The notes under the pieces were generated by a model. That model had not been told where the DNA came from. It was given only the letters and a program-made list of their open reading frames with translations, and did no database searches. Of a stretch of DNA of 35,997 nucleotides, positions 1 through 35,997 are shown piece after piece. Location of the stretch: assembly GCA_002840355.1 (NCBI GenBank), contig PHAL01000025.1, forward strand, positions 1-35,997, written 5' to 3'. Numbering within the stretch: position 1 is the first letter of the stretch; each line of letters begins with the position of its first letter. The position numbers and the translations under genes were made by a program. This DNA comes from Elusimicrobia bacterium HGW-Elusimicrobia-3. GTDB taxonomy: Bacteria > Elusimicrobiota > Elusimicrobia > Elusimicrobiales > UBA9959.

Positions 1-237
1 GTAGTGGCGGTTGGCGGTCGAGTACTCAACGTGGGAGACGGCGATCGTGACGGTCTTGGAGTCGTCGCGCACCGTGCCGCCCTTGGTGATCTCGGCGTAA
101 GACTTCAGGTTGGCCAGGCCCTTTTCGGACTGGACCTTGACCAGAGCGGTGGTCAGAGTGGATTTGCCGTGGTCGACGTGGCCGATGGTACCGACGTTGA
201 CGTGGGGCTTGCTGCGGTCAAACTTAGCTTTTGCCAT
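1..237 (-). CDS. tuf: Elongation factor Tu, N-terminal part (cut by window edge)
   Basis: EF-Tu carries aminoacyl-tRNA to the ribosome as a GTPase in the cytosol. The 79 residues visible start [20 protein letters not shown] and contain the P-loop GHVDHGKST (residues 19-27) and the SHVEY segment that leads to switch II. The ATG at 235-237 has a strong AGGAGAG ribosome site (244-250). The gene lies downstream of tRNA-Gly(TCC) and tRNA-Thr(GGT) on the same strand, the order known from the E. coli glyT-thrT-tufB region, so co-transcription is likely. The switch I stretch is odd: where most bacterial EF-Tu reads E-x-x-R-G-I-T-I, this reads [10 protein letters not shown]. The Thr that coordinates Mg (T64 here) is kept. 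The rest of the protein lies outside the window. Confidence 0.97.
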
Positions 238-299
238 TTTAATCTCTCCTGAATTATTAGTCTCTTTAAAACCGGGAACCGGATGCTTACAAAAGTGTA

Positions 300-372
300 A
301 GCTGGGGATGGGGATCGAACCCACGACCTTCTCCTTACCATGGAGATGCTCTACCAGCTGAGCTACCCCAGC
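300..372 (-). tRNA. tRNA-Thr(GGT)
   Basis: The minus strand folds as a full cloverleaf. The acceptor stem is GCTGGGG/CCCCAGC, the D arm is GCTCAGCTGGTAGAGC, the anticodon stem TCTCC/GGAGA carries the loop ATGGTAA (anticodon GGT), and the T arm contains GGTTCGATCC. The discriminator base is T. No CCA is encoded at the 3' end. It sits about 60 bases before tuf on the same strand. Confidence 0.96.
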
Positions 373-391
373 ACAAAAACAACTTCTCTTA

Positions 392-634
392 AAGCGGGCG
401 ACACGCGAGCGGCAGCGAGCTTCTGCTATAAGGAACGATTCCCATCGCCCCGAAGCTGAAATCCTGCCTGCTCCTGCAACCCGGCCGACCACTTCCACCG
501 CCTCAAACTCTATAAGCGGGCGACACGCGAGCGGCAGCGAACTTCTGTCTTAAGGAACGATTCCCATCGCCCCAAGGCTAAAACCTTGCTTCACACTACT
601 GCCAGACTGATCACTACATCGCCTCAAACTCTAT
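392..634 (-). repeat. Two tandem tRNA-Gly-derived spacer repeats (about 122 bp each)
   Basis: Units at 392-513 and 514-634 are near-copies. Both begin, on the plus strand, AAGCGGGCGACACGCGAGCG, and both carry AAGGAACGATTCCCATCGCC about 40 bases later. The plus-strand start AAGCGGGCGA is also the start of the plus-strand image of tRNA-Gly at 635. On the minus strand each unit therefore ends like the tRNA 3' end (TCGCCCGCT). Each unit also carries an inverted copy of the tRNA T-arm (GGGCGATGGGAATCG). This lets GGGCGA pair with TCGCCC inside the unit, an acceptor-stem mimic. There is no open reading frame. The middle of each unit differs between copies. The function is unknown; duplication at a tRNA 3' end or a processing signal are both possible. 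Confidence 0.8.
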
Positions 635-635
635 A

Positions 636-706
636 AGCGGGCGATGGGAATCGAACCCACGTGATCAGTTTGGAAAACTGACGTTCTACCATTGAACTAC
701 GCCCGC
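636..706 (-). tRNA. tRNA-Gly(TCC)
   Basis: The minus strand gives acceptor GCGGGCG/CGCCCGC, D arm GTTCAATGGTAGAAC, anticodon stem TCAGT/ACTGA with loop TTTCCAA (anticodon TCC), and T arm GGGTTCGATTCCC. The discriminator is T, as is usual for glycine. CCA is not encoded. It is the first gene of the tRNA-Gly, tRNA-Thr, tuf run. Confidence 0.96.
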
Positions 707-780
707 AAGAGAGTAAATTATATTTATTTCCCCCCCTTTAGTCAAGAAAATGCTGGCTGCGCCGCCTTCCTTTTAATTTA

Positions 781-786
781 TATAAT
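781..786 (+). promoter_or_regulatory. Putative -10 box for the WYL regulator gene
   Basis: TATAAT lies 21 bases before the start codon at 808, in the 100-base gap after tRNA-Gly. No convincing -35 box is seen 16-18 bases upstream, so this is a partial match only. The gene itself has an AAGGGGGCAG ribosome site (797-806). Confidence 0.4.
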
Positions 787-807
787 TGAACCAGCCAAGG
801 GGGCAGC

Positions 808-1752
808 ATGTACCAAAAAGATTCCGGAGATAAAAAGTACTTCAGGGTCCTGAACATCCTTAACAGGCTCAACGAAGGCCCCGTGCGCGTGGCGGACCTC
901 TCCGAAGAGTTCGGCGTCTCGGAGCGCTCCATACAGCGCGACATCGAGCGCATCAACCTCACGGGCTTCCACCTGGACGCGCCGCAGAAAGGGACCTACA
1001 CCTTCGCCGGGGGCGTATCGCTGAAGAATTTCAACCTCACCAGCGAGCAGCTCTCCGTGCTGGTGCTCATGCGCGAGATGGCCGGCGGCATGGGAGGCGC
1101 CATCAAGGAAGCTTTCGACAAGGTCTTCGAGCGGGCCACCGCCAGCGCCGAAACAGACTCCCCCTTCTACGCCGTGGGCCCGCGCTCGCTGAACCCCCTC
1201 ACCCGCAGGTTCTACGAGGACATAGTCTATGCCATAGAGCGCCGCAAGAAACTACAGGTGCGCTACGCCTCCGTCAACGGCGAGAAGGACCGCGTGCTGT
1301 GCCCGGTAAAGATCCTGACCAGCGAGAATTTCTTCTACATGATGGCCTCCTGCGACGGCCGCGAGGCGGACAAGTTCGCCAAGTACCGCGTGGACAGGAT
1401 AAAGCGCCTGGAGATCCTGCCCGACGAGTTCACCCCGCCGTCCGCGCAGGCGATCCGGAAGATCATAGGCCCGGCCACCACCATCTGGGGCGTCAACGAC
1501 GGCAAAAAGACCGCCGTGACGCTGCGCGCCGAAGGCGCCGCCGCAGATTTCCTGCAGAGCAAGGAGATCCTGCCGCGGCAGCGGGTCTCCAAGCCGGGCC
1601 CCGACGGCGCTGTCACCGTGAAGGCCGTTATACACCACCCGATGGAAGTGGTGCCCCTGGTGCTGCACTGGATGCCGGAAATAACCATCGCCGAACCCGC
1701 GCACCTGCGCGAGGAAGTGAAGACCCGCATAGAAGCCTACCTTAAGAAATAA
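808..1752 (+). CDS. WYL-domain transcriptional regulator
   Basis: This is a predicted DNA-binding regulator of the YafY/PafC type. Residues 8-60 form a DeoR-like winged helix (VADLSEEFGVSERSIQRDIE). About residues 130-205 form the WYL domain, where the name-giving triplet is degenerate (FFYMMASCDG). Residues 235-312 match the C-terminal WCX extension (VTLRAEG, LHWMPEITIAEP). WYL domains are thought to sense small ligands or nucleic acids; several members regulate DNA-damage or defence genes. The length (314 aa) is normal. The ATG at 808 follows AAGGGGGCAG. The stop overlaps the next start by one base, so it is probably co-transcribed with the transglutaminase-like and DUF350 genes. No defence genes are adjacent, and its target is unknown. 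Confidence 0.88.
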   Translation: MYQKDSGDKKYFRVLNILNRLNEGPVRVADLSEEFGVSERSIQRDIERINLTGFHLDAPQKGTYTFAGGVSLKNFNLTSEQLSVLVLMREMAGGMGGAIKEAFDKVFERATASAETDSPFYAVGPRSLNPLTRRFYEDIVYAIERRKKLQVRYASVNGEKDRVLCPVKILTSENFFYMMASCDGREADKFAKYRVDRIKRLEILPDEFTPPSAQAIRKIIGPATTIWGVNDGKKTAVTLRAEGAAADFLQSKEILPRQRVSKPGPDGAVTVKAVIHHPMEVVPLVLHWMPEITIAEPAHLREEVKTRIEAYLKK

Positions 1753-2765
1753 TGACAGCCCCCCGCGTAAAGCCCCTTTTCCTGGTCCTCCTGGCAGCCT
1801 GCCTGGGACTGGCGGCGGGGCTTGGCCGGGAATGGGAGGGGCGGCTGGCGGTATCGCCTCAGGGCCGGGACCTGCTGCGCGCCCAGGCCGCAGGCGGAGC
1901 GGACTATACCAGCCGCGAAACCCGCAACGAGCGGGGCACCTCCCAGCGCGTCTACCGCGAGGGCGCCTCGCTGAAGGCGCGGTACGGCTTCATCAATTTC
2001 AACAGGGACCGCCTGGGCGTGACCTTCGGCATGACGGCCAGGGAATACAAAACCTACCTCGCCGGCTACGGCTACCGCGATTCCGACATGGCCAGGCTGA
2101 AGATCTGGCGCGACGCCACCCGGCAGGAGACCTGGGAGCGCACCCTCAGGGCCGCCGGCAAGCGGGCTGCCGAGCAGGCCCTGGCCGAAGTGGACATGGA
2201 TTACGAGACCCGGCTGCGTGGCATGCTGCGCGCGCGGGGCCTGGCGCTGCGCGCCGGCAATCTGGTGGAAGCCGACATGCCCGTGGTGGTAAAGCGCAAT
2301 ATCGCGCTGCTCAAGCCGCTGGCGCTGGCCTTCCAGCGGACCGCGGCCGAGCGGCGCTACACCGAGGAGGAGCTGGTAGGCGCGGTCCTTTCCATGGTGC
2401 AGACCGCCATCCGCTACAAGATACCTCCGGCCCTGGAGGGAGACCTGCACACCTGCGGCCTGCTCCCGCCGGCAAGGGCGCTGCTCTCGGGCTGGGGCGA
2501 CTGCGATACCAAGACCGGCGTTCTGGCCTCCATACTGGGCAACTGGAACGCCATGCGCATGGTAGGCGTGGCCGTGCCGGGCCATTACCTGATGGCCATA
2601 CGCCGCCTGCCCGGCAAGGGCGATTTGTTCGTGCGCTACGAGGGGCTGGAGTACGTGCTGGTGGAGCCGGCCGGGCCGGCCTGGCTGGAGCCCGGCATGG
2701 TAGGGCAGGCCACCACGGCGCTGCTGGCCGGCAACGAGGGCTACAAGCTGGAACCGTTTTTCTAA
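1752..2765 (+). CDS. Exported transglutaminase-like cysteine protein
   Basis: The 337-residue protein has an N-terminal hydrophobic signal (residues 8-24) and a transglutaminase-fold domain in its last third. The likely catalytic residues are Cys251 in SGWGDCDTKTG, His278 in VPGHYLMA and an acidic residue near 305 (VLVEPAG, Glu in place of the usual Asp). Such proteins act as proteases or cross-linking enzymes; bacterial exported versions usually process envelope proteins. The middle (residues 90-200) is charged and helical with no recognised domain. The start ATG overlaps the stop of the WYL gene (TAATG), which argues for translational coupling. The DUF350 gene follows after 16 bases. Substrate and role are not known. 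Confidence 0.75.
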   Translation: MTAPRVKPLFLVLLAACLGLAAGLGREWEGRLAVSPQGRDLLRAQAAGGADYTSRETRNERGTSQRVYREGASLKARYGFINFNRDRLGVTFGMTAREYKTYLAGYGYRDSDMARLKIWRDATRQETWERTLRAAGKRAAEQALAEVDMDYETRLRGMLRARGLALRAGNLVEADMPVVVKRNIALLKPLALAFQRTAAERRYTEEELVGAVLSMVQTAIRYKIPPALEGDLHTCGLLPPARALLSGWGDCDTKTGVLASILGNWNAMRMVGVAVPGHYLMAIRRLPGKGDLFVRYEGLEYVLVEPAGPAWLEPGMVGQATTALLAGNEGYKLEPFF

Positions 2766-2781
2766 AAACTTAGGAGGGGTA

Positions 2782-3324
2782 ATGTTCACAACAAGGGTAC
2801 TGGTAAGTTTCTTCGAGTTCCTGCTGTCGGTGGTGATGAGCGGCTTCATCATCTACCTGACCTACAGGGTCTTCATCAAGGCGAACCCGGACTTCGACAT
2901 GGAGGCGGAGATAAAGAAGGGCAACGTGGCCGTAGGCACGCTGGTCTCCTTCATTTTGGTCTCGGCCTCGCTGATACTGCAGAAGGGCCTGGGCTCGGTG
3001 GTCAGCATGTTCCGCCTGCACCTGTCGGCGCCCGGCGAGAGCGCGCTGGGGCTGGGCAAGCTGGCGCTGCTCACTGCGGCGCACCTGGGCCTCTCCCTGC
3101 TGCTGGCGGTAATAACCATCTCGGTGACGCTGCGCCTGTTCGGCCGGCTGGTGCGCCACCACCTGCACGCCGGCAAGGAGCTGGAGAAGGGCAATCTGGC
3201 CGTGGGCCTGGTGCTGTCGGCCGTGGTGCTGGTGGCGGCGCTATACGTGGGCGAGGGCGTGAGCGCCATCTCCAAAGCCCTGGTGCCGCAGCCTTCCATA
3301 GGTCAGATAGAGATAATGAAGTAA
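2782..3324 (+). CDS. DUF350 inner-membrane protein
   Basis: The 180-residue protein has about four to five hydrophobic helices and two similar halves. Each half carries the DUF350 signature: EIKKGNVAVGTLVSFILVSA near residue 44 and the related ELEKGNLAVGLVLSAVVLVA near residue 134. DUF350 (YjfL-type) proteins are inner-membrane proteins of unknown function, often with two repeats. A strong AGGAGGGG site precedes the ATG. It is the last gene of the WYL/transglutaminase operon and ends just before a clear terminator. Confidence 0.85.
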   Translation: MFTTRVLVSFFEFLLSVVMSGFIIYLTYRVFIKANPDFDMEAEIKKGNVAVGTLVSFILVSASLILQKGLGSVVSMFRLHLSAPGESALGLGKLALLTAAHLGLSLLLAVITISVTLRLFGRLVRHHLHAGKELEKGNLAVGLVLSAVVLVAALYVGEGVSAISKALVPQPSIGQIEIMK

Positions 3325-3344
3325 GCGGCCCGCCTGCGCGGAGA

Positions 3345-3370
3345 ACGGCCCCGGCAGCGGGGCCGTTTTT
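3345..3370 (+). terminator. Rho-independent terminator after DUF350 gene
   Basis: The stem ACGGCCCC/GGGGCCGT with loop GGCAGC is followed by TTTTT. It ends the WYL/transglutaminase/DUF350 operon. Confidence 0.9.
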
Positions 3371-3388
3371 ATTTGGGCACCCACGGCC

Positions 3389-3593
3389 GTACCGGGCCTG
3401 GTCCCTCGCTCCTGGAAGAGGGAACCGTTGCGCGGTTCCCCCCCGAAGCGGGGCCGTCACGCATAAGCCGCATAGCGGCTTTGCGCGACCCCGGCTCGGC
3501 GGTTCCGCTGCGCAAGGAACCGCCTCCGCCCTTGCGGACCGGCGTAAGCCGGTCCTCACCTTCCCCAAAGTCGCTCGGAACCAGGCCCGGTAC
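3389..3593. repeat. Multi-hairpin element with 14-bp terminal inverted repeats
   Basis: The ends GTACCGGGCCTGGT (3389-3402) and ACCAGGCCCGGTAC (3580-3593) are perfect inverted repeats. Between them lie at least four more hairpins: GGGAACCGTTGCGCGGTTCCC-type, AAGCCGCATAGCGGCTT, GGCGGTTCC...GGAACCGCC and GGACCGGCGTAAGCCGGTCC. There is no convincing gene inside. The layout (long outer stem, several inner hairpins, next to a gene end) resembles the shorter elements at 8563-8695 and 35057-35190, but the sequence is different apart from short GTAAGC/GTGAGG-like pieces. It could be a non-autonomous palindromic element or a structured RNA. Confidence 0.7.
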
Positions 3594-3754
3594 AGCCCTA
3601 CACCCTAAACACTTTGCAATTAAACCCGACACACCCTTGTGTTTGTGTCCGTAGCGGCGCAGGATAGCGTAGTCCACCCGGGTTCACCCTTTTCATTATT
3701 TTGCCACCAACAACCCGACAGGCCCTTGTCGGGTTCGCCTGCTATGCTATCGGT
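3594..3754. other. Intergenic stretch with hairpins before small ORF
   Basis: There is no gene here. A perfect 9-bp stem, AACCCGACA/TGTCGGGTT (3712-3735), lies directly before the small ORF. GATAGCGTAG (3663-3672) can pair with CTATGCTATC (3742-3751) around it, with one mismatch that is a G-U pair in RNA. TATGCT at 3743-3748 could be a -10 box placing the transcript start at or near the ATG at 3755. None of these is strong alone. Confidence 0.35.
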
Positions 3755-3943
3755 ATGAACAACAAAAAACACAGGTCAATAATCAGCGCCAGGGCGGGGA
3801 TACTCGGCGGCAGGTTCAGGGGCAGCCTGCGCGTCTACTCGATAGGGGAAGGGGCGGAGGCCGACATCTACTTCTCGTTCAAACTCTGGCAGGCCGCCCT
3901 GCAGCGGCAGCAGCGCCTCTCGGCGGCCTACGCCGCCCGCTAG
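3755..3943 (+). CDS. Small basic hypothetical protein (62 aa)
   Basis: I do not recognise this protein. It starts MNNKKHRSIISARAG, is basic, has no membrane segment and ends AAYAAR. Codons are GC-rich in third position like the neighbours, which supports real coding. An in-frame start 18 codons earlier exists, but it would run through the 3712-3735 hairpin, so I prefer the ATG at 3755. There is no ribosome site before it; a TATGCT 7 bases upstream would make the message leaderless. The next small gene follows 22 bases after its stop. Confidence 0.5.
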   Translation: MNNKKHRSIISARAGILGGRFRGSLRVYSIGEGAEADIYFSFKLWQAALQRQQRLSAAYAAR

Positions 3944-3965
3944 ACTGAAGGGTACGGGGGGTTTT

Positions 3966-4235
3966 ATGTGGGAAATAAAAGGCTGGATCTGCGGCGGTTA
4001 CGTGGCCGCGCGCGAGGACGGGGAAACGGTGTTCATCTACAAGCGCCCGAACTGGGGCTCGGGCCTGAGCGGGCTGAAGAACTTCTTCGAGCTGCGCAGC
4101 CGCGGCGCGCTGATAGGCAGGATCTCCTCTGAGAATTCCTGGCGGCCCGAGGTCAGGGCCGAGTGGCTGGCCGAAACGGACCGGCCCCTCAGCGAGGACG
4201 ACCTGATGGAGATCACCGCCGCCCTCAAATTATAG
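3966..4235 (+). CDS. Hypothetical protein (89 aa)
   Basis: I do not recognise this protein. It begins MWEIKGWICGGYVAAREDGE and contains KRPNWGSGLSGLKNFFELRSR, then an acidic tail ending ITAALKL. It has no signal peptide or membrane helix. A G-rich run (GGGGGG, 3956-3961) precedes the ATG as a possible ribosome site. Codon use fits the surrounding genes. It sits between the small basic ORF and the histidine kinase promoter. Confidence 0.65.
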   Translation: MWEIKGWICGGYVAAREDGETVFIYKRPNWGSGLSGLKNFFELRSRGALIGRISSENSWRPEVRAEWLAETDRPLSEDDLMEITAALKL

Positions 4236-4237
4236 GC

Positions 4238-4265
4238 TTGACCGGCGCGGCAGATATAGTAGAAT
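4238..4265 (+). promoter_or_regulatory. Promoter of the histidine kinase / radical SAM operon
   Basis: TTGACC (4238-4243) and TAGAAT (4260-4265) are separated by 16 bases. This is a good sigma-70-type match, placed 36 bases before the preferred ATG at 4301. Confidence 0.6.
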
Positions 4266-4300
4266 TCCCCTAGCCGGTGGTCCCCGGCAGGGGTGGGGGA

Positions 4301-6235
4301 ATGGACAAACAAAAAGGTTTCCTGGAAGAATCGCTCGCGCAGTCGCAGGGCAAGGATGTCTGCCGCGCCCTTTTCGACGGCTCACCGGACGCCATCTTCC
4401 TGGCCGATCCCAAGACCGGCCTCATCCTTGACGCCAACCAGGCAGCCGAGCGCCTGCTGGGCCGGCCCATCGAGGAGATCATCGGTATGCACCAGACCGC
4501 CCTTCACCCCCCGAAACGGGAGAAGGCCTCACAGCGCATCTTCCAGGAACACTCCGCCTCGGACGGCGAGACCGTTCACGGCGGCCCAGAGGCGCACTAC
4601 GCGCTGCGCGCGGACGGCACCGAGGTGCCGATAGAGATCACCGCCAAGATCATTAAGATAAAGGGCCGCAAGGTACTGCAGGGCTTTTTCCGCGACGTTT
4701 CCGCCCGCAAAAAGACGGAGCTGGCGCTGAAGGAATCCGAGCTCAAGTTCAAGACGCTCACGGAGAAATCCATAGTGGGCGTCTACCTGATACAGGGCGG
4801 CCTGTTCCGCTACGTCAACCCGGTAATGTCCGAGGTCTTCGGCTACTCGCCGGAGGAATTGATAAACAGAAAAGGCCCGCAGGACCTGGTGCAGGCGGAA
4901 GATTGGCCGCTGGTGCAGGAAAGCCTGCGGCGGCGGCTGGACGGCGAGATCAAGTCCCTGAACTACGGTTTCCGCGGCGTCAGAAAGGACGGCGCCGTGA
5001 TCTACGCCGAAGTTTTCGGCACCCGCATAGACTACCTCGGCCAGCCAGCCGTCATCGGCACCCTGCTGGACGTCACGGAGCGCAAGCGTGCGCAGGAGGC
5101 CCTGCGCGAGAGCGAGGAGCGCTACCGCACGCTGGTCGACCACGCCCCGGTGGGCATAGTGGTGCACGCGGCCGGAGCGATGCGCTTCGTCAACAGCAGG
5201 ATGGCGGAGATCGTGCGCGTGGGCGAGCCCGGCGCACTGGTCGGCCGGAACGCAATGGAATTCATGCACCCGGACTCGCGGGACCTGGCCTCCGGGCGCA
5301 TAAGCAAGGCCATGGCCGACGGCGCGCCGCTGCCGGCGGCGGAGGAGCGCCTTATAGCCGAGGACGGCACGGTGGTGGACGTGGAAACGACTTCGGCACC
5401 GCTGATCTACCGCGGCGAGCGCTGCCTGATGGCCATCGTGCAGGACATCACCGCCCGCAAGCTCGCTGAAAAAGAACTCAAGGCCGCCCACGACCAGCTG
5501 CTGGAAGCCAAAGCGCGGCTGGAGGAGCGCGTGACGGAGCGCACCGCCCAGCTGGAGGAACTCAACAAGGAACTGGAAGCTTTCTCCTATTCCGCCGCCC
5601 ACGACCTAAAGGCACCGCTGCGCCGCATCAACGTCTTCTCCGACATGCTGCAGAAAGAAGCCTCCCCCCTGCTCAAGAACGGCACGCAGGAATACCTGGC
5701 CAACATACACAAATCCGTGAACCAGATGACGCGCCTGGTGGACGGCCTGCTCTCGCTGTCCACCACCGGCCGCAGGCCGCTGGAACTGGAGACGGTCTCG
5801 CTTACCGCCCTCCTGGAAGAAGCCCTGACCGAAGTGAAGACCGAGAACCCCGGCCGCGAGATAGAATGGGGCTTCCAAACCCTCCCCGTGGTAAAATGTG
5901 ACAGGGCCATGCTCCGGCAGGTCTTCATCAACCTCCTCGGCAACGCCGCCAAGTATTCCCGCGGCAGCAGCCCGGCGCGCGTGGAGGTCTTTTACTCCTG
6001 CACGGGGCGCGAGCACGTGATAGGAGTACGCGACAACGGGGTAGGCTTCGACATGGAGTACGCCGGCAAGCTTTTCGGCGTCTTCCAGCGGCTGCACCGC
6101 AGCGAGGAATTCGAGGGCACCGGCATAGGCCTGTCCACGGTAAAGCGCATCATCACCCGCCACGGCGGGCGCGTCTGGGCCGAGGCCGAAGCGGGCAAGG
6201 GCGCGGTCTTCTACTTCTCGCTTCCAATCAAATGA
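4301..6235 (+). CDS. Soluble sensor histidine kinase with three PAS domains
   Basis: The kinase senses a cytosolic signal through PAS domains and autophosphorylates on His. With the start at 4301 (644 aa), PAS domains lie near residues 20-135, 145-265 and 270-390. A coiled coil follows (residues 390-425), then the phosphoacceptor His434 in SAAHDLKAPLRR. The ATPase domain has an N box (NLLGNAAKYS), G1 (DNGVGFDM), F box (LFGVFQRLH) and G2 (GTGIGLSTVK). No transmembrane helix is seen. A GTG at 4277 is also in frame, but GGGGTGGGGGA just before 4301 acts better as the ribosome site. Its stop overlaps the start of the radical SAM gene (ATGA). No cognate response regulator is adjacent. Confidence 0.9.
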   Translation: MDKQKGFLEESLAQSQGKDVCRALFDGSPDAIFLADPKTGLILDANQAAERLLGRPIEEIIGMHQTALHPPKREKASQRIFQEHSASDGETVHGGPEAHYALRADGTEVPIEITAKIIKIKGRKVLQGFFRDVSARKKTELALKESELKFKTLTEKSIVGVYLIQGGLFRYVNPVMSEVFGYSPEELINRKGPQDLVQAEDWPLVQESLRRRLDGEIKSLNYGFRGVRKDGAVIYAEVFGTRIDYLGQPAVIGTLLDVTERKRAQEALRESEERYRTLVDHAPVGIVVHAAGAMRFVNSRMAEIVRVGEPGALVGRNAMEFMHPDSRDLASGRISKAMADGAPLPAAEERLIAEDGTVVDVETTSAPLIYRGERCLMAIVQDITARKLAEKELKAAHDQLLEAKARLEERVTERTAQLEELNKELEAFSYSAAHDLKAPLRRINVFSDMLQKEASPLLKNGTQEYLANIHKSVNQMTRLVDGLLSLSTTGRRPLELETVSLTALLEEALTEVKTENPGREIEWGFQTLPVVKCDRAMLRQVFINLLGNAAKYSRGSSPARVEVFYSCTGREHVIGVRDNGVGFDMEYAGKLFGVFQRLHRSEEFEGTGIGLSTVKRIITRHGGRVWAEAEAGKGAVFYFSLPIK

Positions 6236-7059
6236 AAAAGAATTACCGCCGGGCTTTCATAGAGATCACCAACAGCTGCAACCTGGCTTGCCCCTTTTGC
6301 GCCGCCTCCTCCAGGCCGCGGCGGGAAATGCCGCTGGCCCTATTCGAGAAAGCGGCCGCCCAGGCCGGCGCGCTGGCCGAAGTAGTCTCGCTGCACCTGC
6401 TGGGAGAGCCGCTGACCCATTCCGACTTTCCCGCCATACTCGGCGCCTGCTCCAGGCTGGGCCTGCGGGTCAACCTGGTCACCAACGGCACGCTGCTAGG
6501 GGACTATCCCCCCGCCCTCTTCCTGGAAAAATGCCTGGCTCAGGTCTCCATCTCCCTGCAGTCGCTGGCCTGCCTGCCACCGGAGCGGCGGAGTGCCGCC
6601 CTGGCGCGCCTGGCGGCCTTCGCGCTGGCCAAGCCGCCGGGGCTGATAGTCGGCTTCCGCCTGCGCTCCGGTGAGCAGGACGATTTTTACAAGGAGGCGG
6701 TAAAAGCCCTGCTGGCTCATTTCAAAACCACGGCCGCGCCCGGCCCCGACTATGTGCGCCTGGCCGACGGGGTATTCCTTAATTTCGGCGGCCTCTTCGA
6801 CTGGCCCGGCGGCGAGCGGGGCAGGCCCAAGAGCGGCTGCCTGGGGCTGAGGCACCATTTCGGCGTGCTCAGCGACGGCCGCGTAGTGCCCTGCTGCGCC
6901 GACTTCGACGGCGCCCTGGCCCTCGGGAACATAAACGAAAGGCCGCTGGCCGAAATTTTGTCCGCCCCGGGCGCCCTGGCGCTGAAGGACAGCATAGCCG
7001 GGAAAACGGCCATGCCGGCCTACTGCGCCTCCTGCGGCTTCTCCGCCCTCGATAGTTGA
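6232..7059 (+). CDS. Radical SAM protein with SPASM-like C-terminus
   Basis: This is a predicted iron-sulfur enzyme that cleaves S-adenosylmethionine. The [4Fe-4S] motif is C16-x3-C20-x2-C23 (CNLACPFC). The C-terminal part has C203, C221, C222 and C265-x2-C268 in a SPASM/twitch-like arrangement (SDGRVVPCC, CASCGF), which usually binds extra clusters in enzymes that modify peptides or proteins. At 275 aa it is short for a full SPASM enzyme, so a twitch-type domain is possible. Translation is coupled to the histidine kinase by a 4-base ATGA overlap. No precursor peptide gene was found next to it, and the substrate is unknown. Confidence 0.85.
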   Translation: MKKNYRRAFIEITNSCNLACPFCAASSRPRREMPLALFEKAAAQAGALAEVVSLHLLGEPLTHSDFPAILGACSRLGLRVNLVTNGTLLGDYPPALFLEKCLAQVSISLQSLACLPPERRSAALARLAAFALAKPPGLIVGFRLRSGEQDDFYKEAVKALLAHFKTTAAPGPDYVRLADGVFLNFGGLFDWPGGERGRPKSGCLGLRHHFGVLSDGRVVPCCADFDGALALGNINERPLAEILSAPGALALKDSIAGKTAMPAYCASCGFSALDS

Positions 7060-7085
7060 TTTCCATCAACCGCTTTATGTAGTAT
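7056..7085 (+). promoter_or_regulatory. Promoter of mltA, possibly leaderless
   Basis: TTGATT (7056-7061) and TAGTAT (7080-7085) are 18 bases apart. The start codon at 7093 lies 8 bases after the -10 box, where transcription should begin, and there is no ribosome site. The message may be leaderless or nearly so. Confidence 0.55.
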
Positions 7086-7092
7086 TCCTGAT

Positions 7093-8358
7093 ATGAAGGC
7101 GGCCGCATTGCTATTGTTGCTATTCTCCCTGCCCGCTGGCGCGGCGCCGCCCCCCTGGTACGCCCCGCAGCGCTCAGCCCCGGCCTCGCCCGAACCGGGC
7201 CTGCCGGCCGACACGCTGGACGCCTGCCCCAAGCTCGATCTCAAAGCGAACGAAGGCTACGCCGACGCCCCCGCCGTGCGCGAGGTGGCGCACGTCGACG
7301 CCGCGGCCCTGCCGCTGCCGCAGGACGACCTCGACCGCGCCGGCCTGATGGAGATACTCAATACCAACCTGGAATACTGGAACGCCCGCCCCGACTCGGC
7401 CAGCGTAAAGATCGGCGGCGACGTTTTCTACGCTCCCCGCCTGCGCGCCACCGCCCGTGCGCTGCTCGCCCTTTTCTCCGAGGGCCTGCCGCCGGCCGAA
7501 CTCCGCAAGGCGCTGACCGACCGCTTCAGGATCTACCGCGCCTCCGCCGACGACGGCACCGGCAAGACCGTCATCACCGGCTACTACGAGGCGGAGATCC
7601 CGGTCACGCGGGCCCCAGACGCCGAGCATAAGTACCCGGTGCACCTGCGGCCCGCCGACCTGGTCAAGACCAACGCCGACATGGGCGTGGATTTCGATTA
7701 CGGCCGCTACGACGAGACCGGCGCGCTGGTGCGGCATTACTCCACGGGTGAGATACACGCGGGCGCGCTGGCGGGCCAGGGCCTGGACCTGGTCTGGTCG
7801 GCGCACCCCGGGCAGATCATGCTGCTGCAGATACAGGGCTCGGGCGTGCTGCGCTTTCCCGACGGCGACCATATCCGCGCCGGCTTCGACGGCGCCAACG
7901 GCCATCCCTACCGCAGCGTGCAGAAGGCCCTGATAGACTGCGGAGAAACCCCGTCGATGTCGTTCAAGAATTTCATCAAATACCTCGCCACGCAGGGCCC
8001 CCGCGAGGAGCGCCTGACGGCCCTGAACCCGCGCTATGTCTATTTCCAGAAGCGCCCCAAGGAGAGCCGGCCCTACGGCGCCATTGGCCGCGCGCTCACC
8101 CCGGGCCGCTCCATCGCCATCGACCCCAAACATATCCCCTACGGCCTGCTGGGCCTGCTCAAGTCCCGCCGGCCCGTGGCCGACGGCGAGAGCCTGACCT
8201 TCAAAGATTTCAGCCGCTTCATCGCCACCCACGACACCGGCTCGGCCATACGCGGCCCCGGCCGCGTGGACCTTTTCTGGGGCACGGGCCCGACGGCAGA
8301 GACCGAGGCCTCCTCCATGAAAGCCTCCGGCGAACTGTACCTGCTAGTAGAGAAATAA
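7093..8358 (+). CDS. mltA: Membrane-bound lytic murein transglycosylase A (MltA, GH102)
   Basis: MltA cleaves the glycan strands of peptidoglycan and forms 1,6-anhydro ends. The 421-residue protein has a signal peptide (residues 1-17). The MltA domain contains ITGYYEAEIPVTRAP near residue 174 and LLQIQGSGVLRFPDG near residue 235. The C-terminal 3D domain carries SIAIDPKHIPYG and HDTGSAIRGPGRVDLFWG, whose conserved Asp residues (the first DTG Asp is 381) form the active centre. No lipobox Cys is present at the signal cleavage site, so it may be periplasmic rather than lipid-anchored. It has its own promoter and is followed by an unrelated RNA-like region. Presence of MltA supports an outer-membrane cell plan. 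Confidence 0.93.
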   Translation: MKAAALLLLLFSLPAGAAPPPWYAPQRSAPASPEPGLPADTLDACPKLDLKANEGYADAPAVREVAHVDAAALPLPQDDLDRAGLMEILNTNLEYWNARPDSASVKIGGDVFYAPRLRATARALLALFSEGLPPAELRKALTDRFRIYRASADDGTGKTVITGYYEAEIPVTRAPDAEHKYPVHLRPADLVKTNADMGVDFDYGRYDETGALVRHYSTGEIHAGALAGQGLDLVWSAHPGQIMLLQIQGSGVLRFPDGDHIRAGFDGANGHPYRSVQKALIDCGETPSMSFKNFIKYLATQGPREERLTALNPRYVYFQKRPKESRPYGAIGRALTPGRSIAIDPKHIPYGLLGLLKSRRPVADGESLTFKDFSRFIATHDTGSAIRGPGRVDLFWGTGPTAETEASSMKASGELYLLVEK

Positions 8359-8365
8359 CCGCGCA

Positions 8366-8381
8366 CCTTGACATGTCAAGG
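8366..8381. promoter_or_regulatory. Perfect 16-bp palindrome, candidate operator
   Basis: CCTTGACATGTCAAGG is a perfect palindrome ending 9 bases before a strong -35 box. The -35 region itself repeats the half-site (CCTTGACA at 8389-8396), so three half-sites lie in a row. This looks like a repressor or activator site for the RNA promoter that follows. Confidence 0.6.
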
Positions 8382-8390
8382 CATTACCCC

Positions 8391-8418
8391 TTGACAAGTA
8401 AGAATAATCTGCTATACT
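8391..8418 (+). promoter_or_regulatory. Strong sigma-70-type promoter for a candidate small RNA
   Basis: TTGACA (8391-8396) and TATACT (8413-8418) lie 16 bases apart. This is the best consensus promoter in the window, yet no coding gene follows on the plus strand. Predicted transcript start is about 8425. Confidence 0.75.
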
Positions 8419-8424
8419 ATTTCT

Positions 8425-8508
8425 GGAGCGGAACACCTTATCGACGGTCGCCTTCCGCTCCTTAACTTTGAGGGAGACAGCGCGGGCAAGTGCCCGCGGT
8501 GTCTTTTT
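8425..8508 (+). ncRNA. Candidate small structured RNA (about 84 nt)
   Basis: A strong promoter and an intrinsic terminator enclose about 84 nt with no start codon and no reading frame of use. The 5' end forms GGAGCGGAA (8425-8433) paired with TTCCGCTCC (8453-8461) around a 19-base loop that contains CGACGGTCG. A single-stranded purine-rich link (AACTTTGAGGGAG) follows, then the terminator hairpin. It lacks the conserved loop of the signal recognition particle RNA and is too short for 6S or tmRNA. Exposed GAGGGAG could pair with anti-Shine-Dalgarno-type sites or bind CsrA, which is inference. I do not recognise a family. Confidence 0.6.
8476..8508 (+). terminator. Rho-independent terminator of the candidate small RNA
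   Basis: GACAGCGCGGGCA (8476-8488) pairs with TGCCCGCGGTGTC (8491-8503) with one internal G-G mismatch, and TTTTT follows directly. Confidence 0.9.
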
Positions 8509-8562
8509 ATATAGCCAAAGCAGTCTTCCGCGAACCTTCCAACCCACCTATACATTGAGCCA

Positions 8563-8695
8563 GAGTGACCGAGGGGGATGGGTTAGCAAAACCCTCACGG
8601 AGGGAGGAGCTTGCGTAAGCGCGACGACTGAGTGAGGAGGGGCGCGTACGGTGTACGCGACCCCGTGTTTTGCGTTCCAGCCCCCTCGGGCGCTC
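8563..8695 (+). repeat. Structured 133-bp repeat, copy A
   Basis: The outer arms GAGTGACCGAGGGGG (from 8563) and CCCCCTCGGGCGCTC (to 8695) are inverted repeats. Inside are three hairpins: GGGTT/AACCC, CCTCAC/GTGAGG enclosing GCTTGCGTAAGC, and GGGG...GTAC-GGT-GTAC...CCCC. The core 8575-8667 is 84/93 identical, without gaps, to the reverse complement of 35086-35178. Several differences preserve pairing. The overall fold resembles a four-way cloverleaf. It lies between the small RNA terminator and the 3' end of rlmB, which is transcribed towards it. No protein is encoded. Confidence 0.85.
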
Positions 8696-8707
8696 CACGG
8701 GAACTAA

Positions 8708-9436
8708 TTACAGTCTTTTGGAAAGTTCGTAGAAGACTACGGCGGCGGCGTTGCTGGCGTTGAGGCTCTCCACCCCGCCCTTCTGCGGGATAGAGACTAT
8801 CACGTCGCAATGCTCGCGCGTCTTCTGGTGCAGGCCCTCGCCCTCGGAGCCTATGATGATGAAAGCCGGCAGCGTAAAATCCACCTTCGGCAGCGCCTGG
8901 CCGTTCATGGCCAGGCCGTAGATCCAGAAACCCTTTTCCTTGAGCTTTATGATCGTCTGGTTGAGGTTCACCACCTCCACCACGTTCACGCGCTCCACGG
9001 CCCCCGAGGCCGTCTTCTGCGCCGCCGCGTTCAGGCTGGCCGAGCGGCGCGCGGGCAGCACCACGGTGGACACGCCCAGACAGGCCGCGGACCGCACTAT
9101 GGCCCCCAGATTCATCGGGTCGGTGATGCCGTCCAGCGCGGCCCAAACCGTCTTCTTCAGGTCGCGCTCGGCCTCCAGCGCCTGGTCCAGTGAAAATTTA
9201 CGGGCAGGCTCGGCCTCGATGATAACGCCCTGGTGGTTGCCGCCGTTCGCCAGCTTCTCCAGCACGCGCGGGTCGCAGAATTCCACGGGCACGCCCTTGC
9301 CGCGGGCGAGGCCGGAGACGGTCTTCACCCGCGGTCCGGTCTCGCCGCGCGAAATGAGCAGGCGCAGCACCCGGCGCCGTCCGGCGTTGAGCACTTCCTC
9401 GGCGGTGTTTATTCCGAACAGCAGTTCAGTGGCCAT
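8708..9436 (-). CDS. rlmB: 23S rRNA 2'-O-ribose methyltransferase (RlmB, TrmH/SpoU family)
   Basis: RlmB methylates the 2'-O of a guanosine in the 23S rRNA peptidyl-transferase region, using S-adenosylmethionine. The 242-residue protein has the N-terminal substrate-binding domain (LLFGINTAEEVLNAGRRRV; GGNHQGVIIEAEP). The SPOUT knot follows with all three motifs: DGITDPMNLGAIVRSAA, IIIGSEGEGL and IPQKGGVESLNASNAAAV. Length equals that of E. coli RlmB. The ATG at 9434-9436 starts the conserved part; the open frame extends upstream only into the neighbouring gene. No clear ribosome site precedes it, and it lies 13 bases after the stop of the upstream membrane-protein gene, suggesting one operon. 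Confidence 0.93.
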   Translation of the reverse strand: MATELLFGINTAEEVLNAGRRRVLRLLISRGETGPRVKTVSGLARGKGVPVEFCDPRVLEKLANGGNHQGVIIEAEPARKFSLDQALEAERDLKKTVWAALDGITDPMNLGAIVRSAACLGVSTVVLPARRSASLNAAAQKTASGAVERVNVVEVVNLNQTIIKLKEKGFWIYGLAMNGQALPKVDFTLPAFIIIGSEGEGLHQKTREHCDVIVSIPQKGGVESLNASNAAAVVFYELSKRL

Positions 9437-9449
9437 AGTTTTTTTGCGG

Positions 9450-11093
9450 CTAGAAAGGCGACGGGTAGCCGGGGTCTTTCTCTCTGGAGATGACGTAGAG
9501 CACAGCGGCCAGGATGTGGGCGGGGTGGCCCAGCCGGGCGAAAGCGAAATCCATGTGTATCTGGAACCTGTCCGCCGAGGACGGGTCCAGGAACACAAAG
9601 CCGGCGCGCCGGTCCTGCGCGAAGATGCCGTAGCGCGAGCGCAGCGCCCCGCCCAGGCTGCCGAACAGCTTGCGCAGCAGGTAGCCCTTCGGGAAGTCGT
9701 CGCGGATGGCGAACACCACCAGGTTGTCCGTGTCCACGAATTCCCAGTAGCGGTACAGGAAGGAGCCCTTGGCCACCAGGCGGGCTATCTCCTTGCCGTT
9801 GCCGTCGCGGATGAGGCCATAGGAGATCTCGGGCCTGACCTCGAGCACCAGCGTGTTCTGCGCGTCGAAAAGCTGCAGCGGGTTCTTCTTGGTGAAATAG
9901 ATCGACAGGCCGACGAGCAGCGGGACGGCGAAGACGGCCTCCGGCAGCGAGGCCAGCGCGCGGCCCAGCAGGGGCACCATCAGCAGGGCGTTCGTCACGG
10001 CGGCGCCGTAGCCGACGGAGGCCAGCAGGCTCCAGACCACGTGGAACAGCGCGCAGCCATAGACGGCGCCGGCGATATACACGTCGTGCTCGGAAATGAA
10101 CTCCGCCATCAGGCGCTGCTTCTGGCGCGTGACTACCTGGTAGGTCACGTCCTTCATGGTGGAGCTCTTGGAGATCACGAACGGGAAGAAGAAGTCCGGC
10201 GGCACGTCGGCGGGCGGCGGCGGCAGCTTGGGGTTCTGGTACGCCGCGGCCATCGAACGGGCGGCGAAAGAGCCGGCCACCCACAGGCCTATCAGCGCGC
10301 CCCAGACTAGTATCGGCAGGGGCTTGCGGGGCAGGTACGGCGGCTTGCCCGTGTCCCCCTCCTGTTTCCGGGAGAGTTCCTCCAGGAAGTTCTGCGCGGC
10401 CGCCCCGGCAGCCTCGGTTAGCGCGGGCTGCGTGGAAGCCGCTACCGCGGGGGCGGTTTCGGTGGAGGACTGAGCGAAAGCGTTCAGCACGGAATCCGTA
10501 GAAGCGGCCACGGCGGTCGTGGAGACTTCGGCGTCGCCGTCTCTAAAGATCTGCGGGGCGGAGACCTCTTCCGGCGCTTTCTTACGGCGCGCCACCCGGA
10601 CCTTCTTGGGCTTGGGCAGCGCTATCACCTCGCCCGGCTTGCGGATACTGGCCAGCACGGCGCGAAACTCGCCGTCCGACAGGCCGCGGGCGCTCACGGC
10701 GAAGGAGGCGGAATTGTAGGTAAAGAAGGCTATGTAGGCCTCGGCGCCCATGGCCTCGTAGGAGGTGTAGTAGGCGGTGCTCACGCCGTGCAGGCCCACC
10801 GCGCGTACGTCGCCGGCCAGCGAGGTCCCCTTGGAGCGCAGAGAGTCCACCTGTTCCTTCACGCGGGCTTTAAGGTAATAATCTCCCAGCTCGGAATCCT
10901 GCTTGGAAAACTCGAAGGAATTCTTGCCTTTCTCCAGCTTCAGCGTGACGGTAGGATCGTCGCTCTTGCCGGCGGCCCAGCCGGAGGGGAAATCCACGGC
11001 GATAGTCTCCCCCTTATCCTTGAACTCGGCCGCGGAGGCGCAAAACGGCAGCGCGAGCAGCAGCAGAGAAATCAGGATGTTTTTTGTCCGCAT
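9450..11093 (-). CDS. Exported/membrane protein with C-terminal scramblase-like (LURP-one/Tubby-like) domain
   Basis: I do not recognise the full protein. Of its 547 residues, 1-22 form a signal peptide. A soluble domain to about residue 155 has VDFPSGWAAGKSDDPTVTLKL, resembling small exported PsbP-like or DUF1795-type modules. An Ala/Thr/Pro-rich linker follows. Membrane helices lie near residues 265-285, 340-365 and 375-405. The last 140 residues (LEVRPEISYGLIRDGNGKEI, FVFLDPSSADRFQIHMDFAF) look like a beta-rich scramblase/Tubby-type fold that binds or moves phospholipids; this last call is tentative. The gene ends 13 bases before rlmB. A -10-like TAGAAT lies just before the ATG. Confidence 0.6.
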   Translation of the reverse strand: MRTKNILISLLLLALPFCASAAEFKDKGETIAVDFPSGWAAGKSDDPTVTLKLEKGKNSFEFSKQDSELGDYYLKARVKEQVDSLRSKGTSLAGDVRAVGLHGVSTAYYTSYEAMGAEAYIAFFTYNSASFAVSARGLSDGEFRAVLASIRKPGEVIALPKPKKVRVARRKKAPEEVSAPQIFRDGDAEVSTTAVAASTDSVLNAFAQSSTETAPAVAASTQPALTEAAGAAAQNFLEELSRKQEGDTGKPPYLPRKPLPILVWGALIGLWVAGSFAARSMAAAYQNPKLPPPPADVPPDFFFPFVISKSSTMKDVTYQVVTRQKQRLMAEFISEHDVYIAGAVYGCALFHVVWSLLASVGYGAAVTNALLMVPLLGRALASLPEAVFAVPLLVGLSIYFTKKNPLQLFDAQNTLVLEVRPEISYGLIRDGNGKEIARLVAKGSFLYRYWEFVDTDNLVVFAIRDDFPKGYLLRKLFGSLGGALRSRYGIFAQDRRAGFVFLDPSSADRFQIHMDFAFARLGHPAHILAAVLYVISREKDPGYPSPF

Positions 11094-11333
11094 ATAATTC
11101 TAAAGTAAATTCGCGAAGTGTTCTAAAAGTATAGAATATTATGTAACCTGAGTCACATCAAGAAATGTTCAAGCTCAACGCCTCGCCGCGGCCGGCCAGC
11201 ATGAACGGCGCGGACAGAATGGCGGCGGCCGGCGCGAGGCCGCGCTCCATGCGCTGATTTTGCCGCAGATCACACCAGCCGGAGCGCCGGTATATCGGAT
11301 GTTTCCCGTCGGTTTTCGGCGTTCCGCGCCGAG
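11094..11333. other. Intergenic region between divergent genes
   Basis: No coding gene is supported. An imperfect inverted repeat pairs GCCTCGC...GGCCG (from 11180) with CGGCC...GCGAGGC (to 11240), enclosing a GC-rich loop. It is not followed by a T-run on either strand, so it is not a standard terminator. The region must hold the promoter of the minus-strand gene starting at 11093. A 60-codon open frame on the minus strand (11158-11340) has no ribosome site or recognisable content. Confidence 0.4.
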
Positions 11334-11363
11334 TTGACAACCCATAATTTAGGTTTGTAATAT
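11334..11363 (+). promoter_or_regulatory. Promoter of gdhA
   Basis: TTGACA (11334-11339) and TAATAT (11358-11363) are 18 bases apart. This leaves a 5' leader of about 70 bases that is AT-rich and ends with an AAGGAAAG ribosome site before the ATG at 11442. Confidence 0.7.
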
Positions 11364-11441
11364 AAATCTAATAGAGATTTAGTTCTGTTTTAAGTTCACA
11401 CCTCGGAAAAACAAAAAAAGGATAAGATAAGGAAAGAAATC

Positions 11442-12827
<1,386 letters not shown>

Positions 12828-12852
12828 GCAGCAAGCGGACCAAACCTTAAGA

Positions 12853-12889
12853 AGAGGGCGGAGCCAAAAGCTCCGCCCTCTTTGTTTTT
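12853..12889 (+). terminator. Rho-independent terminator of gdhA
   Basis: AGAGGGCGGAGC pairs with GCTCCGCCCTCT (12853-12882) and is followed by TTGTTTTT. Confidence 0.92.
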
Positions 12890-12903
12890 CATTCCGTATC
12901 GTC

Positions 12904-12909
12904 TATAAT
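12904..12909 (+). promoter_or_regulatory. -10 box of the receiver/PH-like operon
   Basis: TATAAT sits 24 bases before the ATG at 12933. The 17-base spacer leads back to TTTGTT, which lies in the T-tract of the gdhA terminator and is a poor -35 box. The gene has a CAGGAGAG ribosome site. Confidence 0.5.
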
Positions 12910-12932
12910 TTATCTGTAGCACAGGAGAGACT

Positions 12933-13394
12933 ATGCCAAAGATACTTGTAGTGGACGACATCCCCGCGATAGTGGATTTTTCCAAGGAATTTTTCGAGGA
13001 CGCCGGCTTCGACGTGCGCACGGCCGACACCGCCCCTACCGCCATAGCGGCCCAGCACGAGTTCAAGGCCGACGTGATACTGCAGGACCTCAACATCCCC
13101 GGCGGCGGCGGCACGCACGTCTACGAGACGCTGCGCGCCGAAGGCGACAACGTGCCGATCATCTTCTCCACCGGCAAGCCCGAGACCCTCGGCGACCTGA
13201 CCAAGATGGTCAACGTCTCGGCGCTGCGCAAGCCCACCAACCCCGACGTGCTGATGGCCGAGGTGCAGAAGCGGATCGCCGCCAGCCAGGCCGCCGCCCC
13301 CGCGGCGCCGCCCCCTCCGCCCCCGGCCGCTCCGGCCGCGGACGAGCGCCCGATGAACCCCAACCCTCCCCCGCCCCCGAAGTTCCCGCGCTAA
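12933..13394 (+). CDS. Single-domain response regulator with proline-rich tail
   Basis: The receiver domain (residues 1-120) has the acid pocket D8-D9, phospho-acceptor D52 (ILQDLNIPGGGG), T80 (FSTGKP) and K100 (ALRKPTN), so phosphorylation should work. No DNA-binding or enzyme output domain follows. Instead there is an Ala/Pro-rich tail (residues 120-153), probably disordered and suited to protein binding. The loop after the phospho-Asp reads IPGGGG where most receivers have MPxMDG; the same feature recurs in both receivers of the protein at 13814. CAGGAGAG precedes the ATG. The PH-like gene follows after 12 bases and is probably in the same transcript. Confidence 0.88.
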   Translation: MPKILVVDDIPAIVDFSKEFFEDAGFDVRTADTAPTAIAAQHEFKADVILQDLNIPGGGGTHVYETLRAEGDNVPIIFSTGKPETLGDLTKMVNVSALRKPTNPDVLMAEVQKRIAASQAAAPAAPPPPPPAAPAADERPMNPNPPPPPKFPR

Positions 13395-13406
13395 AAGGAG
13401 ACAGCC

Positions 13407-13712
13407 ATGGCGGACGAAAAGAACGTTTTCTCGGCAAGCAGGTGGACGGCGGGCAACTTCCTGTTCCCCACGCGCATCGAGATCACCCACGACCGCGTAG
13501 CGCGCATAAAGCCGGGCCTCCTAACCCTCGAGGAAGAGAGCATCTCCATGTCCAAGGTGGCCTCGGTCAACATCAAGTCCGGCCTGCTCTGGGCCGACAT
13601 CCGCATAGACTCCAGCGGCGGCACCAACCCCATACTCAGCCACGGCCACCACAAGGCCGACGCGCAGGCCATACGCGGCCTGATAGAGCGCTACCAGCAC
13701 GAACCGGCCTAG
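13407..13712 (+). CDS. Small PH-like domain protein
   Basis: The 101-residue soluble protein matches the pattern of bacterial pleckstrin-homology-type domains: an N-terminal strand set (FSASRWTAGNFLFPTRIEITHDRVARIKP), the SISMSKVASVNIKSGLLWADIRI core and a C-terminal helix (DAQAIRGLIERYQ). In such domains the helix packs on two sheets and the protein oligomerises or binds partners. An AAAGGAG site precedes the ATG. It shares a transcript with the receiver protein and is closed by a terminator. Its function is unknown. Confidence 0.65.
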   Translation: MADEKNVFSASRWTAGNFLFPTRIEITHDRVARIKPGLLTLEEESISMSKVASVNIKSGLLWADIRIDSSGGTNPILSHGHHKADAQAIRGLIERYQHEPA

Positions 13713-13729
13713 CACCGGACGCGGCGCGG

Positions 13730-13766
13730 GGCGGCGGTACTAAAACCCCGCCGCCTTGTTTTTTTT
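13730..13766 (+). terminator. Rho-independent terminator after the PH-like gene
   Basis: GGCGGCGG (13730-13737) pairs with CCGCCGCC (13748-13755), followed by TTG and eight T. Confidence 0.88.
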
Positions 13767-13813
13767 GTCCTTTTGTTTTGTATTATTTATGAATTAAAGG
13801 GTATGGAGGCGGC

Positions 13814-14629
13814 GTGGTAACAGGCTCCGGCAAAAGCGGCAAGATAAAGATCCTGGCGGTGGAGGACAACCCCGCCATACTGGATTTTTACCGCGAATTC
13901 TTCGAAGACATGGGCTTCGAGGTGCAGACCTCCGAGGACGCCCTGTCAGCCATCACCCTCTACCAGCAGTTCAAAGCCGACCTGATAGTGCTCGACCTCA
14001 ACATCCCGGCCGGCGGCGGCCAGCTGGTGTTCGACACCATCCGCACCCGCCTGCAGGACCCCGTACCGATCATCTTCTCCACGGGCAAGCCGGAGATGCT
14101 GCCCCACAGCCTCAAGAACCTGCACAATGTCACCGTGGTGGGCAAGCCCATAGCGCCCGAAGCCCTGCTGGGCGAGGTGCGCCGCCTGCTGCCGCAGTTC
14201 TTCAACAAGGCCCCGAGCCTGGTGCCCCCTCCGCCGCCCCCGCCCGAACTCATAGCCCGCACTACGGTCAGGCGCAAGGTGCTGGTGGTGGACGACGACC
14301 AGACCATACTGGAGATGTACTCCGAGATACTCGCCAAGGCCGGCTTCGACGTGCAGACGGCCGAGGACGGCATCGGCGCGGTCACCAAGTTCCAGGAACT
14401 GCACCCCGACCTGGTGATCCTGGACGTGGACATGCCCGCCGGCGGCGGCCGCAAGGTGTTCGAGCGCCTGCGCCTGCAGCTGGCCTCCCCGGTGCCGATA
14501 CTGTTCTCCACCGCCTCGCCGGCCGCCGTGGAGGACCTGGCCCGCAACCTCAACGTTCTGGTGCTCAAGAAGCCCATCACCCCCGGCATCCTGACCGGCG
14601 CCGTAAGAGACCTGCTGAAGCTGTCCTAG
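13814..14629 (+). CDS. Double receiver-domain protein
   Basis: Two receiver domains are joined by a proline-rich linker (seven Pro near residue 140). The first (residues 10-125) has phospho-acceptor D61 and K111. The second (residues 153-271) has acidic D160-D161-D162 and phospho-acceptor D204, with K252-K253 and a Ser/Thr pair in FSTASP. No output domain is present, so it may act as a phosphate shuttle or scaffold. Both share the unusual P-A-GGG loop with the protein at 12933, which suggests duplication. The GTG start at 13814 is preceded by GGAGG (13805-13809); the nearer ATG at 13803 runs into a stop. The radical SAM gene begins 11 bases after its stop, so the two are probably co-transcribed. 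Confidence 0.85.
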   Translation: MVTGSGKSGKIKILAVEDNPAILDFYREFFEDMGFEVQTSEDALSAITLYQQFKADLIVLDLNIPAGGGQLVFDTIRTRLQDPVPIIFSTGKPEMLPHSLKNLHNVTVVGKPIAPEALLGEVRRLLPQFFNKAPSLVPPPPPPPELIARTTVRRKVLVVDDDQTILEMYSEILAKAGFDVQTAEDGIGAVTKFQELHPDLVILDVDMPAGGGRKVFERLRLQLASPVPILFSTASPAAVEDLARNLNVLVLKKPITPGILTGAVRDLLKLS

Positions 14630-14640
14630 GCAGCGGCCCT

Positions 14641-16143
14641 ATGGCGCAAAAGACCTTCATAATAGTCGCCACCGGCGACCTGAAAAAGCCCCCGATCAAT
14701 ATCGCCTACACCAAGGCTTACCTGGACCATTGCGCGCCGGTCGGGCGCAGGCTGAAAACCTCGCTGCTCTTTCCGCGGCGGCAGGGCTCCTTCGCCGGTG
14801 TAGCCGAACAGGTCGCCAGACTGGATCCCGCCGCGGTCTTATTCCACAGCCACATAGAGTGGAGCGCCGCGGACTGCCTCAGGGCCTGCGCCCGGTTGCG
14901 GCGGCGGCGGCCCGGGCTGTATATACTCCTCAGCGGCGAGCCGGTGAACAAGGTGTCGCTGGCCGACGCCGCCAGGCACGGCGTGGACTACCTGATACGC
15001 GGCGAGGCGGAACTGCCAGCCGCGAAGATCCTGAAGCGCGTACTCGCCGACCTGACCGCCGGCCGGCCCCGCTCCGGCAAACCGGAGATCCATTACGCCG
15101 GCCGCGGCGTGAGCGACCCGGACACACTGCCCTCTCCCTACCTGAACGGCTATTTCGACATGGCGGCGCTCAAATCGGCCCAGGTGATAGTCGCCAGGGG
15201 CTGCGACAACAAATGCCTGTACTGTTCCATCAACCAGAGCAGCCTGCGCTACCATTCTTTCGGCAGAATTAAGGCCGAACTGGCGTACATACTCGAGAAC
15301 GCCCCCGCGCTGCGCGAAATACTGCTTACCGTTTCCGACATTTACGCCGACCGGCCGCTGGCGCGACGGCTGCTGGCCTGGCTCAGGCCGCGCGCCGAGC
15401 GCGACGGCATAAAGATCTGCTTGTGCACCAACGGCGGCAGGGCCATCCCCCCCGCGCTGCTCAAGCTCTCCGATTCCCCCTGCTTCGACATCCGCATAGG
15501 CGTACAGTCCCTGGCCCCCGGCGTACTGCGCGCCATACGGCGCCGGGCAGACGCCGAAGGCCTGAAGCGCAATATACTGAGGATCAGGGCGGGCGCGCCG
15601 CGCGCTACCGTGGGGCTTGAGCTTATACGCGGCCTGCCGGGAGATACGGAGAAGAGCTACCGCGACACGCTGGAGTGGTGCGCGGCCTCCGGCCTGGAGC
15701 TCTTCGTCAACCACCTCTTCACGATAGCCGGCACGGAGCTGGACAGGCTCTACGACGAGCGCGGCCTGCGGCGCGAGACGGGCTGCCCCTACTACGTGCT
15801 TAACAGCGACGCCCTCAGCGCCCCGCGGCTGGCCGCGCTTACGCGGGAGACGCGCCTGGTGTTCCTGGCCCTCAGCGCCGCGCGCACCTCGCCGGCTTTC
15901 ACCCGGGATTTTTACGCCGCCGCGGCGCGCCTGCGCCGGCCGCACCCGCACCTTTTCCTGGCGCTGGCACTCGCGCGCTGGCTGCTCAAAGGCGCCCTGA
16001 CCGCCCGCACCTGCCGCGATTATCTCAAAAGCCACGCCGGCAAAGACAATATACTCTCCAGCGCCGGCTTCTCGCGCCGCAACGCGGCCGAATTCCACGC
16101 CGCTTTCCGCCAACTCGCGCGCGCGCTGGCGCGGGAGGCCTAG
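14641..16143 (+). CDS. Radical SAM enzyme with N-terminal B12-binding-type fold
   Basis: This is a class-B-like radical SAM protein of 500 aa. Residues 5-140 form a Rossmann-type cobalamin-binding module ([45 protein letters not shown]), but it lacks the DxHxxG motif, so any cobalamin would be bound without a lower His. Residues 180-400 form the radical SAM barrel with C188-x3-C192-x2-C195 (CDNKCLYC) and later [15 protein letters not shown] and [15 protein letters not shown]. The layout resembles BchE-type and related enzymes that act on tetrapyrroles or lipids, but the substrate cannot be read from sequence. The start has a weak ribosome site. It lies directly before the nitrogenase-like fusion gene, which I take as its partner. 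Confidence 0.85.
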
Positions 16144-16183
16144 CCGGACACGGCAAAGGCCCCAAAGCCCGGCCTATTCTTAA

Positions 16184-16189
16184 TATAAT
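16184..16189 (+). promoter_or_regulatory. -10-like box before the NifH-NifD/E fusion gene
   Basis: TATAAT lies 35 bases upstream of the ATG at 16224 in an 80-base gap. No clear -35 box is seen at the right distance. It may give the reductase genes their own promoter besides read-through from the radical SAM gene. Confidence 0.35.
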
Positions 16190-16223
16190 TATCTTTAGCG
16201 TCCGCCCTGCGGGGCCATTACGA

Positions 16224-18668
16224 ATGGAATCCATAGTATTTTTCGGTAAAGGCGGCATAGGCAAAAGCACTATCTCCGCCAATGTCAGCGCCGTCCTGGC
16301 GTCGCTGGGCCGCCGCGTGCTGCACGTGGGCTGCGACCCCAAGATGGACTCCACGCTGTCGCTGATGGGCCGGTCCATTCCCCCTTTCTCCTCCGTCTCC
16401 GGCGGCGCCTCGGGGCCGCACCTCAAGTCCATGATCTTCAAGCCGCCCATAGCCGGCGTCAGCTGCGTCGAGGCCGGCGGGCCGGAACCGGGCGTGGGCT
16501 GCGCGGGCGTAGCCATAGGCACGCTGCTCGACGCGGTGCGCGCGGAGAACTTCGCCGAGAGGGACGTGTACGACGCCTTCGTCTACGACGTGCTGGGCGA
16601 CGTGGTCTGCGGCGGCTTCGCCGCCCCGCTCAAGCGAGGCGTGGCCGAGAAGGCCGTGATAGTCACTTCAGAGGAACTGCTCTCCCTCTACGCGGCCAAC
16701 AACCTGCTTAAGATGCTCAATAATTATTCCCGCAACGGCGTCTTTCTCGCCGGCCTGGCGCTGAACGTCAGGGACCGGGAAGGCCTGAAGACGGCGCAGC
16801 GCTTCGCCCGCGCGGCCAACGTGAAGATCCTCGGCGTCACTTTCCGGGACAAGGCGGTAACCCGCGCCGAGAAATTGCGCAAGCCTGCGGTGCTGGCCTT
16901 CCCCGGCAGCGAATTTTCAAAGAATCTGAAGCGGCTGTGCCTGGCCATCAGCGCGGCCCGCAAACCCGCGGCGCCGCCCAGACCGCTCTCCGACGCGGAA
17001 TTCGCGGCTTTTGCCGGGGATGCCCCGGCCGCGCCCGCGGCGGCACGCGCCGCGCGCGCCGGCGCCGCGCCCCTCTCCGTCACCACCCTCAGCGCCGCGG
17101 GCTTCACCCTCACCGGGCTGCGCGACGGCCGGCTGATCTGCGCCTGGCGCTGCAGCCGCGGCGAACTGACGGTGGAGATCGAGCCGGCCGACAGGGCCGG
17201 GGAAGGGAGTTTCCGTTATTCAGACTGGGCCGCCCGCGCCGCACCCGGCGGGAACGGCCCGGAAAGACCGGAGGAGTACGCTCCCGAGCTGCGCAAGTCG
17301 CTGGCCGCCCTGTCCGCCGCCGCCTACAAGGACCTGCTCGCCCTTTTCGTCGGCGGCAAAGACCCTTACGCCGCCATCTACGCCCTCTGCGGGCGGCCCT
17401 GCAAGAAACCGCACAGCGTGCCCTACCCCGACAACCACCTGGGCCGCTGGCACCGCTTCGCTTTCCCTATCCTGCGCGATTCCGGCTACTGCCTGCCCCC
17501 GGCCGCGCTGCTGGACTACGCCGACGCCGAATGCCGCTTCAACGACGCCACCAAAGGCGGCGGGCTGGGCCTCTATGACCTGCCGCGCAACAGGGACCTG
17601 CTCACCCCGCGCCTGCCCGCCTCCGGCATCGCCTACGTGAACACCGATTTCAGGCTGGCCGACGCGGTGCGCGGCGACGACGCCAACCTCAAACGCTGCC
17701 TGCGCAAGGCCGCCGCAGCCCAGACCGCCGACGGCCTGATAGAGCTGCACATCGGCTGCTCGCCGCTGATGATAGGCTCCGACCTGGAACAGGCGGTCAA
17801 GGATGTCAGCGCCGCCACCGGCACGGAGATCTCGCTCGAGGACGTGCACGGCTTCGACGCCGAAGACGAGGAGCGCGACGCCAAGCGGCTGGCCGTCATG
17901 GTGCGCACGCTGCGGCGCGCCGCCGGCAAACCCGCTTACGACGCCTGCCTGGTGGATTTCGGCCCCGGGGCCGGCGCGCTCTCCGACTACCTGGGCCGGC
18001 ACGGCGTCACTACCCGCGCGCAGCACGCCAATTTCACCCCCGAAGCCGCGAGGGCCCGCCTGCGCGTGCTGGCCGACGCGTCTTCCATCAAGGCCGCGGC
18101 TTTCACCGCCGCTGGAAAGAAATGGATCGCCCCGCCGCTGCCCTACGGCTTCGCCGCCGCCGACGCCTGGCGGCGCTCCGTGGGCGCGAGCCTCGGCAAA
18201 GAGCTTCCGGGCGCGACCGCCGAAGAAAAAAAGGCCGCCGCCGCGCTGCTGCGAGAACTCAAGCCTGTTTACGCCGGGTTCATCCTGGAGGAAGCCGACC
18301 TGAAGCGCCTGGCCGCCGCCGACAGCGATTTCCCCGCCGCGCTGGCGCTGCCTTTACTGGCGTGGGCCGGCGTGGGCGTGCACCTGCTGGTGAAGACCGC
18401 TGGCCGCAAGCCGCAGCTGCCGCCGGCCCTGCTGCGGCTGCTCAAGCCCTGCCGCCCGAAGGTGGATACTTTCACGGACCAGGCCGGCCTCTACCGCGCG
18501 CTGAGCCGCGCCGCGGCGACCAGGCTGGTCTACTCGGACATCCGCGCCGACGCCAGGCTGACCGCCGTCGGCAAAAGCCCGTTCTCCTGCGCGCTGCTGG
18601 AATACGGCTACGCCGGCGCCGTGGAGACGCTGCGGCGCCTGGCCGAGCTGGCGAAGGCGGAATACTGA
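16224..18668 (+). CDS. NifH-like iron protein fused to a NifD/E-like catalytic domain
   Basis: One 814-residue chain holds two modules. Residues 1-245 are a NifH/BchL-type ATPase: Walker A G8-KGGIGKST, switch motif GCDPKMDST (36-44), cluster cysteines C93 (PGVGCAG) and C129 (DVVCGGF), and [10 protein letters not shown] (151-160). An Ala/Pro-rich linker and an extra domain follow (245-400). Residues 400-814 match nitrogenase component 1: [13 protein letters not shown] near 474, [15 protein letters not shown] with C512, and the ending [21 protein letters not shown]423, C437 and C512 are the best candidates for cluster ligands. The Arg after the first NifH cluster Cys (GCAGR) is Val here. In nitrogenase, DPOR and CfbCD these modules are separate proteins. 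Its stop overlaps the next start (TGATG). Confidence 0.88.
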
Positions 18669-19921
18669 TGAGCGCCGACACTCTAGCGGAGGACAAAGTT
18701 TTCAAGCTGCCCTATCAGCTGGGCGTCTACCTAACGGTCAACGCCGTCTCCGACGCCGCGCTGATCGTGGACGGCCCCAACTGCTCCATCCCCAAGGCCG
18801 AATTCATCTACGGCAACCACGACCTGCGCTCCACCCTGTTCTCACCGGCAGGCGAGCACCGGCTTTTCTACACCATGACCCAGCCGCTAAAACAGAGCGG
18901 CAATCCCGAAAGCCTGCTCTCCGTGTTGCTGGCCACCGCCTCCAGGTCGGAACTCTTCGGCGTGATCATGGTCACGGCCCTGCCGTTCATGAAGCTGGCC
19001 GGGCAGGACTACGACGGCCTGGCCGCCGGCGCCGCGGGCCGGACGCCGGTGACGGAAGTGCCCGCCGGCTCGCTTGAAGGCGACTGGCTGGACGGCTACG
19101 CCCGCGGCCTGGCCGCGCTGGCCCGCGCGCTGCCGCCCGGCAAGGCGAAGCGGCGCAAGCGCTCGGTGGCCCTGGTCGGCTATTTAATGGACCGCAACGA
19201 AGGGGACCACGCCGCCAACCTCAAGGAACTCCGCGGGCTGCTGGAACTCTGCGGCCTGGAACTGGCCTGCGTTTTTCCCGGCGGCGGTAATTTTAAATCT
19301 TTGGCCGGGGCGCTGACGGCGGAGGTGGTGGTTTCGCTGCCTTACGGCCGCGAGGCCGCCGCCCTGATATCCGCCCGCTCCGGAGCGCGGCTGGTCGAGA
19401 CGGGTCTGCCGCTGGGCGTGCGGGGCACCGCGGCCTGGCTGGCCCAGGTCTGCGCCGCGGCCGGTGTGAAACCCGGCAAAGCGGCGGCGCTGGCGCAGGC
19501 CGGGGCGCAGGCGGCCTTGCTCCCCGCCAGGGCCCCGCTCAACTACAAGCCCGCGGTTTTCGCCGGGGACCCTTACCTTTACACCGCCCTCGCGGCCTTC
19601 CTCAAAGAATTGGGCATGCGCCCCGACACGGCCTTCTGCTGCAGCTCCCACCGCAGGCTGCCGTCGGCCCCGGCCAGGCTGCTGTTCGCTCCCGCGGTAC
19701 GGGAAGCCAGAGACACGGTAGCCGCCCTGCAGGGGTTTGAAAAGCCAGCCCTGCTTATAGGCAACTCCTTCGCCAAGTCCGAGGACTTCGCCCCCGGAGT
19801 GCCGTTCCTGGAACTGGGCTTCCCGTCCTATGGCCGGCACTGCCTCACCGACCAGCCTTTCCTCGGCTACGCCGGGGCCCTTAGGCTGGCCGAGCGCCTG
19901 CTCAACTCTCAACTCCGCTGA
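18668..19921 (+). CDS. NifK/NifN-like component-1 subunit with reduced ligand set
   Basis: The 417-residue protein is the second half of a component-1 heterodimer. The N-terminus has VDGPNCSIPKAEF with C39 at the place of the HGPxGC cysteine. The first usual cysteine is absent (KLPYQLG), and the TCP position reads TALPFMK, without Cys. The C-terminus has the subunit-specific IGNSFAKSEDF and LGFPSYGRHCLTDQPFLGYAGALRLAERLL, close in pattern to NifK. With one Cys here and three in the fusion, the pair could hold one [4Fe-4S] cluster at the interface as in dark-operative protochlorophyllide reductase. I chose ATG 18668 because it overlaps the fusion stop and begins the conserved part; the frame stays open upstream inside the fusion gene. 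Confidence 0.82.
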   Translation: MSADTLAEDKVFKLPYQLGVYLTVNAVSDAALIVDGPNCSIPKAEFIYGNHDLRSTLFSPAGEHRLFYTMTQPLKQSGNPESLLSVLLATASRSELFGVIMVTALPFMKLAGQDYDGLAAGAAGRTPVTEVPAGSLEGDWLDGYARGLAALARALPPGKAKRRKRSVALVGYLMDRNEGDHAANLKELRGLLELCGLELACVFPGGGNFKSLAGALTAEVVVSLPYGREAAALISARSGARLVETGLPLGVRGTAAWLAQVCAAAGVKPGKAAALAQAGAQAALLPARAPLNYKPAVFAGDPYLYTALAAFLKELGMRPDTAFCCSSHRRLPSAPARLLFAPAVREARDTVAALQGFEKPALLIGNSFAKSEDFAPGVPFLELGFPSYGRHCLTDQPFLGYAGALRLAERLLNSQLR

Positions 19922-20838
19922 TGACACGCCTGATAATAGTTTCCTGGCTCTGGGCCTTCTCCTTCGGCATCAACAAACAATGGATAGCCGGGGCGGACCC
20001 CGTGCTGGTTACCCTTATACGCCTGGGCCTGGCCCTGCTGGCGCTGCTGCCCTGGCTGCGGCTGCCGCGAGCGGGCCGCCGCGGCGCGGCGGAACTGATG
20101 GGTATCGGTGCGGTGCAGTTCGGCCTGATGTACGTGGCGCTGAACTACTGCTTCATAGTATTGCAGGCCTACCAGGTGGCGTTGTTCACGGTCATGACGC
20201 CGCTGTATGTGGCCGCCATACACGCCGGGCGCTCCCGCCGGGCGCCGGCCGGCCTTTTTGCCGCGGCCGGCTTGGCGCTGCTGGGCGCGGCCCTGGTGGA
20301 GCGCTGGGCGGTGGACAGGCGCGCCTTCTGGCAGGCCTTCGCGGTGATGCAGGTTTCCAACGCCGCTTTCGCCTGGGGGCAGGTGGCCTACAGGGACTGG
20401 CGACGGCGCAACCCGGCGGAGCGAGACTTGGATATTTTCGGCTGGCTGTATCTGGGCGGCACCCTGGTTGCCCTGGCCTGGGCTGCCCTGGGTTCGGATT
20501 GGGGTGAATTGCTGGCTTACTCGCCGCAGCGCTGGGCTGCACTGCTCTACCTGGGCTTGATAGCCTCCGGCGCTGGCTTCTTCCTATGGAACACCGGCGC
20601 TACGCGGGTGACGCCCGGAGCGCTGGCGGCCATGAACAATCTCAAGAGCCCGCTGGCGGTGCTGGTTTCGGTTATTTTCTGGGGTGCTTATGCGGCCATG
20701 CGGCCGGCGGACTGGTTTTTACTAGCCGCCGGCGCCGCGTGCATAATAGGCGCGGCCGCGTGGGGCGCGGCCGAAAAAGATACTCCCTCTACTTCTTCCG
20801 CTCCGGGGCGGAGCGGTCCTTCAGCCATCCAACCATAG
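19921..20838 (+). CDS. EamA-family (DMT superfamily) transporter
   Basis: This integral membrane protein has about ten helices in two EamA halves: residues 1-130, including FSFGINKQWIAG and QVALFTVMTPLYVAAIHAG, and 145-285, ending PADWFLLAAGAACIIGAAA. The second half carries ATRVTPGALAAMNNLKSPLAVL, a typical EamA stretch. Family members export amino acids, nucleobases or other small metabolites. Its ATG overlaps the stop of the NifK-like gene by one base, so it belongs to the same operon and may export the product or import a precursor. Its last 20 residues are Ser/Pro-rich and lie outside the membrane domain. Confidence 0.88.
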   Translation: MTRLIIVSWLWAFSFGINKQWIAGADPVLVTLIRLGLALLALLPWLRLPRAGRRGAAELMGIGAVQFGLMYVALNYCFIVLQAYQVALFTVMTPLYVAAIHAGRSRRAPAGLFAAAGLALLGAALVERWAVDRRAFWQAFAVMQVSNAAFAWGQVAYRDWRRRNPAERDLDIFGWLYLGGTLVALAWAALGSDWGELLAYSPQRWAALLYLGLIASGAGFFLWNTGATRVTPGALAAMNNLKSPLAVLVSVIFWGAYAAMRPADWFLLAAGAACIIGAAAWGAAEKDTPSTSSAPGRSGPSAIQP

Positions 20839-20844
20839 TTTTCA

Positions 20845-20899
20845 GCGGTTCGGCGGAGACGGAGCGGGGCGGAGAGCCGCAGCAGGTTTTTTATTTTTC
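20845..20899 (+). terminator. Probable terminator between convergent genes
   Basis: GCGGTTC (20845-20851) pairs with GAGCCGC (20874-20880), with one G-U pair, and a T-rich tract (20887-20899) follows. The loop is long (22 bases), so this is weaker than the others. It lies 6 bases after the EamA stop. Confidence 0.45.
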
Positions 20900-20907
20900 C
20901 TCGGGAC

Positions 20908-21762
20908 TTACACGGATCTTTTCAGGACCACCACTTCTATGCGGCGGTTGCGGGCGCGGCCCTCGGCCGTGTCATTGGAGGCCACGGGATGGGCGGAGCC
21001 CAGGCCGCTGTACTTCAGGCGGGCCGGGCTTATTCCCTCCCGTACCAAGTAATCGTAAACGCGCTCGGCCCGCAGGCGCGACAGCGCCAGATTGCTCTGT
21101 TGCGTACCGGTGGAGTCGGTATAGCCGCGCACCACGGCCCGTTTTTTCGGGTAGGCCTTCAGCAGCAGGCCCATCTCGCGCAGGGCAGGCAGGGCCTCCG
21201 GTTCTATGCGGCTCTGCCCGGGTTTAAAGATCATGCTCTCGAGGATGGCCACTATCAGGCCCTCGTCCACATAATCGAGGCGCAGCTGTTTGCCGGCCAG
21301 CCGCTTCACCTCCAGCGGCGTAAAAAGGCTGAGCGAAACCCTGGGGGCGGTATGCGGGCGCTTTTCCTGGTCCAGCCAGGCCAGCCTGGCGCTGTAAAAA
21401 CCATCCGGCAGGGGTTTCCCCTCGGAAGTGACCCCGCCCCAATTGATGCCGCCGGCAGGGGGCCGCCCCGCGCCCTGCATCAGCCCCACCTCGCGCCCGC
21501 TGCCGTCGAAAACCTGTATCTGCCAGGCGCGCACCCGGGCCAACCCGTCCTCTCTGGCCGCGAAAAAGTCCTCGGACGGAGCGCGATACCGAATGGTGAA
21601 TTTTACCGGCGCGGAGGCCGGGTCGGAAGACAGCTGCTCCATCGCCGAGAGTTCCAGTCCCGGCGCCTCGTCCTGGCCGAACGAGGAAAGGAGGTCCGGG
21701 CTGAGCAGCAGCGGCAGCAGCGCCAGCGCGGCCAGAACGATATAGATGGCTCTTCTTTTCAT
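20908..21762 (-). CDS. OmpA-family peptidoglycan-binding protein
   Basis: The 284-residue protein has a signal or anchor helix (residues 5-22). A beta-rich middle (residues 40-150) resembles FlgD-like repeats (WQIQVFDGSGREVGLMQGAG, LPDGFYSARLAWLD). The C-terminal OmpA domain (165-282) has MIFKPGQSRIEPEALPAL, VRGYTDSTGTQQSNLALSRLRAERVYDYL and the closing GRARNRRIEVVVL. Such domains bind diaminopimelic peptidoglycan in the periplasm and tether the envelope. There is no beta-barrel. The CsgG/FlgO-like gene lies 59 bases upstream on the same strand, separated by a small hairpin (CCGGGGTAT/ATACCGGG type), so co-transcription is likely. Confidence 0.88.
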   Translation of the reverse strand: MKRRAIYIVLAALALLPLLLSPDLLSSFGQDEAPGLELSAMEQLSSDPASAPVKFTIRYRAPSEDFFAAREDGLARVRAWQIQVFDGSGREVGLMQGAGRPPAGGINWGGVTSEGKPLPDGFYSARLAWLDQEKRPHTAPRVSLSLFTPLEVKRLAGKQLRLDYVDEGLIVAILESMIFKPGQSRIEPEALPALREMGLLLKAYPKKRAVVRGYTDSTGTQQSNLALSRLRAERVYDYLVREGISPARLKYSGLGSAHPVASNDTAEGRARNRRIEVVVLKRSV

Positions 21763-21821
21763 TTTAGTCCCCGGGGTATTCTTCCAAATACCGGGTTATG
21801 GCGCAAGGTAATCGGTCAACC

Positions 21822-22463
21822 TCAAAAGGATGGCGGGGGCTCCTTTACCACGCGCTTCTCCTCGCCGGCCTTCTTGTCCATGTAGGTGCGGATGGCCCTG
21901 TCGTACTCTTTGAGTTCGGTCCCGTCGTTGAAAGAATTTTCGCCCTTTTCCCCAGCGGCGGGCTTCTCTCGCCAGTCCTTGCGCAGTTTTACGCGGCGCG
22001 CGCCCATGATCTCGCCGGAACCCACCTCCACCAGGCGGGCGTTTACCTCTATGCGGCCGCGGGAGAGTTCCGTGAGCGTGCCCAGGATCAGCCAGTCGGC
22101 GCCCAGCAGCGCGCCGATATCCTTTATGGAGTTAGGGCCTATGGCGCCCGAGCCCTGCAGCTTCAGTTCGGTGAAAACCTTTTCTATCTCCCTGCGCTCG
22201 GCCACCTTGTATCTTTCCAGCTCCACCAGTTCGGTGGTGATGCGGCCGGCTATCACCTCGCCGTCGGCGGAGGCCCGCCCGTCGGCGTAGGAGAAATCGG
22301 CCACGGCTATCTTGCCGCCGGCGGCCGGGGCGTTCTTGAGCAGGCCGCGCACTAAACCCCGGCAATCGCCGGGCCCGGCGGCCATGGCGATCCCGGCGGC
22401 GAAGCATAAAAGCAGCGCGGCTATGATAAAACGGCCGGTTCCGGCAGGTTCTCTACGGGTCAT
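21822..22463 (-). CDS. Exported CsgG/FlgO-like protein
   Basis: Residues 12-29 form a signal peptide. The mature part has the CsgG/FlgO-type nucleotide-fold pattern: KIAVADFSYADGRASADGEVI, ITTELVELERYKVAERREIEKVFTELKLQGSG and DIGALLGADWLILGTLTELSRG. CsgG forms the outer-membrane curli secretion pore and FlgO is a related flagellar lipoprotein. This protein lacks a clear lipobox and no curli or flagellar genes are near, so it is a family relative of unknown function. The acidic/basic tail (residues 165-213) is probably disordered. A G-rich ribosome site precedes the ATG. The OmpA gene follows downstream. Confidence 0.78.
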   Translation of the reverse strand: MTRREPAGTGRFIIAALLLCFAAGIAMAAGPGDCRGLVRGLLKNAPAAGGKIAVADFSYADGRASADGEVIAGRITTELVELERYKVAERREIEKVFTELKLQGSGAIGPNSIKDIGALLGADWLILGTLTELSRGRIEVNARLVEVGSGEIMGARRVKLRKDWREKPAAGEKGENSFNDGTELKEYDRAIRTYMDKKAGEEKRVVKEPPPSF

Positions 22464-22512
22464 TGCCCCCCCTGACTACTATGAATCTTAGCACCTAAAT
22501 CCGGACGCGCGC

Positions 22513-22542
22513 AAATAAAAAAGCCGCGCGCTGGCGCGGCTT
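22513..22542 (-). terminator. Terminator of the L,D-transpeptidase-like gene
   Basis: On the minus strand AAGCCGCGCC pairs with GCGCGGCTT-type sequence (22521-22542), followed by a T-rich tract (22513-22520). Confidence 0.85.
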
Positions 22543-22558
22543 CTTTATCGGCCGCGCT

Positions 22559-23503
22559 TTAGAACTCGCTGTTGCTCAGGCCGGCGTAGATCAGGGCGCC
22601 GCCGCGCAGCGAGGCCAGCGCCTTGCCTATCTCGGTGGGCGCCAGCGCCAGGCAGCCGAAGGAGCGGCCCTGCCGCACGCTGGCTTCCCGCACATAGTCG
22701 GACTCGTGCATGACCACGGCCCTGGCGAGGGCGTTGGAATTGGTGGAGGACAGGCCGTGCAGGCGCATGGAGCGGCCGTGCTTGCCGCGGTAGAGCTCGC
22801 CGGTCACGTAGAAGCCCAGCGAGGAAGCCTTGGAGTTGGGGACGTTGCTGAAGCGCGTGGCGAAGCCGTCCGCGTCGGGATCGGAGCCCGCGCCGTGAGC
22901 CACGTGCATGGCGTGCTCGGCGCCGCTCTCCACGTCCAGGATCCAGAACCTGTCCTGGCTGGAATGTCTGGAGAAATCGACTACGCCGATATAGCGCTTG
23001 TTCTGTATGCGGCCGGAGTTGGAATTAAAATACTCCATCGCCTTGCGCTTGAGGTCGGCGGGGATGCCGCCGCCGGGGCCGCTGATCTCCGCGCGGGGCT
23101 GTTCCTGACGCTGCGGCTGGTAGACCACCTGCGGAGGCTGCTGCGGGAAAGGGTCCTCGGGGATGTCGGCGGGGTCCACGGGGTCGTAGGTCTGCCCCTC
23201 CTCGTAGGTTTCCTGCTCGGTGTCGTCGTCGAGTATGCCGTCGTACTGCGGCAGCGAGGTGGTGGGGTTGGCGATCTCTATGTCGCCGTTGGGGGCGAAC
23301 AGGAGTTTGAAAAAATTGACTATCAGCTGCACCAGCACCGGGACGGGCTTTATCTCGGTGCGGTCGGCGGCGGCCTGTTTGCGCAGGCTGCCGGTGTCCA
23401 CGCTCAGGTCCCGGGCGGAGACCCGCATGTTCTCTATGCTGCGGGCCTGCAGCAGCACCGAGGAACCGAGAATCAGTACAAGGGCAGTGGCGATGATTTT
23501 CAT
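22559..23503 (-). CDS. L,D-transpeptidase-like murein enzyme (YkuD_2 type)
   Basis: The exported protein of 314 aa has a signal peptide (residues 1-21), a Pro/Gln/Asp-rich linker (85-145) and a C-terminal catalytic domain (150-314). The domain has YIGVVDFSRHSSQDRFWILD, a LHGLSSTN segment and the active-site GRSFGCLALAP with Cys284. The family cross-links or trims peptidoglycan peptides in the periplasm. The start at 23503 is chosen because AGGAG lies 9 bases upstream; the ATG five codons earlier lacks one. It is flanked by terminators on both sides and is probably monocistronic. Confidence 0.85.
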   Translation of the reverse strand: MKIIATALVLILGSSVLLQARSIENMRVSARDLSVDTGSLRKQAAADRTEIKPVPVLVQLIVNFFKLLFAPNGDIEIANPTTSLPQYDGILDDDTEQETYEEGQTYDPVDPADIPEDPFPQQPPQVVYQPQRQEQPRAEISGPGGGIPADLKRKAMEYFNSNSGRIQNKRYIGVVDFSRHSSQDRFWILDVESGAEHAMHVAHGAGSDPDADGFATRFSNVPNSKASSLGFYVTGELYRGKHGRSMRLHGLSSTNSNALARAVVMHESDYVREASVRQGRSFGCLALAPTEIGKALASLRGGALIYAGLSNSEF

Positions 23504-23602
23504 ATTTGCTCCTGCCATAGGTTACCAGTTTCCCGGCCCAGCCATAAGGGGAAAAAGCCCTAGGCGCTCCTGGGCCTTAAGTCCTATGCCCGCACCCGGC
23601 CC

Positions 23603-23639
23603 AAAAAAAGCCCCGGCGGGCTTGCGGCCTGCCGGGGCT
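23603..23639 (-). terminator. Terminator of the small membrane protein gene
   Basis: On the minus strand AGCCCCGGC pairs with GCCGGGGCT (23609-23639) around a 13-base loop, and seven T follow (23603-23609). Confidence 0.9.
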
Positions 23640-23653
23640 GTGAGGGTTTCCCC

Positions 23654-23968
23654 CTATTTCAGTTTCTTATCTATCTCGGTCCAGGCGTTCTTGAGGTCTA
23701 TGGTCATGTGCCGCAGTTCCGCGGCGCTGACGCTTTCCACCTTGGCGTAGCGGTCGGCTACTTTGTCCACCAGCCGCAGGTAAGTGTCCCTGTCTATCTT
23801 CTTCATGGATTCTATCTTCTCCAGGACCTCGCCTTTCATCTTAAGGCCCCAGCCGCGTATTTTATCGCGGTTCTTGGCACCCTTCTCTCCATAAAGGAAA
23901 TATGTACCGGCCGCCGCCACCGCCGCCAATCCTATCCCCGCGCCTATCACCTTGGTGCTCTTTTTCAT
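23654..23968 (-). CDS. Small membrane-anchored helical protein (YtxH-like)
   Basis: The 104-residue protein has one N-terminal membrane helix (IGAGIGLAAVAAAGTYFLYG, residues 8-27), then a charged helical region (KNRDKIRGWGLKMKGEVLEKIESMKKIDRDTYLRLVDKVADRY). The layout fits YtxH/DUF-type small stress or envelope proteins, but the match is by architecture only. An AGGAGG site precedes the ATG, and the gene has its own terminator. Confidence 0.7.
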   Translation of the reverse strand: MKKSTKVIGAGIGLAAVAAAGTYFLYGEKGAKNRDKIRGWGLKMKGEVLEKIESMKKIDRDTYLRLVDKVADRYAKVESVSAAELRHMTIDLKNAWTEIDKKLK

Positions 23969-24053
23969 ATTTCCTCCTTAAAACATTTCGCTAACGGAAA
24001 TGTTAGCACTATCCGCGCCGCGGCGCAAATCCCGATAAAAATTTACCCCCGCT

Positions 24054-24114
24054 AGGAGCGGCGCTCCTCTCGGGGGACTGTTCTGACCTGGAAACAATGA
24101 AGGGGGCCGCTCCT
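24054..24114. repeat. Short inverted-repeat element
   Basis: AGGAGCGGC (24054-24062) is matched by GCCGCTCCT (24106-24114) 43 bases on. The left arm alone also forms a small hairpin AGGAGC-GGC-GCTCCT. It lies just downstream of the small hypothetical gene at 24123 (minus). There is no T-tract right after it, so terminator function is uncertain. Confidence 0.4.
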
Positions 24115-24122
24115 TCACGCGC

Positions 24123-24323
24123 TCAGTTTAAGGAATTTATCTCGCGCCAGCTCTTGCCCGAACGGCGGCGGGGGTTCATGACCCACAGGTAGGCGCCGTT
24201 CCTGGCCGGCTTCAGGCCGGGGGTATCGGTACCGATCTCCTGGCCGGGGGCGATGCGCACTATCATCTTGTCTGTTCTTTTAACGTCGTGCTCGTCTTTC
24301 TCGAAGTTGCAGGTCATTGCCAT
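24123..24323 (-). CDS. Hypothetical protein (66 aa)
   Basis: I do not recognise this protein. It begins MAMTCNFEKDEHDVKRTDKM and continues VRIAPGQEIGTDTPGLKPARNGAYLWVMNPRRR in overlapping form, ending SWREINSLN. It has no membrane helix or signal. GAGGAGC before the ATG is a clear ribosome site, which supports a real gene. It stands alone between the zinc-ribbon operon and the small membrane protein. Confidence 0.65.
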   Translation of the reverse strand: MAMTCNFEKDEHDVKRTDKMIVRIAPGQEIGTDTPGLKPARNGAYLWVMNPRRRSGKSWREINSLN

Positions 24324-24451
24324 ACTCTAGCTCCTCGCAGCCCAACCCCTACCCCTATATCGTACGATAAACCCGGGGCCGCGCCTAGGCCCAAAGGGCC
24401 CAGACTGCCGCTGTTTTTAGGCCTATGACCTTGGGCAAGCACGCCCTGGCG

Positions 24452-24790
24452 CTAATAGCCGGCCAGGTCGCCCATGGCCGCCTGGAAGAAAGTCCAGACC
24501 CGGTAGAGGCGGTAGGCCACGAACCAGGTGACCAGCAGAATGGCGGCCGTGTAGGCGGCCCGGGACTCGCGAGAGAGCAGCGGCGAGCGCCAGACCAGGA
24601 CCAGGCTGAAAGGCCCCAGGCCGAAAAGCGTCATCAGGATTATGCCCCAGTGCCGGTAATACCAGGGGATATGCTCTCCCTGGCCTTTGCCGCAGTGGCG
24701 GCAGTAGCGGTCCTGCGCCCCTATTTCAGAGCCGCAGGCCCAGCAGGAGGCCCTCCGGGGTGACGCCGGATTTTCAGACGGCGCTTCCAT
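24452..24790 (-). CDS. Zinc-ribbon membrane protein
   Basis: Residues 16-33 hold two CxxC knuckles (CWACGSEIGAQDRYCRHCG) typical of a small zinc ribbon. Two hydrophobic helices follow (about residues 48-68 and 80-96: WGIILMTLFGLGPFSLVLVW; AAILLVTWFVAYRLY). The protein has 112 residues. It is the last gene of a three-gene set: its start lies inside the 3' end of the transglutaminase-like gene (17-base overlap). The role is unknown; ribbon-plus-helix proteins of this kind are common and poorly studied. Confidence 0.75.
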   Translation of the reverse strand: MEAPSENPASPRRASCWACGSEIGAQDRYCRHCGKGQGEHIPWYYRHWGIILMTLFGLGPFSLVLVWRSPLLSRESRAAYTAAILLVTWFVAYRLYRVWTFFQAAMGDLAGY

Positions 24791-25469
24791 GTCCCCTCCC
24801 CAGTTTCAGCCTCGCGTAAGGGCGCGGCCGGCGCCGCACCAGCGGCAGGCGCGAACCGCCCAGCACCTCGGCCTGCAGCAGCAGCGAGTCGGCCCGGCGC
24901 AGCTGCGCCTCCAGCCGGTGGCCTACTATCCGGTAATGCCGCTGCGCGTCCAGGCGGCGGCTGACGAAAAAGACGTTCTTGTCGGAATGCAGCCACTCCG
25001 GCTTGAGGGCGGCGGCGTCGAGCGGATCGGAGTACTCGCGCAGCGTCTTCTCCCCGCGGCCGTTGTAGTAGAACTCGAAATAGCTGCGCGCCAGTTCCGC
25101 GAAGGAAGGGTAGACCGGCTCGCGGTAGCGCAGGCCGCAGAAATGCGACTGCGCCACGGCGCCCCAGCGGCCGTGCTCAATGAAAGGGGCTATCACGTGG
25201 TCGTCGTCGCGGGGGTTGGCGCGCAGGTCCAGCAGCAGCGGGCGGCGGCCGTGGTAGAGGAAGGCGGCCGCGGCCAGCATCGCGCCCTCTATGCAATGGG
25301 CGCTGCCCCGCCGGAGCACTTCCAGCGGGGACCAGCAGGTATTGGGCTTGGAGTCGTTATAAGCCAGTTGGTATTCGATGAAGTCCTGCACCTTGCGCGG
25401 AGTATCCATGCGCCGCAGCAGGGCCAGTTGGTCCGGGGAAAAACGGGAGAAAGCGTCGCGGGAGGTCAC
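24774..25469 (-). CDS. Transglutaminase-like cytosolic protein
   Basis: The 231-residue protein carries a transglutaminase-type core: Cys59 in GSAHCIEGAMLAAA, His91 in DDDHVIAPF, then VAQSHFCGLRYREPVYPS. No signal peptide is present, unlike the other transglutaminase-like protein in this window. The GTG start at 25467-25469 overlaps the receiver gene stop by the GTGA pattern, which I take as translational coupling. The alternative ATG at residue 21 (25409) has no ribosome site either. It is followed by an overlapping zinc-ribbon gene. A receiver, a protease-fold protein and a ribbon membrane protein in one operon suggest a small signalling module; the substrate is unknown. Confidence 0.72.
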   Translation of the reverse strand: MTSRDAFSRFSPDQLALLRRMDTPRKVQDFIEYQLAYNDSKPNTCWSPLEVLRRGSAHCIEGAMLAAAAFLYHGRRPLLLDLRANPRDDDHVIAPFIEHGRWGAVAQSHFCGLRYREPVYPSFAELARSYFEFYYNGRGEKTLREYSDPLDAAALKPEWLHSDKNVFFVSRRLDAQRHYRIVGHRLEAQLRRADSLLLQAEVLGGSRLPLVRRRPRPYARLKLGRGHGSAV

Positions 25470-25891
25470 TGATCGGTTTTTTTTACGTGCCAGGGCTTGT
25501 CGGTGGAATCGTGCGGCGTCTTGGCCTTCTCCAGGTCCAGGAGCGCGTTGAAGACCACGCTGCGCAGGCGGTCTATATCGAAAGGCTTGGTGATATAGCC
25601 TTTGGCGCCGCCCTTCAGGGTCAGCGAGGCGGTATCTATATCCTCGTCGCCGGTGAGCATCCAGATGATGGGCGCCGGGGCCAGGTCGCGGATCACGGCC
25701 AGCACTTCCAGGCCGGTCATGCCGGGCATGGTGATGTCGAGGAAGACGAAGACGGGCTGCTCGTTCTTGATGAGCTCTATGGCCGTGTGGCCGTCCTGCG
25801 CGGTCAGCACCTCGCAATGCCCCTCGAAAGCCTGCTTCACGAGGAACAGCACGTTGGCTTCGTCGTCCACTATCAGAATTTTATGCGCCAT
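25466..25891 (-). CDS. Single-domain response regulator
   Basis: The receiver domain has D9-D10, phospho-acceptor D52 (VFLDITMPGMTG), a Thr in MLTGDED and Lys in ITKPFD, all canonical. About 20 extra residues at the C-terminus are charged and have no domain. Unlike the receivers at 12933 and 13814 it has the usual MPGMTG loop. It is the first gene of the operon with the transglutaminase-like and zinc-ribbon genes, with a GTGA overlap to the next gene. The ribosome site is weak (AAAGATC). Confidence 0.92.
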   Translation of the reverse strand: MAHKILIVDDEANVLFLVKQAFEGHCEVLTAQDGHTAIELIKNEQPVFVFLDITMPGMTGLEVLAVIRDLAPAPIIWMLTGDEDIDTASLTLKGGAKGYITKPFDIDRLRSVVFNALLDLEKAKTPHDSTDKPWHVKKTDQ

Positions 25892-25956
25892 ATGATCTTT
25901 AACCCTCGGACCTATTGTATAACAACCGGGCGGGGCATATCTACCCCGCCCGTCAA

Positions 25957-25982
25957 TGAAAAAGCCCCGCGGGGCGGGGCTT
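25957..25982 (-). terminator. Terminator of the serC-serA-DUF1015 operon
   Basis: On the minus strand AAGCCCCGCC and GCGGGGCTT pair (25962-25982), followed by TTT. A second stem, CGGGCGGGG/CCCCGCCCG (25928-25953), lies just beyond and may back it up. Confidence 0.85.
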
Positions 25983-25997
25983 TTCCTCTTGGCCGCT

Positions 25998-27254
25998 TCA
26001 GATCAGCGGGTTGGAGACCACGCCGTCGGCCAGCTTGGGCTCGAACCAGGTGGACTTGGGCGGCATCACCTGGTTGTCGTCGGCCACGCTGATCAGTTCG
26101 TCCAGCGAGGTGGCGAACAGCGCGAATCCCGCGGCCATCTCGCCGGAATCCACGCGCTTCTCCAGTTCGCCCAGGCCGCGTATCCCGCCCACGAAATCCA
26201 CGCGGTCGCTCTTGCGCAGGTCCTTGATGCCCAGCACCCGGTCGAGCACCAGGTCGCTGAGCACGCTCACATCGAGCGCCTTCACCGGGTCCTCCCCGCT
26301 GGTCGGGGTTTTCACCGAGGGCTTGAGCAGGTACCACTTGCCGGCCAGGTACAGGCCGAACTCGCGGCGTGCGGCCGGCTTGGCCTGGCCGCTGGTTTCC
26401 GTCACGGAGAAGCTCTCCTTCACTTTGGCGAGGAACTGCTCCGGGGATAAGCCGTTAAGGTCTTTCACCACGCGGTTATAGTCCCATATTTTCATTTCAT
26501 CGACGGGGAAGGCGGCGGCGAGGTAGACGTTGTAGGGCTCGTCGCCCTTATGCGCCGGACCGCGCTGCTCCACCATGAATTTCTTCACGCGGCTGGCCGC
26601 GGCCGAGCGATGATGCCCGTCGGCGATATAGACGTTCTTCTGTTTCTCGGAAGCGTCGGCGATGGCCTTTATGTCCGCCTCGTCGTCTATCAGCCAGAGC
26701 GTATGGATCACGCCGCCGCTGCCGGCGGCGGAGAACAGCGGTTCCTTCCGCACGTTCTTCTTTATGACGGCGTCGATCTCGGGCACCTGCTTGTAGGCGA
26801 TGATGCCGGGGCCGGTCTGCGCCTTCACGAACTTGATCTGGTTCACGCGGTCGTCCTCCTTTACGGGACGGGTGAACTCGTGCTTGCGGATGCGGTTATT
26901 GTCGTAGTCCTCCACGCAGGCGCCCACCATCAGGCCGGTCTGTATGTGAGAACCCATCTGCAGGCGGTAGGCGTAGAAGCAGGGCTTGCCCTCGCGTATC
27001 AGCAGGCCGTCTTTCAGCATCTTCTCGAAATTCTCCGCGGCCTTCCTGTAGACCGACTCGTCGTGCACGTCGGTGCCGGGCGGCAGGTCTATCTCCGCCT
27101 TGGACACGTGCAGGAAGCTGTTGGGCTTGCCCTTGGCCATCTCGCGGGCCTCTTCGGAGTCCAGCACGTCGTAGGGCGGGGCTATGATCTCGGCCGCCTT
27201 GCCGGGAGCGGGGCGTATGCCGAAAATAGGGGAGAAAAGGGGTAGTTTTGCCAT
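25998..27254 (-). CDS. DUF1015 family protein linked to serine biosynthesis
   Basis: The 418-residue cytosolic protein has the DUF1015 signature, with PFFGIRP-type start (SPIFGIRPAPGKAAEIIAPPYDVL), HEFTRPVKEDDR near residue 125 and YIADGHHRSAAASR near residue 215. DUF1015 proteins commonly sit beside serA and serC, as here. The DGHHR block resembles the ParB/sulfiredoxin-type ATP site found in free serine kinases, so a kinase or phosphoserine-related role is possible, but this is inference. It is the last gene of the operon, 67 bases after serA, with an intercistronic hairpin. Confidence 0.85.
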   Translation of the reverse strand: MAKLPLFSPIFGIRPAPGKAAEIIAPPYDVLDSEEAREMAKGKPNSFLHVSKAEIDLPPGTDVHDESVYRKAAENFEKMLKDGLLIREGKPCFYAYRLQMGSHIQTGLMVGACVEDYDNNRIRKHEFTRPVKEDDRVNQIKFVKAQTGPGIIAYKQVPEIDAVIKKNVRKEPLFSAAGSGGVIHTLWLIDDEADIKAIADASEKQKNVYIADGHHRSAAASRVKKFMVEQRGPAHKGDEPYNVYLAAAFPVDEMKIWDYNRVVKDLNGLSPEQFLAKVKESFSVTETSGQAKPAARREFGLYLAGKWYLLKPSVKTPTSGEDPVKALDVSVLSDLVLDRVLGIKDLRKSDRVDFVGGIRGLGELEKRVDSGEMAAGFALFATSLDELISVADDNQVMPPKSTWFEPKLADGVVSNPLI

Positions 27255-27279
27255 GTCGGGATCCTTGGGTTGAAAATAT

Positions 27280-27307
27280 GCCCGGGCCCCCTCGCGGGGA
27301 CCCGGGC
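27280..27307 (-). other. Intercistronic hairpin between serA and the DUF1015 gene
   Basis: GCCCGGG and CCCGGGC arms (27280-27307) enclose GGCCCC...GGGGAC-type pairing. There is no T-run after it on the minus strand, so it more likely sets mRNA stability or relative expression than ends transcription. Confidence 0.5.
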
Positions 27308-27321
27308 GCGGGCGGCAAGAC

Positions 27322-28272
27322 TTATATCTTGTCGCCGTTTACCGCGTGGGTGCGCTTGCCGCAGAGCAGGAAGTCGGCGATCTGCTCGGCCGCCTGGCGG
27401 GCCACCGTCACCTGCGCGTCCTTGGTGGAGGCGGCGATATGCGGGGTGCAGATCACGCGCTCCATGCCGAAGAACATGTGCGCGGTGGCGGGCTCCTCGG
27501 CGTACACGTCCACGGCGAAGCCGGCGATGTGGCCGCTCTCGATGGCGGCCTTGATGTCGGCCTCCACCATGATGCCGCCGCGGGCGCAGTTGATCAGGCG
27601 CACGCCCTTTTTCATCTTGGCGATGCTGTCCTTATTGATCATGCCCTTGGTGGCCGGGTTGATGGTCACGTGGTAGGTAATAAAGTCTGCCTTGGCATAC
27701 AGCTCGTCGAGGGTGACCATCTTCACGCCCAGTTCTCGGGCGCGCTCGGTGGTCATGGCCGGGTCGAACACGAGTACGTTCATCTTCAGGCCGCGCGCCC
27801 GGTCCGCCACCACGGCGCCGATATTGCCGCAGCCGACCACTCCCAGCGTCTTGCCGGTGATCTCTACGCCTTCGAACTTGCTCTTCTCCCACTTGCCGGC
27901 GTGCGTGGACGCGTTGGCCTGGGGGATGTGGCGCGCGAGCGCGAACATCATGGCGATGGCGTGCTCGCCGGTGGAGACGGTGTTGCCGAACGGCGTGTTC
28001 ATCACCAGCACTTTCTTCTCGCTGGCGGCGGCCACGTCGATATTGTCCACGCCGGCGCCGGCGCGGGCCACGGCCTTGAGGTTAGTGGCGGCCTCTATGA
28101 TCTCGCGGGTCAGCTTGCTGGCGGAGCGCACGATGATGGCGTCGAACTCGTGCGCGCAGGCCTTCAGTTCCTCCGGCTTCATGCCGGTCTTCACTATGGC
28201 TTCGAGGCCCCTGTCCTTCAGGGTCTTCTCGCAGAGGGGATCGGCCTTGTCGGCTATAAGAACTTTGCTCAT
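27322..28272 (-). CDS. serA: D-3-phosphoglycerate dehydrogenase (short form)
   Basis: SerA oxidises 3-phosphoglycerate to 3-phosphohydroxypyruvate with NAD, the first step of serine synthesis. The 316-residue protein has the D-2-hydroxyacid dehydrogenase layout: substrate-site RSASKLT near residue 50, [13 protein letters not shown], the nucleotide site [18 protein letters not shown], catalytic Arg in NCARGGIM, Glu in AEEP and His in CTPHIAAST. The C-terminal ACT/ASB regulatory domains of longer SerA proteins are absent, so serine feedback through ACT is unlikely. AAGGAGG precedes the ATG. The start overlaps the serC stop (ATGA). Confidence 0.94.
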
Positions 28273-29447
28273 TTCACTGCCTCCTTGGAGTATTCTTTGG
28301 CAACAGCCTCGTAAGCCCAGTCCAGCCAGGGGATCAGGGCTTCTATGTCGGAAGTTTCCACGGTGGCGCCGCACCAGACGCGGATGCCGGCCGGGGCCTT
28401 GCCGTAGGAATTGATGTCCTTGGCCACGCCTTCCTTGTCGAGCATGGAGGTGATCTTCTTGGCGGCCTTGACCTTGTCCTCGTCGGGCAGTTTGCCGAAC
28501 CAGTCGGCCTTGATCTTGAAGCAGACCGAGGTGCTGGAGCGCGTTTCCTTCGTCTCGGCGAGGAAGTCTATCCAGTCGGACTTTTCCACCCAGCGCTCGA
28601 AGGCGGCCAGGTTGGCGGTGGAGCGCCGGACGAGCCCGGCCAGGCCGCCCACGGTCTCGGCCCACTTCAGGGCGTCTATCGCGTCCTCCACGCAGAGCAT
28701 CGACGGGGTATTGATGGTGCTGTACTCCAGCTCGCCGGGCAGCAGCTTCTTCTCGTCTACGAGGCGGAAGATCTTGGGCACGGGCCAGCTAATTTTAGAA
28801 TTCTGCTCCTCCATCCGCTTGACGGCCTTGGGGGAGAGGACGATGACGCCGTGCGCGGCCTCGCCGCCCAGCACTTTCTGCCAGGAGAAGGTGACCACGT
28901 CGAGCCGGGCGAAGTCGATGTCCATCGCGAACACGCCGCTGGTGGCGTCGCAGATCACGAGGCCTTCGTGGTTCTTGGGGAGCCAGTTGAGGTCCGGGAC
29001 CTTCACGCCGGAGGTGGTGCCGTTCCAGGTGAAGATGATGTCGTTCTGGGGATTGGCCTTGGAGAGGTCCGGCAATTTGCCGAAATCGGCCTTGTACTCG
29101 TTGACGTTCTTGAGCTTGAGGTACTTCACCGCGTCGGTGATCCAGCCCTTGCTGAAGGCCTCCCAGCCGAAGATGTCGACGGAGCGGGGCCCGAGCAGGG
29201 TCCACATGGCCAGCTCCACCGCGCCGGTATCGGAGCCGGCGACCACGCCTATGCGGTAGTCGGCGGGGAGATTGAGCACTTTCTTCATGCGGTCGGAAAC
29301 TTCCTGCAGGCGGGCCTTGCCTTCCTTGGAGCGGTGCGAGCGGCCCACCAGGGCGTTCTTAAGGGCGTCCACGGTCCAGCCGGGGCGCTTGGCGCAGGGG
29401 CCGGAAGAGAAGTTGGGGCAGTTGGGTTTTACTGTGGGTTTTTCCAT
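28269..29447 (-). CDS. serC: Phosphoserine aminotransferase
   Basis: SerC converts 3-phosphohydroxypyruvate and glutamate into phosphoserine, using pyridoxal phosphate. The 392-residue protein has [13 protein letters not shown] at the N-terminus, [31 protein letters not shown] and the cofactor Lys in [15 protein letters not shown]. It belongs to the longer class seen in alphaproteobacteria and archaea rather than the 360-residue E. coli type. The ATG at 29447 follows AGGAG at a distance of about 10 bases; an upstream in-frame Met has no ribosome site. It is first gene of the operon with serA and DUF1015. Confidence 0.93.
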
Positions 29448-29484
29448 GTTCTGGGGGTCTCCTGTTCGTATTATAAAAAACCGG

Positions 29485-29520
29485 TGTTTATATATAAACA
29501 TAATATAAATCCTTTGACAA
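29485..29520 (-). promoter_or_regulatory. serC promoter with overlapping 16-bp palindrome
   Basis: On the minus strand TTGTCA (29515-29520) and TTATAT (29492-29497) are 17 bases apart. A perfect palindrome, TGTTTATATATAAACA (29485-29500), covers the -10 box, as expected of a repressor site. A second -10-like TATAAT (29470-29475) lies closer to the gene. Confidence 0.55.
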
Positions 29521-29590
29521 TCCCTCCCGGAGAAGCCGCAAAACCGCCCGCTGCCGGGCGCGCGGGCCGCTACTTTTGTAAAATATCCGC

Positions 29591-32539
29591 ATGCCCACGA
29601 CCAAGAAACCCGGCGACTACGAGATCGAGTTCGGCGGCTTCGAGAAGCTCATGCCCTACAGGATCAAGAACGTCCTGCTGGTGGCCTCCCTCTACGATTC
29701 TTTCCTGCTGGCCGACGACGACCGCCTCAACGAGGCGCTGTTCGGCGAGATGCTGGACTCCTCCCCCCGCTCGGCCCCCAAGATCACCCGCGTGGCCACC
29801 GCCGAGCAGGCGCTGGAGAAGCTCGCCGCGGGCTCCTACGACCTGGTCATAGCCATGATACAGGTGGGCGAGACGGACATGGCCGAATTCTTCCGCGCGG
29901 TGAAGGACGGCCGCCCCGGCCTGCCGGTGGTGCTGCTCTCCTTCAACGTGCAGGACATCAAGAACATCCCCGACGAGACCCGCCTATTGGCCGACGGCGT
30001 CTACCTGTGGAGCGGCGACACGCGCATCTTTTCGGCCATCATCAACCTCATCGAGGACGCGCGGAACCTCGAATGCGACGCCAAGGTGGGCGTGCAGGCC
30101 GTGCTGCTGGTGGAGGACAACATCAAGTTCTACTCCACCTACCTGCCCATCATCTACACCGAGCTGATGAAGCAGACGCAGATCGTGATGGCCGAGGAGC
30201 TGAACCCCGCCAAGAAGACGCTGCGCCTGCGCGCGCGCCCGAAGGTGCTGTTCTGCAGCACCTACGACGAGGCCTGGGCGATCTACGAGAAATACAAGGC
30301 CAACCTGCTGGGCGTCATCAGCGATATCGAGTACCCCAAGGACGGCGCCTGCCATCCCGAGGCGGGCCTGGAGCTGACGCGCCGCATCAAGGAGGAGAAC
30401 CCCGACATGCCGGTGCTGCTGCAGTCCTCCAACGCCGCTTTCGCGCACAACGCCGGCCGGCTGGAGGCCTCGTTCATGCACAAGGCCGCCGCCGACCTCT
30501 CCAAGCAGCTGCGCGCCTTCATCACCCGCTACTTCGGCTTCGGGGACTTCGTCTTCGCCGACGAGAACGGCGCCGAGCTGGCCCGCGCCTCCGACCTGGG
30601 CGCGATGCTGCGCCTGCTCAAGGTGGTGCCGCTGGAGTCCATCCTCTACCACGCCGGCCGCAACCACTTCTCGAAGTGGCTGTTCGCCCGCACCGAGTTC
30701 GAGATGGCCTACAACATCAGGCCCAAGAAGATCTCCGAGTTCGGCAACCCGGAGCAGCTGCGCAAGTACCTCATCGAGACGCTGCACCAGTTCATCTACA
30801 AGACCCAGCTGGGCACCGTGCTCAAGTTCGACCGCAAGCTCTTCGACGATTCCACCCCTTTCAGCAAGATCGGCTCCGGCTCCATCGGCGGCAAGGCCCG
30901 GGGGCTCGCCTTCGTGGATTTCCTGCTCAGCAAGACGGACCTGGAGCACCGCTGGCCCGGCGTCACCGTCACCGTGCCCAACACCGTGGTGATCGCCTCG
31001 GACGTATTCGACTTCTTCATGGAGCAGAACGGCCTGGACACGATGATCAACGAGGGCCGCTCCAACGACGACACGGCGGCGCTCTTCGAGCGGGCCCGCC
31101 TGCCCGACTACGTGTTGCGCGACCTGCAGGCGCTGATAGGCAAACTGGAAGGCCCGCTGGCCGTGCGCTCGAGCTCGCTGCTCGAGGACTCCAAGACCCA
31201 GCCCTTCGCCGGCGTCTACAAGACCTACATGCTCGCCAATAACCATCCGGACCCGGCGCGCCGCCTCGACGAACTGGCCCGCGCGGTCAAGTTCGTCTAT
31301 GCCTCGGTCTTCTCGCGCGAGGCGCGCGCCTACCGCCGGCTGAACCCGCTGATCATAGACGAGGAGAAGATGGCGGTGGTGGTACAGCGCGTAGTAGGCC
31401 GCGAGTACGGCAGCGGGCGCCATTACCCGGCCTTCGCCGGCGTGATGCAGTCCTACAACTACTACCCGGTGCCGCCGCTGGAGGCCGAGGACCCGATAGC
31501 GCACATCGCGCTGGGGCTGGGCAAGACCATCGTGGAGGGCTTCAACGCGCTGCGCTTCTCGCCCGCCCACCCGCAGAACCTGCACCAGTTCTCCACCACG
31601 GCCGACTTCCTGGGCAACTCCCAGAAGAAACTGATAGCCCTGCGTACCGGCCAGCCGGAATCGCGCCTGAGCTTCGAGGAAGAGCCCGCGCTCACCACGG
31701 CCACCGTGCAGGACGCCGAGGAGGACGGCACGCTGGAGCTGGTGGGGTCCACCTACTCGGCGGAGGACGACCGCATCAATGACGGCATTGCCGACCCCGG
31801 CCACCGCTTGGTCACCTTCGCCCCGCTGCTCAAGAACGAGGTGCTGCCGCTGGCAGACATCCTCAACGCCGTGTCGGCGCTGGGCAAGGAGGCGATGGGC
31901 TGCAACATAGAGGTGGAGTTCGCCTGCGATTACGACCAGGCCTCGGGCGCCGCCGTCTTCAACATCCTGCAGATGCGGCCCATGGTCTCGCGCAGCCCGG
32001 TCAAGAAGGTCTCGCTGAAGGACCTCAGGCCCGAGAACCTGCTCTGCCTCAGCGCGCAGGCGCTGGGCAACGGCGCGCACCGCGATATCGCCGACCTGAT
32101 CTACGTGATACCGGAGAAGTTCGACCAGCTCAAGACCCGCGAGATAGCCGAGGAGATCGGCGTGATGAACGCGCGCCTGCGCGAGGAGGGCCGCCCCTAC
32201 CTGGTGATAGGCCCCGGCCGCTGGGGCTCCAGCGACCCCTCCCTGGGCATACCGGTCAAATGGCACCACATCTCCGGCTCGCGCATCATCATCGAGGCGG
32301 CCTACGGCGACTTCGTGGTGGACCCGTCCTACGGCACGCATTTCTTCCACAACGTGACGTCGCTGGGCATAGGCTACTTCACCATCAACGAGACCGGCCC
32401 CGAGGCCTTCATCAACTGGGACAAGATCAAGGCCGAGCGGCCCCTGGCCGAGGCGAATTACATCCGGCATATCCGCTTCCCCGGGCCGCTGGACATACGC
32501 ATAGACGGTTCCGAGGGCCGCGCCGCCGTGGCGCTCTAA
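29591..32539 (+). CDS. Receiver-like plus PEP/pyruvate-binding (PPDK-N type) ATP-grasp protein
   Basis: The 982-residue cytosolic protein has two receiver-like segments. The first (residues 25-130) is degenerate. The second (165-310) keeps VLLVEDN and a possible phospho-Asp in [11 protein letters not shown] linker (310-430) leads to the ATP-grasp domain of pyruvate phosphate dikinase/PEP synthase: [36 protein letters not shown] and [10 protein letters not shown]. The swivelling phospho-His domain and the PEP-binding barrel are absent. It cannot do the full PEP synthase reaction alone; phosphotransfer control is a guess. A TAAAAT box ends 7 bases before the ATG and there is no ribosome site, so it may be leaderless. 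It is divergent from serC. Confidence 0.85.
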
Positions 32540-32558
32540 CCCCGGGCTGTAAAAGGAA

Positions 32559-32584
32559 AGAGCCGCCCCGTGGCGGCTCTTTTT
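32559..32584 (+). terminator. Bidirectional terminator
   Basis: AGAGCCGCC pairs with GGCGGCTCT (32559-32580), followed by TTTT on the plus strand and by TTCCTTTT on the minus strand. It serves the convergent genes on both sides. Confidence 0.88.
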
Positions 32585-32600
32585 ATTTTCCGGCGCGGCG

Positions 32601-33293
32601 CTAGTATTTACGCCGCGGCCTTTTCTTGTTCTTGCCCTCTTCGCTGATGTACTCCAGCCCTTCCCCGGCCTGCTTGAACCCGGGCAAGCCGGAGTCCCAG
32701 ATACCGATGGACAGCACGTCCCTCACGAAAGCCCTGCGGCCCTCGCCGCCGGCGCGCTCCCATTCAGGGGAGGCGTCCTTGAGCGAGCTGCGCAGCAGGA
32801 AATCGCGCAGGCTGTCGTCCAGATTCCGTTTAAGATCGTCCACCAGCGGCGAGACGGAAAGCCGCAGCCGCTTGCGGTACTCCGGGGTCTCCCGCTTTAC
32901 CACCGGGCTGCCCCCGCCTTCCTCTCCGCCGGGCGGCGGCGCGGCGCCGCTTTTCTTTTCCCTCGCGATGATCAGCCGCCACGGGTTGGTCCTCAGGCCG
33001 TAATATTCCAGCCGCGTATTCTCGGTGATGTCCCAGTTATAAAAAGCTTTTAGGCCTGTATAGATAAAACCCAGGCTGGGGAGGGAGCGCAGGTCCTTGA
33101 AGTCCCACCTGATGCGGTAGTCCAGCCCCACGCGGGAGCGATAAGAATCCTTGGAGATGACCAGCTGCAACGGGCTCTGCTCCCACGCCGGGGCCTGTAC
33201 AGCCGCGGGAGCGGCGGTGGACACAGGGGCCTCCTGCGCGGCGGCCGCAGGCAGCAGCAGCGCCTGCGCGGCCAGGAGAACGGTTAACCTCAT
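32601..33293 (-). CDS. Exported hypothetical protein (230 aa)
   Basis: I do not recognise this protein. It has a signal peptide (MRLTVLLAAQALLLPAAAA), an Ala/Pro-rich stretch, then a beta-rich part (LQLVISKDSYRSRVGLDYRI; GFIYTGLKAFYNWDITENTR) suggestive of an outer-membrane or surface protein. It also has a charged helical part (VSPLVDDLKRNLDDSLRDFL) and a very basic end. The ribosome site is weak. It lies 22 bases after the TPR lipoprotein gene, so it is likely the last gene of that operon. Confidence 0.65.
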   Translation of the reverse strand: MRLTVLLAAQALLLPAAAAQEAPVSTAAPAAVQAPAWEQSPLQLVISKDSYRSRVGLDYRIRWDFKDLRSLPSLGFIYTGLKAFYNWDITENTRLEYYGLRTNPWRLIIAREKKSGAAPPPGGEEGGGSPVVKRETPEYRKRLRLSVSPLVDDLKRNLDDSLRDFLLRSSLKDASPEWERAGGEGRRAFVRDVLSIGIWDSGLPGFKQAGEGLEYISEEGKNKKRPRRKY

Positions 33294-33315
33294 GCTTTCA
33301 CCGCCACGCGCCCTC

Positions 33316-34545
33316 CTAGAAACCTTCCTTGGTATAGCGCTCCAGCAGTTCCCTGGCCAGGCGGCCCTCGGGGTTCAGTTTGAGCGCCTCGTCCAACGCG
33401 GCCTTGAACTCGGCCTCCAGCCTGGCGGGATTGCGCAGCCTGTCGCCCTCCACGGCGCGCAGCGCGGCCAGGCAGGCGGCTTTCAGCGAATAGGACTCGC
33501 CCAGAAAGCGCGCGGGCTTTATGAAAGGGACCAGGCTGCCGCCCGCGGCGGCCTCTCGTATCACGGCGGAAATGCCGCCATAGGCTTTGTAGAGCAGCTG
33601 CGAAGACGCCTTGCGGTCCGCGCCGGTCGCGGCCAGCGCGGCTCCCTCCTGGAAATCCGCCTCGGCCAACTGCCGGCGGGCGTCTATCAGGGCGGGGTAA
33701 TGGTTCAGGGCGCCCTGGTAATAGGCCCGGGCCTGGGCGTAGTCCTTGCGTACCAGGTAGGCGTTGCCCTGCACGGCCTGCTCCACCGCTTTTTTAAAAG
33801 CCGGCTCGGCGGCCAGTCTGGCGTTGAAAGCGTACACGGCCGCCAGCGCCGCGGGGTCGCGCAGGGCGTCGGCGGAGGCCACCTCGGCGGCGGAGGCCAG
33901 GGCGGAGGGGGCCGTTTTTCTCAGCGAGGGGTCGGTGGCGCCCAGCTTCTCCAGCTCCGCCTTCATGGCCAGTACCTTGCGCGCGCCCGCCTCGTAGGCG
34001 GCGGCTTTTTCGAACAATGTCTCGGGAGCCTTGTTGAGGCTCATGTAGGCCTCGGATTCTATCCAGGGCAGGGCGGAGGCGCGGGCGGCCAGGCCGGAGA
34101 GCAGCGCGTAGTATTTCTCTTCGGCGCCGCCGGAGCCGTAGAGCTCCTGCGCCTGGGCCGCCAGGGCCGACAGCCCGCCGGTATCGCCGCGGGCGGAATA
34201 AAAATTGGTCAGCGCCTCGCGGGCGGTCCAGTTGTGCGGGCTGGCGGCCAGGGCTTTCTTCAGCGCGGCCGCCTCCAGTTCCTGCGCCCCGGCGAAGCCG
34301 CTCTTCGCGGCCGTCTCGCCCAGGCGCCCGAGCAGCTCTATGGCCGCGGCGGAATCCGGGGCGTATTTCAGGGCCCGGTCTATGTCGGCGAAAGCGCCGG
34401 TCACCGCGGCCTGGCCGGGGTTCTGCGCCGAGGCCGTCTTGCGGGCCTTGTTCAGATAGTACTCGGCGGCCTTGTCTTTAAGCATGCCGCAGCCGGCCAG
34501 CAGCGCGGCGGCCAGGGCTATGGAAATTAAACGCGCGGGTTTCAT
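33316..34545 (-). CDS. TPR-type lipoprotein
   Basis: The 409-residue protein has a lipoprotein signal with lipobox LLAGC (Cys19). The rest is helical with tetratricopeptide-like repeats (AAVTGAFADIDRALKYAPDSAAAIELLGRL; GNAYLVRKDYAQARAYYQGAL; FKAALDEALKLNPEGRLAREL). Such lipoproteins are scaffolds for envelope complexes. The start at 34545 is chosen because it gives the signal peptide and overlaps the flavin reductase stop (ATGA); the frame stays open upstream only as a shadow. The partner is unknown. Confidence 0.82.
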   Translation of the reverse strand: MKPARLISIALAAALLAGCGMLKDKAAEYYLNKARKTASAQNPGQAAVTGAFADIDRALKYAPDSAAAIELLGRLGETAAKSGFAGAQELEAAALKKALAASPHNWTAREALTNFYSARGDTGGLSALAAQAQELYGSGGAEEKYYALLSGLAARASALPWIESEAYMSLNKAPETLFEKAAAYEAGARKVLAMKAELEKLGATDPSLRKTAPSALASAAEVASADALRDPAALAAVYAFNARLAAEPAFKKAVEQAVQGNAYLVRKDYAQARAYYQGALNHYPALIDARRQLAEADFQEGAALAATGADRKASSQLLYKAYGGISAVIREAAAGGSLVPFIKPARFLGESYSLKAACLAALRAVEGDRLRNPARLEAEFKAALDEALKLNPEGRLARELLERYTKEGF

Positions 34546-35042
34546 AAGAAGTTCTCCGCCTTCAGCACTTTCCCGAAGTAGAGAGTATGCGGCGTCTCCG
34601 CGGGCTCGTAGTATTTTTTCAGCGCGGCCGGGGCCAGCGACCCGCGGGCCAGGGGGGCGCGGCCGTACAGCTCGCACTGGTAGACCAGCGCGCAGCCGTC
34701 TATATATTTCACGCCGGACGCCCCGTCCTTCAGGGTCAGGGCGCAGGCGCGCGCCTTGTCGTAATCGCGGCCGGACTTGGTGCCGCAGAAGGCCAGCTCT
34801 TTCTCCAGCTCTCCCCGGCGCGGCACGCAGACCGAGAAGTGGGTGGCGGTCTCGAGCAGCGCGTGGGTATGGCGCGACGGGCGCACCAGCACGCTCATTA
34901 CGGGTTCGCCCCAGATGACGCCGAGCTGGGCCCAGCCTATGGTCATGAGGTTGACGCGGCCCTTCTTGTCGGCGACCACGAGAAAGGCCCCGGCCCCCTC
35001 GAGCGCCCCGCACAGCTCCTTAAAATGTTCGTCGTAGCGCAT
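34542..35042 (-). CDS. Flavin reductase-like FMN-binding protein
   Basis: The 166-residue protein matches the flavin reductase-like split-barrel family: FLVVADKKGRVNLMTIGWAQLG, GEPVMSVLVRPSRHTHALLE (FMN phosphate site), HFSVCVPRRGELEKELAFCG and VKYIDGCALVYQCEL. Members bind FMN and reduce flavins or act as oxidoreductases with unknown partners. It is the first gene of a coupled run with the TPR lipoprotein and the exported hypothetical. Sharing an operon with envelope proteins is unusual for this family. No strong ribosome site is seen. Confidence 0.85.
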   Translation of the reverse strand: MRYDEHFKELCGALEGAGAFLVVADKKGRVNLMTIGWAQLGVIWGEPVMSVLVRPSRHTHALLETATHFSVCVPRRGELEKELAFCGTKSGRDYDKARACALTLKDGASGVKYIDGCALVYQCELYGRAPLARGSLAPAALKKYYEPAETPHTLYFGKVLKAENFL

Positions 35043-35056
35043 AATTTTCCCTTAAT

Positions 35057-35190
35057 GGCCCGCCCGACGGGACGGGCCCGTCAGGCACGGGGTCTCGCAC
35101 ACCGTGCTCGCCCCTCCTCACTCAGTCGTCGCGCTTACGCAAGCTCCTCCTTCCGTGAGGGCCTTCCGAACCCATCCCGTCGGGCGGCCC
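35057..35190 (-). repeat. Structured 134-bp repeat, copy B
   Basis: This is the inverted copy of the element at 8563-8695. The outer arms GGCCCGCCCGACGGGA (from 35057) and TCCCGTCGGGCGGCCC (to 35190) pair with one mismatch and have a sequence unlike the arms of copy A. The core 35086-35178 is 84/93 identical to copy A in reverse complement. Read on the minus strand, it has the same three inner hairpins. The GGGTT/AACCC stem of copy A becomes GGGTT/GGCCC (G-U pairs), and the GTAC/GTAC stem becomes GCAC/GTGC. It lies between tdh and the flavin reductase gene, in the direction of their transcription. Confidence 0.85.
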
Positions 35191-35195
35191 TGGTG

Positions 35196-35997
35196 CTACA
35201 ATGTGGTCCAGTCCAGGATGATCTTGCCGGACTTGCCCGAACTCATGATCTCGAAGCCTTCCTTGAAATCCTGGGCGCGGAACTGGTGCGTGATGATGGG
35301 CTTGATGTCGAGCCCGCTCGTGAGCATGGCGCACATCTTGTACCAGGTCTCGAAGATCTCGCGGCCGTAAATGCACTTGAGCGTCAGCGCCTTGAAGATC
35401 ACGTTGCCCCACGGGATGGTGGTGTTGGGCGGCAGGATGCCGAGCAGGGCGAGCTTGGCGCCCATCTTGACGTTGGCGATCATGTCGTTGAAGGCGGCCG
35501 CGTTGCCGCTCATCTCCAGGCCCACGTCGAAGCCCTCGGTCATGCCGAGCGCCTTCATCACGTCCGGCAGCTTCTCCTTGCGAGAGTCCACCACGTTCTT
35601 GAGCCCCAGCCGGCGGGCCAGGTCCATGCGGTAGTCGTTCACGTCGGTGATCACGGTGTGCCGCGCGCCCACGTGGTTGGCTATCGCGCCGGCCATGATG
35701 CCGATCGGGCCCGCGCCGGTGATCAGCACGTCCTCGCCTATCAGGTCGAACGAGAGCGCGGTGTGCACCGCGTTGCCCAGCGGGTCCAGGATGGCGGCCT
35801 CGTCGTCGGACACCCCCTCGGGGATGGAGAAGACGTTCTCGGCCGGGATGGACAGGTACTCGGCGAAGCAGCCGGGGCGGTTCACGCCGACGCCGCGGGT
35901 ATTGATGCACAGGTGGCGGTGGCCGGCCTTGCAGTTGCGGCAGTGGCCGCAGACGATGTGGCCCTCGCCGGAGACGCGCTCGCCGACGAAGTGTCCC
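35196..35997 (-). CDS. tdh: L-threonine 3-dehydrogenase, C-terminal part (cut by window edge)
   Basis: Tdh oxidises L-threonine to 2-amino-3-ketobutyrate with NAD, the first step of threonine breakdown to glycine. The visible 267 residues begin [19 protein letters not shown], which includes the structural-zinc cysteine set ([15 protein letters not shown]). They continue with [26 protein letters not shown], the NAD site [15 protein letters not shown] and the ending [11 protein letters not shown]. The match to E. coli Tdh is close throughout. The N-terminus and promoter lie beyond the window. No kbl gene is seen downstream; a structured repeat follows instead. Confidence 0.95.

Follow-up and report, generated by a model that had tools for sequence, protein, structure and literature searches.

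The window analyzed here, a stretch of 35,997 nucleotides from Elusimicrobia bacterium HGW-Elusimicrobia-3 (contig PHAL01000025.1, assembly GCA_002840355.1), harbors two copies of an interspersed repeat that belongs to a large and apparently undescribed family. Each element has a core of around 93 nt that forms a three-way junction, enclosed by two arms of around 22 nt that are complementary within the copy; the constraint on this fold is specific to one strand, and the elements are placed between genes. They also occur as head-to-head pairs, some of their sites are empty in relatives, and both the core and its orientation have turned over at sites that are shared between sister genomes. The reading that we favor, to which we give about an even chance of being right, is that the elements are non-autonomous mobile DNA, REP/REPIN-like in their working but of a larger and different build. 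Since each copy keeps its strict single-stranded fold though the outer arms almost never repeat, the family resembles miniature mobile DNA of a new type.

Structure of the element

The whole unit is around 137 nt in length and is composed of a ~22-nt arm, the ~93-nt core, and a second ~22-nt arm. Copy 1 is located on the forward strand at positions 8560-8698 (positions 1-137 of covariance model R1, 125.7-125.8 bits), with a locus-specific 5' arm at 8560-8582 that pairs with the 3' arm at 8676-8698 and a core of subtype TCACGG at 8583-8675. Copy 2 is found on the reverse strand at 35054-35192 (R1, 120.8 bits), with its 5' arm at 35171-35192 and its 3' arm at 35054-35076. The extent of the arms follows from the copies of the source genome, over which arm information stops at around -22/+21 from the core. 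In comparison with dinucleotide shuffles, the folds of the two copies are stable at z -5.7 and -7.6, respectively, a value reached by 0 of 200 shuffles in each case.

From many copies, the core is predicted to consist of a closing stem and two hairpins, P2 and P3. The closing stem extends inward to AAAA/TTTT or AGGC/GCCT. Hairpin P2, at 8593-8637 in copy 1 (from predicted folds and covariation) and at 35116-35160 in copy 2, contains tandem G-A internal loops and a tip of the form GCTTGCGTA(A)GCGC, with GCTTGCGTAAGC in copy 1. Hairpin P3, at 8639-8664 in copy 1 (from folds, alignment, and covariation) and at 35089-35114 in copy 2, where it reads GCAC-GGT-GTGC, has a bulged A and the conserved ACGGTGT, a loop region that, one base aside, does not vary among 28 aligned copies. 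Simple motifs in the stems of P2 and P3 separate five subtypes of the element. A first-pass annotation of the window had aligned 8575-8667 with the reverse complement of 35086-35178, and this comparison holds exactly (93 bases, 90% identity, 9 differences, no gaps), as do the change from GTAC-GGT-GTAC to GCAC-GGT-GTGC between the two copies and the outer arms that are unlike in sequence yet complementary within each copy. The fold that it drew from them, a closed stem with three hairpins, has had to be revised to the closing stem with two hairpins that many copies support; the proposed GGGTT/AACCC hairpin finds no support, and it is with the 3' side that the AAAA/GGCC stretch covaries, 12 of the 28 aligned sequences having G-C in place of A-U, changed on both sides, at columns 31/112 and 32/111.

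Covariation is strong, whereas its absence with more copies would have counted against the proposal of the same annotation. When 28 copies were aligned with MAFFT, 83.9% of the cells at modeled pairs could pair; shuffles gave 69.1%, and slid partners 36-46%. Changes on both sides were found at 33 of the 48 pairs, and none of 500 shuffles reached the covariation score. A tree-aware test, our own implementation in the manner of R-scape with near-identical and gappy rows removed (64 of 66 copies kept for the source genome and 96 of 99 for the named loci), gave significant covariation at E<=0.05 for 16/48 and 25/48 pairs, respectively; this test favors the structure because both its alignments were fitted to the model, as Infernal-fitted alignments (A3-A5) lean toward the modeled structure, and the copy sets are not independent, as contigs of genome G014 are present in both A3 and A5. 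All but one of the remaining significant column pairs are no more than 2 columns from a modeled pair.

Some copies carry a mini-hairpin insert (e.g., GGTGGAGCGAAGCGACACC) within P2 or P3 (loci L315, L314, L016, L030, and L036-L039). At L023/L315 the insert is present in G014 and absent from the copy in the source genome; the same is true of L004/L314, where the insert is a different hairpin.

Distribution and copy number

In the source genome (2.88 Mb in 95 contigs, 97% complete), there are 49 blastn matches to copy 1, and the covariance model R1, for which 28 of these were used, finds 66 matches; we are thus dealing with a repeat family and not with a pair, whereas only two copies genome-wide would have counted against the first-pass proposal. 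Within the genus, R1 matches are found in all 32 genomes, with between 9 and at least ~100 copies each (E<=1e-3, among the matches listed); counts near 100 are lower bounds because at most 103 candidates were scored per genome. At the level of the family, again among the matches listed, 45 of 59 genomes have R1 matches; the carriers come from 5 of 13 genera, namely g1 (32/32), g5 (4/4), g7 (3/3), g9 (4/4), and g62 (2/2, with one match per genome), and 0/14 genomes of the other eight genera have a match. From an even draw of 149 genomes across the phylum, 11 of that family match, together with two marginal matches outside it (E 3e-5 and 7.5e-5), among the matches listed.

An exact-pattern scan of named genomes returned at least 116 stretches. 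Among the 80 loci that were read, 79 are in records labeled Elusimicrobia, Elusimicrobiales, Elusimicrobiota, or "bacterium" bins, and one of these bins, SKS1.bin104, corresponds to G017 of the same genus. The exception, L090 (LBTN01000004.1), is a contig labeled Magasanikbacteria in which the G+C content goes from 32% to 61% with the element at the end, indicating either a chimeric contig or transfer. The core has no match in the plasmid and phage collections, and a source in either was rejected on this basis. Rfam gave no match to the element at gathering score, nor any at E<=1 for 8380-8710, and literature searches, from whose scope subscription papers and preprints were excluded, turned up no earlier account of the element in Elusimicrobia or of interspersed repeats with a three-way junction. 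These searches agree with the earlier remark that no known family matches.

Placement between genes

Of the 56 loci of the source genome, 46 have a called gene on each side and overlap neither, 4 overlap a crude ORF call, and 6 have no neighbor call. The 46 classified loci are distributed over 32 co-directional, 12 convergent, and 2 divergent gene pairs; for comparison, neighboring gene pairs in the window are co-directional in 23 cases, convergent in 3, and divergent in 3. Where two elements are separated by a gap of less than 200 nt, they are arranged head-to-head in 31 cases out of 31, with gaps of 0-137 nt. This count is made up of 10/10 pairs in the source genome, 8/8 in G014, and 13/13 at named loci outside the G014 contigs (three G014-contig loci were excluded from the named set), with some sites common to the source genome and G014. 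In those head-to-head pairs of the source genome that were read, the two members are of different subtypes.

Arms

The arms are of fixed length and hypervariable. Even where two cores are at least 95% identical, their arms are only ~56% identical, as against the 46-47% expected from column composition, with inner arm positions inherited and outer ones near background. Within one copy, by contrast, 12-14 of 14 positions usually pair. Copies with incomplete arms were excluded from the arm analyses, leaving 60 of the 66 copies of the source genome for the mismatch and inner/outer counts. Beyond the arms, information content in these copies does not exceed 0.15 bit at any position, and from this background level outside -22/+21 it follows that the element is not bordered by a tag, a promoter box, or a target motif. 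The ideas that the arms were palindromes already present in the target, or arose by inverted duplication of target sequence, were rejected: the empty site at L006, described below, has neither arm, and empty sites at a second, trmH-like locus are as a rule without a long palindrome.

One strand is constrained

The mismatches that do occur in the arms are strongly asymmetric. In a Watson-Crick-only alignment, G-T outnumbers A-C by 95:9 and G-A outnumbers C-T by 52:4 in the source genome, and the corresponding ratios are 81:9 and 31:1 in G014; model-based counts agree, with 146 G-T to 20 A-C over 215 partly overlapping copies. A process acting on the duplex has no reason to prefer G-T over A-C, and hence the constraint is on one single strand, which is the same throughout. 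The excess is equal whatever the direction of the host gene (40:2 in antisense copies, 12:1 in sense copies), and host mRNA therefore cannot be its cause. Of the 29 single copies that lie between co-directional genes, 21 have the folded strand antisense to those genes (p 0.024, with a crude gene caller), and the 60 nt upstream of the copies in the source genome contain no promoter-like conservation. With host mRNA discounted, the antisense placement and the lack of promoter-like upstream conservation favor DNA over RNA, short of proof, and it is probably as single-stranded DNA that one strand of the element is under selection. The G-U pairs that the first-pass annotation took as specific to RNA can be read equally as G-T pairs in folded single-stranded DNA.

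The same observations bear on whether the element is instead a structured RNA that serves the host, either a small RNA or a 3' UTR element, that is transcribed in the element sense. The covariation, the tolerance of G-U and G-A in one strand, and the GUAA-type tip in P2 would all suit such an RNA, but the antisense placement (21/29, and 15/16 at the trmH-like site described below), the lack of conserved upstream sequence and of an Rfam match, and a strand bias that is unchanged in gene-antisense copies make it improbable.

Gain, loss, and turnover between genomes

The clearest case of gain is at L006, where an element is found between two genes in the source genome and in G015. The closest relative, G014, has an empty site at which the stop codon abuts the next start (TAA|ATG, TGATATG), as do most of the other genomes read. 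The inserted stretch comprises both arms, the core, and 17 further bases, and no target-site duplication is visible at this single clean comparison of an empty and a filled site. The empty site in the nearest relative shows a clean insertion. Together with the covariation, the strand-specific mismatches, and the spread in copy number, the empty and filled sites bear out the earlier suggestion that either the structure is under selection or the unit is a mobile palindrome.

A different history is suggested by a site that lies next to a SpoU-methylase (trmH-like) gene and is occupied by an element in 16 of 30 genomes, with the nearest element antisense in 15 of these 16. Here, arms and core are common to four species, with compensatory differences and comparable divergence; core swapping among the four is unsupported, since arms and cores diverge alike. 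The site looks like one of long vertical maintenance, judging from these sequences, and this stands against the mobile-DNA reading in that maintenance is not required of a purely selfish unit. At the same site in G012, arms of ~19-22 bp surround a different hairpin stack that has no R1 match (L258, 1324-1500).

A broader comparison is provided by the source genome and G014, from which 40 of ~45 regions, drawn from the best-listed matches, were taken in addition to L257. Among the 41 G014 loci read, an element-bearing counterpart exists for 33 of the 56 loci of the source genome. At the 22 shared sites that have one element each, the orientation is the same in 13 and inverted in 9, and 20 of the 22 cores of the source genome are nearer to another copy in that genome than to their positional counterpart. 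The arms are recognizably conserved at 9 of the 22 sites (p<0.05 each, uncorrected). At L013/L295, 43 of 44 arm bases are alike and 75 of 93 core bases (p 0.007); at L034/L298 and L039/L304, the arms are kept while the core is different and inverted; and at L241/L312 and L253/L318, the remnant of one old arm is found beside a new, inverted element.

The kept arms raise the possibility that the core is an exchangeable and flippable cassette that moves between resident arms, which would serve as locus-specific docking hairpins, and sweeps through the genome. Because the arms are inverted repeats, such a core could land in either orientation. We hold this idea tentatively, as somewhat unlikely; if it were true, folded single-stranded DNA would spread by replacing resident copies and not by opening new sites.

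The elements might alternatively be structural DNA sites that the host maintains, as with BIMEs, for the nucleoid, gyrase, or the replication fork, with cores homogenized by gene conversion and mobility playing a minor part. The 33 of 56 loci with a counterpart in G014 (among the 41 read), cores that look homogenized within genomes, the compensatory change in the trmH-like element of four species, and the concentration in co-directional (32/46) and convergent (12/46) gene gaps are all in keeping with this. However, most other genomes read, the closest relative included, have no element at the L006 site, copy number ranges from 9 to at least ~100 among the matches listed, and shared sites differ in arms and orientation as well, a pattern not easily produced by conversion between copies with unrelated arms. 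We regard this alternative as unlikely.

Inversions at shared sites and the old-arm remnants beside inverted elements (L241/L312 and L253/L318) are also what would be left by template switching during replication, or quasipalindrome correction, which would make neutral palindromes complementary and flip the core likewise. Such a strand-symmetric process predicts equal numbers of G-T and A-C mismatches, though, against the observed 95:9 and 81:9, and it creates no new copies in empty sites, making it very unlikely as an account of the family.

Draft metagenome assembly could be the cause of part of the turnover. All the genomes are drafts, mostly metagenome bins, and misassembly of such data can make short repeats seem swapped or flipped; several copies in the source genome are located at contig ends. 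Short-read assembly around near-identical cores may on these grounds have produced some of the flips and core swaps, but contigs broken at several copies are what is expected when an assembler declines to resolve a repeat, and elements that occupy a site in inverted orientation often differ in their arms and have their own outer sequence; that artefact accounts for part of the pattern is accordingly rated as rather unlikely.

Search for mobilizing machinery

A search covering Y1_Tnp, RVT_1, and recurrent neighbor proteins identified no mobilizing enzyme, which counts against the mobile-DNA reading. Y1_Tnp is present in 27 of the 32 genomes of the genus, and the five without it hold 30-60 copies of the element. 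It is not correlated with element copy number (rho -0.21, p 0.24), and no element lies within ~1.5 kb of a Y1 gene at any of the 21 Y1 loci examined (L173 and L204-L223; R1 E<=0.01). The Y1 transposase was rejected as a partner, being neither linked to the element nor correlated with its copy number. Among the proteins that recur beside copies in the source genome, in G014, and at the named loci, inspection by eye revealed no transposase, only common families, ABC-type proteins included.

RVT_1 occurs in 8 of the 32 genomes and shows no correlation with copy number; the source genome, G014, and G018, which is 100% complete and has ~100 copies, all lack it. A reverse transcriptase was rejected as the mobilizer because it is missing from most carriers. 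The first-pass annotation had entertained a unit spread as RNA, that is, through reverse transcription of element RNA. RNA-like pairing would accord with this, but with RVT_1 missing from the source genome, G014, and G018 and from 24 of the 32 genomes, and with the folded strand antisense in 21 of 29 copies and lacking promoter-like conservation upstream, the proposal is scarcely credible.

At L049 (457-1449), a 330-aa ORF lies between two head-to-head elements ~1 kb apart, beside a gene that by eye is triosephosphate-isomerase-like. Judged by eye from a motif, the ORF resembles an Mrr-type endonuclease. As machinery of the element it was rejected, and from inspection by eye it is taken as cargo or chance.

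Comparison with known systems

The closest parallels are with REPs (tagged with GTAG/CGTC), BIMEs, and REPINs, described in PMC3733652 and PMC3116915 as 20-40 bp palindromes that have an unpaired tag at one end and are RAYT-flanking. According to the same papers, these sequences share with the present element a palindromic nature, an intergenic location mainly between co-directional and convergent genes, a high copy number, an arrangement of unlike members as inverted head-to-head dimers (with spacers of 20-100 bp in the known systems), and a strand-specific folded form that has been proposed as mobile. The element differs from REPs in its length of ~137 nt as opposed to 20-40, in its three-way-junction core, and in its hypervariable arms of fixed length; it has no GTAG/CGTC tag and was not found beside a RAYT gene. 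Recognition of folded, single-stranded, bulged hairpins on one strand is a feature of TnpA_REP and the IS200-IS605 group (PMC8266576), one that the element would share with them. Unlike these systems, the element has no linked Y1 transposase, and five element-rich genomes are without a Y1_Tnp match.

ERIC / RU-1 units, which are 127 bp long (see PMC2759123), and further MITE-like repeats of bacteria are alike in size and are also high-copy intergenic palindromes. The element is set apart by the lack of a visible target duplication at the examined site, by its multi-branched covarying core, and by its occurrence in a different phylum. MITEs of DDE transposons have terminal inverted repeats that their copies share with one another and with a transposase gene; the arms of the present element are not common to copies. 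The mitochondria of Allomyces contain double-hairpin elements, which are mobile hairpins with compensatory stem changes. These differ from the present family in being organellar and shorter, and we know of no three-way junction among them.

Proposed mechanism and significance

Under the mobile-DNA reading, the active form would be a folded single DNA strand that is exposed at replication. It may be recognized by a putative trans-acting nuclease or transposase through the tandem G-A loops, the TT bulge, the bulged A, and the ACGGTGT loop. Integration of new copies would favor positions occupied by, or next to, existing ones, with the residents displaced; the head-to-head pairs of different subtypes, the inverted occupants, and the cores exchanged inside preserved arms would then be accounted for. 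We propose that the arms stay complementary because only foldable copies are mobilized or tolerated. A host function would not be needed, though some sites are old.

The family adds a large and well-populated structured interspersed repeat to an almost uncultured phylum. Two of its features are unpredicted by standard pictures of REPs and REPINs, namely near-identical cores with nearly unrelated, self-complementary arms, and the exchange and inversion of occupants at shared intergenic sites. The strand signature of G-T versus A-C mismatches is, furthermore, a simple sequence test for selection on a folded single strand that can be used on other palindromic repeats.

Neighboring features

Two further features of the window were observed. 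Near copy 1, at 8413-8508 on the forward strand, is an unannotated small-RNA-like gene, without an Rfam match, that has a TATACT box at 8413-8418 and, in relatives, TTGACA upstream. The near-invariant GGAGCGGAACACCTTATCGACGGTYGCYTTCCGCTCC is followed by a strong terminator hairpin and a T run ending at ~8508; five aligned sequences are nearly unchanged, and at most of the 30 trmH-like loci the gene can be seen downstream. At 3390-3595 on the reverse strand, the sequence reads as a related, palindrome-armed, multi-hairpin repeat of another class, with arms GTACCGGGCCTGGT / ACCAGGCCCGGTAC, inside which R1 has a weak match (3452-3540, 31.3 bits, E 2e-6). Pieces of this class (GTGAGGACCGGC...GCCGGTCCGCAAGG and CGCAAARCCGCTATGCGG) are nested within some copies of the element, at L257, L012, and L033.

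Follow-up and report, generated by a model that had tools for sequence, protein, structure and literature searches.

An Elusimicrobiota locus in which a NifH-type ATPase and a component-1 domain are encoded as a single chain, followed by a second component-1 subunit, raises the question of what kind of enzyme these proteins form and on what substrate it may act. The locus lies in a stretch of 35,997 nucleotides (the window), which is contig C87 of the Elusimicrobiota genome G000 (2.88 Mb, 97% complete). A preliminary description of this DNA had interpreted positions 14641-20838 as an undescribed-looking, self-contained reductase locus, and a Pfam search and a reading of the gene overlaps recovered all the features it had noted where it had placed them:

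14641..16143, + strand: B12-binding / radical SAM enzyme (PF04055, E 1.6e-15; PF02310, E 1.7e-5; motif CDNKCLYC)
16224..18668, + strand: NifH - component-1 (D-like) fusion, P0001, 814 aa (Pfam; 39 non-redundant fused ORFs; AlphaFold2)
16224..17027, + strand: NifH-type ATPase domain, residues 1-268 (Fer4_NifH, E 2.8e-61)
16245-16271, + strand: P-loop of the NifH domain, residues 8-16
16500-16502 and 16608-16610, + strand: [4Fe-4S] ligands C93 and C129 of the NifH domain (invariant in 35/35 aligned fusions)
17076..17352, + strand: extra alpha/beta segment, residues ~285-376, separating the NifH-type and D-like domains (from the secondary structure in the AlphaFold2 model)
17421..18665, + strand: D-like component-1 domain, residues 400-814 (profile matches to MarD and NifE)
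17532-17534 and 17757-17759, + strand: proposed D cluster ligands C437 and C512 (invariant in 66/66 non-redundant D domains)
18668..19921, + strand: K/N-like component-1 subunit, 417 aa (Oxidored_nitro, E 4.9e-43 over the full length)
18782-18784, + strand: proposed K cluster ligand C39 (Cys in 59/61 K domains)
19921..20838, + strand: EamA-family transporter (PF00892, E 3.8e-13)

Domain composition and predicted fold

The stop codon of the fusion and the ATG of the K-like gene share a TGATG overlap at 18668, and a second TGATG links the K-like stop to the EamA start at 19921, as the preliminary description had noticed. The B12-fold radical SAM gene that it placed ahead of the fusion is likewise present, with a B12-binding domain scoring slightly below the Pfam cut-off (25.1 vs 32.1 bits) and no NCBIfam family attaining its own cut-off on this gene. 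Within P0001, residues 3-262 match Fer4_NifH and residues 470-685 match Oxidored_nitro (E 4.3e-12) in Pfam. The P-loop (GKGGIGKS), C93 and C129 are invariant across the 35 aligned fusions, bearing out the presence of a complete NifH-type ATPase, and in the AlphaFold2 model of P0001 (mean pLDDT 81) the NifH domain matches the A. vinelandii Fe protein with a Z of 36.1 and an rmsd of 1.9 over 264 residues. The matches listed by a fold search with the whole fusion came from the NifH domain, and the D half was placed by a profile of 30 relatives, for which the best solved match was MarD of methylthio-alkane reductase (E 1e-30), with NifE at about 1e-20. At the level of sequence profiles, the C-terminal half of P0001 can firmly be considered a component-1 domain joined to NifH, as first described; its model is poor near the proposed D cluster (pLDDT <50 at 439-448 and 456-469). 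No Pfam match was found for the extra segment at residues ~285-376, and the stretch between NifH and the D core spans 130-163 aa in fusions of the window's family and 42-96 aa in most others. The K-like subunit, whose assignment as a K/N-like partner is upheld by its full-length Oxidored_nitro match, is modeled with high confidence (AlphaFold2 pLDDT 93.9) as a component-1 fold that is nearest to BchB of DPOR (Z 38.1), the next matches in the fold search being AnfK, NifN and NifK (Z 31-36). The fusion and its partner, referred to here as HD-K, therefore present a P-loop ATPase with two bridging Cys together with D- and K-type component-1 domains, as expected of the nitrogenase superfamily, and the initial reading of an ATP-driven reductase of nitrogenase ancestry is supported.

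Placement of HD-K and distribution of the fusion

In a maximum-likelihood tree inferred without CfbC and with four long-branch rows omitted, the 64 NifH domains of the HD-K system formed one branch (support 93/69, recovered in 92% of bootstrap trees), and an earlier build that included the four long-branch rows and did not include BchL gave the same picture. This tree, a check that the preliminary description had proposed, sets the NifH domain outside all of the branches tested, namely NifH (100/99), MarH (100/99), BchX and BchL. None of the named NCBIfam families attained its curated cut-off with the HD-K proteins of the window. The best-scoring family for the NifH domain was CfbC (213 bits vs a cut-off of 402), TIGR01287 (NifH) reached 204 bits vs 394, and the DPOR/COR families stood at 153.5/345 (bchL), 149/331 (bchX), 55/420 (bchN) and 39/490 bits (BchB). 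Across the 35 fusions, the best scores of CfbC and nifH are nearly equal.

A nitrogenase homologue of Elusimicrobiota has been termed 'group VI' by Meheust et al. 2020 (ISME J 14:2907), as cited in a 2024 paper (PMC11257099), and the same group name is used in PMC9391474. HD-K shares with these paralogues the host phylum, has radical SAM neighbors, and its NifH domains form a separate branch, distinct from those of NifH, Mar, BchX and BchL; we propose that it belongs to this lineage. The locus in the window is hence a further member of a known family rather than an undescribed one, and the preliminary pointer to nitrogenase paralogues beside radical SAM genes in Elusimicrobiota was correct. 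The ligand loss and the NifB and HemB results presented below are, so far as can be checked, probably additions to what has been reported on this family. The preliminary statement that proteins of this kind are separate chains does not hold, since work from 2014 had reported a 'fused nifH/nifE' in Methanomassiliicoccales (PMC4153887), which provides a precedent for a NifH-component-1 fusion. A literature search for NifH-NifD fusions returned no natural case beyond Methanomassiliicoccales, which is weak evidence of absence.

The H, D and K genes were counted from six-frame ORFs. This search identified 39 non-redundant fused NifH-D ORFs in four families of Elusimicrobiota, so the fusion is a genuine and ancient trait and not an accident of assembly. 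In the window's own family the HD-K system is present in 23 of 59 genomes, and another 25 carriers, counted by hand and including two genomes (G206 and G208) counted on partial matches, come from families f12, f14 and f15 of the same phylum. Unfused copies are also present, and f15 genomes often harbor several H, D and K genes per cluster. Relatives from Myxococcota/Deltaproteobacteria are unfused, and relatives also include the Elusimicrobia MAGs GWF2_62_30, GWD2_63_28 and RIFOXYA12_FULL_57_11. G000 itself carries a second copy of the fusion on contig C71, while contig C80 ends with a K gene followed by the start of a NifH, the D half of which lies, by synteny with locus L022, at the end of C42, a contig that starts with another K gene. 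Each well-scoring NifH in G000 is thus either part of a fusion or the beginning of one (C87, C71, C80/C42), the sole remaining match being one of 26 bits over 61 positions elsewhere on C42. No clear free-standing NifH was found in G000, and the two halves of the NifH dimer must therefore be predicted, on structural grounds, to come from two fusion chains. Such natural tethering of NifH to D could ease the biochemistry of the nitrogenase superfamily.

Cluster ligands and the absence of NifB

The P-cluster of MarDK is ligated by C66, C91 and C158 of D and by C32, C56 and C121 of K (PMC12552129). In the D-like profile alignment, C437 aligns with MarD C91 and C512 with MarD C158; no conserved Cys was found upstream of C437 at the place of MarD C66, where W409 and F412 are conserved instead. 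On the K side, C39 aligns with the Asp of the BchB HAPxGD motif and with a Cys of BchZ. This Asp (D36) is a cluster ligand in DPOR, and K C39 stands at the place of NifK C95. Cys is present at both C437 and C512 in all 66 non-redundant D domains, and at K C39 in 59 of 61 K domains, with a Cys in an adjacent column in the remaining two. Elsewhere in the 61 K domains every Cys column stays below 60%, and the D side has one other well-kept, C-terminal Cys column (50/62) that is absent from the window protein. Taking the Cys of the MarD VGFCY motif as the MarD cofactor ligand, no Cys counterpart was found for it in the D-like profile alignment. HD-K hence presents two cluster Cys on D and one on K, where nitrogenases of groups I-III would have three on each, and it lacks the combination of six P-cluster Cys, cofactor Cys and MarH-branch placement that would identify a MarHDK.

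Since three cluster Cys are kept and the cofactor Cys has no counterpart, a six-ligand P-cluster and a FeMo-type cofactor are not supported by these alignments. The pattern supports a DPOR-like [4Fe-4S] cluster with three Cys as ligands and either a different fourth ligand or none; with three Cys, the D/K cluster could also be a [3Fe-4S] cluster or be absent. E436 is near-invariant, and H432 and D434 are found in most fusions (the window protein has Y432); that the fourth cluster ligand is among such residues is a guess.

Cofactors of the FeMo, L and [Fe8S9C] types derive their core from NifB. This protein was not detected in G000, even at an E of 1e-3, nor in any of the 48 genomes carrying HD-K at an E of 1e-20. 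At the latter threshold NifB was identified in nine genomes of the phylum, G164 and eight members of family f21, and these eight coincide exactly with the set of f21 genomes that encode a free-standing NifH (E <1e-45; 8/8), described as group-IV-type; two of these, L093 and L094, cluster with MarH in the tree. The f21 pattern is an internal positive control for the NifB search, and the difference between carriers and these f21 genomes (0/48 vs 8/8) yields a Fisher P of 7e-10 with kinship ignored. The absence of NifB and of the cofactor Cys, together with the three conserved cluster Cys, argues that Elusimicrobiota group VI members would hold no NifB-derived cluster; in principle, an unrecognised radical SAM enzyme could replace NifB. 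The presence of an active-site cluster in group VI has been debated and was left open in a Nature 2025 study of nitrogenase evolution (PMC12176620), and a lineage without a large cofactor would bear on when complex metalloclusters arose.

A proposed mechanism for HD-K

We consider it probable that HD-K is a DPOR-like, ATP-driven two-component reductase, with NifH joined to D, that uses a small [4Fe-4S] cluster to act on an organic substrate. In this scheme, two NifH domains would dimerize with a [4Fe-4S] cluster between them, bound by C93/C129, and ATP hydrolysis would power one-electron transfers to a second [4Fe-4S] cluster where D and K meet. The ligands of this second cluster would be D-C437, D-C512 and K-C39, its fourth site being either occupied by a non-Cys ligand or open. 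Reduction of the organic substrate would take place directly at the D/K cluster, as it does in DPOR and CfbCD, in the absence of a P-cluster and of a FeMo-type cofactor, and the neighboring radical SAM enzymes would probably make or further modify the substrate. A narrower version, in which three Cys hold a site-differentiated [4Fe-4S] cluster that binds the substrate at its open iron, this substrate is a peptide or another non-tetrapyrrole compound made by a His-Xaa-Ser/radical SAM pathway, and the NifH dimer forms between chains, appears improbable as a whole.

DPOR and COR resemble HD-K in the fold of K and in having small-cluster ligands on both subunits, K-C39 occupying the position of the BchB Asp, but HD-K has two D-side Cys instead of three, and its NifH domain is fused and falls on another branch. 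The likeness to CfbCD lies in the leading score of CfbC and in a CfbD without an [8Fe-9S-C] cluster (PMC12176620); the CfbC cut-off is, however, far from attained, and CfbD forms homodimers and has no K partner (PMC11423573), whereas HD-K has K.

Possible substrates and alternative roles

The proposed reductase overlaps with a narrower alternative, in which HD-K is a tetrapyrrole reductase or cofactor maker like BchLNB, BchXYZ or CfbCD. The ligand pattern and K fold are nearest to the tetrapyrrole reductases, CfbC tops the named families for the NifH domain, and tetrapyrrole modification was proposed as a possible role of group VI in 2020, a proposal repeated in PMC11257099. The distribution of HemB divides the carriers. 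HemB, which is required for any self-made tetrapyrrole, is encoded by all 25 carriers of f12, f14 and f15, but it was not found in G000, for all its 97% completeness, nor in 17 of the 23 carriers of the window's family, where carriage of HD-K shows no statistical association with HemB (odds ratio 1.06, P = 1). The HemC match in G000 is short and marginal (38 residues, 24 bits), and TP_methylase matches number only two. A self-made tetrapyrrole substrate is therefore unlikely here, and the ring would need to be scavenged in HemB-less carriers. The absence of HemB thus weakens the sole published functional guess for HemB-less genomes and makes it a poor fit to G000. A tetrapyrrole role is possible for f12-f15 carriers, or with scavenged rings, and for HD-K in general we regard it as doubtful.

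Among the neighbors of HD-K, radical SAM genes are the most regular, but their types vary, and comprise HxsC/MoaA-like genes (c2; 55 genes across the fetched loci, some of which are present twice), HxsB, HemN-like genes (c6), the B12 types c13 and c19, and c11. Conservation of the neighborhood, proposed earlier as a check, does not extend to the EamA gene or to a fixed type of B12 radical SAM enzyme. The window's own B12 type (c13) has a relative beside a K-like gene in one other genome (L023/L073), the second type (c19) occurs in a few genomes, and no CxxxCxxC gene was found among the called flanking genes of L016, L017/L069, L075, L076 and L098, so that a fixed B12 radical SAM partner was rejected. 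Export of the product through EamA, part of the preliminary description, was likewise discarded, because among the fetched loci the transporter adjoins the system solely in the window. That description's 'self-contained' is doubtful too, given that in other carriers the HD-K genes are part of larger clusters that also contain radical SAM, U32 and His-Xaa-Ser genes.

These clusters suggest a second alternative, improbable in our assessment, in which HD-K is a tailoring reductase of a His-Xaa-Ser/radical SAM peptide pathway, acting on a modified peptide or a product derived from it. HD-K clusters contain a true HxsB, an HxsD and HxsC-like genes, and in 9 of the 23 carriers in the window's family an HD-K gene has HxsB no more than 20 kb away, vs about 6% expected per genome (crude P = 2.5e-6); in f12-f15, HxsB is present in 22 of 25 carriers vs 13 of 29 other genomes (P = 0.0014, kinship ignored). 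G000 encodes HxsA4, HxsB and HxsD-like genes on a contig other than that of the window, where HD-K stands without Hxs genes, and in 12 of the 23 family carriers HxsB and HD-K share no contig. A shared island is, moreover, no proof of a shared pathway. HxsB was rejected as a strict marker of HD-K within the window's family, where it is near-universal with or without HD-K (P = 0.15), and for this reason the peptide pathway is retained as an alternative and not as the main reading.

A role as a NifEN-like maturase or scaffold, rather than as a catalyst, is very unlikely: NifE and NifN are among the best matches and f15 genomes encode several D/K pairs, but NifEN acts on products of NifB, which is absent. 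Least probable is a true nitrogenase or group-IV-type enzyme acting on N2, methylthio-alkanes or isethionate with a large metallocluster, since P-cluster and cofactor ligands are missing in all members, NifB is found in neither G000 nor the other carriers, and the NifH domain belongs to neither the NifH nor the MarH branch, even if MarD is the best match on the D side. The Mar system differs from HD-K, with its three Cys and no NifB, in having six P-cluster Cys and an [Fe8S9C] cluster (PMC12552129). The IsrBHDK system resembles HD-K in that a radical SAM gene likewise lies next to HDK (PMC11423573).

Additional copies of the fusion in the same genome

The genome from which the window derives (Elusimicrobia bacterium HGW-Elusimicrobia-3) carries a second fusion of a NifH-type ATPase to a D-like component-1 domain (NifH-D), located at a contig end:

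L005, 1-939 (contig C71), minus strand: second NifH-D fusion, at the end of the contig, breaking off at residue ~710

Beyond residue ~710, this fusion continues in frame into a ThiG sequence, of which the C-terminal half is present (PF05690, E = 3.6e-45), and a radical SAM gene begins after it. The whole arrangement lies in the terminal 940 bases of the contig. The NifH-D-ThiG reading frame is probably the product of a chimeric contig end and not a genuine protein. A further locus, comprising the fusion and its K/N-like component-1 partner (K), is split over two contigs, with its 5' half at the end of C80 (L062) and its 3' half at the end of C42 (L061). This pairing is based on synteny with the fetched locus L022, with which aconitase, K, NifH-D, radical SAM and more genes are held in common. 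Since the two contig ends are halves of one locus, the genome contains at least three copies of the fusion. In f15, another Elusimicrobiota family carrying the system, clusters in a single genome contain as many as three genes of the NifH type next to several of the D/K type, both fused and unfused (L080, L081, L083, L096).

The window fusion lacks the conserved C-terminal cysteine (LCxWxFNxRY tail; 18630-18668), which is kept in 32 of 35 fusions.

Neighboring and additional genes

Genes for a YgeY-type hydrolase, a carbamoyltransferase, a class-V aminotransferase or an amino-acid kinase recur near the fusion and its K partner in loci of other genomes (L015, L018, L023, L024, L070, L072). Further genes were identified in the window and on contig C49 of its genome:

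Window, 6232-7059: second radical SAM/SPASM gene (PF04055, E = 2.9e-11; PF13186, E = 1.1e-11)
Window, 29591-32539: response-regulator receiver domain and pyruvate phosphate dikinase ATP-binding domain in one protein
L113 (contig C49), 1102-10987: His-Xaa-Ser system with HxsA4, HxsB and HxsD-like genes

A PAS histidine kinase gene shares its last 4 bases with the radical SAM/SPASM gene, and the receiver/dikinase gene adjoins DUF1015 and class-V aminotransferase genes. The HxsA4 protein of the His-Xaa-Ser system contains HGS repeats and matches NF038313 above cut-off; the system also includes a Cys-rich lipoprotein-like gene (protein cluster c8), U32 peptidase-like genes and an HxsC-like radical SAM gene.
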